64,000 bases of DNA from Globomyces pollinis-pini. Its lineage: Eukaryota; Chytridiomycota; Chytridiomycetes; Rhizophydiales; Globomycetaceae. Numbering within the stretch: position 1 is the first letter of the stretch; each line of letters begins with the position of its first letter. A program made the translations under genes and the position numbers. The DNA lies in assembly GCA_025399215.1 (NCBI GenBank), contig MU621141.1:1-64000 (forward strand). The letters run 5' to 3'. Of this stretch, positions 1 through 64,000 are shown in pieces. The notes beneath the pieces were generated by a model. That model was given only the letters and a program-made list of their open reading frames with translations. It was not told where the DNA came from and made no database searches.

Positions 1-1161
1 TTGTATTAAACAATCAAGTATTATTCCTTGGCTTATATTCGACAACTTGGTCACTTTGTTGCGTTTAGTCAAGAATCCTTTACAGTATATTGCAAATAAA
101 CAACTTTATGCGAATGGTTCTAATTGGACTAATCCTGTGGATTTTTCGGATTCTTGGATCAGATACTTTTCTCCTAGATTCCTATTATGCCAAAGTACTT
201 AATTCATCCTTAATTGTAGTGAGACTCTACACTGTTGCTGATTGGTTGACTTATTTCTCTTGGATACTAGGAGCTTGGGCCGTTCATCCTCCATCTGATG
301 TTTGTGAGGCTAATTTTGTGGTTCAAGCTGGTTACTTTGAAATTTCATTTTCTACATTTGTTTATGTCTTTTGTATTGCAGTTTATGTCATTTCTTTTAG
401 TATATACAGAACCTCAAAAGGAAGATGTTTACCAGGCTATGAAATTAAAAATGATGGTATGTAATATTATAAGACTCATTATAGATTGGCCGGCCAGTTG
501 TCCATCGATATATTTTGACAGAACACAATGGAGACAACCTGGTGAATCATTGGTCGATTATAGACAACGAGTTGTGGATGATTTTAATTCCAGAAATATT
601 GTTCGCACCCAACCTAATGATATTGAACTAATGAGAACGGATGATTGTCGATTAACTCAAACAGAATTAGATACTTTGAAAATTCTAACGTTCACATGTC
701 ATGAAGTACGACGAAAACCATCGGTACGATCAATAGTTTCCTTGCAACAGAAACCAAAAATTACAAGACCGAAATCGATTCGTAATTCATCAATCGATTC
801 AAAGCGTCGAATTAGTAGTGAAGCCTTTGGGAAGACAGCAAATGAATCTAGCTCATATGGATATCAAACAGTGATGACAGAAGCAGAATCAGTGGTGGTT
901 GTAAAATTGAATGAAGCAAATGCTGAGGAAGGACATGGGGAACGCACAACAGATGAAGTTTGTGCGCTCTGTTTGGAAGATTATGAAGAAGGGGATGTTT
1001 TACGAGAATTACATTGTAATCATCGGTATCATGCGGAATGTGTAGATTCCTGGCTGATAGGTAATAAGAGGACCTGTCCAGTGTGTAATGCAGATGCTTG
1101 TGGAAGAGTTGCAGTACCAGTTGATAGTGCTTCAGATGCTCAACCATCTGCTGAAGTATGA
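1..1161 (+). CDS. RING-H2 membrane protein, 5' end outside window
   Basis: Probable membrane-anchored E3 ubiquitin ligase. Its start lies left of the window. Three exons fit if introns 195-219 (25 nt) and 457-484 (28 nt) are removed. The joined protein then aligns without gaps around both junctions to the complete paralogue at 13210-14553. Hydrophobic segments (around RLYTVADWLTYFSWIL and the FVYVFCIAVYVISF stretch) precede a conserved cytosolic block (WPASCPSIYFDRTQW) and a C-terminal RING-H2 with CALC, CNHRYHAEC and CPVC as the zinc ligands. The RING is nearly identical to that of the paralogue, while the linker before it has diverged. Ligase activity is inferred from the RING; substrate and membrane are unknown. 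The stop at 1159-1161 is clear. Confidence 0.85.
195..219 (+). other. 25-nt intron in RING gene
   Basis: The sequence starts gtactt and ends attgtag. Removing it converts an exon in frame 2 (..FSPRFLLCQ) and one in frame 3 (RLYTVADW..) into one reading frame whose length matches the intronless paralogue exactly (..FGPALHLGN / LYLYTVIDW..). It is a well-supported example of the very short introns of this genome. Confidence 0.85.
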
Positions 1162-1495
1162 TGATTTTGAGAAAGCATTACGGTTTTCTGAATCTAGTTT
1201 ATTGCTCATAATTTTATTTCAAATCCACTCGAATTCTATTAATAATATAATTTAATTCCAGTAGTATTATGAAGCACACTTGAATGATTAAACAACAACA
1301 GTAGATTGAATGAAATACAAATTGCAACCTACTATTCTAATGCCTGCTATCAATAGTTCATTCAAATGAATTAGACAAATCAAATTAATTTCAAAGGTCA
1401 AGATAACGTTTTTTTAAGAATTATCAAAAATGAAATGCGTTTTGATGACCGTTTTCAGATTTGATTAGGCAACAAGTTTTCCAAAACTATTTGGT
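1162..1495. other. Intergenic, no gene seen
   Basis: AT-rich spacer between the RING gene and the inositol phosphatase gene. It must hold the 3' end of the first and the promoter of the second. I see no ORF, RNA gene or clear repeat. Confidence 0.6.
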
Positions 1496-4400
1496 ATGAA
1501 TCCATTCGGAGATGAATACGAAGAGAAAACACACTCTGATAATGGAATCGAACAGGATACGTCAAAGTCAGATGCTAGCAGTATATAGATTCCTTTTGAA
1601 CTAATCAATATTAGAAAACAAAGCTCCAGTACCTTTAAAACCAACTTTCCTTAGAGTATCATCTTTCACTAGTCCTGAACGTTCCTTGTCAGTTCATGAA
1701 AATCCTCATAGAAGAACAAACTCATCTGCTGATAGAATGTTAGCAGAAGCCCAAGCTAGATTGGCAATCAGATCGCCTGGCTCCCAAACTACATTCCAAA
1801 GAGTTAAACCAAATGCTTTAGGAAAGGGATTTAGTTTTACGGATCCTGATAAAATTATACAGAAACAAGCCAGTAATGAACAAAATCCATTCGATGATCC
1901 GGATCCATTTGACATATCCCCATATTCTTCTTCTTCTTCTATAGCCGATAATACTGAATCCCCACCAGCCAGAAAATTAACTATGGATACTCGCGTTAGC
2001 TCTAGTCCTATGTTGACGCCAACCCCAAAAGCAGATGAAAATCCATTTGAAAGTCCTCGATCAACTAATTTACCTCCAAGGTTACCCCCTAGACCAGCAA
2101 TGCCAACAATTATTGCCTCTAATTTTGTTGGCAATATGAATACATTTGCTAGGGCTCAATCATCGACAGAATCAACTCGAACATTAGAGCGTCCAATGTC
2201 ACCTCGTAAAGATTTTCAAACGGGATCTTATACGCCATCTTTACCAGATCGTCCTAAACGTTTATCATCCTTTGAATCGCCTATAGATACCAGAACTTTA
2301 CGAATGCGACCTACATTAGAAACGCCTGATACGTCTGAAGTATTCCGTGGACTTCCGCTGACTGAAAATCAAAATGCAAATGATATATTCCACAAAGGTC
2401 CATTTAAATCATTTTCAGTATCAGGAAATTATTGTGTTACTGGAAGTCAAAATGTTTGTTTTTGCAATTGCTAATGTTAGGTTCGAATCTGGTATGCTCC
2501 TACCGCAGAGAACAAGTCAACGATTGCATTGAATATCGAAGTAACTGCAACTAGTTTCGTCTCTGCCTCAGATATTTCCTACGATGGTGTTTTAGTATGG
2601 GTCGCAGTGGATAAAGGAGAAATGCTTGAAATTGATACCAAAGAGAATACTGTAATGCATAAAAGTGTGGTACATAATTCAACAGTAAATGCAATAATCA
2701 AAAGTCGAAATGCGATGTTTACTTTTGATGATACCTCGTTCAGGATTTGGCGTTATGATAACCATGGTAGGATCCGATTAAGTTCCAGATCAAAATCTAT
2801 ATTATTACCAAGCAAAAAATCTTTGTTTTTAATCGTCAATGAAACTCAACTTTGGGCCAGTCATGAAAAATTACTTGAAGTATATGATATTTTCGAAGAT
2901 TCTATTTCTTCAATTGGAAAATTTGATTGTAAAATCAAAGAACATTCTAATTCACCTACATTGGGGATGATTACTACTATTGCACAACTTGCCTCACGAA
3001 AACGTGTTTTTACTGGACATGAGGATGGAAAGATTATTGTTTTCAATTCCGAAACTTTAACAAAAATACATATTATACAAGCTAGTACTTACAAAATTAC
3101 TACATTACTCGGTGTGGGTGAATATTTGTGGGCAGGTCTGGCAACTGGGAAAATTTTGATATTTGAATTGACAAATTCAGAGCAGTTAGTATTAAAAGTT
3201 GAATTTTTGGCATATGCTGGATCGGGTGTTAAAGATTTACAATTGGATGACAATTCATTAGCAATAAGGTCAACGTTACAAGTTTTCTCCTCAAATGATA
3301 GTGGACATATAAGGATATGGGATGGTTTGCTAACTCAGTACAAGCGAGGTTAGTTAATTTTATTAACCACTAGAAATCGCAATGAACTATAGAGTTGATG
3401 AATATTCTATCTATACCCCGATTAGAATTCTAATTTTGACGTATAATATTGATTCTAGGAAACCTATTGACTTAGAGGTTGGTGATCAGGCTGACAAGAC
3501 CTTCTTGCAGGATCTGGTTGCAAATAACGATGCTGATATCTACATTTTTGGTTTCCAGGAATTAATTGATTTGGAAAACGTAAGTTGATATGATTCTAAC
3601 TCTTCAAAGAAAAGCGTAAATGCCAAAACATTTTTGATTGGTGGAAAAAAATCGGCTTTGGATTCTAAAATGGATCAAAGATTGAAATTATGGCAAGAGC
3701 GGCTTTTAAGATTATTCCCATCTTCACACAATGTTGTTCATGTATCACAATTGGTGGGATTATTTCAGTGTATAATTACAAATAATTCTTTTGCCATTCG
3801 AGATTGTTCCACCAGTCAAGTTAAAACAGGTCTTAAAGGACTTCATGGAAATAAAGTAAAATCATTCCTTTTATTCATCGTAGGGAGCTATTGCTACAAG
3901 GTTTTTGATTGGAGATTCATCGTTTTGCTTTGTCAACTGTCATTTGGCTGCTCATCAAAAACAAGTATCTCAAAGGAACAATGACATTGCACAGATTCTT
4001 AAAGATGCATCTTTTCCGAAACTGGAAAATGCTGGATGGGAGCGAGGTGGTGATGGCACAATGATATTGGTTTTATATATTTATGAATTTATAGATAGGA
4101 TCATGAAAATGTCTTTTGGAATGGCGATTTAAACTATCGTATTGATCTTACAAGACATGAAGCTATGGATTGTATACATAGTAGAGACTATCAAAAGTTA
4201 TGGGTAAGTTAACACACGATTTATACTAGCAATATGATCAACTGAATAATCAAATGTTAGTCCATTCATTTGGTTTAAGGATGTTTAAAGAAGGTGAATT
4301 ATTGTTCGACCCTACTTTTAAATATGATCGTAACACTCAACGATATGATTCCTCTGAAAAAATGAGAATACCGGCTTACTGTGATCGAATTTTATGGAGA

Positions 4401-4685
4401 GGTAACCGAGTAGAGCTTTTGGCATATAATCGCCTTGAATGTAAAATAAGTGATCATAGACCAGTGTATGGATCTTTTATAGCCAAAGTTCGAAAGATAG
4501 ACGCAACGCGTTATCAAAAGGTGAAGAAAGATGTCAAAGAGAAGACTGAATGGAGATTAGAAGAGCAGAGTCGACAATCACGATTGGAATGGTTGAAAGC
4601 AACTTACAATCTAAGTATAGAAGAAGCCAAACAAAAATTACAGGAACATAATTGGGATCTACGAGCAGTATTTTCACCTTCATAG
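1496..4685 (+). CDS. Type II-like inositol polyphosphate 5-phosphatase with WD40-like N-terminal region
   Basis: Predicted to remove the 5-phosphate from phosphoinositides and/or soluble inositol phosphates, acting in membrane trafficking and signalling. The start at 1496 (MNPFGDEYEEK) is followed by a Ser/Pro-rich disordered region with NPF and PPRLPPRP motifs, then a beta-propeller-like region with WD-type strands (FRIWRYD, GHIRIWDG). The catalytic domain begins at DEYSIYTPIRILILTYNID and shows the family motifs GFQE, GNKGAIATRF, FVNCHLAAHQ, WNGDLNYRI, RIPAYCDRILW and SDHRPVYG. The C-terminus (IEEAKQKLQEHNWDLRAVF) resembles a UBA/CUE helix bundle. About eight introns of roughly 24-35 nt are needed; examples begin after SDAS, after GSQN (28 nt) and after GLHGNK. 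Domain order matches WD40-containing 5-phosphatases of filamentous fungi and plants. The catalytic call is firm; substrate preference is not known. Confidence 0.9.
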
Positions 4686-4828
4686 ATACCTATGTATCTA
4701 ATTTGTTTAATATATTACATTTGTTTAAAATTTAACTCTTTTGAACCCACTATATAATTTTCGTTTTTTCAAGTAGATTTTTTTTCAACAGTAATTTTAT
4801 CTGAATCCATTTTACCCTCACATCAACC

Positions 4829-5602
4829 ATGGCATCAGAAGAAGAACAGTTAGTGACGCTTGATATTAAAAACTATAGAATCGACGACACTATTGAAGTT
4901 ATACCACTTCGTTTTTCATGGGTCTATTGGTAGATACTTTATTCATTTTAATCTTAGGTATATGCATCGACAAGCAGGATCAAAAATCCAGGATTACAAC
5001 AATGAAATTAAGAAAATTTGTACAATAAATTCGGTATTTATCGGGATTATTGATTTTTTTTTGTTAGGTTCAAGATTTCTGGGGTGTCTATTGCATTTTA
5101 AAAAGACCTGGAGAATTGCAAAACATTAGTGACTACCATTTCTTCAAAAAATCAATCAGACCTATTTGGGAAGATAATTTACAGGGTGGAAAGTGGATTG
5201 TAAGTTTTTCAAAAGTCACTTACAAAATCTTAGATTCGTTTGAAGAAAGGAATATCATCACGTTACTGGGAAGACCTAGTAAGATTGAAAATCAAAGAAT
5301 CTAACCGATTTTTAGTTATTGGCAATACTAGGGGATCAATTTGATGTTGGTGATGAAATATGTGGGGCTGTGATTTCAATAAGACAAAATGAGGATATTC
5401 TATCACTATGGAATAAAACTTCCGATGATGGTAGAACAAACATGCGAATTCGGTAAAATCTCAAATTCATATTTAATGATTTTGTAGAGATACAATGAAA
5501 CGAGTACTTGATTTACCTGCCAATTGTGTTATAGAATATAAAGCACACAAAGCTGCCATTACGGATAACTCGAGTTTTAGAAACACTGAAACATATCGAT
5601 AA
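4829..5602 (+). CDS. Translation initiation factor eIF4E, class II (4EHP-like)
   Basis: mRNA cap-binding protein. Six exons join through short introns to give a protein of about 200 residues starting MASEEEQLVTLDIKNYRIDD. Family blocks are clear: SWVYWYMHR, INSVQDFWGVYCILKRP, HFFKKSIRPIWEDN, GGKWI, WEDLLLAILGDQFDVGDEIC, and the C-terminal DTMKRVLDLPANCVIEYKAH. The first cap-stacking Trp of classical eIF4E is replaced by Tyr (in IQDYNNEI), the hallmark of class II/4EHP proteins, while the second (PIWED) is kept. The factor is likely a translational modulator or alternative initiation factor rather than the main eIF4E. The gene starts 143 bp after the phosphatase stop, on the same strand. Confidence 0.92.
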
Positions 5603-5801
5603 CGGCGAAGGATGTAGTATTGACACGCAATATTCAATAAATTCGATTGCGATTACTCTACTTGTACCTTGAGTCTTTGATGTTTGGTTTGATATACCCG
5701 TTACTCATGCAAACCCCTTGAAATGAAGATAAATCCGTAAAAAAAAGCATTCATATATTTATTAGCTAACTTGAATGATTGATGACAGTTAAGAACGGTG
5801 C

Positions 5802-6742
5802 TTAAATTCGATAGACTTCCATAGTTTGCTTCCAAAATTGAGTACCACGATGCTTTGATTCCCATTCTTGAAACTTTTGGCCGATTTCTGCCCTAGCAGC
5901 TGTTTTCCAATTATCTCGTAATCGTGACCAATTTCGTTGTACTCTGGTTTGCTCTGGGGATGCTGCCGCTGATTCTGTTTTATCATTTGCGTTCCCATCT
6001 TGATATACTCGCGCTTTGATGGATGGATCCAGAGTTTCCAAAAACGCTAATGCTTTATCGGCATTTCTAATAGAAATTAAAAGTTATAAATATGATTTAC
6101 ACCATGGAAAACAATAATGTCCCCTCACCCTCCGGTGCTCTTGGAGGTAGATGAAGTGAAGAAGCATTTGAATCGATACTTGATCTTCGAGAAGTGGTAT
6201 CAGAAGATGCAATCCTTTCAACGTCTCCAACTCTATATGATGAGTGGAAACGTAAGGTGGTTACCTATACATCCCTTTTAACCCTGTATTCATATTCGTT
6301 CCTAAGCATAAACCGTCTGAAAACATCTATACAGTTAGTAACTACAAATTACCATTTGCATTTGTAAAGTATCCCCAACTCTGATTTTTAACTCATCCTT
6401 CTTTGTAGGAAATGATTCCTTAATACATACAAACATAACTCCCTCTATTTGATCTGTTTCTTTTTCGTCTTGAGAGAAACTAGGACTTTCTTCCTCTTGT
6501 TGGGCCAATTCCAATTCCTGCGTAAATGATCCTTCATTAAATGAAGAAGTATCCCAATCTGGGATTGATTTCCGAATAGGTTCAGAATCCGAAGGATTTT
6601 CCAAGTTCTTGTACTTTCCTTTGTTCTTTCGACGATTGGCTTTAGTGATTCGACGATATATGATATAAATCAACGTTAGACTGATGATCCCAATGGCGAC
6701 TCCCATCACTGATGCTATTACTAGCGTTGTTGTCCCGTCCAT
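5802..6742 (-). CDS. Single-pass membrane protein with SH3 domain
   Basis: From ATG at 6742 the protein has a very short N-terminus (MDGTTT), one transmembrane helix (LVIASVMGVAIGIISLTLIY), a basic stop-transfer stretch (RRITKANRRKNKGKYK), an acidic Ser/Glu linker, then an SH3 domain split by introns: FVCIKESFPTKKDELKIRVGD, LQMQ, and after a 26-nt intron DGLCLGTNMNTGLKGMY. Further introns lead to a Pro-rich piece (LPPRAPEGEG) and a C-terminal helix (NADKALAFLETLDPSIKARV...) ending at 5802. Small membrane-anchored SH3 proteins with this layout occur in fungi and usually recruit actin or polarity factors to the membrane. That role is inference. The topology, with a 6-residue outside end, is unusual but read directly. 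Confidence 0.75.
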
Positions 6743-7234
6743 GAGTTTCCAGTTTCTAAACAATTCTCTTTTGACTCTTTGACTCAGCCAACTATCTCAG
6801 CCGTGAAATGAAGACACCGACACAAAAAAATTAAGATTGGAAAGATGGGACTGATGGATAGATGGATAAGAAATATTAATCTGGAATTCATATTGTATGC
6901 AACTAGTTCTTTCCTATTCTAAAGATGTTGTCATGGTTCATAAGTAATTGAGTGCTTCTTCAAAGCTTTGAGAATAGCATACTCGAATATATCCAGTTTT
7001 ATATTCGATCTGTGAATCATTGGATGGTATTACCATCCAATGGATCATCATCGTGTAAGGAACTGAATGTCTTATTAATGACAAACTATGTATTTTAGAG
7101 GAAGTATATTAATCATTGAGAAACTGCTTGATATGGGCATTAGATTAATCTGACCTTGGTTTCCTTGTTTATTTATCAGTGTCATTGTCTCAAACCTGTC
7201 GGTTTCCCAATTACAATTCATTCACTTAGCATCA
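6743..7234. promoter_or_regulatory. Divergent promoter region
   Basis: A 492-bp spacer between the minus-strand SH3 gene and the plus-strand FHA gene, so it must drive both. It contains a small palindromic stretch (attggatggtattaccatccaat, split here as ATTGGATGG/CCATCCAAT around 7018-7040) that could bind a dimeric regulator. No coding sequence is visible. Confidence 0.45.
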
Positions 7235-10200
7235 ATGAATCATGATCAAAAGAACGCAGTTCTAAAGACTGCATTTGATCAATTCAATAATGAAGTAGCG
7301 CATCTAGTGATCGTGTTTAAATCTCAAGTTGCTTTAGAAAATGATAAGGCAAAAGGAATTCAAATTACAGAGAATAGTCAAAACATCAGGAAATCAATCC
7401 TAGCAGACTGGAATAATATTCATAGCATGTACACCCTTATATTGTCAAATGCTGAACTGGACAGTAAAAGCTCAGACACTGCAGAAGTTCTACAACCAAT
7501 TCAAACCATTTTGAACAAATTAGCACATAATGAGTCTCGATTTAAAGATCACGAATTTCAATTTCCATACCTGGTAGCAAAGTTATTGGGAAAGGTCAAA
7601 TCTGTGATGCAAAAATATGCCATCATCAACAACCCAAATATGAATGGCAATCTACAATCCTCAAATAATAACAATGGACCCATATCTACAGCCAATGTTA
7701 AGCATGCAGCTAAAAAATTCGAAAAAGTAGCTGAATCTGTTGCAGAATCTAATTTGAAACTAAAAAGAGCTCAAACGAAAGCAACTGCAAAGGTAAGATT
7801 GCTAATGATTCTGAAAATTAGCCATCTAATGGAGATCATGAGTCTAAGAATAATACTCAACAAGTATCTCAACTCATAGATTAATGTTAGGAACGTGAAG
7901 TATTATTGTCACCAAACACATTTCAGAGTATGTTGGAAGACTTGGAGATCAGCAAGGCAAAAACTATAAAGAAGCAATTGAATGTACAATTAAAATCAAG
8001 CATCAGTTCAAAATCACATTCAAAAGCGGATTCAAATGTCAGTACTATTGAAAGTTTGTTGGAAGATAATAAAAGCATCGAGGTTCCAGCTTCTAACAAG
8101 TTGGCAAATCAAAACTTGGATACCCTACTAACAGATTTATCACAATTTAAAGTTGGATCGATGGAGTTCAATTCGGTTTTACAAGATGACTTTGAGGAGC
8201 CTATGCGAAACAAATATACAACCGAAAAATTACCATTAAAAGTCGAGATTAAACAGCATATAGATGCTCTTTCCCATGAGCCAAATTACAATACTGATGA
8301 TAAGAACTCAATCAATCAACCTGTACCTGATCAAGTTACTACCACTATAAAACAGAACGAATTAGCAATATCAACATCAGCATTAAAAATTGACGACTTG
8401 GTAAGTGAAGAACTGAATTTAAACATGCAGAATTCTACCAAACGAAAAACCTGTCGCACTCCAGTATCTCCAAACGATGAAAACCCTTTCAGAGGAGGAA
8501 CGTTTCAGGCTTCTCCGGTATCTTCTTTAGATCAAAAAGCAACTCCTGTTCGAGCGGCAAGTTTAAGGATACAGAGACCAAAACCCGACAAAATAGAAGG
8601 ACCTCGATCAGCTGATACAGCTGGTAGCCATAACTCGGTACTACCTATTAAGGCATCTGTGAAACTTTTTGCTGGAACGAATAATGCTATTCCAGAAGAG
8701 TCTCAACAGAACTTGCAGAGTTCTTCAAATCAAATAATCATGCCCAGATTTAGTCAAACGAAACCTCAGATCGAATCATCTAGAGTAGATCATCCTGATA
8801 AAAGTAAAACGCCAGTTTTATTGATTGATCAAACTACCAATAATGAAAGTCAATCAAAATCGCCAAAGATCGCATTTCAAATCGAGCAAGAACCTCACTC
8901 TAAGCCAAGAAATTCTGCAATTCAAAAGGTACTCAAAGTTGATGAGGACAAAGGAATGAGTAGAATTGGATCCGCGGACTCTTTTAAAACCATAATAAGA
9001 TTAGACAATCCCACAAACGATTACCTTGATGAGAGCAAATCAATGGAATCTCAAGATAGCAAAGTAGATGATGATCAAAAGATTGAAACCTCTGTTATAG
9101 ATAAACCAACAGGGTTGTCCATACTTGACAACTACGAAAATGACGATTCAGTTAACCAAGAGCTAAATAGCGCACTTTACACTAGCCCAAACATTACCAG
9201 CCCAATGGAACTCTCTGCTTTTGGATCAAAGTATACAGCAGAACATGTAGAAAACTATCTTCCTAGTCTCTCATTAGGCACACAAATGAATCTGGACTTT
9301 CAAAACAATATGGATATGCCTAGTTTACAAAGGCCAAATACTCTAAAAAGAGCTGATCTTTCAAAACCAAAACCACTAGATGTTCAAACAAATTTAACCT
9401 TTGAAATCACACCTTCAGTTATGAATGGATCCACAATCGATTCCACTTTTAAGGCGAATGCAGATAATTCAGTAACCAGTCCGGTCCCCAAAGTTAACCG
9501 ATCTACGAAACCAATGAAAGGAAACTCACAGGATACTGATGAATTGGCAAAATTAAAACGAGTAAAATTATTTCTCAGTTTTAACGTTGTTAGTTGACAT
9601 TCCAAGTGGCCCAAAGACGTCAAGATATTGCATCCGTTGTATTCACTGATAAAGACTATCTCCTCAACATACTATCAACGTTTGGTACAAACAGTAATGC
9701 TTTGGTAGACAATGACGAAGATGATGAAAACATGACTAATTTGATTGCCAAACAGTTGGTAGAGATTCCAAATCCAAGCAAAGAACAACTGGTTTCTGAA
9801 TCAAAGAAAAACGAGCAGCCAGTAAACTACAACAAAACTATGAAGCCCACAGAATCCATTACTGCAACTACAGCGGTAGATGCGAGATTACAAGAAAGAA
9901 TGTCACTTTTGAATAATCGAGCAATGGGTAAACCGGCTCCACCTGGACCACCTCCTCGTAATCCATTAGATGTACAAAAGGGAACAACCGATAATCTGGC
10001 CACTCATCATACCATCAAGAGTAACACTCCTATTCCCATTGGAGTACCAAAAAGCAAAACCAACAAACCGGAAAATAATGCAGGGGAAACGCTTGAAGAT
10101 ACAGTTACAATGGGAGTCAGTCAATCTAAGGTGTTTGATCCTGAAAGATCTAATTTCCAATATTTTACCCATGAACTATATGAAGAGCGAGATGAAGTAT

Positions 10201-10747
10201 CTTATATCCCAATTATCCCAACCTTTCAAGTGATGGATTCTTTCCAGTTGCTGTTGATACCGCTTAATGGGATGTTTGATATTAAAGTATTAGATTTATC
10301 TATCCCAAATCGCATGGGACGAAATAATACTACTAACCACCCTGCATTCAAGGCATTTGGAACTTTAGTAGTTTCAAGAAACCATATTGATATCTTTGCC
10401 AGAAATGAAAAAGTAATTCATTAATTGCTGCTAATGAAAGGTCTACATCAAGGATATTGGAAGTAATAGTGGAACATTTAGAAACAACGCTCGATTAAGT
10501 CAACCAGGGTTAGAAAGTCCAGATGTGGAGTTATGGACTGGTGATTACATTCAACTTGGTAAAGATTTTGTGCAGGGTGAAGAGCCATTAGATAGTAATG
10601 GGAGAATTCAAGGTATGCAATAATAGTGTTTAATTGTTATCAGCCAGAAGACGCTGTATAAAATTCCAAATTGTAATTATATCACCTGGAAAAACTATTA
10701 AGCAATGCATACAATCACAAACGTATCTTTCAATATTTAATGTATAG
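7235..10747 (+). CDS. FHA-domain protein, Far9/Far10/SLMAP-like FHA
   Basis: Large protein of roughly 1,100 residues. Five introns of about 27-32 nt are needed: after KATAK, after NNTQQ, after LAKLKR, after FARNEK, and after GRIQ. The first part is a helical domain (MNHDQKNAVLKTAFDQF...); a long Ser/Asn-rich disordered middle follows, with a Pro patch PAPPGPPPRNP. Near the C-terminus is an FHA domain: LIPLNGMFDIKVLDLSIPNR, VVSRNHIDIFAR, VYIKDIGSNSGTF and GDYIQLGKDF. The Ser-Arg-x-His and SxSGTF-type residues that bind phosphothreonine are intact. The FHA sequence resembles that of STRIPAK components Far9/Far10, but in those the FHA is N-terminal and a membrane anchor follows, so equivalence is uncertain. 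A phosphopeptide-binding adaptor is the safest description. The stop at 10745-10747 lies only 13 nt before the next start. Confidence 0.75.
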
Positions 10748-10760
10748 TATTCCAATTGAA

Positions 10761-11623
10761 ATGGCCGTGAATAAATCGGATGGTGAAGAGATCAAACCAG
10801 AGATAAAGAAACCTGTCATTGAATCACCTGAACGAAACCGAACAGGTTCTGATGTAGGGCAACCTCAATCATCCCCAAGTAATCAACAAACTTCAAAACC
10901 AGCAACTCATCTAAACAGTCCAAAACCAAGCGTTAAAGAAGTAGAATCATCCATGGCGATCAAAAATAAAGAGAGTTTGGCAAAACTTGGAATTTCTATT
11001 GACAAAGAACTATCGAATAAGCCGCTCAAGAAAGAACAATATGTACTAGCATATACCTTAGTAGGAACTAAATTCTCAAAATTCCAAATCTCAAATTCTT
11101 CTGGAACAATTATTTTGGACATAAATTTGAAACAGTGGGATGAGAAAAAGTAACAATTATATATATTAATGATGGTAGTAAAATCACGGTTCATGATTTT
11201 CGACCTTCAACGATGGGATCTTTTGATATCTACACAGAAGCCAAATTGGCAACCACAAAAAATTCATCAACTAAAGCCAAAATGTTCATTGAAAACCTAC
11301 CATGGCACGTTTTACACTCAAAAGGAACACGTATAGGTCAGTTATCATTTATAAATGATATCAAATTGGAATTGAAATCGGATGAAGCAAATTCGGATGT
11401 AACCATAACCATCACTGGGGATTTCAAACAGCAAAGGTTTATGATGGTGAAGAAATGCGCTCGTGAACAACGTATGTTTGGAGAATGTAAAGGAAAACAT
11501 TTGGCAAAGAAGACGCTAAGAGATACCAATTGGTTATGTAATTTGGAAATACAAGAAAATGAAGGTTCGATACTAGTTTTATCTGGTGTTATATTAGTAA
11601 CACTTTTAAATCCTGTTCAATAA
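10761..11623 (+). CDS. LURP-one/tubby-C-like beta-barrel protein (tentative)
   Basis: Starts at ATG 10761 (GAAATGG context); an in-frame ATG also exists at 10740 and would overlap the upstream stop. An acidic/Ser-Pro disordered N-terminus (about 100 residues) is followed by a compact beta-rich domain: YVLAYTLVGTKFSKFQISNS, then after a 29-nt intron (11150-11178) ITVHDFRPSTMGSFDIYTEA, then IGQLSFINDIKLELKSD and the C-terminal ILVLSGVILVTLLNP. The rhythm of strands and the hydrophobic last helix recall LURP-one-related/tubby-like folds that bind membrane lipids. No catalytic residues stand out. It sits 13 nt from the FHA gene on the same strand, so a single fused gene cannot be fully excluded. 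Confidence 0.5.
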
Positions 11624-11723
11624 AATATCTTTTTACCTCCATAGTTGTACTGATTGGAATTTACCAAAGGCCATCATAAAATATTTCCTATACTGATTTG
11701 AACGTATATATATTAAATTCAAA

Positions 11724-12591
11724 CTATTTCTTGTATCTGTAATGATAAAAAACCATCACATAAGCAATTAAACTTCCAAACAAAGAGCCTGTGATAATAT
11801 CCGTAGGGTGATGGATGTATTGTTGACTTCTTGAAATAGCAACGTAAGCAGGTAACATAAGGGGTATCATTGAAAACAGTAAGACGAAACCTGGAGTTAC
11901 ACGTCTGCCAACATAAAATCCTAATAGCAACCAACCTTCTTCTAACATCCAAAATACTAAATAAGTAATTCCATAAAATGATATTGAAGAGTGCCCTTGA
12001 ACATAAATACCAATGATAATTATTTACCTGAGAAAAAACTCTTTCTACCTTCCTCAACTGATTTAGCACTACCAGTACATTTATCATCCACTGGTTTACA
12101 ACGATCCAAGAAATCCGGACGAAGTCTTCCAACCCAAATTTTAGCGGATTCTGTAAATGCCAAGGTCATGGCTATTCCTAAAACATACGAATGCAGTATG
12201 ATAACTGTTCGTATTGTAGATCTGGTTACCCCTCCAAAGGTTACTATAAAATTAGCATACTATCCATTGAATACTGATGGGAAGTATAGCAACTGCTACC
12301 ATAACTGCCCAGATTGGGACAATATCTGGTAAATGTGGGTGTGAAATTGAAATATCATTGACATCAAATGGCCGTTCAAAAGGGTGTATGAAGCTAAATA
12401 TCCCAAAAATTAATAAGCAAACTATATATAATCAATAATCAATGTATTTAAATACTGAGGATGGCAATCGAATCTGCAGAAAGCAAAACTGCTTGTAACG
12501 ATGGTGAATTTTGTACTGGAATCGATCTTGAAGGATCGTCTCCCCATTCTGGCATATCGATTGCTAACGATTGTCCTTCTGCTCCTGACAT
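11724..12591 (-). CDS. PAP2 lipid phosphate phosphatase (Dpp1/Lpp1-like)
   Basis: Dephosphorylates lipid phosphates such as phosphatidate or diacylglycerol pyrophosphate at the vacuole or Golgi membrane (family knowledge). From MSGAEGQSLAID the spliced protein shows several membrane helices and the three PAP2 motifs: KIWVGRLRPDF (Lys and Arg-Pro of C1), KSFFSGHSS (SGH of C2, split by an intron of about 30 nt inside SG|H) and SRSQQYIHHPTD (SR and HHPTD of C3). It ends HYRYKK. The join between PISIQW and FGGVTRSTIR is uncertain. Length, near 265 residues, fits the family. Confidence 0.88.
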
Positions 12592-13209
12592 TTTGTAGTA
12601 TTTGTTTGAAAAAAGTCAAAGGGGAAAAGCGGTACATTGACATTGGTAATAGAGTACTCAGTTTACACACTTGAATTATTAGAGTGAGTATTGAAAAAAC
12701 TGGATGGAGTTTTGCTTGTGAGTGAACTGAAGCATGTTCGAGTTGATATAGGTAGTTCGATAGTCTATGCTTTTATAGAAAATAAGCGATATTTGCCTGA
12801 ATTGATTCACAGGATTAAATGATTTTCGAAGTAATTTATTATACTAATCAATATCATTAGCCTTAGGGTAACAAAACAATACCACCATTTGAAACTGATA
12901 CCTAAAAGGAGTTCTAAACGAAAAGTTACCAGTCGATTTATTTATTGAATTAGAAAACGCTCAAGACGAGATCAAAGTCTTAATTTATGAAAATGAATCA
13001 TCGTTGAAAAGTGCGGTTCAATAACCAATAGCGAGAAGCACGATAGGTGAATGAGCTGTCCGAATAAAATACACGTATTCAGGAGTCCCGAGAAAATCAA
13101 GTAATTTATGCAAATAAAAACTCTATCTTTACCTTTAACATTTATATTATTATCGTGTATTGATTAGCATATGAATTAAGAATAGTGTTGAAAGAAAGTA
13201 CAGAAAATT
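12592..13209. other. Intergenic, no gene seen
   Basis: A 618-bp AT-rich region between the 5' end of the PAP2 gene and the 3' end of the second RING gene. It should contain the PAP2 promoter. No ORF or repeat is recognisable. Confidence 0.6.
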
Positions 13210-14553
13210 TTATCGAAGCAATCGTAAATCATAATCTCGATGATCTTGTGTACTAGATGATTCAGTGGAAGTACGTTCAGATTGTCCACATGCATCAGCA
13301 TTGCAAACTGGGCAGGTGCGTTTGGTAGTAGTTAACCATTCATCCACACATTCGGCATGGTAACGGTGCAAACAGAATAATTCTCGTATCATTTCTCCTT
13401 CTTCATAATCTTCGAGACAGAGTGCACATGTTTCATCGGTAGTACGTTCTGTTTGTGATGATTTTGGCTGGGTGATGTTGGAAACGGAAAGTGTTTCACG
13501 GTCGCGTTGGAAGGAGAGGCGACGCTGTAATTCTGTTTTGTCAGGAGGAGACAACGAGTTGTTTTCATTTGGTATGCGTCTTCCTTGTTTTTCGAGTACT
13601 GGTAAATTTCTTGATAAGGTCCGTTTTAACTTTGTATCATCTAATGTGTCCTTTTTGGTTGTTGATTTGATTCTAGTAATTGTTGGTTTACGATTGAGAG
13701 AAATAGTTGAACGGACAGAATCATCTCGCTTTAACACAGTTGAAGAAAAGGGAAAGATCTTAAGTTCATTTAATTCTGCTTCTGTTAACTTCATATTCCG
13801 ATATGGTTCAACCATTTCAATTCCTTGAGGTTGCATATTGTTGAGCAAGAAGTTAGCTGTGACTCTCTCTCGATATTCTTCCAGTGGCTCATTTGGCCTT
13901 CTCCATTGTGATCTATCAAATGATACAGAAGGACACATATTCGGCCATTCTTGATCATAAAGTATACAACCAGGAAAGCATCTACCTTTTGTAACTTCAT
14001 GTATTTGAAACCCAGCCAAAATAACAAAAATCCATAGTGTAAAGACCATTCTTGAACTGTACATTTCAAAGTAAACAGCCTTTGACGCAAATTCCACAGA
14101 TGAAGAACTATAATTGAATTCATGTTTGAAATCCAGAATGCATAAACCAATAATCCAAGAAATATAAGTTAGCCAATCAATGACAGTGTATAAGTATAAA
14201 TTGCCTAAATGAAGTGCAGGACCAAACCAACGTTCCCAGCGTCTAGATAAATCCATAGGGTTGTTCCAATTAGCTCCGTTTGATTGAAGTCGCTGGTTTG
14301 CAATATATTGAATAGGGGTCTTTAATAAACGCAGACCTGATACTCCAATATCAATGAGAAGCCAAGGAATAATACAAGAGTAATCGATATCATGAACGTC
14401 ATTAGAATTTGCTGGATTAATGAGTATAAGAAGTAATGCCAAATGCCAAGCCAGCAGCACTACGTCTCTGACCACACAGGCAATTGTCTGATTTAGAGAC
14501 AGCCTTCCAGGGTGTATTTGAGTAGCATAAGCACCGACTAAAATGCTAGACAT
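13210..14553 (-). CDS. RING-H2 membrane protein, intronless paralogue
   Basis: A single 447-residue reading frame. Residues 1-190 hold four likely membrane helices (for example VVLLAWHLALLLILI and VFTLWIFVILAGF). A conserved block with WPNMCPSVSFDRSQWRRP follows, then a Ser/Arg-rich linker, and a RING-H2 near residues 378-420: CALCLEDYEEGE, CLHRYHAEC, CPVCNADACG. All eight zinc ligands are present. It is clearly homologous over its full length to the gene at the left edge, which has at least two introns where this copy has none. It is likely a membrane-bound ubiquitin ligase. The tail QDHRDYDLRLLR is unique to this copy. Confidence 0.93.
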   Translation of the reverse strand: MSSILVGAYATQIHPGRLSLNQTIACVVRDVVLLAWHLALLLILINPANSNDVHDIDYSCIIPWLLIDIGVSGLRLLKTPIQYIANQRLQSNGANWNNPMDLSRRWERWFGPALHLGNLYLYTVIDWLTYISWIIGLCILDFKHEFNYSSSSVEFASKAVYFEMYSSRMVFTLWIFVILAGFQIHEVTKGRCFPGCILYDQEWPNMCPSVSFDRSQWRRPNEPLEEYRERVTANFLLNNMQPQGIEMVEPYRNMKLTEAELNELKIFPFSSTVLKRDDSVRSTISLNRKPTITRIKSTTKKDTLDDTKLKRTLSRNLPVLEKQGRRIPNENNSLSPPDKTELQRRLSFQRDRETLSVSNITQPKSSQTERTTDETCALCLEDYEEGEMIRELFCLHRYHAECVDEWLTTTKRTCPVCNADACGQSERTSTESSSTQDHRDYDLRLLR

Positions 14554-14882
14554 TATGATGTAAAGAATGTGAAACTTTACTGATTTAGTAAATTTGGAGA
14601 TAAATCAGGACCTTTGAGCTTATTTAAGAATGGTAAACGGAATGGATTTGATCTATTGCAATGATTTTAATGACTGATAGTTTGTATTCATTGTTCATTA
14701 CAATTACTCTGTACTAATATGGATAATTATCATCATTACACTATTATCCAACAGGTTCAATCCTGTTTGAGTTCATCATTCTGAATCAGAATTATGAAAT
14801 TTTCTGATTATTTCAGCTTCGTTTGATTTTTTAAATTTAGTATTGAATTTCTTATTTTTATTTTTTTTTGTTTTACAACGAA
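14554..14882. promoter_or_regulatory. Divergent intergenic promoter region
   Basis: A 329-bp AT-rich spacer between the minus-strand RING gene and the plus-strand helicase gene. It ends in long T tracts just before the helicase ATG. No gene is seen. Confidence 0.5.
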
Positions 14883-16158
14883 ATGCAAATATTAAAAAGG
14901 TGGTTTTCAAATCTTGGATTGCATTCTGATCTAGTCAAAGCAGCTGCTGCTATAGGAGCTCATATACCGTCAGATATTCAATCTAAAGCTATACCGGTAT
15001 CATTTGTTATCCTCATGGTAGGTTATCTTGTCCAATAGTCACACTATCATTCATTCAGAAACCGGTTCAGGAAAAACACTCGCTTATTTGTTGCCTCTTC
15101 TGTCGAAACTACCGTCAATTGTTAGAAAGTCCCCAAACCATTTATCTCCAAAGTTACTCATTCTTGTCCCTTCACATCATTTACAAATGCAGTTGATGCA
15201 GGTATTAGATAAACTAACACAGAATATGCCTAATCCGCCTACTATTGCCATCTATCCTCCTTCAAATTGTAATTTTTTATCAGGTACTAATTGACATATA
15301 TTAGCGCTTGTCCATTTACATCCAGTTGATATAGGAATTTCATCTTCAGGATTGATTCTGGAACGCTATAAAAAACCAAAGAATTTTGTTCGATTGTTTG
15401 AAAATACCAGATTAGTTTGTTTGGATGAGGCTGATGAGAGTTTGGTCACCTTAGATGGTCGAAAGTTTTTAAATCGTGCAATTCAAGCGCTACAAAAGTT
15501 GAAAGAATTACCACATTCACAGTTTGTTTTCAGTGCTGCTACATTACCAAGAAGCGATAGCAAAAACAGTAAAGCTCCTGAAAATATATTACGGAAAATG
15601 TTTCGAAATATTAATCATGTTCATTCCAAAAACTTTGAAAACCTTCCTACAGGTACATTTTAACTAATATTAAAAATCAACAGGTTTAATCGAACAATCT
15701 ATAATATGTGAAGAGTTGACCTGGAAGCGAAAATATAAGGAATTATTGGAATTAGTAAAGAAAAGCCAGGGAAAACAACAATGGCTAGTCTTTTGTGATA
15801 GCCCAGCTTCAGTAGATAAATTGGCAGCTGATCTGGAGGAGGATGTAAAAAACATTACAAACGTTAAAGCCAAAGTTCAACCAATAAATAGCCGGATAAT
15901 GAAACATGAGCGAACGCAGTCAATTTTAGATCTGCTAAATAACCAACCAGCAGAGAATGAATTGCATATTGTCATTGCTACGGATATTCTAGCACGTGGA
16001 TTGGATTTTGAGAATGTTTCTAGTATAATTCACTTTGATGCACCAAGAACAGCAATTGATTTTCGACATCGAGTTGGTAGAACATGCAGACAAGAGGGAC
16101 AAATAGGATATTGTAAGTGAACATTTTACTAAAGATAGCCATTCAATTCAAGATATAA
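14883..16158 (+). CDS. DEAD-box RNA helicase, Mrh4/DDX28-like, probably mitochondrial
   Basis: ATP-dependent RNA helicase, by similarity involved in mitochondrial large-subunit assembly. It starts MQILKRWFSNLGL, a short basic leader directly joined to a Q-motif-like region. Introns: 25 nt after SKAIP, 21 nt at 15284-15304, about 30 nt after NLPT and one near the end. Motifs are I SETGSGKT, Ia-like ILVPSHH (in place of PTRELA), II LDEAD, III FSAAT, V IATDILARGLDF and VI HRVGRTCR. The protein stops soon after motif VI (GYSIQFKI by the splice I favour). A longer end is possible if the last intron ends at 16151, which would run close to the Tudor-SN start. Motifs are firm; the C-terminus and organelle are uncertain. 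Confidence 0.82.
15284..15304 (+). other. 21-nt intron
   Basis: gtactaattgacatatattag, with an in-frame stop (TGA/TAG in the read-through frames). Removing it joins SNCNFLSG to ALVHLHPVDIG in one frame. It is the shortest intron I can support in the window, with a possible branch-point CTAAT only a few bases from the 5' splice site. Confidence 0.75.
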
Positions 16159-16279
16159 ATCGTATACATGGACTGGATCTGAATGAAATATATTTATTTT
16201 ACCATTTGAATCAATTTTGTATCCCTGGGTACCACCAAATCCCTAGATTTTTTGAGATTTTTTTCAATATTTTTGAACC

Positions 16280-19264
16280 ATGAATTCTGCTTTTCCTCAA
16301 TCTGGCCATGCCTTTGTCAAATCTATTTTATCCGGAGACTCTGTTGTGATTCGTTTGAAGCCGCAAGGGGGTCCTCCACCAGAGTTGGCTTTTTCACTAT
16401 CAAACATTGTCTCTCCTCGTTTGGCTTCAAAGAATTTAGAAAATGAAGAAGTATCCAATCTTGTGATTTTAATTCAACTTATTAGGATTTCGCATTCGAA
16501 TCTAAAGAATTCTTGCGTGAATTTTTGATTGGGAAAGAAGTTGTTTACAAAATCGAATACCAATCTGTAATTTTTTAAACATTGTTTTATATTGATAGGC
16601 ATCAAATAGAGCTTATGGAACACTTAAAGTGCAACATCCAATCAATAATGAAACAATTGTAAATAGAATTGTTGTCGCTGCTGGATGGGCAAAAGTGAAA
16701 TCATCAGATCCTAAAAGAGGCTCGGGAGAGTAATCTTGATTTTTTAAACTAACTTGTAGTGAACAAGATAGTCTTTCTATTTTAGAACTAGATGCCCAAA
16801 ACCAAAAACTTGGTATTTGGCAAACAGGCGTTTATAAACCAGTAATCATTATAGCATTAAATGAAACAGAGACAAGTATTTTATACATTTGATAGAGATC
16901 CAAGAATGTTTTTGAAGAATTTTAAAAGCATTCCAATTCCAGGTAAGCTTGATTTTGTATTCATATGGTAGCAATCATTGAGCAAGTAAGAGATGGATCC
17001 TCATTGAGATTATTACTTTTACTGGAGCAAGATGGTATTAATGTTCATCAATACGTCACTGTTTTGATTTCTGGAATCAAGTGTCCTGTTTATCGCAAAG
17101 ATATTCCTAACGTAGAGGATCTAGTTGAACCTTTCGCTGAAGAGGCTAAATTCTTTGTGGAGACGAGATTATTGAACAAGAAAATTCATGTACTATTGGA
17201 ATCGGTCACTGGACAAGGGACCAATATCAATTTTTATGGAAGTATTCAACATCCTGTTGGAAACATTGCAGAATTCTTGCTCAAAGAAGGGTAATTTTAT
17301 TTTCTTTTATTGGGTAGGTATGCCAAAGTTTTGGATTGGAATTTGGCTGTCGTAACTAACTCTGAAAAATATAAACCTTGTGAACTACTCGCTAAATCAA
17401 AGAAGCTTCGGGTATGGAAAAGTTTTGTCAAGCAAACAAACGACATTGGAAATTCATCAAATCAATTTCAAGCTGAAGTAACCAAAATTCTTGGACCAGA
17501 TTTCATTCAAGTAGAACATCAAGGAAAAGCTCGAAAAATATACTTTTCATCAATCAGAGGACCAAAAAGAATGAAAAATGATTTGGATTGTGAAATCGGT
17601 TACTATGTCAATGCAATCGAATATCTTCGAACACGTCTGATTGGCCAAAAAGTGTCAATCAAAATTGACTATATCAAACCAGCCGAGGGTGAGTATGAGC
17701 AACGTGAATGTGCAACGATCAAGAAAGGTGAAAGTAATATTGCTGAAGGGCTTGTGAGCAAAGGATACGCTTATGTAATTAAGCATCGTAAAGATGATCA
17801 TAGCCGTTCATCAGCTTATGATTCATTGTTGCATGCAGAAGAAAAGGCAATTGAAGCTGCTAAAGGTGTTCATTCTACTAAAGAGTTGCCAATTCATCGT
17901 ATTATTGATGCATCCGAAAATTTAGCGAAAGCCAAATCTTATTTCGCCCAGCTACAGCGTGCCGATAAGCTGAAAGGTGTTGTTGAATATGTTGCTTCTG
18001 GATCTCGATTCCGAATTTTAGTTCCTACCCTTTCACTTCGGTTGACATTTATTTTGAGCGGAATTAAAACACCACGATCTGCTAGAGGTGATCAGAAAGG
18101 GGAACCTTACGGAACTGAAGCTCTTGCTTTCTCCTCCAAACGTATCTTACAACGGGAAGTTGAATTCATGGTTGAAGGTCAAGACAAAGCTGGAAGTTTT
18201 ATTGGAACATTGTTGACCGGCAGTGATAATCTGGCTATCCTGCTGCTTCAAGAAGGGCTATCAACAGTTCATGAATTTTCAGCAAGTGGTAGTCCTTATG
18301 CTAGCCAATGGAAAGCAGCCCAAGAAGAAGCTAAAGAATTAAAAAAGAATATTTGGAAGAATTATGTGATGGATACAGTGACAAAGGAAGTTGAAGAATT
18401 TAAAATTTCTCAAGATACCCCAAAAATTGTTGAAGTTATTGTTTGTGAAATTGCAAGCGACGGGGTATTGAATCTGCAAATCGTTGGGCCAGGTATACAA
18501 TTGATATCTCATAACTAGATCTATCTAAACTGGAGAAGCTTATGAGCGATTTTGCTAATCATCACAGTGGTGTTGGCCAACAAGTTATGACACCATTTAC
18601 ACCTAAAGTGGGTGATTACTGCAGTGCACAATTCTCAGTTGATAAGCAATGGTAATGATTTATACTCTCATCATTAGGTACCGTGCTAGAGTACGAAAGA
18701 TCAATGGTGTTAACTCATATACCGTTCACTACATTGATTATGGAAATTCCGAGCCTTTGCCTGGTTCTCGGTTACGAGCTTTACCTCAGCAATTTTCCGT
18801 CAGTGTGCTTAAAGCACAATCGCATTTAGCTCAGCTAGCATATGTTGATTTAGCTCCTATTGATGGTGAATTTGGTGAAGATGCTATATCTCTGTTAGGC
18901 TCTTTATGTGTCGGTGATTTAGCAGCGCATATCGTTGGTGTTTCAAGTACTAGTAATGGCAGTTCATTATCTGTGGTCCTATATCGAAAAAACAACCTAG
19001 TATCTATTAATGAAGAGTTGATCAGAGAAAGTCTTGCCATTGTCACTCCGGCTGAAGTTAAAAGGTTTGATGTAGAACAACGAAATAATAAGAAAAAATT
19101 CCTTGGTCAACGAGTTACAGCAAATTCGGTAAAGTCTGAACTGGAAAAATTGATTGATGCACAAACTCTTGCGAAAAGAAATAGAGTAAGTTTCTTTTAA
19201 TTGTTAATGCTAGGTAAATTTGTGGCAATATGGGGACTTTTTGAACGACGACGATGTCAATTAA
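16280..19264 (+). CDS. Tudor staphylococcal nuclease (SND1/Tudor-SN)
   Basis: Multi-domain RNA-binding protein linked to RNA silencing, mRNA stability and splicing in other eukaryotes. It starts MNSAFPQSGHAFVKSILSG. Four SNase-like domains follow (for example LSNIVSPRLASK, LREFLIGKEVVYKIEYQ; LISGIKCPVYRKD; FSSIRGPKRMKND, YLRTRLIGQKVSIKIDY; LSGIKTPRSARGD). Then comes a Tudor domain (PKVGDYCSAQF, WYRARVRKI, YTVHYIDYGNSEPLP) and the closing partial SNase ending LWQYGDFLNDDDVN. About eight short introns interrupt the N-terminal third; the 17310-18518 stretch is one long exon. Its presence fits fungi other than budding yeasts. The last exon after KRNR is only about 50 nt. Confidence 0.92.
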
Positions 19265-19367
19265 TCAAAAATGTTTTAAATAAACGTGACTACTCAAATT
19301 TAATTTGATGAATTTAAAAATTTAAAAAAGAGATAATTTCAAAGGAGTTAAATTTATTTTCAAGTTC

Positions 19368-20443
19368 TTATAGTGCAGCTTTTTCGAAATCAGATTTCTC
19401 GTGACGATTTTCAACTGCATCTGGACCAAATCCATTGACTCTCAATCCTCTTTTGACAGCATCACGTTCAAGTAACAGTGCTGACCATCGCTTTACATTA
19501 GCATATGAATCCAGTTGTAAAAATTCTTTAGCATTATAACCTGTGTCTAGACAACGAATCCAAGGGAAAATAGCCATATCAGCAATAGTATATTCTTGTC
19601 CACTAACGTATTTGTTTTGACTTAATTGCTGATCTAAAACATCCAAAATACGTTTTGTTTCCATTGTAAATCGATCGATTCCATATTCAATACTGACTGG
19701 AGCGTATTTGTAGAAATGACCAAATCCACCTCCCAAGAAAGGAGCCGTTCCAACATTCCAAAATAACCAGTTAAGACATTCAGCCTATGGAAATGAGTTG
19801 AAAGAGGACTTACTCTCAAAGCAGGATCTGTAGGAATGAACTTTCCATACTTTTCAGCAAGGTGAAGTAAAATGGACCCAGTTTCAAAAACGCGAATAGG
19901 TTTCTCTCCAGTATTATCAACCACTATACGTTAGAGATTTCAAACACTACATGCAGGGATTTTTGAGTTGGGATTGATAGCAACAAACCCGGAGGTGAAT
20001 TGATCTAATTGCATAATGTTAATTTTCCATGCATCATAATCCACTCCCAATTCTTCCAAAAGAATGGTGACTTTCTGACCATTTGGTGTTCCTAAGCTGA
20101 GACGATAAGAAAGACTTGATCATTACCTGTACAACTGCAGAGGATGTTTTCCAACAGGTAGATCGCGTTCAGATCTCTTCCCAGCAGTGGGTCTGTTCAT
20201 TCCTCCAAATGGTTGACCACTAGGGTCGGTAGGTACTTGCCAAACAGCAGGGACAGTATATGATTCTGGTAGTGATGGTCTTGTTGTCATCTTCTTCGCG
20301 GTTTGAGTTAAAGTTCTTTTTGAGGGATTAGAAATAGATGAAATCCTTGGATTTATAAATCGTTTGAGCATGAGGTGCTTGAATGTGGCGAATTTTCCGA
20401 CTTTTATCCATTCCAAGACTCGGCCGAAAGGTTTCAACACCAT
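19368..20443 (-). CDS. Glutathione transferase / disulfide-bond oxidoreductase, YghU-like
   Basis: Glutathione-dependent thiol/disulfide enzyme. The spliced protein carries FGGMNRPTAGKRSERDLPVG, LYSLGTPNGQKVTILLEEL, the thioredoxin-fold end NPNSKIPA, FETGSILLHLAEKYGKF, and the C-terminal helical domain LGGGFGHFYKYAPVSIEY, EYTIADMAIFPWIR. These match bacterial YghU and fungal homologues closely. Three introns of about 27-30 nt split it. From ATG 20443 there is a 50-residue Arg/Lys/Ser-rich leader (KRFINPRISSISNPSKRTL) that could target mitochondria; an internal start at MTTRPSLPESY would give the cytosolic form. Which start is used cannot be decided here. Confidence 0.9.
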
Positions 20444-20629
20444 CACCCAATCACATCACAATTTTTGGATATTGCCCTTGTATAAAACGTTATTCCGGCT
20501 GGGAATTATTCCGGCAGGTCTCTGGGCTGGTGGAAGTTTTTAGATGACACGTAAGAATTCACAAAAGATGGTCTAATGAACGCGAATAATTCCACTAACA
20601 ATAATCCGAAATATTATATTAATAAACTA
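20444..20629. other. Short intergenic region
   Basis: A spacer of 186 bp with a TATA-like GTTTTATACAAG (minus strand, near 20478-20489), about 35-45 nt upstream of the glutathione transferase ATG, consistent with a promoter. Confidence 0.4.
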
Positions 20630-21880
20630 TTAACTACGTAAAATTCTTTTCACAAACTGCACAAGTGTATTCCCTACATATTTCCTCATCAAATACTTTT
20701 TTAACGACTTCAAATAAGAGTGGAATAGCTGCCATACCAATGCCTTCATTACGCTAAAATAACTCCCGGAGCATGCATACACTTGTTGTGAGTTGCCATA
20801 TTGAGGTGTTGCAGAGATATCAATTATAGTTGCAGATCCCTTTTGGCATTGATAACTAGATTCACACGTTTCATGTGGATGTTTTAAGGAGTTAAGTTGT
20901 TCATTTATATCGTGTATATCTATGGGAATCTTCTCTCCATGAGAACTGGAGGTGTGTATTTTGCTGGAAGTTTGGAGGTTTTGCTGAAAACAGAAACTGT
21001 AAAATTGTGGTTGCTGTAATGCCTCCACAGGATCTATATCAATAGGAGAATGTATTTTTTCGGTTAATGGAAAGCTTGTTTGGCTGGCTTTTTCCATTCG
21101 AAGGATTTCCCTCTCAGCCTGAGACGTATTAAGAATTGGTGAAGCGGATCTTGTCTGTTCTTCATTTTTGTTTGGTATTCGATGAATAGCTAATTGGGCA
21201 TTTTGTGAGGGATTGGAAAGGAGTCCTGCTCCATGTAACTCCAGAGTGTTATTAGCACATTCATTTCCTTCTATGCCTATATTCAATAGACAATGGTAGT
21301 CACTAAGATTGAAATTTAGTTTGTGAGGTAACGCTGGTTGGTTTTCATACAATACTGATTTAAAGAATTCCAACTCTAATTCTTGACGTTTGCACAATCC
21401 ATCCAATAGGTAAAAGTCATCTAATAGTTTTAAATGCAGGTGGTTGTTCTCATGTTGTGATTGTTGCATTTCATCTAGCATTCGAATTTGTTGATTAATC
21501 ATCCCCAACTTCTGGTTTACTCTTAGTATTTTTTGAAATAGATCTACCACCTTATTTTGCAGATTTTCTAGTATGTATGTATCTAGTGCTAAATCGTGTA
21601 AGGGCTCTGACTGTTGTCTATCATTTTCTGATTGGTTTGAATAATATTGCTGCAGATCCATTAGATCTGTTGATCGCTTTGATTCCATTGTGATTATTGG
21701 TTGATGATTTATATTATGATTGATGAAATCCTTAAGATAGTTAATCTCTATTTCGCAGTTCTTTAATAGTTTACTATGATTCTTCTTGTGGAAGCTTAGA
21801 GTGTTTTCTAAAGACTTGATGACATGCTGGCTATCTTCCAACTCCTTGGTTAAATCTTGAATGATTTCAGACTCTTTCAT
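20630..21880 (-). CDS. Coiled-coil protein of unknown function
   Basis: No family recognised. From MKESEIIQDLTKELEDSQ the first 200 residues are strongly helical with heptad spacing (KSLENTLSFHKKNHSK; NKVVDLFQKILRVNQKLG), followed by a Ser/Gln/His-rich region. The C-terminus (VMKALVWQLFHSYLKSLKKY) is amphipathic or hydrophobic. The frame stays open upstream to ATG 21964, giving a hydrophobic leader (CFFLLIANHCHLNK...VIFFLEMKES), but that stretch ends in an intron-like sequence (gtggttg...tttctag, 26 nt), so I prefer 21880 or an unseen upstream exon. A scaffold role in a cytoskeletal or centrosomal structure is possible; nothing proves it. Confidence 0.6.
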   Translation of the reverse strand: MKESEIIQDLTKELEDSQHVIKSLENTLSFHKKNHSKLLKNCEIEINYLKDFINHNINHQPIITMESKRSTDLMDLQQYYSNQSENDRQQSEPLHDLALDTYILENLQNKVVDLFQKILRVNQKLGMINQQIRMLDEMQQSQHENNHLHLKLLDDFYLLDGLCKRQELELEFFKSVLYENQPALPHKLNFNLSDYHCLLNIGIEGNECANNTLELHGAGLLSNPSQNAQLAIHRIPNKNEEQTRSASPILNTSQAEREILRMEKASQTSFPLTEKIHSPIDIDPVEALQQPQFYSFCFQQNLQTSSKIHTSSSHGEKIPIDIHDINEQLNSLKHPHETCESSYQCQKGSATIIDISATPQYGNSQQVYACSGSYFSVMKALVWQLFHSYLKSLKKYLMRKYVGNTLVQFVKRILRS

Positions 21881-22215
21881 TTCTAGAAAAAATATTACAA
21901 ACAACCACGAATGAAGCTTATTCAGATGACAATGATTTGCTATTAGAAGGAAAAAACAAGGCATTGCTATATCGCTCTTCTCGATTATAATGATCTATCT
22001 TAGTACAATGATTACAATATTAGAAATATATTGTAAAAGAGTGAAATTGATTGATGACACTACTGAGACTTATATATACAACAAGAAGTGTCTTATATAA
22101 TATAATTTGATACTAGTTGGGTTCTGAGTGTCTGAACGCGCCAATCTACATATATCAATGTCGGTTCAGTTCCAATTACAAAAGTATATCATTTCCTATA
22201 GATTATTAGAATACA

Positions 22216-24642
22216 ATGGATATACATCGACATCTGGGAGGATTTTGTTGGGTTCACTTAAACCTACCCTCGGACAAAGTTCAAATCTTTCACAAATTGA
22301 TGAAAGTCGAATCAACCCAAACTCCTGATAAGCGGTCAAGAAAGTCCAACATATCCTACTTTGAGAGTGATGATGATGATGAGAAGGTCAATGCAAAACG
22401 ACTAGAATCACAAAGAAAAGAAGCTGGATCACTGTTCTCACCCATTCTGATTGACGAACGTACTGTCACTCCGAAGACTTGTAATTTTATATTTATTTGA
22501 TAATTAGCTAAAATTGTAAATTGGATCAAACGAGGAAAGGTCGAGATGCCTAACCAAAAACCTTTAAAGTTGGAAACAAATCCTGGTTACATTCAAATCG
22601 CGGCCAGTTTCTATCAGCTTAAAGAATCGCATTCAGAATCATTTTTAGATTTAGAAAGTTTAATAACTTTACTTGATGATGAAAAGTTTACCAGGATGAT
22701 TGCATATTTAGTACAAGAGTCAAGCGAAACTTTTGAATTACTTACCAAAAGAATTTTTAATTTATTGAACCCGTGCGATATCACTAATATCGTTGAAATC
22801 CCATTTTATCATTGGGTGTCTCAAATTATTAACCGAATCGCATCAAGAATTGATTATGGACTAACTTCTGAATCAGAAGAAATGCCTATGGTACAAGCTT
22901 TTTCATTCCATAACTAACCACTCAGGAGTTTTCATTGTGGCGATGGGAAGTTAATGATTTGAATATTTTCCCATCAGATCTTGTGCATATACTTACTCGA
23001 AGAAAATTGGCTCGAAAAAGCATTCATGACGAAATTGAAGACTATTTCAGAGATTTACCGATGTCCGCTCGGCATGAAATGTTAAATGGGGTAGTTAGTG
23101 CCGCAAAGAGAAAAAGAGATACCGAGCAACATAAGAAAGAATTGGTATTTACATATATGCTTTTGTTCATTGGTAGGAAGAAAGGAGGGCACGAGAGAAG
23201 AAACAGAAATTAGAAGAGCGAGAGTTGTTAAAGCAAAAAAGAGATGCAGAAAAAGAAGAAGAACGGCAAAATAAACTCATAGAAAAACAGAAAAGAGATG
23301 CAGAGAAAGCATTGCTAAAATCTTCTAAAGTACAGGTAACTTTAACCTCCTAATCTGAAGCAAATGCCAATTCAAACAACGAAATTAACTAATTTCTTTC
23401 GACCAGTCGCAAAGTCTTCTGATGTCTCTACTTCCGCAGTATTGACTGATTATCAGCTTCATTTTAAACCATATTCACGCAAATTTGGGACGGAAATGGC
23501 CCCAATCAACCCTCACTGGCGTTTGATTGATCCAACTGAATTCATTGATCAAGTAGATAAAGATATTGACATTGATCAACGTATTGATATTTATTAATAT
23601 GTAGTGAAATCGGAATTTCAAGTCTTTAAAATTTCATCTTCAAACAAAATTAAGTCTTTGAAGCGGAAGAAAATACCTAAGGTGCAATCTATCTGGAAAC
23701 TGCTTCAGTTTGCGGAAGACGTTCGTCCGCCTTATTTTGGTATATTTTTGAATAGGTTAATATCTAGGAACTTGGACGAAGTCTAGTAAAAATGTAACGG
23801 GTAAAACACCTTTTGGAAAAGACAACCAATGGCTTGATTATGACTTTGACAGTGAAGCCGAATGGGAAGAAGATGAACCAGGTGAAGAATTGGTCTCAGA
23901 AAATGAGGAGGACGAAGATATTTTACCCGCAGATGAAGATGAGGATGATGTAATGGTTGCTTTGAGTATAATTGTTTAGGGTTGGATGGTTCCACATGGA
24001 TATCTTTCTGATGATGAAGGACTGGAGATTGATGCAGATGTAAAGAATAAAGACAAATCGAAATCAGTTGAATTGGAACCAAAGAGGAAGCAGATTGTTC
24101 AATTGATCCCTGTCTTATGTGGCCCAACATTTTGTTTTGCAAACGACAGTCTAGAAGGGTTTTCAGCACTCACGCCATTTTCGGTAGAATTCTTAGTTAG
24201 TAAGACCCAACATTTCTAAAGAACAGTCCCAAAAAATGAGGATTTAGTCGAATCAGAAGGTGAACAGGATATGGAGAAGGAGAATAAAACCCCAATGGCA
24301 TCTAAAAAACACATCTTTCCAAAGCACTTAGCTGAAGAGCTCGGTGAAGTAACTCATATATATCTGACTCCAAGTTTATAGATGGAAAAACAATGAACCT
24401 GCCGGCCTTAATAGAAGACAGTGTGAAGCACTTTCGTGAAAAATACCCACTTGAATCTTTTGCCAAGTCATCCACAGAACTATTAATTAGAAGTATAGCC
24501 ATTAAACAGGTAAGAACACTGTATAATCCTTTTATGTTAGCAATCCGTATGGCATCTGAAAGCGAACATTTCCACTTCTACTTTAGAGTCTGGTAGTGCC
24601 AAGAAGAAAAAGATCAGTAATTTTCTTGGACAAGCCGTGTAG
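22216..24642 (+). CDS. Chromatin assembly factor 1 large subunit (p150/Cac1)
   Basis: Histone H3-H4 chaperone that deposits nucleosomes behind replication forks with PCNA. About nine short exons join. Diagnostic pieces are WRWEVNDLNIF, SIHDEIEDYFRDLP, a long Lys/Glu helix (REKKQKLEERELLKQKRDAEKE region, shown here only in part), FKPYSRKFGTEMAP, RPPYFGTWTKSSK, LDYDFDSEAEWEEDEPGE, a very acidic run, and MVPHGYLSDDEG. The C-terminal region (VWHLKANI) could be the winged-helix domain and ends KKKKISNFLGQAV. A PIP-like motif KLTNFF follows the KER helix, as in metazoan and yeast orthologues. The N-terminal start is uncertain: ATG 22216 gives a frame that joins the known region, but an upstream exon (ATG near 22157) is possible. 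Confidence 0.88.
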
Positions 24643-24725
24643 TTGTTAATGGTCCACACGATTTTTGTTATCAATAAATATTTTACGTCTATTTTTTGTT
24701 CAATCAAGCGATTATTGAAAATGCA

Positions 24726-24990
24726 ATGCGACTTTTGCCCTCAAGAATTTTCACCAAAATGAAACTTCCAGTGGATTTTCGAACATTGGTATATCAACCA
24801 CTCACCATGACCGATGCCAATTCTCGATTGACCGAAAAGCAACAAAGGTTAAAGCGAAAAGTAAGTGTGTCAGAATGTTAATCTGCTTGATTAGAACGGT
24901 AACTGGGATGATATTATTCCCTATGGAGTTGAACATGATAAGAAACATCGACATGATGACTTGAATAGTGAAGAAGAGCGATCTGACTGA
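24726..24990 (+). CDS. Small protein of unknown function
   Basis: Two exons (intron 24862-24895, gtaagt...attag) give a 76-residue protein starting MRLLPSRIFTKMKLPVDF and ending NSEEERSD. The N-terminus is basic and amphipathic, like a mitochondrial leader; the middle (LTEKQQRLKRKNGNWDDIIPYG) is charged. No family is recognised. It is short but has clean splice sites, an ATG and a stop. The hydrophilic end after the intron reads naturally. An additional upstream exon cannot be excluded. Confidence 0.5.
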
Positions 24991-25133
24991 CAAAGGCGTC
25001 CTGATAAATAGATTTATCTTGGTCTAGTTAATCTGCACATATTGATCTATAAATATAATGAAAAGGGAATACCAACTTGACTAAGAGGATATTAAGTTTA
25101 CTGTGAATTTGATTAAGTTGAACCAAGAGTTTA

Positions 25134-25613
25134 TTAAAGCAAAAAGGAAGCAAAAACAATCGCAAATGCAGCAGTTGAAGATAATGGGAGAGCATTGTTC
25201 TTGTCATCTTTTTCTTTCTTATCAGTTTCGACCTTTGATACAACTTTTGGCTTCAAGTATTTGTTAACTGGGAGAGCAGCAACTTCAGCAATTCCTCTCA
25301 TTCCATTTGCACAATCAGAGCCGGAAAGGGAAGCATAGTAGAAGACTCCAGGAGTATCAAATGTCCATAGAAAGTTGTTTCCAATATCCAAAGAACCGGA
25401 GTCTTTACCATTTCTGACAGGTACACAAGAAGTAGCTGATTCCACCTGGGTGACAGTTTTGTCCTGGGATTGCATATAGAATGCCAAAGTATCACCAACA
25501 TTCAATTTTACTGAAGGCTTTGAGAATTTGATTTCATTATTCTGACCTGCAATAATATCCAAAGTACCAGCAAAGGCACTGGTTGCTAAAGTGAGGAGAA
25601 GTGACTTTTGCAT
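25134..25613 (-). CDS. Secreted cupredoxin-like, probably GPI-anchored protein
   Basis: 159 residues in one exon: signal peptide (MQKSLLLTLATSAFAG), a single plastocyanin-like domain (FSKPSVKLNVGDTLAFYMQ, VESATSC, TFDTPGVFYYASLSGSDC), and a C-terminal hydrophobic tail (STAAFAIVFASFLL) that fits a GPI signal. In copper-binding relatives a His follows the first strand and a Cys-His-Met cluster sits in the last loop. Here the first His site reads QDKTVTQ and the last loop reads SDCANGM, with no His, so the mononuclear copper site is probably lost. The two cysteines likely form a disulfide. Probable wall or surface protein; it pairs with the gene at 26245. Confidence 0.8.
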   Translation of the reverse strand: MQKSLLLTLATSAFAGTLDIIAGQNNEIKFSKPSVKLNVGDTLAFYMQSQDKTVTQVESATSCVPVRNGKDSGSLDIGNNFLWTFDTPGVFYYASLSGSDCANGMRGIAEVAALPVNKYLKPKVVSKVETDKKEKDDKNNALPLSSTAAFAIVFASFLL

Positions 25614-26244
25614 TTAATTTACTTCTAAAGTTCTATTGAAATTGTTCGTCTGACAAATCGTTTTTCAGACTAATATACAAAAACAGTGGTTGCACAACAT
25701 AGTTGAAAAGGGTCTTGCGGTGGATTTGGCGGTCAATTTTTTTTCAGAAACTGGCAATTTCACGATGGGTTTGGTCTCTTCATGAATCTGAAGATACACC
25801 ACTAGAAATTTGTTATTTCAGACTTAAGAATGGTGCTTCAAGTAACCATTTCACTCAGATAATGTTTGCGAAAGCGTTTGTGCGACAGGGTCTACATGGT
25901 CACATTTTTAATATTGTGTTCGTGTGGTGACGTTCGATCTTGTTGCTGATTAACTATGGCTTGAACATATTAAAATACTGCATGGTAACATTACCTACAT
26001 AAACAGACTCTCTATATCTGTTGTTATACAACTGTTGGCTGTGGTTAGGTAGTATCGCAGTTCAATAGTGCAATAGGTCATTACTAAATCAGGGCTTCTG
26101 TGAGTCACTATGAAAAAGCATTTTTTTACTATAGTTGTTCCAATAAAAACACTCAGAGACAATGAAAAACGATTTGTCTGTTAAAATTAATACAAGATAT
26201 GGTATATTATGTCAAACGTAACATCTATTGAGTACTCACTAAAA

Positions 26245-26706
26245 TCAAACGATCAAAGCTGCGATCATGAGCACAGTAGGTAGTAACGAAGCACGTAGAA
26301 CATTGGATCCATTCTTTTCTTCTTTAGCTTCGGCTTTGGAAACGGCATTAGGATTGTAGGCATAAGGATTCACTGGCAATTTCTTAACATTTACAGTGAT
26401 TCTTGAGTTTTGGCAAGAACCACCGATGAGAGAGGCAAAGTGATAGACACCTGGAGTGTTGAATTGTGGCATATTGTAACTTTGATTTTCGACTAATTTA
26501 CCAGAGTTGAAACCATTAGCCAATGGGTTACAGGACGAGTCAGAGTCCACTTGTGAAATTGAATTCTCACCTTGAGTGACAAGGAAGTAAAGAGAGTCTC
26601 CTTCATTTAATTGGATTTCTTTTCTGCTGAATGATTTGTCAGTGACATACACTTCAAAAGTAGCAGCGGTTGCGATCGATGCTTGGAGTAGTGTTTGTAA
26701 TTTCAT
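26245..26706 (-). CDS. Secreted cupredoxin-like, probably GPI-anchored protein, paralogue
   Basis: 153 residues in one exon: a signal peptide (MKLQTLLQASIATAATF), a plastocyanin-like domain with the same layout as the neighbour (SRKEIQLNEGDSLYFLV, VDSDSSCNPL, QFNTPGVYHFASLIGGSC), the shared sequence KKLPVNPY and a hydrophobic tail (ASLLPTVLMIAALIV) for GPI attachment. It lacks all expected copper ligands except one Cys: no His in the first loop and no Met after the last Cys. Same strand and about 630 bp upstream of the other copy, so a tandem duplication. Role inferred: cell surface. Confidence 0.8.
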   Translation of the reverse strand: MKLQTLLQASIATAATFEVYVTDKSFSRKEIQLNEGDSLYFLVTQGENSISQVDSDSSCNPLANGFNSGKLVENQSYNMPQFNTPGVYHFASLIGGSCQNSRITVNVKKLPVNPYAYNPNAVSKAEAKEEKNGSNVLRASLLPTVLMIAALIV

Positions 26707-26759
26707 TGATGAAATTTAGTCTATGTTTAGTTGAAGAAATTGAGCGACTCCTCATTCTC

Positions 26760-28461
26760 TTTATTTAAAGAAAAGATCCCGTGTGAGGGACCCTGATTGA
26801 GATGTCCCAATCAGGAACGGTGCTCAGACGCAGCCCAACGAAATTGGTCATTTAACTGAAATCCTATGGAACGCTGATGTGTTTAACTTACAAATTTTGA
26901 AGTTGGAGATAATCCTCTTTTTTCCAGCTGTTTTCTACATTAATCACGTATCTACAGGTCAAAGACTGGAATCCGGGTAGCACGAAAAATGGCTTTTTCA
27001 CCATTGGTCATACCCTGGGCTTGTTTGGCTTAAAACTCTCGACATGAAACACCAACGCATGACCGAATTGGTAAACAGACTTGGGTTTTTCATCTTTGAA
27101 GTTTCATATCGACTGACTTTAAATTTTACTTGCTCACTAGACCAGCATGTTCAAAGTCGCATTATTTTGATTGATTAAATCCACTCGGAGTTGAATGAAT
27201 TTATTGGGCTTCTTGTGATAAAATGGATTCAATGGAATAGTTGCCACAACAAACAGAAACTTTAGGCTCTATTGTTTGTACTCTACATATTATAGCATGC
27301 TTGCATTCTCAACATTCTCCAATTATGTTTATCTCTATAACCTGGTGATTCAACGGTCCATTAGCGAAAAGACCGTTGTTCCTGCTAAGAAGACTTTAAA
27401 TGAAATCACGCTCGGCCGCACAGATCAACAGTGGAAGATCATTCAGTATTGAAACATTGTTATAATCGCCTGACAATGGAATAACTAAGCAGAGCTTAGT
27501 ATCAATCAGACACGTTGATTTTGTAATTTTGAAGCATTAGTGCAATATGAACGTTGGGCTGGGCACTCATGGGTGGGGTTTTTATTCTGAAGATTCAACC
27601 AGAACAACTCACGACTCGGAGTATTAGAAATTAAATATTAAGATTTGGTCTTTTTTGTATCTATACGCACATACTACATCCGTTCCAGACTAGAATGCAT
27701 TCTCAAAGTGTGCACTAGAGTCTGAATGGTCAAATAATGACATTATTGTAAATTCTCCATATTCACACTACGGCATTATGATATCTAATTGCATAGAAAC
27801 AGTCACTCCTACCATTTCGTTGTGGAAATTGAATATCAGTGGTATTATAGGAAGATAACAAAGTTTCGTTATGCTAGGGCATTTATATATTGTATCTGAA
27901 ATATGTTTTATAGATGAAATTCGTAATGTTGCAGTTTGTACAAGTCATTTGCTCGACTTAGCTTAGGTGTTTCATTTTGCTCTTCTTGCGTAAGCCGGTT
28001 CAGGTCGTTGAATATAACTATTCAGCCCGTAAATTTCTGAAGGCTGACTATTGATTCTTTTCAGTATAAAAGTTGCCCCCACCTTTCTTCAACTTCGTTC
28101 TTAAATCGAGATTTAATTGTATGTTGGCCAATATTATTTAAGATCATGAGCAACTAGGAGATCAAAGAATCGAGAGACTGATTTGTGTTTGAACATTTTT
28201 GTTGGATAGATCATTGACTTTTGATACCTGCCGAGCGTACGTACGTGATTAATACTGTTCAGAAAGCGAATCCATACGTGCTATGTTCTGAAATGCCCCC
28301 ATTTGGAATAACAAATTTACAAAGGGTATGAATAAAACACATAATATTGTATATATATACATTAAACACACAATGCTGAATAACTGAATGCTTTGGGGAA
28401 AAGCTAATATATTAAAAGGGTAATTACACATTCTGTTTTCTAACTTCCTTTATGTGGTAGT
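26760..28461. other. Gene-free AT-rich region
   Basis: About 1.7 kb with no supported gene. No ORF with a convincing start and composition, no clear tRNA and no long repeat are visible. Confidence 0.5.
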
Positions 28462-28575
28462 TTATTTTCTTTTGTGAATAAATTGTTGAAGTTGGACTTG
28501 GACTTGAACCTGAGTTTGAACTTGAACTTGGGCCAAAGCAATGAACATGAGAGACTGGACAACAAGGAAATTCAT
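28462..28575 (-). CDS. Short secreted (QV)n peptide, outlying family member
   Basis: A 37-residue protein: MNFLVVQSLMFIALA, then Gln-Val repeats (one QTQ and one QLQQ variant) and an ending FIHKRK. The stop directly follows the KRK, so there is no RQG peptide tail. A TATA-like TATAAAAAG (minus strand, 28604-28612) lies about 30 nt before the ATG. It matches the first half of the family at 57-63 kb and may be a truncated copy. The long Leu/Asn-rich ORF on the opposite strand is its shadow. Confidence 0.65.
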   Translation of the reverse strand: MNFLVVQSLMFIALAQVQVQTQVQVQVQLQQFIHKRK

Positions 28576-31500
28576 TTGATTACTACCACTAAAAATGGTC
28601 ACTCTTTTTATACAAACATTTTTTTAATATGCTTGTTTCAGATCAAAGACTGGTAAATTTTTTATGGAGGATTGGGAAATTTTAGTCAAGAACATCCAAT
28701 CACTGATAGGAATAGTAGCAAAAAATTGAAATATCCTTAATTCACTGTTACATTTATGTATAGCTGTAAAGTGTACCTCTCCCCAATCGCAAGTAAAATT
28801 AAATGGTATTTGCAATATAAAAATATTGGAATGGTTGAAGGATTTCGCATGAGCTGTACACTCATAGACAGGTGAATAACGCTCATACCTGTCACCAATT
28901 GAACTATCCAACATCCATTTTTCACTAATCTGACTATTGGTTGATCCCCAATTTGGGCATTATTTGTGCCACTGCCAAAAGTTGGTGGACAGTTGTTTCT
29001 TGCAATCGAATTTTACACAATATTTGAAAGTTTGTGTCTCTTGAGTAACAACATCATTGGTGGTTGGAAGGTGTTCAGGGTGCGTACAATTCCTGTTCCA
29101 GTCGTTAACTGCTCTTGGTTCGATGTTATTTTCTCATCGAAGATAGAAAAGCTTTGCTATGCGATATCAGTTGGGTTTTAAATATCTTCTTTATATGCAC
29201 TAATCTATATATACCTGCAGATACGGTTTGGTTTATAGCTGCGTCATATATGTAGAAGTTGAATCCTTTGACTTCTTATCCATCAAATTTCAAAGTACGT
29301 GACACTTACTGATTCGATATAGATTTGTAATAACCAAAGAAAGTATTACAAGATAGTATATTTATTAATTTCTTCTACCATAAGTCATAGGGTTTGTTGG
29401 TCGATTATAGTTTAAATGATTTACAATATTGGACAAGCGAACTTGACCTATACGAATGAGAATTAAATTTCAAACCTTTTTGAAGATGGTGATTATAGCT
29501 ATTGAAGACTGAAGAGTAGTCAGGTTCAAATACATCATGATCATAGTCGTTTCTTTTGGACTGGTGATTTTCCACGTACATTGAATTCATTTCCAAAGCG
29601 TAACATTGACTGAGATTCTTCATGATTTTTACTAAACTGATTTGTTTAAAATCAATTGATGAATTATTCGTCATGTGGTTTGCAAACTCGAATCGTGTGA
29701 TGGATCTTCACATGCAAACTTTCTTGGTTGAATTTCTTCACTTTCTTACTCTCAAGAATCAACTTGCATCAAAACCTTAAACTTTAATATTTCGATGGTG
29801 TAATGGAGAATGTTTGTCCGCATTCCTTTTCTACATTAGCTCTCCATTGCACTTATTAATGCAAATACAGTGTTGTTGATCAAGTATGGAATCAACTATA
29901 CCAGGAAAGAAATCTATCATTTGCCATGATCTAGGACTGTTCTATCAAATGGTCTTTTGATTATTATTCCGCACCATTATGAAAAAGTTCAGTCACTGAC
30001 ACTCCATAGTAATAATTCTTCATTAGTACTTGACATCTACCACCAATAACTTGGATATGCTAATATTGTTTCTAAAAAGCATCGTCTTTCTCAACTTATA
30101 ACTTACAATAGTCGGTCAGACGCAAAAGATGCTTCAACTTTCACCTATCCTTCAATATCACTCAACTCTAACATTGCTACATGCGCAATATGAATAGATT
30201 GTCAAGGGAAGTTATGAGTAGTAACTACCTCAGTAGTGTACTACTACACTTTAACATGTTGGGAATACAGTATTTTCTTCACATAATAATACGATAATTA
30301 GTAACACAGTCTAACAGTTCGACTTATAGAATTACACATATGTCGCAGATTGCATAAGACTCTTTGTTACTTAAGGGATTCGGTTAGTGTAAGATGAATA
30401 TGACACAACACAACGTTCAATAAAGGAAAAGTTTAATATTAGTATTACACAAGAGTGAGACCAACACCCAGAATTTTTGGGCGAAAATCAATGTGTTTTA
30501 AGGGCATCCGATCGAATAATAGACGATCTATATAATAATAGGTTGGATTGAGTTCTCATATTCGATTAGATTTTCAAATCTAGGTGGTCTACTTCTAATC
30601 TAAGTCTAATATTTTCTAATCCAATGTAGACTCATCTAGTCTACAATGAACAAATCTACTCTACTAAACTCTAATGCAACAAATCTCATATAATCTATTT
30701 ATAACTACTTTTATTTTTTGATTTATTTGCTTTGTATATAGTGGAAATATAGATAGCAAGTGAGTATTACAGTCTAGGATTTTCCACAGCGGCACTTTTG
30801 ACATGAAACAACCTAGGCAACATCTGACTATTCCTTGATATACCTCAACAATGCAAAGTAACTTTAAAAGCTGTCACATCATTAGATCCCAGTATAAAAA
30901 AACACCCCTAGACAATGTTTATTGCTAGAATGGCCTAAAATTTGACATGGATTAAACCAATGCTGTTACATTTTCAAGACGCGTTTAAATGAAACGCAGC
31001 AACCGACGGAAAGAAGCAGTCATTGGAGGCAAAAGAAGAGAAGCACACAAATAATTATCCTATAAAAAGCTACGATGAAGAGTGAACACAGTTCCACAAT
31101 CCAAGAAAGCTAAAGTCCATACAAGCAAACCTGGAAATTCATCCTTAGAGATGATAGATAGTAGTCTTTTTTCACCCTTTGAAATCTTATTTAACTTAAC
31201 ATAGTATGGATTCCCAACTGGGAAAATCATTTTTCCATTTTTATATATTTTTATGTGTGTAATCACTGTATTGTCAAGTTTAAGCCTATTCTGTTTACAT
31301 ATAACGGCTTGAGACAATACCAATTTAATGGAAAAAGCACTTCTGGGTAACTAACCCTTTTGCTGAAATTAAGTTTTCCACTTTATGTCAATACAGAATA
31401 GCATGAAAATGGACTATGGAAACTGTGAAGTGGTTATTGTATTATCTATCCGCATCAGGGCTGCTCGGGCTGTAATTCACAGATAATTACTGGATTGGGT

Positions 31501-32067
31501 GTCGATACGAATGTTTAAGCTTTTGTGAAAAAAATTGACTAATAGAAAGACAGTTTTTAGTCTCTCAGAATTTGAAGTTTAAGTGTGGGAAAATATTTAA
31601 CAATCTAAAATCGCCAAAGTGTCAAAATTATCATTTTTATTTTAAGATTTCAATTTTAAAACTTAGAAACAAAAACCAACAATATAACATTCAATACAGT
31701 GGTTTAAATAATAACAATAGGAACGAACGACTATACTAACCAATATCAAGTGCCCGCTTTTGACTGCAATTTTTTTTGACTGAAAGTTCCAGTTCCAGTC
31801 TGAAGTAATGTAAAAATCGTTGATAATCGCTGATACACTGGTTATATATATCGAATTTTAGAAGTGAGTCGGTTTTGATGTTATCATGAAGACACGTAAG
31901 CAAGGGTAAATCACTATCAAATTAACAGCATCAGTAATCGGTTGTAATCCGTATTTCCTTATTCAGAAGTTACTAATGGTGGAATACTATTTAAAATTTC
32001 TCAAATACAATATTTTCAACACCACCAAAAAGTGCTTTGTCAAAACAAACGTTTCCAATATTTTAAA
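28576..32067. other. Gene-poor region
   Basis: About 3.5 kb of AT-rich DNA. The longest ATG-started frame (29405-29674, minus, 89 codons) has no recognisable domain and I do not call it. A short perfect hairpin sequence, TGTAGAC/GTCTACA, lies near 30636-30656 among TCTAAT-rich DNA. I see no RNA gene. Confidence 0.45.
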
Positions 32068-32070
32068 TTA

Positions 32071-32273
32071 CAGTGTATTTTTATTGACGAAATTTGGTAA
32101 AAATCCCCGTGTGGTTGGCACTTTTTAGACCAAATTTGGGCAAAATAATTTTTCACTGGAATTTTAAGAAACGTATATATTGGTTGGACCAAATTTGGGC
32201 AAAATTGTTCGAGGTCTAGACCACAAAATATTGGTTTTTGCCCAAAAAATAGACAGCAAGGCGAATTACACTG
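32071..32273. repeat. Small repeat unit, possible MITE
   Basis: The ends CAGTGTA (32071-32077) and TACACTG (32267-32273) are inverted. Inside, GACCAAATTTGGGCAAAAT occurs at 32128-32146 and again at 32187-32205, and the inverse core TTTTTGCCCAAA occurs at 32236-32247. The inverted ends are short, so the transposon label is tentative; the internal repeats are direct observation. Confidence 0.4.
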
Positions 32274-33134
32274 GCCACTCTTCTAAAATACATCCAATTA
32301 TTTTATTAATTACAATTCAGACAACTTCCATAAGCCTATGACCAGTTAGAATAGAATTTTTAAAAGTAAGATTATTTCGTTTAAAGATAAGATATGGGAT
32401 ATGAATATTGATAATTGAAGTGTATTGATTCATCTTAGATTCTGAAGCATCTTCATGTTCAAATTCTGACTTGAAACTGAGATTTTTAAAAAAATTTAGG
32501 TGTGAAACAAACACCCATAATTGTCTTTTCTAAATTGCAGTGGAATTTTATTTTCGCTGGATTTTTTTTTTGAATTTTTATTTTAATTTTTATTTTACCA
32601 AACAGCGCCTTAATCGAACAAACTGAACTCGTCCTGCCTTTAACATAAATAATAAGGGAAACGGCAGAGAGGGACGCCTTTCTCCAAGCTTAACAGAGAG
32701 CGGGATCATATAAACGAATGAGTCCGACGTAACAATCCCGCTTAAGCCATAAACACATAAAATCCGTGCTACACGAACCACCAGTACAAAAGCTTTGTGT
32801 AGCTGAGGACAATCTTGAAGAAATTAGAAACATAGAAGTATGGAAATAGCACCAAAATAAGAAGGATGGATCATTAGGATGTTTTGATATTAGTTCGGAT
32901 GCTATTGCCATTCTAACCCTGAATCAATTGTCAAAGAATGTGAGTTTAATTTTTATTACTGCACTGGTTTTATAATTCAGCAGTGGGCTTAACTCATATG
33001 ATCTTCAATCTACAATCCTTTTTCGTTGACTATTATGCATCTTGAACTGAATAAACTGGTTTTAGACAGAAAAAACAATTAGGGAAGTGCACAGTTTTTT
33101 AAAATATTCGCTTAATAGCTCTTTGTATGTGGTA

Positions 33135-33916
33135 TTAAGAGCCATGGCAGCGCAAAATTTTGTGTTCTCCATGTAAAATTGGGCCATTTTGAAAATCAAA
33201 AAATTTCTCCAATATAGATGTAAACTATATCGTTGGATAGCGCTAAGGNNNNNNNNNNNNNNNNNNNNNNNNNNNNNNNNNNNNNNNNNNNNNNNNNNNN
33301 NNNNNNNNNNNNNNNNNNNNNNNNNNNNNNNNNNNNNNNNNNNNNNNNNNNNNNNNNNNNNNNNNNNNNNNNNNNNNNNNNNNNNNNNNNNNNNNNNNNN
33401 NNNNNNNNNNNNNNNNNNNNNNNNNNNNNNNNNNNNNNNNNNNNNNNNNNNNNNNNNNNNNNNNNNNNNNNNNNNNNNNNNNNNNNNNNNNNNNNNNNNN
33501 NNNNNNNNNNNNNNNNNNNNNNNNNNNNNNNNNNNNNNNNNNNNNNNNNNNNNNNNNNNNNNNNNNNNNNNNNNNNNNNNNNNNNNNNNNNNNNNNNNNN
33601 NNNNNNNNNNNNNNNNNNNNNNNNNNNNNNNNNNNNNNNNNNNNNNNNNNNNNNNNNNNNNNNNNNNNNNNNNNNNNNNNNNNNNNNNNNNNNNNNNNNN
33701 NNNNNNNNNNNNNNNNNNNNNNNNNNNNNNNNNNNNNNNNNNNNNNNNNNNNNNNNNNNNNNNNNNNNNNNNNNNNNNNNNNNNNNNNNNNNNNNNNNNN
33801 NNNATAATCAAACCATTAGCGCTACATATACAAACTATTTACTTTATTGAGTTCAATATTTTTGATTTTAGAAAATGGCCCATTTTTTGCTGATTTTTCG
33901 CTGCCATGGCTCTTAA
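33135..33916. repeat. Inverted-repeat element around assembly gap
   Basis: TTAAGAGCCATGGCAGCG at 33135-33152 is an exact inverse of CGCTGCCATGGCTCTTAA at 33899-33916. Inside each end the similarity continues imperfectly for about 110 nt, through a GGGCCATTTT/AAAATGGCCC core to a shared AGCGCTA. The unresolved 555 Ns lie exactly between the two arms, as expected where a palindrome blocks assembly. It could be a MITE-like or foldback element. Confidence 0.65.
33249..33803. other. Assembly gap (555 N)
   Basis: A run of unknown bases. The three frames that read through it are artefacts. The true length and content are unknown. Confidence 0.99.
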
Positions 33917-33984
33917 ACAATAAGTGACTGAGAAACTATCTGAATGAGATCCAATCTAATCCAAAAGCAGAACTAAATTTTGGC

Positions 33985-34095
33985 GCAATGCAGCGCTATC
34001 CTTTAAATCATATTTGAGAAATTTTTCATTTTCAAAATGTCCACTTTTTACATGGAGAACACTAACGTTTTCACTGCCACTTCTCTTAATGAAGT
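33985..34095 (+). repeat. Diverged copy of the gap-flanking repeat
   Basis: It contains GCAGCGCTATC, TTTTCAAAATGTCC, ACATGGAGAACAC and CACTGCCACTTCTCTTAA in the same order as the right-hand reading of the gap-flanking arms (AGCGCTA, TTTTCAAAATGGCCC, ACATGGAGAACAC, CGCTGCCATGGCTCTTAA). It is a half-element that has drifted by several substitutions. Confidence 0.55.
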
Positions 34096-34394
34096 AACTC
34101 ATTTCTAATAACAACGAAATAGATATTGGAGAGAATTATCTCAATATTCCGTAAGTAGTCAACTGTATCAAGAACCTATACTATTGACAACGACTAATCT
34201 TTCAATCTTAATAAAATAAATCAAAAAGGTTTATTCGACTTCACAGGTTTTATAGATACAACAGAACAACCAAACTCTTCAATACGGGATGATGACAACC
34301 AAATAAATTATGATCCAATTATAAATTTTGGATTAATTATAAATTTGTTTGTTGTATGTGTGAAAACGTTTTTTCCATATTTAATTGATTCAAA

Positions 34395-34500
34395 TTTTTT
34401 CAATAATCAAACCATTAGCGCTACAAACAGAGTATTTAATTCATGAGTTCAATATTTTTGATTTCAAAAAATGGCCCGCTGATTTTCCGTTGTCTTAAAT
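34395..34500 (+). repeat. Another copy of the gap-flanking repeat
   Basis: CAATAATCAAACCATTAGCG followed by a variable spacer and GAGTTCAATATTTTTGATTT matches the sequence just right of the gap (33804-33870). It continues to AAAATGGCCC and ends near GTCTTAAATT. It shows that the family has at least four half-copies within 1.4 kb. Confidence 0.6.
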
Positions 34501-35031
34501 TACGTTGAATATCTATGGATGCAACACGTATAAACCATCTGCGGGGAAGCTATGCATCATGTTTTGAAACCGTATATTAAGGTTTCCAAAATTTCATTAT
34601 TAGCTGCCTATTTTAGAATCACTGACATGGTAGAAAAACCAGATGGCTATATTGAACACAAAATCATAATCAAACTTAATGTGCATTTCGCAATCTTTAA
34701 GAGAAGCTCCACATCGTGGACCTTTTCAAATCATTGTTCTGGAAGATTCATGACCAATCAACTTAATCTCGTTCCTCTTTAAGTGTTGCTTTATTGCGTG
34801 GTGGTGATTTGCAGTAACAGTTTAGCTTTTGATGTTGCCGATGTCTACAGGTGTATTACTTACATGAATGATTTTTCCACTTCATATCGGTTTATCATGG
34901 CTGTTTATGTTCATGTTTATTATATATAAATTTAAAGTTGGATTCTGAGTGATATCCTATTTATTATGTGCAGGAAATACTAGATGTGTTTGACCTGTAT
35001 TTAATTTAACAGAGATCTGATTGTTGTACTA

Positions 35032-37302
35032 AGCATGCTGTCAAGACTGCCAAACACATGGCTTGCCTTGACTACCAAAAAGGCCAGCTTAGCTTGGCAT
35101 GCAGCTTGCCAAGCCAATTGAAAAAAGGGGCCAGGTGGGATTAGATCAGAAATAAGAAATCGAACTTACAGACAGGTTATTTTTTAATCATACCATGATT
35201 TGTCAAATAGTATTGTAATGCAGCTCTAGTATTGCGGCTACAATTAAAAATTGAAAATGTGCTACAAAAACGTTTGTCGCAGCGTAATCGACGCCATATT
35301 CGACGCAGTTGGTTACAAAGTGAAACCAATCTTTAGTATTATTATTTGGAAAGCATCATGATAAGAGAAGTAGTTTTAAGAAACTACTGCAGTTTAGACA
35401 CAGAATTTCATTTTCTTTATGCTTTTTAAAAAATTTTGCAACTAGATTCATCGTTACCATCTCAAATTCAAGTGTTTGGAATATATTAAATGAAGCTGGA
35501 ATCAAACACAAAGTCTTAGAAAGACAGGCCATGCAAATTAAAATGAATGATAAAGTTAGATTCACCAATGAAATAAACAACGTAAGGGTTTTGGAACTAT
35601 AAAAAAAATAGCAGCTGATGTTTTATTTTAGGCTGAAACCACAATAACATAAAATTTCTTTTCTATTTACTCCAGTCCAATGTGCACTTTACTCAATAGA
35701 CTTCAACTGTATCAGATGCGAGTAATATTCTTTGTTTATTATGGATATAATTGTAATGACGACACAATCAAACCATTGTTTGAGTGATACAGAAATAAGC
35801 ATTTATGAAATGCAGTCAAGAATATGTCAGGTCAGAAGAAGCTATGAGTTTGGTTACCAACACTTCGAAATTATTTGTCAACAGACACCTTTACTGAATA
35901 CATTGAAACGATCTTTCTCATCATCAAACTACAATTAACTAAAATATTTGAGACCATTCAATAGTATTACCGCAAATTCAAAATACGGAATGTGATAAAT
36001 GACATAACCACTTAAAATTTCAATGAAGTCATTTCAATAACCCTAAGGGTTAGAATTAGTAAATGTTCTATATATAAACCAACGAATTCATGCAAACAGA
36101 AAAAGTTCAAGTACAATCCAAAGAAGAATTAATAAACAATTGAGGTTGGATAATAAGGAAAAAAATGTGGAGTAAGTTTGGATCTGAGGTATCGCTGGAA
36201 TCGATTTAAGGTGCGTGGCACAGACAGTATCTTTTTCAAAAAACAGTAGATTTGAATTCAACTTACTTAGAATTTCGGATACGCTATCAAAGTAAACCTA
36301 CCGTAATTGAATATATTGAACTAAATGGATGCCCTACAAGACAAAGTTTGAATCATGTTATGTAAATCAATATCTTTATTTGGAAACGGCTTCCAGCAGT
36401 AGCTAAAAACAAGCCCAGAAGAGACAAGTCTCAGTTTGAGTATTTAGAAGGTCGAAAATGCAGTAAATGTAAATTGCCAGGACCTTATGCTCGCTCTTGC
36501 AATAAAAATGTAATTTTATTCATTGAACTAATTGTATTGTAATCCTTAAGGTTATTCAAGTTACTTAATCGAATTTTAAGTGTTTATATCATTTTCCTAT
36601 TTTTAATTAACCATACTTCATAAAATAATTACACTAACACTTAAATCACAATCTTCAATGTTTAATCATCTAAATTCCGGTGGCAAAACTTAAATGTTCC
36701 ATGTCTGACTCGAAATTAGAAAATGAATCTAAACGACTTGGACAAGATCCTCGATCTGAAGCGATGCATTTACAAGAAGATTCTATATTTGTATCAATGA
36801 TAAAAAATCATTTTGTTAATTTGTAATTTTCCAAATTTTTCAATTTTTTTTGACATTTTATTATGTCTAATGCATTGGCTACTCCACGTCCAGCCCGCTT
36901 AGCTATTCTTTTATAATTGGTCTTGGAATTGGATCGTAAAGATAGGTGTTTTGGTAATTCCATTTTGTAAATTTCCCACTCTTTGCTTGTTTAATATATT
37001 GATATCAGCGTAAGTGAGTGAGAAAACAGTTAAGGAAAGAAAAGAATGTAGAATAAAAAAGGTTGAGGTCTGTGATGTATCCAAACCTCGGACTTTTTTC
37101 ATTGGGGGTAACTTTAGACAGTTGGGTGTGGCTTCAGAACATTGGATGTGACTTCAGTTTGATTTGGTGTGGAATCAGTTTCTTTCCTCAATTACACCAT
37201 CATCCAGTTGTGATAGATGTCACAGGTTCTGAAGTATGGTTTTTCAATAACTTAGTTTGTGTCTGACTTGGCTTGGCAAGCTGCCCGGCTTGACAGCATG
37301 CT
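35032..37302. mobile_element. TA-flanked DNA transposon remnant, 2.27 kb
   Basis: The ends AGCATGCTGTCAAG (35032-35045) and CTTGACAGCATGCT (37289-37302) are exact 14-nt inverted repeats, each flanked by TA (35030-35031 and 37303-37304). A second inverted block, GCAGCTTGCCAAGCCAA, lies right behind the right end and about 45 nt further in at the left end, so the left terminus carries an insertion. Inside there is no intact transposase, but a zinc-knuckle-like remnant (36366-36542) remains. TA flanks fit Tc1/mariner or other TA-targeting elements; the knuckle instead recalls MULE tails, so the superfamily is open. Confidence 0.6.
36366..36542 (+). pseudogene. Decayed transposase C-terminus (zinc-knuckle-like)
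   Basis: An open frame between a stop at 36363 and a stop at about 36540 reads KRLPAVAKNKPRRDKSQFE and then GRKCSKCKLPGPYARSCNKN. This looks like the basic linker plus CxxC...GHxxxxC knuckle at the end of MULE-type transposases, with the metal-binding His replaced by Pro. No intact upstream catalytic domain is visible, so I call a fossil. Assignment rests on motif resemblance only. Confidence 0.45.
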
Positions 37303-37542
37303 TAATTTGATTATCAAAATTTTGGTATCACCTAAGAATGTAATATTTCTCATGACGAGCGCCGAACAACAGTAACTACTACATGCTGTTTAAAATCGAA
37401 GATAAAGTTGTACTGCCACCGTTTTTTAAGCACTAATTTGGGTGGTAACTCTTAATTTGCGGTTAAATAATGCACCGTATACACAAATATCAGTATTCAC
37501 GTCAGAGAAATTTATTCAACACACATTCCACCTATGTGTTTA

Positions 37543-38757
37543 TTATTTGAGTTGTTTTGCAAAGCTGTGAATGTAGCTTACCAACAAATCCACACCTTCA
37601 AGTGGTAGTGCATTGTACAAAGAAGCTCGCATTCCACCCACACTACGATGTCCAGCTAAGCAAATCATTCCCAACTTTTCAGCACCTGCAATGAATTGCT
37701 TTTCTAGATCTTTCGCAGGGATACCATCTTTGATAACACTGAAAGGGACATTCATCCTAGACCAGAAATCGGGGTTCACTACAGCAAACTTGTAGATATT
37801 TGGATACTCTTGCAGTGCGTCATATAACAACTTAGATTTTACATTATTTAGTTCAGCAATTTTTTCTAAACCACCAAGCGCCAATGCCCAGTCGAAGACC
37901 AATCCGGCAACATAGATAGGGAACGTTGGTGGAGTATTGTACATTGAACGATTATCAGCGTATGTTTTATAGTTTAGCATTAAGGGACCTTTTAGAAAGC
38001 AATTATCAAACAATCCTAAAGAAATTGTCAGTAATATTCGCATACCTATCAAATCGTTCCGAATTATTACTAAAGTTAAACCTGCAGGTCCGATATTCTT
38101 TTGCGCACCACCAAAAATTATGCCATACTTTGCTACGTCCACTTTTCTTGACGCAAAGTTGGATGACATATCACATACTACAGGGATCCTTTGATAAGGT
38201 AACTCATCAATGAATGTAGATGGAAATTCAACTCCATGAACAGTCTCATTGTCGCAGTAATAAATATATGTCGGATCGTCGCTTAATTTCAAGTTTTTCA
38301 GTGCAATATCACCATTGTGATTTGAACTTTTTGTATTCAATGCAATGTTCACATTAGCACCCAATCTAGACTCTTATCAAATCCTAAAAAAATACCTCTT
38401 TGCCTCAGCACTTGCTTTTTCTGACCATCCTCCAGTAACGATATAATCACAGGGCTTCTTTACATCAGTCACCAAATTGTAGACAACAGAAGAGAATTGT
38501 GTTGATGCACCCCCTGCCTTTTAGTCAAGACAATTAAAACCTTGCATAAATAGCACAGAGTAGTTGCTCGGAATAGATAATAAAGATCTAAAATCAGATT
38601 CAGCCTTTGCTAAAATGGATTCAAACGCATCAGAGCGATGAGACAACTCCATGACAGAACATCCAGTATTGTTGTAATTAAGAAGGTCGGTTTGAACTTT
38701 CTTCAGTACTTCAGATGGTAATACTCCAGGTCCTGCGCTGAAATTGAAGGTTTTCAT
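37543..38757 (-). CDS. Phosphoserine aminotransferase
   Basis: PLP enzyme of the serine biosynthesis pathway, converting 3-phosphohydroxypyruvate and glutamate to phosphoserine. It starts [18 protein letters not shown]. Introns at 38514-38540 (27 nt) and after SAEAKR (about 30 nt) restore [16 protein letters not shown] and [10 protein letters not shown]; a third, 30 nt, in-frame intron probably interrupts NDLIG. The PLP-binding lysine lies in [13 protein letters not shown]. The signature [17 protein letters not shown] and the C-terminal [17 protein letters not shown] are typical. The fit is full length, near 370 residues. Family match is unambiguous; I give no symbol because naming differs between fungi (SER1) and bacteria (serC). 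Confidence 0.95.
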
Positions 38758-38978
38758 TAAAATAAGAAATCACAAAACAATGAAATTGATTCAAGAGATT
38801 CTTGAAGTGGCGACCATCAGATGGAATCTTGAGATGAAAGCTTGGATGATAAACACTGGTTATAAGGAGGTATAGTATGGACTTTACCATATACCGATTC
38901 AATTGCTTGCTTTTAGTTTGATTTTAATCTTTCAGTAAATTGTTATTTTTTACCTCACAATTTCAATTGGCCACTTGA

Positions 38979-41070
38979 ATGTCAAGAGCATTACGCAAAT
39001 TGCAAAAGTAGGATGAAGGGATTTTATTAATATTTCTAAGGGAGAAAAGTGTTCCTGTCTTGGAAGAGCAGGACAGTTCAAATGATGAAAAATTACCTGT
39101 TACAGTCTCCAACAAAAGCATTGGATTCGATCTTTTAATGGATGATGATCTTGTGCTTGATGAATCATCTTCTGACCACAATGCAAATCTGAATATACCA
39201 ATCACATCATCTAACAAAAAGTCTAAGAAGTCTAAAAAGAAGAAACCAAAATCTGCCCAACCAGTGTAAATTGTATATTGAATCTTACACCACAGCACTG
39301 AAAAAGACGAGCCGATTCAAAATGGTAGTGAAGAAGACGAAATAGATAAAGCTATTAGAGAAGTAAACGAAAAGTTGGGAGACCTGCCAAAATCGACTGA
39401 TATGGGATCAACAGAAAGAACAGTGAAAGAAAAATCCATATTCCTTATAGAATATAAGCACCTGGATGGAGATGCAGAAATGAAGAAGCAATTTGGTTCA
39501 ATTGCTTTGCGAGAAACACGAACAGGACGGAAAGTTAAATCTACCAGAAGAAGGGCATTAGCAAACCCTAAATCGCATTGGCCAAGAGCAAACCCAACAG
39601 GTCTATCATGCGAATTACTCTCAACACATGAAGGTACATCTAAAGAATTGTTTATTATTACAGGTTTTCGCGTATAATTACTTAAAAAAAAGGATATTCT
39701 ACTTTTAGCTTTAAGCATTCTAAAGATTACGAAGTTACCCAATTGCAATTTATCCAGGCCATAGAAACGCTAAACCCAAACAACATTATGGAAGTGTTAG
39801 CGAAGAGTCCATTCCATATTGATTCCAACTTGCAAATGAGTGAGATTCTGAAACAAAATGGTGATATTACAATGGCATCAGATTTTGTAGAAAGATGTCT
39901 CTACGCATTTGAAGCTTCCTTACATCCGAACTTTAGTTTAAGTGCAGGAAATTGTAGACTTGAATTCAATAGGATTGAAAACAGGTAAAGGAACATCATT
40001 TCAATCTTCAGATCTATGTTTGTGTCAATATTCAGACATATCCAGTATTTGGGTAGAAGAGGATGCTGGAGGACTTGTCTAGAGTTTCAGAAACTGTTAT
40101 ATAAGTATCTTGACACCTTTTTTTCTGACAATTGTTTAGTTTAGATCCTGTCAATGACCCATTCGGATCGCTATTATACTTGGACTTTTTTGCATTAAAA
40201 AGCGGTGAGTATGCTTGGTATGAGAATTTTTGGTCTCAATTTAACGAAAAATTATCTTTATCCAAATTTTGTAACATTTCATATTCGATAGCGATGATTA
40301 AGTGGGAATTAGAGCGAGGAAATGGTGAGGTATGGAATATCCCAATTAACAGATAGACTCATACTGAAAGCACCATTCTATTGAAACAAGCCATAGCAAG
40401 GTTTCCTTCGGTCGTTTATGGTAACTCCATCACAGTTAATTTCAGGATTGTTTGAAAAAATGACTTTAGTGGAATCTTTCATGGACTACCCATGGTTTCA
40501 ACCACTTCAGGAGTAATGTCTTAAAAGATTAAGTATTAGGTCAACAAAGGATTATGGCATTTTGAAGCTTTTGATCGACATGTATATTGACACATGTTGG
40601 ACACTGTGGAAGATTCCAGAATTACTGGACTGGTTAAAAACTACCATCAATGAGATTTGGAACGTATGAAAATTCTACCTTATTATTAGGAACGTCGAAA
40701 TGGTACCAACCCTGCATTTTTTGATAATGCTTTGAATATTGTTACATTAGAGTACCAAAACAAATCGCAAATGCCCCTATCAATACAAAGAACTATTGTT
40801 TTATCAGACAACAGCACTTTTGGTAACCGACTTCCAGCAGGAACAATGGATTCTTTGTTGAGTTTCGATCCACTTCCACCTCCGACTGCTATTGATAATC
40901 CTTACACGACTAGATTAACAACACAAAGAGAAAGTGCAGAAAATGCCGGAATAATAGATCGATTGATGGGTTTCTTATTCAGGCCAGATGGTGCACCGCA
41001 AAATATTCACATTGAAAATGATTTCTTGGAAGAGAATGATGAAGATGAGGGGTTAGATGAGGATTTCTAA
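38979..41070 (+). CDS. TCF25/Rqc1-like protein
   Basis: Component of the ribosome-associated quality control complex in yeast (Rqc1). It starts MSRALRKLQK, the typical N-terminus. An acidic, Lys-rich region (SNKKSKKSKKKKPKSAQ) comes next, followed by PKSHWPRANPTGLSCELL, GFRHSKDYEVTQLQFIQA, ETLNPNNIMEVLAKSPFHID, SDFVERCLYAFEASLHPNF, and the strongest signature HIQYLGRRGCWRTCLEFQKL, then LDPVNDPFGSLLYLDFFAL. The C-terminus is acidic (DEDEGLDEDF). About nine introns, most near 30 nt, are needed; the exon holding the GRRGCWRT motif is only about 80 nt between two introns. Identity is firm, but exon ends in the 40330-40730 region were not resolved in detail. Confidence 0.9.
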
Positions 41071-41865
41071 TAAAGGAGCAATGTAACCCTTACTAGCAGT
41101 AATTCAACTGTTCATACAGTTTAAGAAATTGTAAGATGAAAAGATTATTTGAATATGGTATGGCATATATTAATGCATTTCAGCATTTGGAACTTTAATA
41201 TGAAATATCCTTTACATTCTTTACCCAATGCGGATTTGTGTTGCCAAACCCAATTCAGTAAAAAGTGCACTGACTCTGACTGAAGGAGGGTTCTGTTTGG
41301 AGACCAGGTATTCAAAACAAAACTATATTGATTGAGGAAATTCGCGCTAAACTATCACTTTTCCTTTTGATAGTCGAACTGTTTTGGGCAAAATTTAACC
41401 CAATCGCTATGTGCCTTTAATACTAATCACTATTATGCTGCATGAAGATATATAAATCAGAAATAGGAGAGTCAGAATCAAGTCTATTCGTCCAATAACT
41501 TCCTCATGGCCTTATTGAGGGATCCTCCAAAAGAGACACGTGAATGGAAATGAAATTAGGGATCTACCGCCCACACCCTTGTTATTCATTCAAATAGTTT
41601 GTCGTTCAAATGTCTATCTCAGTAGCGAATACTGGATTCACGAATGGTTCCAATTATTCAGTTAGATGTCAACTGATATGCCAGTTCCACCATAATATAC
41701 CATAATATCATCTGCATGAAATTTAATATTCAGTTCAACGGTGTTTTGTACTAGGTTGGCCATTCAAAACAACCGTGATTTTGTGATTGTGCTCATGTGT
41801 GGATTCTCAGATGTATATAAACTGAACAAATTTAAATCAACGCCAATTAAACAAACTCAATTCCA
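41071..41865. promoter_or_regulatory. Intergenic with TATA box of secreted QV gene
   Basis: 795 bp without a gene. TATATAA at 41814-41820 lies about 50 nt before the ATG at 41866, which predicts a short 5' leader. Confidence 0.5.
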
Positions 41866-42108
41866 ATGAACTTCCTTGCATTACTCACTGTTCTTAGCGC
41901 CTCAGTCCTTGCCCAAGTCCAAGTCCAGGTTCAAGTTCAAGTCCAAACTCAAGTCCAAGTTCAAACCCAAGTTCAAGTTGAATCACGTAAATTGCGATTG
42001 AACAGACGCCGCGACGCTGCTGCCAAGGCCGAAGTCGAATTGGTGAAGCGTCAAGGTGAACAACACTCTAGCTACATGCGATTAGCCGACGAACCAATCG
42101 TAGCTTAG
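41866..42108 (+). CDS. Secreted (QV)n peptide precursor with KRQG site
   Basis: 80 residues, one exon. The signal peptide MNFLALLTVLSASVLA is followed at the cleavage site by Gln-Val repeats with QTQ interruptions, then a charged stretch rich in Arg (RKLRLNRRRDAAAKAE) holding several dibasic sites, and finally VKRQGEQHSSYMRLADE. Cleavage after KR would release a 22-residue peptide starting Gln-Gly. AATAAA lies 12 nt after the stop. No known domain. The basic middle section is unique to this member. Confidence 0.75.
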   Translation: MNFLALLTVLSASVLAQVQVQVQVQVQTQVQVQTQVQVESRKLRLNRRRDAAAKAEVELVKRQGEQHSSYMRLADEPIVA

Positions 42109-42462
42109 TCTTTTAGAAGTCAATAAACACAGCATTTTCATGAAATATTTTGGTAAAATGATTTATCATGGATAATAAGAAAGACTTGGTACACCTCAGA
42201 TAAACCAAGTCTTCATCTCACACCAATTATTCCTTGGCACTCATCTGTTTCTGGAAGTCCACATTAGTCTTCAATTCGCCCATGGAGACCATAAGATTTC
42301 ATATGGACAACCAATAATGATGAATTTTCATTAAAACGCTACAAAATGAAATTTCATTCATCACAACATCTGGCTTAGTGTAACGATAAAGACCCGATTC
42401 GCCATCAAAAACCATCCATATAAGAATAACCAAACCAAACTCACTTTACAATTTACTTGCGA

Positions 42463-42639
42463 ATGAACTTGTTCAACTTTATCCTTGTTGCATTCGCCAT
42501 GGCACAACTTCAATTGCAATTGCAATTACAGCTTCAATTACAACTTCAACTCCAATTGGCTGGAAAGAATCATGTTAGACGTCAAGGTCAAATTAGTTCC
42601 AATCGTAAGTCGGAACGGGTATTGGATGTCGAAAATTAA
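42463..42639 (+). CDS. Secreted (QL)n peptide precursor with RRQG site
   Basis: 58 residues from ATG 42463. The signal peptide MNLFNFILVAFAMA is followed by about ten Gln-Leu pairs, then AGKNHVRRQGQISSNRKSE and the end VLDVEN. Leu replaces Val in the repeat because the hexamer is CAATTG-like rather than CAAGTT. A TATA-like CATATAAGAAT sits near 42417. Same plan as the QV genes; the two forms show the repeat drifting by codon change while the alternation of polar and aliphatic residues is kept. Confidence 0.72.
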   Translation: MNLFNFILVAFAMAQLQLQLQLQLQLQLQLQLAGKNHVRRQGQISSNRKSERVLDVEN

Positions 42640-43104
42640 TCGCTATTTGTATCAAAATAAACATTCATTTTGCATTAAAAACCTTGTGTATAGACAATGT
42701 ACTGATAATATTCCTGTAACTGAACCTGATTTCTTCAGTTGCTAAATCAAAGTTTTAACAAAATAGTATTCATTCAGCAAAGATTACATCCTAAAGAGAG
42801 TACTAAAGAAACCAAACTTTCAATCTCTCTAATCTATCAAGCCAAAGAATGTAATATGCATTGTAGTGCAAAGTGATGAAAGTCGAATCTCTTTGCTTTG
42901 GTACAAGCATTGAAGTCTTCACATTGATAACCATTTAGGCCAAAGGCACTGACATCCGTGATCAACCAAAACACACTTCATTTGGTCAAAAGGTCCAAAT
43001 ATGGCCAACGTCAGTGCAACACCCCCCGCCTTTCCTTTGGTTGAAATCATATAGAGTTTGTATTTAATTAAGTAACCAAATTTCAATCGTAAATACTTTT
43101 ATAA

Positions 43105-43263
43105 ATGAATTGTTTGGTTTGGTTCTCCATGCTGTGTTTAGGAGTGTTTTGTCAATTGCAACTTCAGTTAGAGTCAATTGGAAAGATACATTTGAATAGA
43201 CGTCAGGGTGGTATTGTTAGTTTCAAAAAGATAGTAAAGGATCAGGATATCGTTACCCCTTAG
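43105..43263 (+). CDS. Secreted peptide precursor with short QL run and NRRQG site
   Basis: 52 residues. MNCLVWFSMLCLGVFC serves as a signal peptide, then only three Gln-Leu pairs, ESIGKIHL, and NRRQGGIVSFKKIVKD, ending DIVTP. It confirms that the signal peptide plus dibasic-QG layout is kept even when the repeat is nearly lost. It lies 465 bp after the previous member, on the same strand. It is too short for many gene finders. Confidence 0.68.
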   Translation: MNCLVWFSMLCLGVFCQLQLQLESIGKIHLNRRQGGIVSFKKIVKDQDIVTP

Positions 43264-43440
43264 TAAGGATTTATTAAGGAGCCCTTAATAAACACTATTT
43301 ATACCATCCAATCCCATTTGCATCTATAGTTTAAATTGTTGCTTTTCCATTTTCCACTGAAGATGTCAGTAGTAGAAGTTAATACTCATTTTAGAAACAA
43401 TAAATCCCCATTTTTCAGTATCCAAATTTATTAGAATCAA

Positions 43441-43638
43441 TTACAAATGAGTTATTCGTCCCCGAACCCGTTGTTCATGATCACTCCGTTTCTTTATGCC
43501 CAAAATATTTCCATCTTGTTGATCACGTTTAATTCCTATTGTATTGAAAAAGTCACCTGGGGTACTCTCATCCGGTTTGGGAACGGGTAGCGTATTCACA
43601 ACGCTACTTGCTAATATCATTAAGGTTGTCAACTTCAT
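43441..43638 (-). CDS. Secreted precursor with repeated KR sites (peptide-hormone-like)
   Basis: 65 residues. The signal peptide MKLTTLMILASSVVNT is followed by an acidic spacer (VPKPDESTPGDFFN) and two related segments ending in dibasic sites: TIGIKR and NILGIKKR, with DQQDG between, then SDHEQRVRGRITHL. The repeat of xIGIKR/xLGIKKR resembles fungal pheromone-type precursors that Kex2 cuts into short peptides. The released piece would be DQQDGNILGI. This is a reading of sequence pattern only, with no homologue recognised. It is convergent with the gene at 43105. Confidence 0.55.
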   Translation of the reverse strand: MKLTTLMILASSVVNTLPVPKPDESTPGDFFNTIGIKRDQQDGNILGIKKRSDHEQRVRGRITHL

Positions 43639-44192
43639 TTCAAGTTAAAATTAAAAGTTTTGAATGCATTTTATGAGTGTGGGCTTGTTTGGGCTCCGAT
43701 GTTCCCAAATATTGGATCAATCTGTATTCTCTCTCCTGTATAATTGTCCTCGATATGAAATATTACTATCGACTATCCGATCGATATATTCTTATTTCCT
43801 GTGCAATTTTTTAGAAACAAGACGCGTTTATTCTAAGCAATTCAGTACATAATCCATTATCGCTCTATTAAATAACATCAAAACATACAAAGAAAGAAAT
43901 CCAAGCAGAGGAAACCCATTCTGGTGAATGGTATATACCTAATCTAATGCAAAGTTGATTTTGAGAAATGGTCAAAAATGGACCATCATTCATGCTTTGA
44001 TATCAACAATCAACTTAACTCTATATAAATACTATTTTGCATATCCACGTATCGTGATCGTCAACGCTCATATCCGTCCCCATCCACAATCAACTACAAA
44101 TGTACACACTCATCCACAATCCAAGTTTTATCCAAACTTCCATTTTTCCAGGTTTATTTATTACTCTTGTCCAGTTAATACTCTTGTCCAAG
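43639..44192. other. Intergenic, no gene seen
   Basis: 554 bp between the 5' end of the KR-repeat precursor and the 3' end of the SR-protein gene. No supported ORF or repeat. Confidence 0.5.
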
Positions 44193-45153
44193 TCAATATC
44201 CACCACGTTCTCGTTCTCCCCTATCTCCTCTAGGATCTCCTCTATCTCCCCTAGGATCTCCTCTCTCTGCCCTAGGATCCCCTCTATCTCCTCTAGGATC
44301 ACGATCAGAAGGTTCTCCGTAGTCTACAATCAGTCATTATGGATGGGTACGTTCTGGTTTTTGAGAATAATCTCGTTCTCGAGGATCTCGTTCTCTCATC
44401 TCTCGATCTCGCGGCTCTCTAGGTTCACGATGATCAGAACCACCAAATCGAGTTTGTTTCACAACTTCCTTTTTATCTCGACCAATATCCCAATCAATTC
44501 GAAGCCGGCGGCCATCGACAGTGTGAGAATCATATCTAACCATCAATCCTCGATCAAAAATTACTTTTTCTTTGCATCTTCAGCATCCAATCGATCTTCA
44601 AATGACACAAATGCAAAACTATGATCAAACTCATTACTTTTTAAAATACCCCTTGTTTCTACCCGTCACTCGATCTTGTGGGACTGAGATACTGGTGATT
44701 TTCCCAAACTTTTCAAACATTTCAGATACTACATGTCAACATGAATTATCCTACTGTCACTTTCCCGGAAATGATAAGGCACATTTCCAACATACAAACA
44801 TAATGATTTACTACGCTCACTCTCATCCCCTTTGATGATTTCATACCGTGGTCGAGCAGGTGGAGGAGATCTAAACTATTAAAATAAAAAATCCCAAACC
44901 TTCGTCGGTAACTGTCATAACCACCCCGGTCATATGGTGGATATTGTTCATAACGACCACCACCTCTATGATCCCGTTCATAATAATCCCGAGGATCTCT
45001 TGAATAATACGAATCTCTTGGATCACGATGGTAATAATCCCGAGGATCTCGTCTAGGTGAGTAGGATCGTCTGCGTGAGGATCGGTAAGGCGATGGAGAC
45101 CTTGAGCGAGATCTTGAACGACTTCTTTGAAGGTATTTATCGTCAGAATTCAT
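44193..45153 (-). CDS. SR-type RNA-binding protein with one RRM (Tra2-like)
   Basis: Probable splicing regulator. The N-terminus is an RS region (RSRSRSRSRSPSPY...) with repeated RDPRDYY-type units, then PPPARPRYEIIKGDESERSK. The RRM has RNP2 LCLYVGNV and RNP1 NKGFAFVSFED, split by four introns of about 26-31 nt: after the YRR repeat, inside RESD|ISEMF, after NKG and after DAKKK. The domain ends VDGRRLRIDWDIGRDKK. After a 27-nt intron near 44322-44348 the C-terminus is an Arg/Asp/Gly repeat (DPRGDRGDPRAERG and so on) ending GERERGGY. RNA targets cannot be told. The opposite-strand Ser/Ile frame at 44100-44624 is a shadow. Confidence 0.82.
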
Positions 45154-45465
45154 TGAATTTATGGAGAGAAAAAAAATTTGATTTCATTGAATTTCAGGAA
45201 CTCAAAACAATTCCTTACCCTATGATTTTTCAAAGATAATGCTTTTGAATCCTATCAAATCCTAACTGATATGAAGTTAAAAAAAGATGGATTCTGATAG
45301 AATGAGTACAAGCAGCTGAGTATGTAATGCAAAAGGGTTTTATTTAAAGGAATTGATATTTATCACATTCTATATACAACAAACATCATAACAACAGTTA
45401 ATCAATTTCAATCACGCTATTTTGATCATATCCATATCGTCTACCAAGTTAATCATTTTCAAAAA

Positions 45466-47525
45466 TTACTGAACAGGCAACGATTTCCGTTTACAATTCT
45501 GAATTAAATTAATGGATACATCATCCCATACAATTTTTTTCTTTGTATTTGAATGTTTTAGATTTGATTTACGCTTTTTGGGTGTTTTAAAGTAGATTTC
45601 CATATCTTGAGTCCCTAGAGAGGGAACGTTTTGATCATGTTTAAAGAGATTCTATTGATTAAAATGTGTGGATACCTTGGAAAATATGTCTAAATTTACT
45701 GTATCATCATTTTCATCGACCTTGACATTAGTTAAGTTAACTAAAGAATTAGATAATTCTGATTTACATGAATATTGATCGTTTGAATCATATTCATAAT
45801 CATTATTTGATTTGGACGTATATTGACCAACATTTTGAATCTCTTTCTTGATTTCTAATTCTTTTTCATTCTGATCTTTCAGTTGTTGAATATCAAACAA
45901 TTCATGTTGATTTACAAATTGGGGTTGAATTTGATTACAAGTGTTTGAATTATTGTTTTCAATTTCAAACTCTAATCTTGTTTTCAATAGTTGAGTTTGA
46001 TAATCTGTTGAATTCCAATAACCATAGGGATGATCTGGGATATTTTGGTGAGAGCTTTGTTCTTTTGGTTGCCATAACTGATTTCTATTAACAGGAGACG
46101 TGGAAATTGGATCGATATCATGAATACTTTTGTGCATTGAAACACTATTCAAACAACCAGATTTTGTGGGGTCAGATTCAGCTAAATGATGATCTAATGG
46201 CTCAATAGCATCAACGGATAGAATTTCCTTGTGAATGGATTGCATTCCATTTGGGTGATTGTAACCAAACACGGCTTTGGAAGGAATACTCCCATCAGGA
46301 GTCTGTATCGAACTCTTTTTGGAAGCAGAACTATTTGAATTGATAGGAATAGAGTCTTGAGTTTGACTGATTGTAAGAGCACTTTTGCAGACTTCCGATC
46401 TTTGACTTTGTCGATCAACAGAATGATCTTGAATTGTAGCAGCAGTAAATGCACCAATTTTTTGCTGTTGTGAAGAAGAAATAGTTATGGGAGTTTGAAT
46501 TATATCTTGAAGTGTTGACGAACCATGAGAAAGGCCAATCAATGGCCGTTGCGCATCACCACCACGATTGAGTATAGAATCAGGATCAGTCGCTTGAATC
46601 TTAGAACTGGCTGATGTCGGGTTAAACATGGTGTTGGTTTGACCAGTCTTGGATGTACCAATTAAATCAGTCTTGAGTGCAACATCTGAATGTACAGTAC
46701 CAGTAGAAATGGTTGCAGGAGTAGAACCAGAGCCTGGCAGACTATTTTTAAAAAAATCATTTAATTGTAATCGCACAGAATCAGTAATGGTAGTAATCAA
46801 GTGATTCTGCTGAGCCAGGGCAGATTCTCGAATGGAGTTAAGCAAAAGATCATTATTAATGACCCGATCTTTAGCTATATTAGTAGCAAGGGAGTTTTGT
46901 TGAATCAAATGGTTATTTTCAAAGTCAATCCAATGAGCTTGTAATTGATTATGTTTAGATTGAAGTGAGTGTAGTTCTTCTATCATCAAGTTTTGATTCA
47001 GCAATAATGATTGATTTTGCTAAGAGTTAAGTTATATAAAGGATACAGAAGCCAAGAGATCAGAACGGGCAGTTAATTGAGATACTTGATCATTCCAACT
47101 AAATTTGAGAGTGTGATACATTTGGTAAATCTTTGGTAGTAATGAATGGGTAATTGAATGAATGGCAGCAGATTGTAAGTCATTAGAATCAGCTTTGGAT
47201 AGTAAGTTATTAGAGATGGTAGATAAAGAATCGATTGCATGTAGAATGGAGTCTGTAGTTTTCTGTAATAGATAAGGTAATTCAGTTGAGGAGGGAGCAG
47301 AGTTTGATAGAGTGATAGGAGTAGGAGAGTTATTTGATAAAATGGGAGATTTAGAGTAATTTAAGAAGAATTGAGAAGACTGATCTTGAGAGTTTGAGTT
47401 GATGGTATTTTTTGTGGTAACATTTTCGGTAACAATTTTTTGGTTGTTGATTAGATAAGAATTCAGTAATTCTAATCAGGATTAGTTTGAATCCAATTAC
47501 CAGGACTTTGAGTATCTGAAGACAT
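45466..47525 (-). CDS. Coiled-coil, Ser/Gln-rich nuclear-type protein of unknown function
   Basis: Four exons: MSSDTQSPELLNSYLINN..., then a helical region (STELPYLLQKTTDSILHAID to ARSDLLAS), a 27-nt intron, QNQSLLLNQNLMIEELHSLQ, a long Ser/Thr/Gln-rich segment, and after a 24-nt intron (45652-45675) a basic tail with a nuclear-localisation-like KTPKKRKSNLKHSNTKKK followed by VWDDVSINLIQNCKRKS. The layout (N-terminal coiled coil, disordered middle, basic C-terminus) suits a kinetochore, spindle or chromatin scaffold, but I recognise no family. The splice joins are clean and keep one frame throughout. Confidence 0.7.
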
Positions 47526-47849
47526 TAGAGTAAAGCCACAAATGTCTCTTTCAAACCCTAATACCAAATGTCTCCAACCCTAATTTCATTCTAAAGTTTC
47601 TCGGTTACTAAAGTATCCAGAATTGTTTGGATTTGTATGTAAAGTATTAGGTACCTCAAATAAACTACTGTCGTTTTTAAAGTAAAGTCGCTATTTGAAA
47701 CTCATTCACTACTCATTCCATCTTATCACTCTACTGATCACGAATTGGTCTAGTGCCACTGCTCTGTTGCCCAACTTGTATCTCAATTAGGACTCTGAAA
47801 CTCTTTGTTGCTCAGGGTCACGCCACTGTTGGTACTCAGGTACTGTGTT
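47526..47849. other. Intergenic promoter region
   Basis: It separates the divergent coiled-coil gene and the first 320-residue secreted gene. No coding sequence was seen. Confidence 0.45.
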
Positions 47850-47854
47850 TATAA
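47850..47854 (+). promoter_or_regulatory. TATA box of secreted gene
   Basis: TATAA in GTGTTTATAAGGACC, 41 nt before the ATG at 47891. The same spacing (about 30-50 nt to the ATG) recurs at other secreted genes in this window. Confidence 0.5.
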
Positions 47855-47890
47855 GGACCACCTAATACCTATCCTTCCACTCAAATAGAC

Positions 47891-48853
47891 ATGTTATTCA
47901 CTCTGGCTTTATCTACTCTCGCTTTTACTGCAAATGCTGCTGATATTGGCGCCCAATGTACTGCCGTTAACTATCAAGATTACCCTCTTTTCTTCAAATT
48001 AGCTAATGGTGCTATTGATGTACTAGAACCACTAGCTAACGAATTTGCTGATGAATTGGCCACCCTTTTGGGAGCTGGTACTCATCACATTCCCGTTGAC
48101 GAGGAATTGGGTGTTGATATGCTCTTTAACCGATACACCCTTCAAGATTTGACTGTCACTGATCTCAAAGTTGGTCAGTTCAATGTTGATATTGGCGAAA
48201 TTACTACCCCAAAACCTCAAGGTTTGGCTGGTAGCGTCAATATCAAAAACATTGCATTTGAATTCAAATCAAAAGCAACTGTAAAGAAATGCTTTAAATA
48301 TGTGTTTAAAAACTGGTGCTCAGTCTCTACCACAGACTATACAGTCTCTTCCAAGTTCGCCAATGCTTCTGGAAAGGGTTCCGCTACTCTCGCTTTAGCC
48401 ACTTGTCCAAAGTTACTCTCCTACTGCACCATCGATGCCTTCAAAAAGAACTTTAAAACCGTATGGGACATGAAATTCTATGACCTATTAACCTATGTTT
48501 ACCCAAACGGTGCTAAAATTGACGAACTATCCGTTGTGCTTCCTGAAAACCTTCAACTCACCTTCCTTACCAATGAAAAGAATACCTTTGAAGCTAAAAT
48601 CCAACAATCTTTAGAAAACATATTTTCCCAAGCATCTACTCATAAACTTTTCCGTGATGTTGTCCAAAAGTTAGTCACACAATTCGGTCCTACTGCTGCT
48701 AATGTCGTCATCAACAAAGTCTTGAGACAAAAGTTTTATGGTGATTGTGATGGATCTTTGTTGAAATACAATCGCGTCAATACTGATTCAAAGCTTTGTA
48801 ACATTGTCAACTTTGATGATCGCAAAATTACCCAAAAATCTTGCTCCAATTAG
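47891..48853 (+). CDS. Secreted protein, tandem paralogue 1 (possible lipid-binding fold)
   Basis: 320 residues without introns. The signal peptide MLFTLALSTLAFTANA is followed by a mature domain with six or more cysteines: IGAQCTAVNYQDYPLFFKLA, GEITTPKPQGLAGSVNIKN, VKKCFKYVFKNWCS, LATCPKLLSYC, YVYPNGAKIDELSVVLPE and the end FYGDCDGSLLKYN. The even alternation of short strands and long helices, and a Gly-Leu-rich core, suggest a TULIP-like (BPI/SMP) lipid carrier, but this is a guess from pattern. Strongly similar to the next gene over its full length. A TATAA lies 41 nt upstream and AATAAA follows the stop, so expression is probably high. Confidence 0.7.
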   Translation: MLFTLALSTLAFTANAADIGAQCTAVNYQDYPLFFKLANGAIDVLEPLANEFADELATLLGAGTHHIPVDEELGVDMLFNRYTLQDLTVTDLKVGQFNVDIGEITTPKPQGLAGSVNIKNIAFEFKSKATVKKCFKYVFKNWCSVSTTDYTVSSKFANASGKGSATLALATCPKLLSYCTIDAFKKNFKTVWDMKFYDLLTYVYPNGAKIDELSVVLPENLQLTFLTNEKNTFEAKIQQSLENIFSQASTHKLFRDVVQKLVTQFGPTAANVVINKVLRQKFYGDCDGSLLKYNRVNTDSKLCNIVNFDDRKITQKSCSN

Positions 48854-49528
48854 ATAATAAAATTTCATCCATTATATATCAGCGTTTTATTTTACAATCT
48901 AGAATATCTTAAACTACTACTAAAATCCCATTCGAAGTTAGTTATCAGATATGATTGATCTACAACTACATCTCTAGGCTTTATTTTATGCCCAATCAAA
49001 AGTTTCACGCAATTTAAAATGGTTGGATTTTAATTTAAAAATCAATCTCAAAAACACCCAACTCTAACTACTAAAAAGACCTACTCACTAGATAATCAAC
49101 TTTGCACCACAAAGAGGATTGCATGTGAAAATCAGGGGTGAGGTTTGGGAGACGTGAAAAGCATGTCTCTGATCCCTAGAAATCTGGCGTTTTTTTTTCT
49201 TTCAACAAAGGCATTGTCACATGAGAAACAATAAACTGACCAAAAACGAACAGCAATCACTTACAACTGAGTTCAACCCCAAACAGAATGGCTAAACAGG
49301 ATTGAGATTGTCATCAAACTCATATCCATTGCATTCCAGATTTATTAAAACGCCTTGAGAGTGAAAAAAAGATCAAATTGGTTACCGAATACAGAAAGTG
49401 GGTTTTCTGTTTTAGCAGTCAAAAGCCACAAGTTGCGTTCGTGTGATCAATCAAGTCCCAATCGAGACTGTAAAACAGCAATAAAAGGAACCAAGTTTAG
49501 AAATGATAATATCAATTAGACTTACAAA
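48854..49528. other. Intergenic between tandem paralogues
   Basis: 675 bp without a gene. ATAAAAGG about 48 nt before the next ATG (near 49481) may act as its TATA element. Confidence 0.45.
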
Positions 49529-50509
49529 ATGAAATTATCTTTGATTGCTTCTACTCTTGCTATTACCGCTTCAGCAACTGATATTGGTGCTCAATGTACT
49601 GCCATCAACTACCAAAAATATCCATTGTTCTTCAAATTGGCTAATGGTGCAATTGATGTGATGGAACCATTGGCCAATGAATTTGCCGATGAATTGATTA
49701 CTTTTCTAGGTGAAGGTACTCATAAAATCCCTGTTGGTAAAGACCTTGACTTGGAAGAAGGATTTACTTTGAATGGTTTCTTCAACAAATACACTCTTGA
49801 AAGTTTCTTGTTGACAGATTTAAAGGTGAATAAATTCAATGTGGACCTTGGGGAAATCACTACCCCAAAACCACAAGGATTGGCTGGAAGTGTAAACATC
49901 AAGGATATTGCCTTCGAATTCTCATCCACTGCTACTGTCCGTAAATGCTTCAAGTATGTGTTCACCAGCTGGTGTTCCACTTCAACTACCACCTACAGTG
50001 TTGCTTCCAAATTCAAGAATGCTTCCGGAACTGGAAGTGCGACTTTGGCCTTGGCTAAATGTCCAGAAACTTTATCTTGGTGTTCTTGGAACGCATTTAA
50101 GAAAAACTTCATGACAGTGTGGGAAATGAAGTTCATTGATTTACTCACTTACGTTTATCCAAACGGTGCCAAAATCGACGAACTTTCAATTGTCTTACCA
50201 GACGTCCTCGATTTAACTTTCCTTACCAACCATCCTGGATCCCTCGAAGCCAAAGTTGAACAAGCTTTGGAAAATATCCTTGCAAAGGCCGCTACCCGTA
50301 AACCTTTCCGAGACTTGATTCAATCTCTTATCACCAAGTTTGGACCACGTGCTGCAAATGCTGTTATTAACAAGGTACTCAAGACTAAATTCATGGGTGA
50401 TTGTGATGGTTCTTTGGTCAAATATAACAAAGATCGTCCATCCGGCAAGTTATGTAACAATATTGATTTGGCTGATCAAAAAACTACCCAATTGGCTTGC
50501 CCATTCTAA
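49529..50509 (+). CDS. Secreted protein, tandem paralogue 2
   Basis: 326 residues, intronless: MKLSLIASTLAITASA signal peptide, then IGAQCTAINYQKYPLFFKLA and the conserved blocks EITTPKPQGLAGSVNIK, VRKCFKYVFTSWCS, CPETLSWCSWNAFKKNF, TYVYPNGAKIDELSIVLP and MGDCDGSLVKYN. Relative to the neighbour it has a short insertion (LDLEEGFTLNGF) near residue 80. Six cysteines align between the two copies, so the disulfide pattern is conserved. A tandem duplication with both copies intact suggests selection for dosage or for divergence. Function unknown; secreted. Confidence 0.72.
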   Translation: MKLSLIASTLAITASATDIGAQCTAINYQKYPLFFKLANGAIDVMEPLANEFADELITFLGEGTHKIPVGKDLDLEEGFTLNGFFNKYTLESFLLTDLKVNKFNVDLGEITTPKPQGLAGSVNIKDIAFEFSSTATVRKCFKYVFTSWCSTSTTTYSVASKFKNASGTGSATLALAKCPETLSWCSWNAFKKNFMTVWEMKFIDLLTYVYPNGAKIDELSIVLPDVLDLTFLTNHPGSLEAKVEQALENILAKAATRKPFRDLIQSLITKFGPRAANAVINKVLKTKFMGDCDGSLVKYNKDRPSGKLCNNIDLADQKTTQLACPF

Positions 50510-51336
50510 TCCATTTAATATATTGAATGATTCTATAGACTATTTCCGCATTTACCCCGACCTTCAATGTAACTTGAGTAATAATGTGCACTCATCACTA
50601 CTAGTAACATTTTCTAGTTGGAAATATGCGTTTACCTGATATTATTTTCTACTGTGGAAATATGCGTTAGAAACCAAATGGATAATGGATGTCTGAATAG
50701 TTAGACCGATGTGTAATGATGTAATCCCATGTATGGGTCAACAATGTCTCATTGTACACCCCTATACAGGCTTACTTAATGTGTCCAATTATCAAGTGTA
50801 TGATGCAATACACCATCACACTGACACACCAGTCAGTAAAGTATATCCAAAATTCATATTTATCAATCAAAAATTATTCTTTTTCAGTATATTACTGTGA
50901 ATGCTCTTCTTAGATATGGTCGAAACACCGATGATTTGGCGCGAGTGATAAAAGAATTTAGCTGGATTTGCCATTAATGCAGTTACTTTCAATATCAATT
51001 ATCCATAGCAGCACTTGTATCAATTACTTCTTACTGTACAAGTTCATCCAGAATCAGAGCCCACAGTTTCGAGACTTAAACATTTGTTTTAAAATCAATT
51101 GAATAGGATTTTTCGTATGTCCAATATCAATATTCCTATATATACAATTTATACTTGTTAGCCTGTTTAAATAGTTTGCTATGCGTAAAGTATGTTTGTG
51201 CACATGTTCTTTTGTTCAGTGATGATAAAAGTTACCAATTCCTAATCCCAAACATGGCTCAAAAATTGTTCCAGTGTCAAAATGAGTCCACATATGACAC
51301 CATTGCTTATTAGTGTGTAAACGCCTCAACTTAAGG
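50510..51336. other. Intergenic, no gene seen
   Basis: About 0.8 kb of AT-rich DNA with short open frames only. No supported gene. It ends at the TATA-like box of the next secreted gene. Confidence 0.5.
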
Positions 51337-51344
51337 TATTTAAA
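51337..51344 (+). promoter_or_regulatory. TATA-like box
   Basis: TATTTAAA, 48 nt before the ATG at 51385. Confidence 0.4.
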
Positions 51345-51384
51345 CAACGCAATATCCAATAGAAATATTTAAAAAAAATCTCAA

Positions 51385-51933
51385 ATGAAATTGTCTACTG
51401 CCATATTTAATGTAATTATCACTGCTACTGTATTATCCGCGCCAATCGCAAAAGAAGAAACAGAATCGCATTTATCACGTCGCCAAGGTGGTGGGTTAGC
51501 GTTAGCACAAGGTATTGTTGGGATTGTAGCTGCTGCGAAAGCAAAGAAGGCTGCTGCTGCCGATGCCGCTGCTGCGGATGCTGCTGCCGCGGATGCTGGA
51601 GCTGCGGATGCTGATGCTGCAGTTGCTGCCGCTGCTGCCGCCGCTGATGTCGCTGCTGCTGGTGCTGCTGATGCTGGGGCCGTCGATGTCGCTGCTGCTG
51701 GTGCTGCTGATGCTGGGGCCGTCGATGTCGCTGCCGCTGGAGCTGTCGACGCTGGAGCCGCTGGAGCTGTCGACGCTGGAGCCGCTGGAGCAGCCGATGG
51801 AGCCGCTGCAGCTGCTAAAGGCAAGAAAGGTAAAAAGGGGAAGAAGGGAAAGAAAGGGAAGAAGGGTAAGAAAGGAAAGAAAGGAAAGAAAGGAAAGAAG
51901 GGGAAGAAGGGGAAGAAAGCCAAAAAGGACTAA
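51385..51933 (+). CDS. Secreted RRQG precursor with Ala-Asp repeats and (KGK)n tail
   Basis: 182 residues. Signal peptide MKLSTAIFNVIITATVLS, then APIAKEETESHLSRRQGGG (dibasic-Gln site), an amphipathic helix (GLALAQGIVGIVAAAKAKKA), a long Ala-rich tract with Asp every few residues, and a C-terminal run of Lys-Gly-Lys repeats ending KAKKD. The Ala tract contains two exact copies of a 39-nt DNA unit (51652-51690, 51691-51729) and a further shorter repeat, so it has grown by slippage. A strongly cationic tail on an exported protein suggests binding to acidic polymers, membranes or host surfaces. The opposite-strand FFPFF frame is its shadow. It has no intron. Confidence 0.75.
   Translation: MKLSTAIFNVIITATVLSAPIAKEETESHLSRRQGGGLALAQGIVGIVAAAKAKKAAAADAAAADAAAADAGAADADAAVAAAAAAADVAAAGAADAGAVDVAAAGAADAGAVDVAAAGAVDAGAAGAVDAGAAGAADGAAAAAKGKKGKKGKKGKKGKKGKKGKKGKKGKKGKKGKKAKKD
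51652..51729 (+). repeat. Exact 39-nt tandem repeat inside coding region
   Basis: Two identical 39-nt copies code for AAAGAADAGAVDV each. The unit is a multiple of three, so copy number can change without a frameshift. Confidence 0.7.
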
Positions 51934-52604
51934 TATGTTAACCGTGTAAATTATTTTGTTATATATCTGTTTTACGAATAATCTGTTTCCTTTCCATTGA
52001 GTGTACACATTTTTACATGCAAACTGATTTAGGTAGACCCTAATAAGTTACTACCTAACACCTACGCGAAAGAAAGACATAAATGCAGTATTGTTCGCAA
52101 CACGTTCAGCAATAGAATCTTTTGTGATGATCCCATTAATAAATTGGATAGCCTAACGTAGTGTTGGTGTGTTGGTTTACATGTGTCCAAATGTATCATA
52201 TCAGCCAGCCTTTTGACAATGACGTAACAAAATATCAATCCACTGGCACATGTCGAATAGTTCATTTATGATAAGGTTAGATGAATGGTACGATCTGTTC
52301 TATGTTTCGATGTTCGTACTTATTTGTTTTCCAAAGATTTTAGAGTATTATTGAGAAGAGTTGATGTTTCTTATACTATGGACCAGCTTAATCATTTGTA
52401 GCTCATACCTTGAAACTATCATGTGCAATTAATGAACTCATCATATTATCATTAATCTATCGGATTTCATGTTTACAACCAGTAAAGAAGCCCACCAAAG
52501 GTATCTGGACCAATCCTAAAACCTTTTAAACTTGATGCTAAAATTACTCTTAAGTCCATTACTTGATATGTTCTTTGGAATCTGAAATTTCTTTTGTGTG
52601 TTAG
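51934..52604. other. Intergenic, no gene seen
   Basis: About 670 bp after the Ala-rich gene. No supported ORF. It leads into the tandem repeat upstream of the next KGK gene. Confidence 0.45.
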
Positions 52605-52832
52605 TTCTATGTTCAGTGGTACTAATTGGCTATTGGCATACCCACACCTGAATAATGTTTCCAATAATCTAGTAAGTAATTATTTTTCCGTCCAATGACA
52701 AATGTACATGCCAATTCTATGTTCAGTAGAACTGATTACCCATTGGTATACAAGGCTCACTTATGTTTCCAATAATCTAATGAGTAATTATATTTCCGTA
52801 CAATGACAAAATAATGACACATATACATGCCA
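52605..52832 (+). repeat. Imperfect 110-bp tandem duplication upstream of KGK gene
   Basis: Copy 1 (52605-52712) and copy 2 (52715-52832) both start TTCTATGTTCAGT and share TGTTTCCAATAATCTA, GTAATTAT, TTTCCGT and ACATGCCAA in the same order, with many single changes. The second copy ends 57 nt before the ATG at 52889, so the duplication covers the likely promoter. Confidence 0.65.
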
Positions 52833-52846
52833 AGTTTGTAACACAC

Positions 52847-52854
52847 TATATAAA
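52847..52854 (+). promoter_or_regulatory. TATA box
   Basis: TATATAAA, 42 nt before ATG 52889, right after the promoter duplication. Confidence 0.55.
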
Positions 52855-52888
52855 CATCCAATCTTCATTCATACATAACAAAATCAAA

Positions 52889-53149
52889 ATGAAATTTGCT
52901 ACTGTCATCCTTAATATGATCATCACCACTTCAGTGTTCTCTGCTCCCATCGCAAATGATAATCCTACACCAGAATTATCGCGTCGTCAAGGTGGTTTAG
53001 ATTTGGCAGCAAATATTGTGGGACTGGTAGCAGCGGCAAAGGCTAAAAAGGCTGGTGCAGCAGATGGTGCAGCACCAACTGCCAAAGGGAAGAAAGGAAA
53101 GAAAGGTAAAAAGGGAAAGAAGGGGAAGAAAGGGAAAAGAGGATTGTAA
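52889..53149 (+). CDS. Secreted RRQG precursor with (KGK)n tail
   Basis: 86 residues: the signal peptide MKFATVILNMIITTSVFS, then APIANDNPTPELSRRQGGLD, an amphipathic helix (LAANIVGLVAAAKAKKAG), a short Ala/Gly spacer and a Lys-Gly-Lys repeat tail ending KRGL. It is a short version of the gene at 51385 without the Ala expansion: the first 20 residues, the dibasic-Gln site and the helix all correspond. The two genes lie about 1 kb apart on the same strand and look like a tandem duplication followed by repeat growth. Confidence 0.75.
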   Translation: MKFATVILNMIITTSVFSAPIANDNPTPELSRRQGGLDLAANIVGLVAAAKAKKAGAADGAAPTAKGKKGKKGKKGKKGKKGKRGL

Positions 53150-53403
53150 TAAGTTTTTCAATATAACTGTTTTTTATGTAACCAACTAACTTATTTTGGC
53201 ATTACTGCATACTGTATTTGAACGCGTGTTAGATAGTCTTGCCTAATGATTTGGACAACAGCCTTCATTTTTTCCTTTGATTTTGGTCATGGATTGTCTT
53301 TACCAACAGTTTTTGAGTCCTCAGATGGACCATGGCTAAATTCCAGAAGGAATTCAATCACATTAGAAAGGTGAGGGGAAGTACACTGATAGTAGGAGGC
53401 TCC

Positions 53404-53582
53404 CAAACCAAAGCGGGAGTGCGTTTGGAAAGTATTATAGATTTGCTTTCTTTCAACGATCTGGTGAAAGCCGTACTGTATCAATTCAGGCCTGGGTGCC
53501 ATTCCTGCAGCTTTCACTAGATCGTTGAATGAGCGTAAATCTAGAATACTTTCCAAATGCACTCCCGCTTCGCTTTGGTTTG
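53404..53582. repeat. Large imperfect hairpin (inverted repeat)
   Basis: The left arm (53404-53471) begins CAAACCAAAGCG and includes GTTTGGAAAGTATT and CAACGATCTGGTGAAAG. The right arm (53510-53582) is its imperfect reverse complement, with CTTTCACTAGATCGTTGAAT, AATACTTTCCAAATGC and CGCTTTGGTTTG. The loop is 38 nt. Both strands therefore encode similar peptides. It could be a foldback element or a hairpin RNA source. Confidence 0.6.
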
Positions 53583-53760
53583 GAAACCCTTGACAAGCAG
53601 TTATTTGGTGAAAAAAAGTGAGGGCAAGCATTATTAGTAGCAGTTACCATTCATTTGTCCTCAAATTCACACACCTCCACAAAATCATTACCATTTCATG
53701 CAAGCTATCTAATATTTATGCAGAAATAGCGTTAAAAATCTTCGACTACTTAAAATACGA

Positions 53761-54171
53761 ATGGATCAAAAGGCTGCGGAAATAGAGTTTAATGAATGCC
53801 CAATCTGTCTGGCGAATATCAAAACATATGGATTGCTCAACTTGTGTGACCATCTATTTTGTTTGAAGTGTATCCTTGATTGGAGTGATTTTACAAATAC
53901 ACAAACTGGAGGTGTATCTTGTCCAATGTGTCGAACCATAAGCAAGTATATTGCTGTTAGCAAATGCCCACTGACTGGTAAACCAAAGAAGGAGTATCTT
54001 AGTCAAAAACTCGTTGAAGTTCTAACAACAAAGTTCCTATCGACATTGATCTTATCAGAAAATCAAGACAATGAACAACTGGATCTTGACACCAAATCAG
54101 AAGATGGAAATGATATTCGGCAGGAACATCAATTGCCTTGGTTTTTGGCAAATTTAGTGGGTCACCACTAA
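53761..54171 (+). CDS. Small C3HC4 RING finger protein
   Basis: 136 residues in one exon. The RING covers residues 13-60: CPICLAN, CDHLFCLKC, CPMC. Spacing is C-x2-C, then C-x-H, C-x2-C and C-x2-C as in C3HC4 RINGs. The first loop (KTYGLLNL) is short and the second is slightly extended (SDFTNTQTGGV). The remainder is acidic with a final Trp-rich piece (LPWFLANLVGHH). No other domain, so a small E3 ligase or adaptor is likely; targets unknown. AT-rich sequence with TTAATAA follows the stop. Confidence 0.85.
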   Translation: MDQKAAEIEFNECPICLANIKTYGLLNLCDHLFCLKCILDWSDFTNTQTGGVSCPMCRTISKYIAVSKCPLTGKPKKEYLSQKLVEVLTTKFLSTLILSENQDNEQLDLDTKSEDGNDIRQEHQLPWFLANLVGHH

Positions 54172-54292
54172 ATTTTGATAATGTGTTAATAAATTGACAA
54201 TTTCGCGATTACCAATGCATTCATTGATATCTTAAATACTACAAATCAATCCAAATAATGAAAATATACAACAATTGATTTATTTGAAACTA

Positions 54293-54859
54293 TCAATTCT
54301 TTTGCTTTTTTGCCTTCTTGCCCTTCTTGGCTTTTTTGGCTTTCTTTCCTTTTTTCCCTTTCGTATCAGGAGTAGCAGCAGTACCATCTGGTGCACCAGT
54401 TTGAAGTTGGGCAGTTCGAGTCTGGACTTTTGTATCTGCCCATCCAACACGAACTTGGGCAAATCGATTATTCGTGGCTGTAAACCCAGAACAAGCAGCT
54501 GCAGAATTTAGAATCGGACCAATCGCATCCACGGCACCTTCATAAGTTGCTAGATTATCTAGATTGGTGGACAGAGTGGCATCATCAGTAGCAGCTGGAT
54601 TGCCTTGTTGGGTGACTGCCAATAGTTGCTCCATGGTGTCCAAGATTTGACTGGCTGCATTAAGTTGATCTTGACATGGTTGGGAATTTCCTACTCCAAC
54701 AGGAGTCACGGCTGCTGCATCTTTCTTTCCTTTTCTGGCCCTGGTGTATAAACGACGTCCAGAATATGATCGCCTTTCTTTTAAACCTGTTTCTTTGCCA
54801 GGAATTACCAATGATGAACTTAGAAGGGGTAGCACTATGAAAAGACAAGTATAATACAT
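54293..54859 (-). CDS. Secreted protein with two-Cys helical domain and (KGK)n tail
   Basis: 188 residues. Signal peptide MYYTCLFIVLPLLSSSLV, a basic segment with dibasic sites (KERRSYSGRRLYTRARKGKK), then a helical domain with two cysteines (CQDQLNAASQILDTMEQLL ... NSAAACSGF) and an end of Lys-Gly-Lys/Lys-Ala-Lys repeats. The cationic tail is shared with the genes at 51385 and 52889, but the domain is not. Helical domains of this type occur in small fungal surface proteins; I recognise no named family. Its head faces the EF-Tu gene. Confidence 0.7.
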   Translation of the reverse strand: MYYTCLFIVLPLLSSSLVIPGKETGLKERRSYSGRRLYTRARKGKKDAAAVTPVGVGNSQPCQDQLNAASQILDTMEQLLAVTQQGNPAATDDATLSTNLDNLATYEGAVDAIGPILNSAAACSGFTATNNRFAQVRVGWADTKVQTRTAQLQTGAPDGTAATPDTKGKKGKKAKKAKKGKKAKKQKN

Positions 54860-55237
54860 TTTTATGGTTGTAGTTTATTTCAGAAGCTAGTTATATAGCC
54901 AATTTTTTTGCCAACGTCATAAGTTTGTCATTTGAGGCATCTTGTAATGGTTCATCACAAAGTATTTCATTGTGTAAAGTGTGTAAAAAGGAGGTACGAA
55001 ATGACTCCATAGAACCCCCCTCTATAGGCTTCCATGCCATTACTCAATTACTATGTGTCATCAGCGCAAGTTTCATAACTACCCCCTATCTACTTGTGTA
55101 AAATGTAATGACCAGATTACCAAAGACCAAAGAGGGCAGGTCGGAATGCATACATAGTTGCAATTAAACGGTGAATTTCAAGTACGCTAAAAAATCCAAA
55201 GAAAAAAGGCAATATAACGAATGAAAATAGAATCAAT
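54860..55237. other. Intergenic, no gene seen
   Basis: 378 bp between the KGK-tailed gene start and the EF-Tu 3' end. No supported ORF. Confidence 0.5.
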
Positions 55238-56755
55238 TTATTGAAGTAATTTAGTGACAACACCTGTACCAACAGTCTTACCACCTTCACGCACTGTAAA
55301 ACGAGAACCTTCATTAATAGCAACGGAGTGTTGTAATTTAATCATAATTTCAATGTTATCACCAGGCATGATCATCTTTCCTTCATTTCTGTTGGCAATA
55401 CCTTGTTCATTTTCCGGCCATAATAAGTTACAGGCTACATCCATAGTACGAGAATAAAGTTGTGGACCATAGTTTTCTACAAAAGGAGTGTGACGACCAC
55501 CTTCATCTTTTGTGAGAATGTACATCTGGGCAATGAAGCCTTTGTGTGATGTAATAGTACCTGGTTTAACAATGACTTGTCCACGACGGAGTTGTTCACG
55601 TTTAAGACCTCTCAATAAGAGACCTGCGTTATCACCAGCTTCAGCACGACCCAATTCCTTGTGGAACATTTCTACACCGGTGATGGTAGTCTTAAGGGTT
55701 GGTCCAAATCCAACAACTTCAATTTCTTCACCCTTAACAATGGTTCCTCGTTCTACACGTCCGGTACAAACGGTTCCACGTCCAGCAATGGAGAAAACAT
55801 CTTTGGTTTAATAAACATTACCACTTACCTTCAATAGGCATCAAGAAAGGCTTGTCTAAATCACGTACAGGAGTTGGGATGTAACTGTCGACAGCGTCCA
55901 TTAACTTTTGGACAGCTTGAACACCGATCTCTGGTTGACGGTCTTCCAAAGCGCATAATCCAGAACCCATGATGATTGGAACATCATCACCAGGGAATCC
56001 ATATTCAGTCAATAACTCACGCATTTCCATTTCAACCTAAAATAAGGTGCATCAACAAATTTACCAATTCCAACATTTCTGGGTCGTCTACAGCATCGAC
56101 TTTGTTAACAAAGACGCAAAGGTGAGTGATACCAACTTGTTTAGCAAGTAGTAAATGTTCACGGGTTTGAGGCATTTGACCGTCAGTGGCAGATACTACA
56201 ATAATAGCACCGTCCATCTGTGCAGCACCTGTAATCATGTTTTTGATATAATCAGCGTGTCCAGGACAATCGACGTGGGCATAATGTCTTTGAACAGTTT
56301 CGTATTCGACGTGTGTAGAAGAAATTGTAATACCACGAGCACGTTCTTCAGGAGCTTTATCAATGGAAGCATAGTCTCGATACTTTCCACCTTGTGATTC
56401 AGCCAAAACTTTTGTGATTGCAGCAGTTAATGTAGTTTTACCTAAATGGATAAATAAACTGATTGTATGTGTGGTGAAAGATTGTAAAACGGTTTATGGT
56501 ATTGTAGACATACCGTGATCGACGTGGCCAATGGTACCAATGTTCACATGGGGTTTGCTTCTGACATATTCGGCCATAGAACGAACTAAAATAATAAATC
56601 CACCGAAGAAATACCTGGAGTCAATCGAGCAACGGAGGTTAAATTAGATATAATAGAAGGAGTTAAACCAAGAGGACCATTGACTACGATTAGAACCACT
56701 GAATAACCATACAGTTTCTATTGGAAAAGGCAGTTAAGATAGCCCTACAAGACAT
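55238..56755 (-). CDS. Mitochondrial elongation factor Tu
   Basis: GTPase that delivers aminoacyl-tRNA to mitochondrial ribosomes. The spliced protein starts with a presequence-like leader ([20 protein letters not shown], then [16 protein letters not shown]) followed by the EF-Tu core [20 protein letters not shown]. Further motifs are [24 protein letters not shown] and the C-terminal [13 protein letters not shown] region ([20 protein letters not shown]), ending VVTKLLQ. Two short leader introns (about 29 nt each), one 72-nt intron (56442-56513) in the P-loop codon, and two of 28 nt further on. The 72-nt intron is clearly longer than its neighbours. Bacterial-type EF-Tu with a leader is diagnostic of the mitochondrial protein, not EF-1 alpha. 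Confidence 0.95.
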
Positions 56756-57422
56756 GGCCATTTGGATTGTTAAGTGTAGAAAAAAAAATTTACTTCAGGT
56801 GTGTGAAAAAAATTGAATTCGATGGTTGTTCCTTGGAAGTATAGAGAATCGGATATGCTATCTGGAAAGATCAATATCCTGATACCCTCAACTGGCGATG
56901 AACCGCACTACTGGTCTGTTGTTTGATTCATCTTAAATGCTTATTCCATAATGTTTGGGATATGTCATCAGTGATTTCTCTTTTAATTCAAATTAACAAT
57001 GATAATACTTTTGATCGAATGCTGCTATCCACAAATTTTCGATCTGGTCTTGCTTCCGGGATAATTCGTGTCAATCTAGGACGAAAAATTACTTCAATCC
57101 TATGCCAATTCTGTTCAAATCACATCTCTTAGACATGGTACAATTTTCGTGCAATTCAATATCTTTCTCTCTCAAGGTAGAAATGTTGTCGTTCGAATGA
57201 CAACATCTCATTCTCTTCAAATCAAAAGGAGATTCAGATCACGTACCTTATTTGGCGTACTAAAGCGATAAAAACCAAGTAGTTAGATTGTTTCGACTGG
57301 TTAGATATGATTTGAAGGTTTATCGTCCTTAGTTGACCTACGACACTCGAAATTGACTGTGCTACATAAAGATTCATTCTAATGGACTGAAAATAGCGTA
57401 AAGAATTTTTATTCTAAGAACA
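56756..57422. promoter_or_regulatory. Intergenic with 22-bp palindrome
   Basis: 667 bp upstream of EF-Tu and downstream of a QV gene. It contains TGTTGTCGTTCGAATGACAACA at 57184-57205, a near-perfect palindrome (one mismatch pair) that could bind a dimeric regulator or form a hairpin. No supported gene. Confidence 0.4.
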
Positions 57423-57605
57423 TTATTGATTAAGAATATCAGGCTCGGATTGAGCAACTAGAAGAGAATTGGAATCATCAGCAAGTGATTGACCTCTAGG
57501 TCCTTGTCGTCTTTGGAGATGGACTTCGCGGTTTTGGACTTGCACTTGTACCTGTACTTGAGCCAAGACAGCCATAGAAAGGAGAGCGATAGATTGGAAA
57601 TTCAT
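57423..57605 (-). CDS. Secreted (QV)n precursor with RRQG site
   Basis: 60 residues: MNFQSIALLSMAVLA, four Gln-Val pairs, NREVHLQRRQGPRGQSLADD and the end PDILNQ. The tail QGPRGQS(L)xxD is shared with the genes at 60495 and 62727. The C-terminal ILNQ belongs to the Asp-x-Leu-Thr-Gln group. Minus strand, one exon, with TTAAATA-type TATA about 30 nt before the ATG. Released peptide after RR: 27 residues starting Gln-Gly. Function unknown. Confidence 0.75.
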   Translation of the reverse strand: MNFQSIALLSMAVLAQVQVQVQVQNREVHLQRRQGPRGQSLADDSNSLLVAQSEPDILNQ

Positions 57606-58929
57606 TGAAAGAGATGCTTGATGGAATGGATGGATTAAATACTGCAAACATGTTCATTTAAATAGAAAAAATGATCGGAATGACGGAATTGTAGAAACGA
57701 AGGAAACACGAGGTATTCAACCAATTATTGTGGTTTTAGTCGAAGGATCTGATCCTGCAATGAAAGATTAGGCTAATTGCCAGTTTGATATTAAAATTAA
57801 TTGAAATTTGTACCATGATTTCATCTCGTATAATGACGTCATAGAGACACTGCAGTTGATTCGAGTCCAGTAGATGGACGACTTACAGTAGATAGACGTC
57901 CAATTATATTCAGACTTATATCTGTAATAACCCAGATCGCTCCCATCACTTCTGTTCGTAAAATTATCGAAATCCTCTTTTGAGGCTGAGTAACCTATTA
58001 TGTCCGGATCAATTAAAATGCGCCTACTCTTAAAAGCTAATGTTAAATCGATCGTCCAGTTTATGGATCGTGAAACTTTCTTTCCCACTACTCTGGGAAG
58101 CATTGGTGATTAACGATTACTAGCATATTATAGAGTATATGAATAAATCGACCTTGTCTAAAGTAACAAAGTGGTATTGAGATTGAAAACCATAACGGCG
58201 ATCGTAACAAACGTATTTGTAAAGTGCCGATTATTAGGGGCTACTTATAGGTGCTAAAAAAAGCAAACTTCCGTGTTTCAATCACCCTCAGTCTTGAAGG
58301 ATTAAAATGTTCATTCTCCAATATATTTTAAGAATAATACATCTATTCTATTTCGTAATTCATTGTTCTTTTCAACAGAATAACTTTCACCTTTGCATTC
58401 ATTGAACAAAGGACGTAGGTCGACATATTACCTTTTGCGATCTTACCAGAATCGCCAAACACCACCACGATGCAATCTTTCGACATTTCTTTTGATCCCA
58501 GGTGAGTAAAAGTTTCAACGCGATTGAAATTCGCAGATACATTGTACTTGATGCAAGCATGTATATTTTTGGAGTATATTGCCCTATTTTTACTGTATTG
58601 TTCATGTTGACCATATATAAACTTGCATATCAGCTAGTTATTACTCTTGCCTATTGCACAATACTTAACTACAATACTTAACTATTTATCGAGTAGCGTC
58701 AAACGTTCGCCTGTCAGCCCATTCGCAATATTTAAGGTTTAAACTCAACTGTAACTCCATAAATCAGATTGATGTTGCAAGGTGTTTGTTGATAATGAAT
58801 ATCATTGATATCTTTTGTGTGGATAATCACTCAGACAAAATTGGCATAGATTCATTGAATTCTACGGAATACAACAACATATAAAGTGGACCAAATTTAT
58901 TGCTTTAATATCAAATAAAAAGTAATATC
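57606..58929. other. Intergenic, no gene seen
   Basis: 1.3 kb with no supported gene. It contains a 13-nt direct repeat, ACAATACTTAACT, twice in a row (near 58659-58684). Confidence 0.45.
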
Positions 58930-59055
58930 CTAAAGTGCAACTTGACGTTTGTAATTGTGTTGTAAGCCTGGAGCAACTTGTACTTGAACCTGAACTTGAA
59001 CTTGAACTTGGGCAATTACAGCAGTAGCGAGTAAGAAAAGTTGTGGAAATTGCAT
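58930..59055 (-). CDS. Very short secreted (QV)n peptide with KRQV end
   Basis: 41 residues: MQFPQLFLLATAVIA, about six Gln-Val pairs, APGLQHNYKRQVAL. The dibasic KR is followed by only QVAL and a stop, so the tail peptide would be a tetrapeptide. Next to the full-length copies this looks like a gene losing its tail, or a minimal QV-only form. It shows the same start (MQF) as several neighbours. Too short for standard ORF calls but clean ATG, repeat and stop. Confidence 0.6.
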   Translation of the reverse strand: MQFPQLFLLATAVIAQVQVQVQVQVQVAPGLQHNYKRQVAL

Positions 59056-59565
59056 TTTTTAAGAAACTAAAAGAATCAGTTCTTTTTCAACCTTAAAAAG
59101 GATCACGTATCAAACTTGATCACCCATTTGGAAATATTAAACTAAGCATGGTTAAGAAAAGTCATGAAACATTAGCTATAATGCATACTTGAATATCAAA
59201 TCGAAATGATTTTGGTTGACTACTTGAAAAAAAAGGTCCCGTTTCGCGTTGACTTCCGAATTGAAAACTGACTCAAAAAGTACCAAAGTAGGTAGAGTTA
59301 TTAGCACAGTAGAAACTTATTTCTGGATAGAATAAAGAATGATTTACAGCTATGAAACACCATTAGATATTGATTCCCATCCATCTTTTGATATCTTCAA
59401 AAGCCACCAACATAACCCTTTTTTCAAACAAAGACACACAGACATTCCCTGAGTTGAGCCATTCCTAATTTGGACAATTTACCAAAGTAATGTTTCATCT
59501 AACCCATCGGGCTTTTAAGGAGTTCACCAACGTGATAATCAATTCCTTACTTTATTTTTATTAGA

Positions 59566-59739
59566 ATGCAATTCCTTCAATCTCTTATTATTCTACTTCC
59601 ATTAGCTGTTCTTGCCAATAACACTGTGCATATCAATCGTCGCCAAGGGCCTAGACCTAGTAGTTTAAAACCAGATACTTTCGATGCTGATAAGGCAGCT
59701 GCTATTGTAGAAAACACTGATGATGTTATTTCACAATAG
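59566..59739 (+). CDS. Secreted RRQG precursor without QV run
   Basis: 57 residues: MQFLQSLIILLPLAVLA, then NNTVHINRRQGPRPSSLKPD, TFDADKAAAIVENTDD and VISQ. The Gln-Val run is missing, but the signal peptide, INRRQG site, acidic FD, and Asp-x-Ile-Ser-Gln end are conserved with neighbours. This shows that the RRQG tail peptide, rather than the repeat, is the conserved part. AATAAA appears shortly after the stop. Faces the gene at 59945. Confidence 0.72.
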   Translation: MQFLQSLIILLPLAVLANNTVHINRRQGPRPSSLKPDTFDADKAAAIVENTDDVISQ

Positions 59740-59944
59740 TTTGTTTTTTATAACTTCCTTGTATTTTATTAACAATAAATCATTTTCAGACATAAACTAC
59801 TCTTTAAATATTTCAATGTTTGAGTAAATATCCAACACTAAGCCAAATGCTTCCTTTTAATTTTAAGTTTATACTATAAAGTTAATCGTCCAGATACAGA
59901 CACAATTGAAACAAGTTAATATAATGAATGTTAAATGCATGTGT

Positions 59945-60136
59945 TTATTGAGTGATCAAATCATCGGTATCTTTGATAGCTGCTGCTGCACCATTAGAAT
60001 CGAAATCTTCTGGGCCTAAACTGGAAGGAGGCCCTTGACGACGATGAAGAATAGCAGCAACTTGAACTTGAACTTGCACTTGAACTTGAGCTAAAACTGC
60101 ACCAGAGAATAAAACCAATAATTGTAAAAGTTGCAT
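59945..60136 (-). CDS. Secreted (QV)n precursor with RRQG site
   Basis: 63 residues from ATG 60136: MQLLQLLVLFSGAVLA, about five Gln-Val pairs, AAILHRRQGPPSSLGPEDF, then DSNGAAAAIKDTDD and LITQ. The tail FDSN...DDLITQ lines up with the genes at 59566 (FDADKAAAI...DDVISQ) and 60495 (FDSN...DDVLTQ). Opposite orientation to the neighbour, so the cluster is not a simple tandem array. Confidence 0.75.
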   Translation of the reverse strand: MQLLQLLVLFSGAVLAQVQVQVQVQVAAILHRRQGPPSSLGPEDFDSNGAAAAIKDTDDLITQ

Positions 60137-60494
60137 TGTAGATTGTTGAATGGTGGAAAAGGTTATCAATCTTTTCTTTTAAATGGATTTTCCGCGTGAT
60201 GGGTGCGGTTCTGTGATGCACTTGTGTCTAAAGGATCATCAATGAATGAAGGCACGTAGCTTCTGACTCGTTGCATGATTAGATGCCTGTGTCATATTGT
60301 TACTGCAAGTCACTTGGATTTGACGAAGGTACAGCATAAAGTGACGTAAATTAACCGCCAGATTTAGATTATTTTTGCTATTGGTTGATAGTCTGTCATG
60401 GAAATTTAATTCAAAAATTCATTATTCAAAAGAAAGCATACTTTATTATTTTCTATCAACTATAAAGGGTAGATACAAAGAACAAAAATGGCGA

Positions 60495-60695
60495 TTATTG
60501 GGTCAATACATCGTCAGAAGCGACTGCTTCAGAAGAGGCAATTGCATTTGAGTCGAATTTATCGTCTTGTAAGGATTGTCCTCTTTTACCTTGACGTCTA
60601 ACCAAATGAACAGAGCGAGCAGCAGACATACCAACTTGCACTTGAACTTGAGCGCACACTAAGGTAATTAACACGGTCAAATAAGAGAATTGCAT
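60495..60695 (-). CDS. Secreted (QV)n precursor with RRQG site
   Basis: 66 residues: MQFSYLTVLITLVCA, three Gln-Val pairs, GMSAARSVHLVRRQGKRGQS, LQDDKFDSNAIASSEA and DDVLTQ. A TATAAAATAA element (minus strand, 60737-60746) lies 42-51 nt before the ATG. Note a second dibasic-like KRG inside the tail, which could give further processing. Otherwise the same plan as neighbours. Confidence 0.75.
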   Translation of the reverse strand: MQFSYLTVLITLVCAQVQVQVGMSAARSVHLVRRQGKRGQSLQDDKFDSNAIASSEAVASDDVLTQ

Positions 60696-61039
60696 TGTTG
60701 TTTTTTGATGTGGGTTTTTTAAGTGGCAAAAAAAGGTTATTTTATAGGGAATGAGTTTGGGGAATCCTCCACCTCAACGATGAAACAAAAACCAAGGGCT
60801 TCATAGTCGGTCTCTTTTTTACCCATCGACTAAAAGGATGGATAAAAAGATACTCCGACCTTTGTCGGTCAACTGTCGGAAGTCGGAAGCTATTGAATTG
60901 AAAAAAATCAATTTCAAAAGGGACCTGTTTGAACTTTGGCACTTTGTTTCTACAGATTTAATTCAAGTCACGAACAAATCCTTCCATAGACATATTGTAA
61001 AAAAGCAAAAATAGATCCATGTAAAATCGAAATGAGTGT

Positions 61040-61303
61040 TTATTGAGTCAGTTTATCTTCACCTTCGTCGGATGCATTCAAAGTTTTGTCAGCGAGGCTA
61101 CTGATGTGTCCTTGTCGACGACCAAGTTTGCGAGCAGCGACTTGAACTTGGCGTTTATGAAGAGGGGCAACTTGAACTTGCACTTGATTTTGAACCTGGA
61201 CTTGCACTTGCACCTGTACTTGGACCTGCACTTGAACTTGAACCTGCACTTGGGCCATCACTGAGATCAACAGCAGCAATACATTCATGAGTTGGAATTG
61301 CAT
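61040..61303 (-). CDS. Secreted long-(QV)n precursor with two dibasic-Gln sites
   Basis: 87 residues, the longest QV run of the family: MQFQLMNVLLLLISVMA, then ten Gln-Val pairs, a QN break and three more pairs. A first dibasic-Gln site HKRQVQVAA is followed by a second, KLGRRQGHISSLAD, and the end EGEDKLTQ. Cutting at both sites would give three products. The (CAAGTN)n DNA run is the best slippage candidate in the window. Its opposite strand contains a Leu/His frame that is only a shadow. Confidence 0.78.
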   Translation of the reverse strand: MQFQLMNVLLLLISVMAQVQVQVQVQVQVQVQVQVQVQNQVQVQVAPLHKRQVQVAARKLGRRQGHISSLADKTLNASDEGEDKLTQ

Positions 61304-62226
61304 TTGAAATTAATTGGGAGAATTTGTCTTTGCCTTGATTAGGAAAAACATTCGGTATTACACAAGGTTGGGATTCAACCAAATGATTTGGTGACCGCAT
61401 GAACCATATGAATGAGAATCTTGTGTAAGCTTCGACCTCATTTATAAATTCAAATGATGAATCTAAGGCAGTCTAAATATATATCAAATTTCACAATCCT
61501 GAGCAAAAAAAATATATCTATTCGTTCGACGGACTCATAGATGAACACAATCAAGTCCATGAACTCAACAATATAAACTCACAGACAAAAGGTCGCTAGA
61601 AGGGTTCAAAGTCAATGCGCTGCCTTGGGTCAGAATTGATTGGGATTGTGGCTTGCCCCGATCTGAAAACTAACCAAACAGGGACCTTTGTGACTATGAG
61701 GGTCTTTTAACTCCACTTAAGTTTTGGTTTTTCAAGACTTTAAGAAAAATGAATACTCTTTTGACTAAAGCTCATTGAATTTTTTTTAGAGTAATATAAG
61801 TAACCTACAGTATAAGAGCAAATTCTGTGGTTGAATAGAACATTCACAATTCTTTGGTAGGATATTGGAAGCGCAAGATTAAACATTTCGCTTTCATTAT
61901 CAAGACGCATGAGAAGGTGGTGTGATAGTCATTTCTGTTGGCTCAATCAGGTAAATCGACCAAAAAAGTCGGCGGTTTGTCAGACATTACCAAAGAAAGG
62001 CAAATCGACTATAATTTAGTTTCATGTTGAGTAGATGCCAATCTTCTCTACCAGGGTATTGATTTCTTTACGGGCTCGCATTCATCTTTAGAGTTCTTTG
62101 GTCTCCAACTGGAATGACGTCTCTAGGACTCCGTAATCTTGTTCAAAGTGGTTCACTAATCACAAACATCAATGCGCATTCAACCAAATAGGAAATTGTG
62201 CCCAAATCACTTGTTTCAGTTTTGGT
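61304..62226. other. Intergenic, no gene seen
   Basis: About 0.9 kb without a supported gene, between the longest QV gene and the next plus-strand member. Confidence 0.5.
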
Positions 62227-62232
62227 TATAAT
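62227..62232 (+). promoter_or_regulatory. TATA-like box
   Basis: TATAAT, 41 nt before ATG 62268. Confidence 0.4.
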
Positions 62233-62267
62233 ACAAAGAATTTCCAACTCTTTTCGACATCTAAATT

Positions 62268-62453
62268 ATGTTCAACGTTGTATTTTTAATTGCTCTTGTC
62301 TTTGGTCAAGTCCAAGTCTCTGCTGGAGGTTCATTGACCCATATTAATCGTCGTCAAGGGCCAATTCATAGTTCTGAAGTTGCCAGTGCTCTATTGGATA
62401 GTAATTCTTTAGCCAAAGCAGTTGCAGGCCAAGAAGATAAACTTACACAATAA
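62268..62453 (+). CDS. Secreted precursor with short QV run and NRRQG site
   Basis: 61 residues: MFNVVFLIALVFG, two Gln-Val pairs, SAGGSLTHINRRQGPIHS, EVASALLDSNSLAKAV and EDKLTQ. The last six residues equal those of the gene at 61040 on the other strand. INRRQG also matches 59566. AATAAA follows the stop within 80 nt. It gives good evidence that the C-terminal DKLTQ is under selection. Confidence 0.75.
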   Translation: MFNVVFLIALVFGQVQVSAGGSLTHINRRQGPIHSSEVASALLDSNSLAKAVAGQEDKLTQ

Positions 62454-62726
62454 TGTGGATGAAGAAACCTTCACTGATATTCAATTACAACCAACTTCTT
62501 GTGCCAATTCATTGTATTGTACTTCCAAATAAATATTCAATTTGATTTCAATTAGTGTATTTGACAAGTAATGATTGTAGTTTTCGAAGCGTGTAAGTAA
62601 TGATTGCCTTTGTTCAAAGAGGATTGAGCATAGATATTGCTATACTTAGGTAATGAACAAACCAACACAAAAAAGGAGTATATTGAACAGCAATATATAT
62701 TACAATCAAATAACAACTTGAAGAGT

Positions 62727-62909
62727 TTAATTTACGACAGCTTTTGCAGTAGCTTTAGATTTCTTTTTAGGAGACTTTGATAAACTCTTGGCTGTTGAGT
62801 CTGAAATAAAGGACTGGCCACGAGCTCCCTGTCGTCTTGACAAATGGACAGGAGCAACTTGAATTTGAGCAAGCGTAGAGAATAGCAAAAGAACAAAACC
62901 CAGCAACAT
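62727..62909 (-). CDS. Secreted precursor with RRQG site, Lys-rich tail
   Basis: 60 residues from ATG 62909: MLLGFVLLLFSTLAQIQVAP, VHLSRRQGARGQSFISDSTA, then a Lys/Ser tail (KSPKKKSKATAKAVVN). It shares QGxRGQS with 57423 and 60495 but lacks the LTQ end; the Lys tail recalls the KGK genes. A TATAAATA-type element lies about 30 nt upstream (minus strand, 62937-62944). A hybrid-looking member linking the two tail types. Confidence 0.68.
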   Translation of the reverse strand: MLLGFVLLLFSTLAQIQVAPVHLSRRQGARGQSFISDSTAKSLSKSPKKKSKATAKAVVN

Positions 62910-63190
62910 AAACAAACAGAAAACTGCAGGCTTTGGTATTTATATTTGGCTTGTATTTAAGGCTCAAGATGGGTTGATGAATCTAACAAGAAATTTAATC
63001 CAACAGTCAAGGCTTCCTGTATGTGTCATAACTTGGCGGTCTCAGTCTTGCTTAGGATTAAATGGTCTCTACTCCAATCCTGATCCTGTTGTTCTGGTAT
63101 CCTTCCATCTCTATCATGTTCCTGTTTCTCTAGTTCATCCTGATCTCTATTTTGGTTTTTGTTTTGGGTTGAAAATATTTTGATTCTTGA

Positions 63191-64000
63191 ATGCCTTCCA
63201 CCCCAAACACTCAATGGCCTCCTCCAATCAACGCTAATAATTCAACGGTAGCCAGTCATTCAAAAGAACGTATCGCATATATGCATTGTAATGAGGTCGG
63301 ATCTTTTCATTATGGTGAAGGACATCGTACACTCTATTCTGATCTCACACTTAGCAATGAAACCTGCTAGACTAGCTTTGACCCATAATTTAGTGATCGG
63401 TTATGGACTGCATAAAAAGATGAGTATGTATGCACCAAGGAAAGCTACCGATGAGGAGTTGATGGAGTTTCATTCAGAAGATTACATTGAATTTATAAAA
63501 AAGTATAGCTATTGCTACTGATCATTAGGTATTTATCTTTAATCTAATAACCAAGGGTTACTCCTCAAAACTTCAACCCAAATTTCAATAAATTTCAAAC
63601 CAGATTTAATATTGGTGTTGACGATTGTCCAGTTTTCGATGGTCTCTATGATTTTTGCAGATACAGTTGTGGATCTAGTATCGAGGGTGCTAGGAAATTA
63701 AGTTCTGGTGTTGCTGATATTGCTATAAATTGGTCGGGTGGATTACGTATACAACTTTCACTCATTATTAGATCATGCAAAAAAATTCGAAGCCTCTGGA
63801 TTTTGTTATACAAATGATATTGTGTTGGCTATAATGGAGCTATTGAGGTAATTTACATTGGCTCATTTGGAAAAAGGTATCATCCAAGAGTTATCTATAT
63901 TGATATTGATGTACATCATGGAGATGGTGTTCAAGAAGCTTTTGTCCAAGTAATATTGTTTCGCTTATATTTCTTTAGTCTGATCGAGTCATGACAGTCT
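63191..64000 (+). CDS. Class I histone deacetylase, Hos2/HDAC3-like, 3' end outside window
   Basis: Zn-dependent lysine deacetylase of nuclear corepressor complexes. From ATG 63191 ([19 protein letters not shown]) exons join to [123 protein letters not shown] and SDRVMT at the window edge. The HH and the DxHHGD catalytic residues are intact. [10 protein letters not shown] favours HDAC3/Hos2 over Rpd3. Introns visible include one in GGL|HH (25 nt), one in LLR|YHP and one of about 53 nt after FIKK. The C-terminus lies beyond the window. Confidence 0.93.

Follow-up and report, generated by a model that had tools for sequence, protein, structure and literature searches.

A cluster of short genes in Globomyces pollinis-pini, a chytrid fungus associated with pine pollen, probably constitutes a Globomyces family of Kex2-type precursors, two-part substrates with a single C-terminal core. 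The window (the whole 64,000-nucleotide stretch analysed) contained all 14 open reading frames (ORFs) of a preliminary description, eight at 57-63 kb and six elsewhere (Table 1); for the plus-strand ORF at 52814, the ATG at 52889 is the likely start. Their general layout is a signal-like start followed by mostly Gln-hydrophobic dipeptides and a dibasic pair. The plan of repeat, site and tail that had been proposed for the whole set was found in most members. It does not extend to 51385 and 52889, which have no Gln repeat and carry an unrelated Ala/GKK tail, to 28462 and 58930, where the repeat has practically no tail behind it, or to 59566, which has a tail and no Q-V repeat; the last three genes count against the family reading. 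Intron-hidden tails for 28462 and 58930 were considered, and the DNA, read by eye, offered no convincing one. A further member, absent from the preliminary description, lies on contig C241 and brings the set to 15 genes.

Table 1 Precursor genes of the window (positions are those of the window; a slash marks the end of the dibasic pair).
Feature	Position	Strand	Layout
37 aa ORF	28462..28575	-	signal and Q-x repeat, end HKRK, without tail
Divergent member, 80 aa	41866..42108	+	signal, QV/QT repeat, RRR and KR/QGEQHSS sites
Divergent member, 58 aa	42463..42639	+	signal, QL repeat, HV-RR/QGQISS
Divergent member, 52 aa	43105..43263	+	signal, short QL repeat, HLN-RR/QGGIVSF
Ala/GKK family, 182 aa	51385..51933	+	signal, HLS-RR/QGG, Ala-rich repeat, GKK repeat
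Ala/GKK family, 86 aa	52889..53149	+	signal, ELS-RR/QGG, Ala-rich, GKK repeat; paralogue of 51385
Precursor, 60 aa	57423..57605	-	signal, QV repeat, HLQ-RR/QGPRGQSL...DILNQ
Precursor, 41 aa	58930..59055	-	signal, QV repeat, KR/QVAL, practically without tail
Precursor, 57 aa	59566..59739	+	signal, without QV repeat, HIN-RR/QGPRPSSL...DVISQ
Precursor, 63 aa	59945..60136	-	signal, QV repeat, RR/QGPPSSL...DLITQ
Precursor, 66 aa	60495..60695	-	signal, QV repeat, HLV-RR/QGKRGQSL...DVLTQ
Precursor, 87 aa	61040..61303	-	signal, long QV repeat, extra KR/QVQV site, then RR/QGHISSL...DKLTQ
Precursor, 61 aa	62268..62453	+	signal, QVQV, HIN-RR/QGPIHSS...DKLTQ
Precursor, 60 aa	62727..62909	-	signal, QIQV, HLS-RR/QGARGQSF..., basic tail without DxLTQ-like end

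As previously described, Gln follows KR or RR in 13 of the 14 window genes (28462, ending HKRK, is the exception) and is almost always followed by Gly (Gln-Gly in 12 of 14; 58930 reads KRQV), while the KR or RR pair itself, the general mark of a kexin substrate, is present in all 14. We counted signal-like ORFs of 30-200 aa that contain [KR]RQ or [KR]RQG. On contig C52 (76,790 b), 15 contained [KR]RQ, 13 of them from the family, and 12 contained [KR]RQG, all from the family. The 22 control loci (133,782 b; 20 chosen for RRQG-like DNA and two being the remainder of C241) held one and none, respectively, and 30 dinucleotide shuffles of C52 gave means of 0.5 (maximum 2) and 0.03 (maximum 1). This enrichment counts in favour of the precursor family, as does the codon pattern of the site: over its four codons in 13 genes, differences per site came to 0.668 for synonymous and 0.083 for nonsynonymous changes, so that the site is kept as protein. 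Genome-wide, MGNCGNCARGGN occurs at 58 places, 11 of them in C52; of the other 47, 19 start with a Ser codon and 28 code RRQG, and among these 28, all read in frame, a precursor of the same kind was found only on C241. The KRQG pattern AARMGNCARGGN occurs at 182 places, and only the 41866 gene qualified among the 35 with a CGN second codon that were read from the 100 matches listed. The RRQG and KRQG readings covered unspliced genes with CGN as the second Arg codon.

An early 9-residue stretch with a mean Kyte-Doolittle value of 2.31-3.57 was present in 15/15 genes, by a signal peptide measure whose cut of 2.0 is loose (passed by 98 of the 387 ORFs in C52). Six of the 15 genes had TATA[AT]A at -90 to -20, where 200 shuffles averaged 1.17 and never exceeded 4; nine had AATAAA in the 150 nt downstream, against a shuffle mean of 2.8 and a maximum of 8. 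These are gene-like flanks and a point in favour of the precursor family; their absence from nine and six genes, respectively, is a point against it. A structure model from the family profile was low (mean pLDDT 64.8, pTM 0.29), which also counts against. For a neighbouring orphan secreted protein, the structure model had a mean pLDDT of 35.1.

Two window genes have comparable relatives in Globomyces sp. JEL0801. HDV02_000366 is identical to the 57423 protein at 57 of 60 positions, with two of the three differences within the tail, a point against the family reading. HDV02_000369 matches the 62268 protein at 58 of 61; its 32-residue tail is identical and all three differences lie in the signal and pro-region, including Q16R in the Q-V stretch. 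Both retain RRQG, so the preliminary description was not refuted by the test it had set, a site not conserved in relatives, and both count in favour of the precursor family. That the loci are chance ORFs or decaying low-complexity DNA is very improbable in view of these relatives, the shuffle and control counts and the synonymous site bias, even though 28462 and 58930 are very short, the public proteins found match only some members, and two public models are odd. BC833DRAFT_619172 includes the 59566 tail and uses another start, and BC833DRAFT_647655 is a fusion of 60495 (first half) with 59945 (second half). If the peptides are made, public annotation of genes this small can be mistaken, with two members fused and one given another start.

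Similar to the claim that no named fungal family shares this plan, no family was matched in Pfam or PDB, and a protein profile search gave no significant match outside Globomyces among the best 8000 word-sharing candidates scored, a weak negative because those candidates were probably flooded by Q-V repeats. Five further profile matches at E 0.72-9.0 were taken as chance, among them P0008 (E 0.94), which has QVQVQVQ and then RRQG on a protein that does not begin with a signal-like start. The protein search with the C241 member returned no candidate; this negative is unreliable, since the later profile search gave P0004 of JEL0801, which shares RRQGPRGQSL with that member and is of nearly equal length. 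A recent segmental copy as the origin of C241 was rejected because blastn to C52 recovered just two pieces, 479 b of MsrA-like sequence at 72.7% and 39 b of the precursor. The accessible portions of the open-access literature yielded no report of a chytrid peptide signal or of this family. Within the window, the 52889 protein matched 51385 at 65% identity across query residues 1-65, with nothing else in the genome coming up at E values as high as 10, and the 51385 protein gave only a sub-threshold collagen match, via its GKK repeat. The Ala/GKK genes make up a second, separate family that has the site too; their resemblance to the others stops at the signal layout and [HE]LSRRQGG, and may reflect either common origin or convergence.

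For the proposed Kex2 processing, the enzyme part is supported: a kexin is encoded elsewhere in the genome, at a locus with a P-domain (58.4 bits), yeast kexin as the best PDB match (E 1.8e-9) and a C-terminal hydrophobic stretch plus YSEFEPL, which counts for the family reading. The signal peptide would translocate each precursor, and its removal would already place Gln first in 12 of the 13 non-GKK members, as judged by eye, a feature absent from the preliminary description. The resident kexin would then cut after RR or KR, releasing an N-terminal peptide in which Gln alternates with mostly aliphatic residues and a C-terminal peptide, free of Cys and 18-34 residues long, with Gln-Gly at its start. 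In yeast Kex2 substrates, the sites that are processed show an excess of acidic or small residues at P1', P2' and P4', according to the available part of PMC2515848; in the Globomyces site, Gly at P2' fits this preference and Gln at P1' does not, the latter counting against the precursor reading. The exposed Gln may become pyroglutamate. Glu_cyclase_2 (PF05096) had no match in the genome, and none of the 16 M28 matches, all read in 11 loci, had the look of a cyclase by signature; that no glutaminyl cyclase was found is a further point against. In the accessible text of PMC5241404, Neurospora cyclases are placed in the ER and Gln exposed by KEX2 in the Golgi is argued to escape such an enzyme. 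PMC9769878, as far as accessible, notes that Gln can cyclise without enzyme, a spontaneous route that the Globomyces peptides may take, and reports Kex2-cut Coprinopsis cinerea peptides with N-terminal Gln as pyroglutamate, the latter a point in favour of the precursor family.

Either part may be the product, because 28462 and 58930 have a repeat without a real tail and 59566 has a tail without the Q-V repeat. The C-terminal peptide would most likely be a diffusible signal or surface-acting peptide, and the Q-x segment a pro-region that may have a structural role too. The core tails have two common ends that the preliminary description did not include, a QGPRGQSL-like start and a DxLTQ-like finish, and seven core members finish in D-x-[LI]-[TSN]-Q. 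Tail pN/pS was 0.39-1.29 over 28 paralogue pairs with synonymous sites near saturation; this weak, saturated measure counts against the family reading, and tail dN/dS is not decisive, as the tails are too diverged for a firm value. It is possible, if doubtful, that the Gln-x fragment is instead the working product, stacking as beta-strands in the wall, sporangium or an adhesive, with the QG tail serving as a pro-piece that aids solubility and is then removed. Consistent with this, 28462 and 58930 retain the repeat, and Q-aliphatic alternation is kept with V, L or T despite varying codons (31 synonymous vs 14 nonsynonymous changes between adjacent units at the residue after Gln, a position not fixed by the search); this codon pattern also counts in favour of the precursor family. 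An earlier figure of 50/64 synonymous was dropped, since it counted Gln codons, whose differences are only synonymous because the search required Gln; the fair figure is 31/45. Against a Gln-x product stand the very variable repeat length, with none in 59566, the shared ends of the core tails, and the JEL0801 relative of 62268, where the tail is unchanged and the Q-V stretch altered.

An unlikely alternative casts the tails as signals for mating or aggregation, with a role like that of alpha-pheromones and different specificities among the paralogues. Ascomycete alpha-type pheromone precursors also have a signal, pro-region, Kex2 site and small linear peptide, and the Globomyces tails are short and Cys-free, with a divergent middle, constrained ends and several clustered paralogues. 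However, alpha-type precursors have multiple cores and STE13-recognised XA/XP spacers (PMC7329392, in the part consulted); the Globomyces genes have neither, and their dipeptide repeat precedes the site. STE2 (PF02116) had no matches, yet this search is uninformative because none of the 14 control genomes matched either. It is quite unlikely that the tails are antimicrobial or host-directed, with competitors, pollen or algae as targets: the tail of 62727 is strongly basic (+7) and the GKK proteins are Lys-rich, but of the 11 tails scored, a set without 59566 and the GKK genes, nine had a net charge at or below zero and none contained Cys.

Single-core prohormone-type precursors free one core with an N-terminal Gln at a dibasic site; the Globomyces genes follow the same general plan, with no sequence relation found. 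KEX2-processed repeat proteins (KEPs), in the portions available of PMC6339444, PMC7329392 and PMC9769878, are similar in their signal peptide, dibasic Kex2 sites and short secreted peptides. As given in those portions, they are defined by three or more tandem repeats, each of 8 aa or longer, between Kex2 sites (PMC7329392) or by four or more fragments, not counting the C-terminal part (PMC6339444). By reading, none of the 15 sequences has a repeated core between sites; unlike KEPs, the Q-x genes have one C-terminal core and their dipeptide repeat sits in the pro-region, while the looser PMC6339444 rule might admit the GKK genes through KK sites. Single-core families would escape the two published Kex2-peptide surveys, because these, as far as their accessible text goes, demand repeated cores. 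If made, these peptides of a saprotroph would be candidates short enough to synthesize. We put forward, as a long shot, that the Gln-Gly peptides would be a paralogue-diversified signalling system of a zoosporic chytrid, acting in attraction, settlement or mating, with two products per precursor and an N-terminal Gln on both fragments of most precursors.

All 14 open reading frames of the preliminary description, including its mixed-orientation cluster of eight, are present in the window, and a further member lies on contig C241 (see the table; genes are named by their window start). All 15 genes have a signal-like hydrophobic start (9-residue Kyte-Doolittle means of 2.31-3.57); the measure is loose, for of the 387 ORFs of C52, the 76,790-b contig holding the window, 98 pass it. 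In most members the signal is followed by Gln-hydrophobic dipeptides (V, L, T, I) and then a KR or RR pair; as had been described, Gln follows the pair in 13 of the 14 window genes, and Gln-Gly in 12. The proposed signal-repeat-dibasic-tail plan held for most members, but 28462 and 58930 are without a real tail and 51385 and 52889 without a Gln repeat. [VSTI]H[LI]x precedes the pair in 8 of 14 site-bearing genes, while seven members (57423, 59566, 59945, 60495, 61040, 62268 and that on C241) end in D-x-[LI]-[TSN]-Q, most of them with a QGPRGQSL-like tail start; the 62727 tail retains such a start (QGARGQSF) without this ending. Read from the sequence, this gene layout is that of prepropeptides.

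Coordinates of precursor genes and other features
Feature	Location	Positions	Strand	Remark
Cluster of eight precursor genes	window	57,423-62,909	six minus, two plus	
Remaining precursor genes (six)	window, outside 57,423-62,909			
Further precursor gene	C241	3270-3458		
GKK/AKK-repeat protein	window	54293-54859	-	secreted-looking; C-terminal repeats like 51.4 and 52.9 kb genes; no RRQG
Two secreted-looking paralogues	window	47891-48853; 49529-50509	+	69% identical
Pair of small secreted-looking proteins	window	25134-25613; 26245-26706	-	C-termini hydrophobic
Phosphoserine aminotransferase gene	window	37543-38770	-	introns ~27-30 nt, read by eye
Methionine sulfoxide reductase A-like gene (by eye)	L034 (C241)	1902-2374		
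Methionine sulfoxide reductase A-like gene (by eye)	C52	75943-76421		
Public model BC833DRAFT_647655	window	59945-60695		138 aa

On C52, 13 of the 15 signal-like ORFs with [KR]RQ and 12 of the 12 with [KR]RQG are family members. Thirty dinucleotide shuffles of C52 gave means of 0.5 (maximum 2) and 0.03 (maximum 1), respectively, and 22 control loci (133,782 b; 20 picked for RRQG-like DNA, two being the remainder of C241) gave one and none. By itself the number of DNA matches carries no weight, because reversed-pattern controls outnumbered the RRQG pattern (131 vs 58 matches); the evidence is the location of the matches and the signal-like ORFs around those on C52. Of the 58 RRQG-like places genome-wide with CGN as second codon, eleven fall in C52; of the 47 outside, 19 start with a Ser codon and 28 code for RRQG, and reading these 28 in frame revealed such a precursor only on C241. 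KRQG gave 182 places; among 100 listed, the 35 with CGN were read and only 41866 qualifies. The Q-V repeat DNA pattern matched 26 times, 23 within C52, and neither of the two places holding the other three matches is such a precursor.

The GKK genes, 51385 and 52889, form a second family with the same site: they are paralogues, 65% identical across 65 residues, that carry Ala-rich as well as GKK repeats, and 51385 gave only a collagen match under the Pfam cut-off. They share with the other members the signal layout and [HE]LSRRQGG. In a scan confined to unspliced genes, listed KRQG places and CGN (AGR excluded) as second codon, C52 and C241 alone yielded such precursors with the site, which therefore seems to be a feature of these genes rather than a species-wide kexin consensus.

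Elsewhere in the window, the 49529 protein had no Pfam match, no relative beyond its paralogue among 2411 candidates, and a structure model too poor for use; the 25134 protein, the one of its pair scanned, had a plastocyanin-like Pfam match under the cut-off. The two methionine sulfoxide reductase A-like copies show 72.7% nucleotide identity and each contig also has precursor genes, perhaps an old neighbourhood duplication.

With 58930 (KRQV) left out, the codons of the four-residue site in 13 genes showed 0.668 synonymous differences per synonymous site vs 0.083 nonsynonymous per nonsynonymous site. In 61 adjacent unit pairs of the Q-x repeats (those of the non-GKK members), the Gln codon differed 19 times, synonymously by construction as Gln was required, and the free codon showed 31 synonymous and 14 nonsynonymous differences, a bias that argues moderately against plain microsatellite growth. 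Tail pN/pS was weak as evidence (0.39-1.29, with pS up to 0.92; 28 pairs of the eight core genes). TATA[AT]A at -90 to -20 was found in 6/15 genes (mean 1.17, maximum 4 in 200 shuffles) and AATAAA in the 150 nt downstream of the stop codon in 9/15 (shuffles: mean 2.8, maximum 8).

A profile search with 12 members returned nine proteins among the 8000 candidates sharing most words. Two are from G. pollinis-pini, which was isolated from pine pollen (PMC9381765) and belongs to the Chytridiomycota, Rhizophydiales: BC833DRAFT_647655 fuses 60495 and 59945 by skipping 334 nt, losing the DVLTQ end of the first precursor (60495), and BC833DRAFT_619172 is the 59566 tail with a different start. The window thus comes from this species or from a strain nearly identical to it. 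The phosphoserine aminotransferase introns offer a length comparison for this skip. Two others, from Globomyces sp. JEL0801, are HDV02_000366 (57/60 identical to 57423) and HDV02_000369 (58/61 identical to 62268), each on a 42,581-b contig, probably the same one. Conservation of RRQG in relatives was borne out by this pair: four of the six differences precede the site, two lie in one tail and none falls within the site. The other five matches (E 0.72-9.0) were put down to chance; one of them, the predicted protein P0008 (112 aa, outside the genome; E 0.94), has QVQVQVQ then LGRRQGTRQ and no signal-like start.

Pfam gave only single-member matches for 12 members (E 0.028 or worse), in agreement with the claim that no named family has this plan, and a PDB search with 12 members gave one single-member match (E 0.34). 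The Q-x genes fall outside the criteria for KEX2-processed repeat proteins (KEPs) of PMC7329392 and PMC6339444; the looser definition, that of PMC6339444, could perhaps admit the GKK genes via KK sites. The hallmarks of alpha-pheromone precursors are missing.

A kexin is encoded on contig C72, with a P-domain match, an exon bearing the Asp motif for which yeast kexin ranks highest in the PDB, and, at the C-terminal end, a hydrophobic stretch with YSEFEPL after it. Cutting at the dibasic site would expose Gln in most members, and the signal cut predicted by eye would do so in 12/13 non-GKK members. The genome gave no Glu_cyclase_2 match, and none of the 11 M28 loci (sixteen exon matches), all read, had a cyclase look by signature motifs; as PMC5241404 reports Neurospora cyclase homologues from Chytridiomycota, absence is not proven. 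That paper locates the Neurospora cyclases in the ER and argues that a Gln which KEX2 uncovers in the Golgi would escape such an enzyme; this weighs against enzymatic pyroglutamate at RR|QG, though not where signal peptidase cuts. Kex2-derived peptides carrying pyroglutamate are documented from Coprinopsis, and the modification also arises in Pichia, in which no cyclase homologue is present (PMC9769878).

The Q-x repeat fragment could be the working product, as 28462 and 58930 retain the repeat while lacking a real tail. We favour the tail instead, because tail ends are shared, the tail of 62268 is unaltered in JEL0801 and the repeat ranges in length from none to long; the repeat would then be a pro-region that may also serve a structural purpose. 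On sequence grounds, we call these genes a clustered and diversified set of chytrid precursors of the single-core Kex2 type, whose tail may act as a diffusible or surface-acting peptide.
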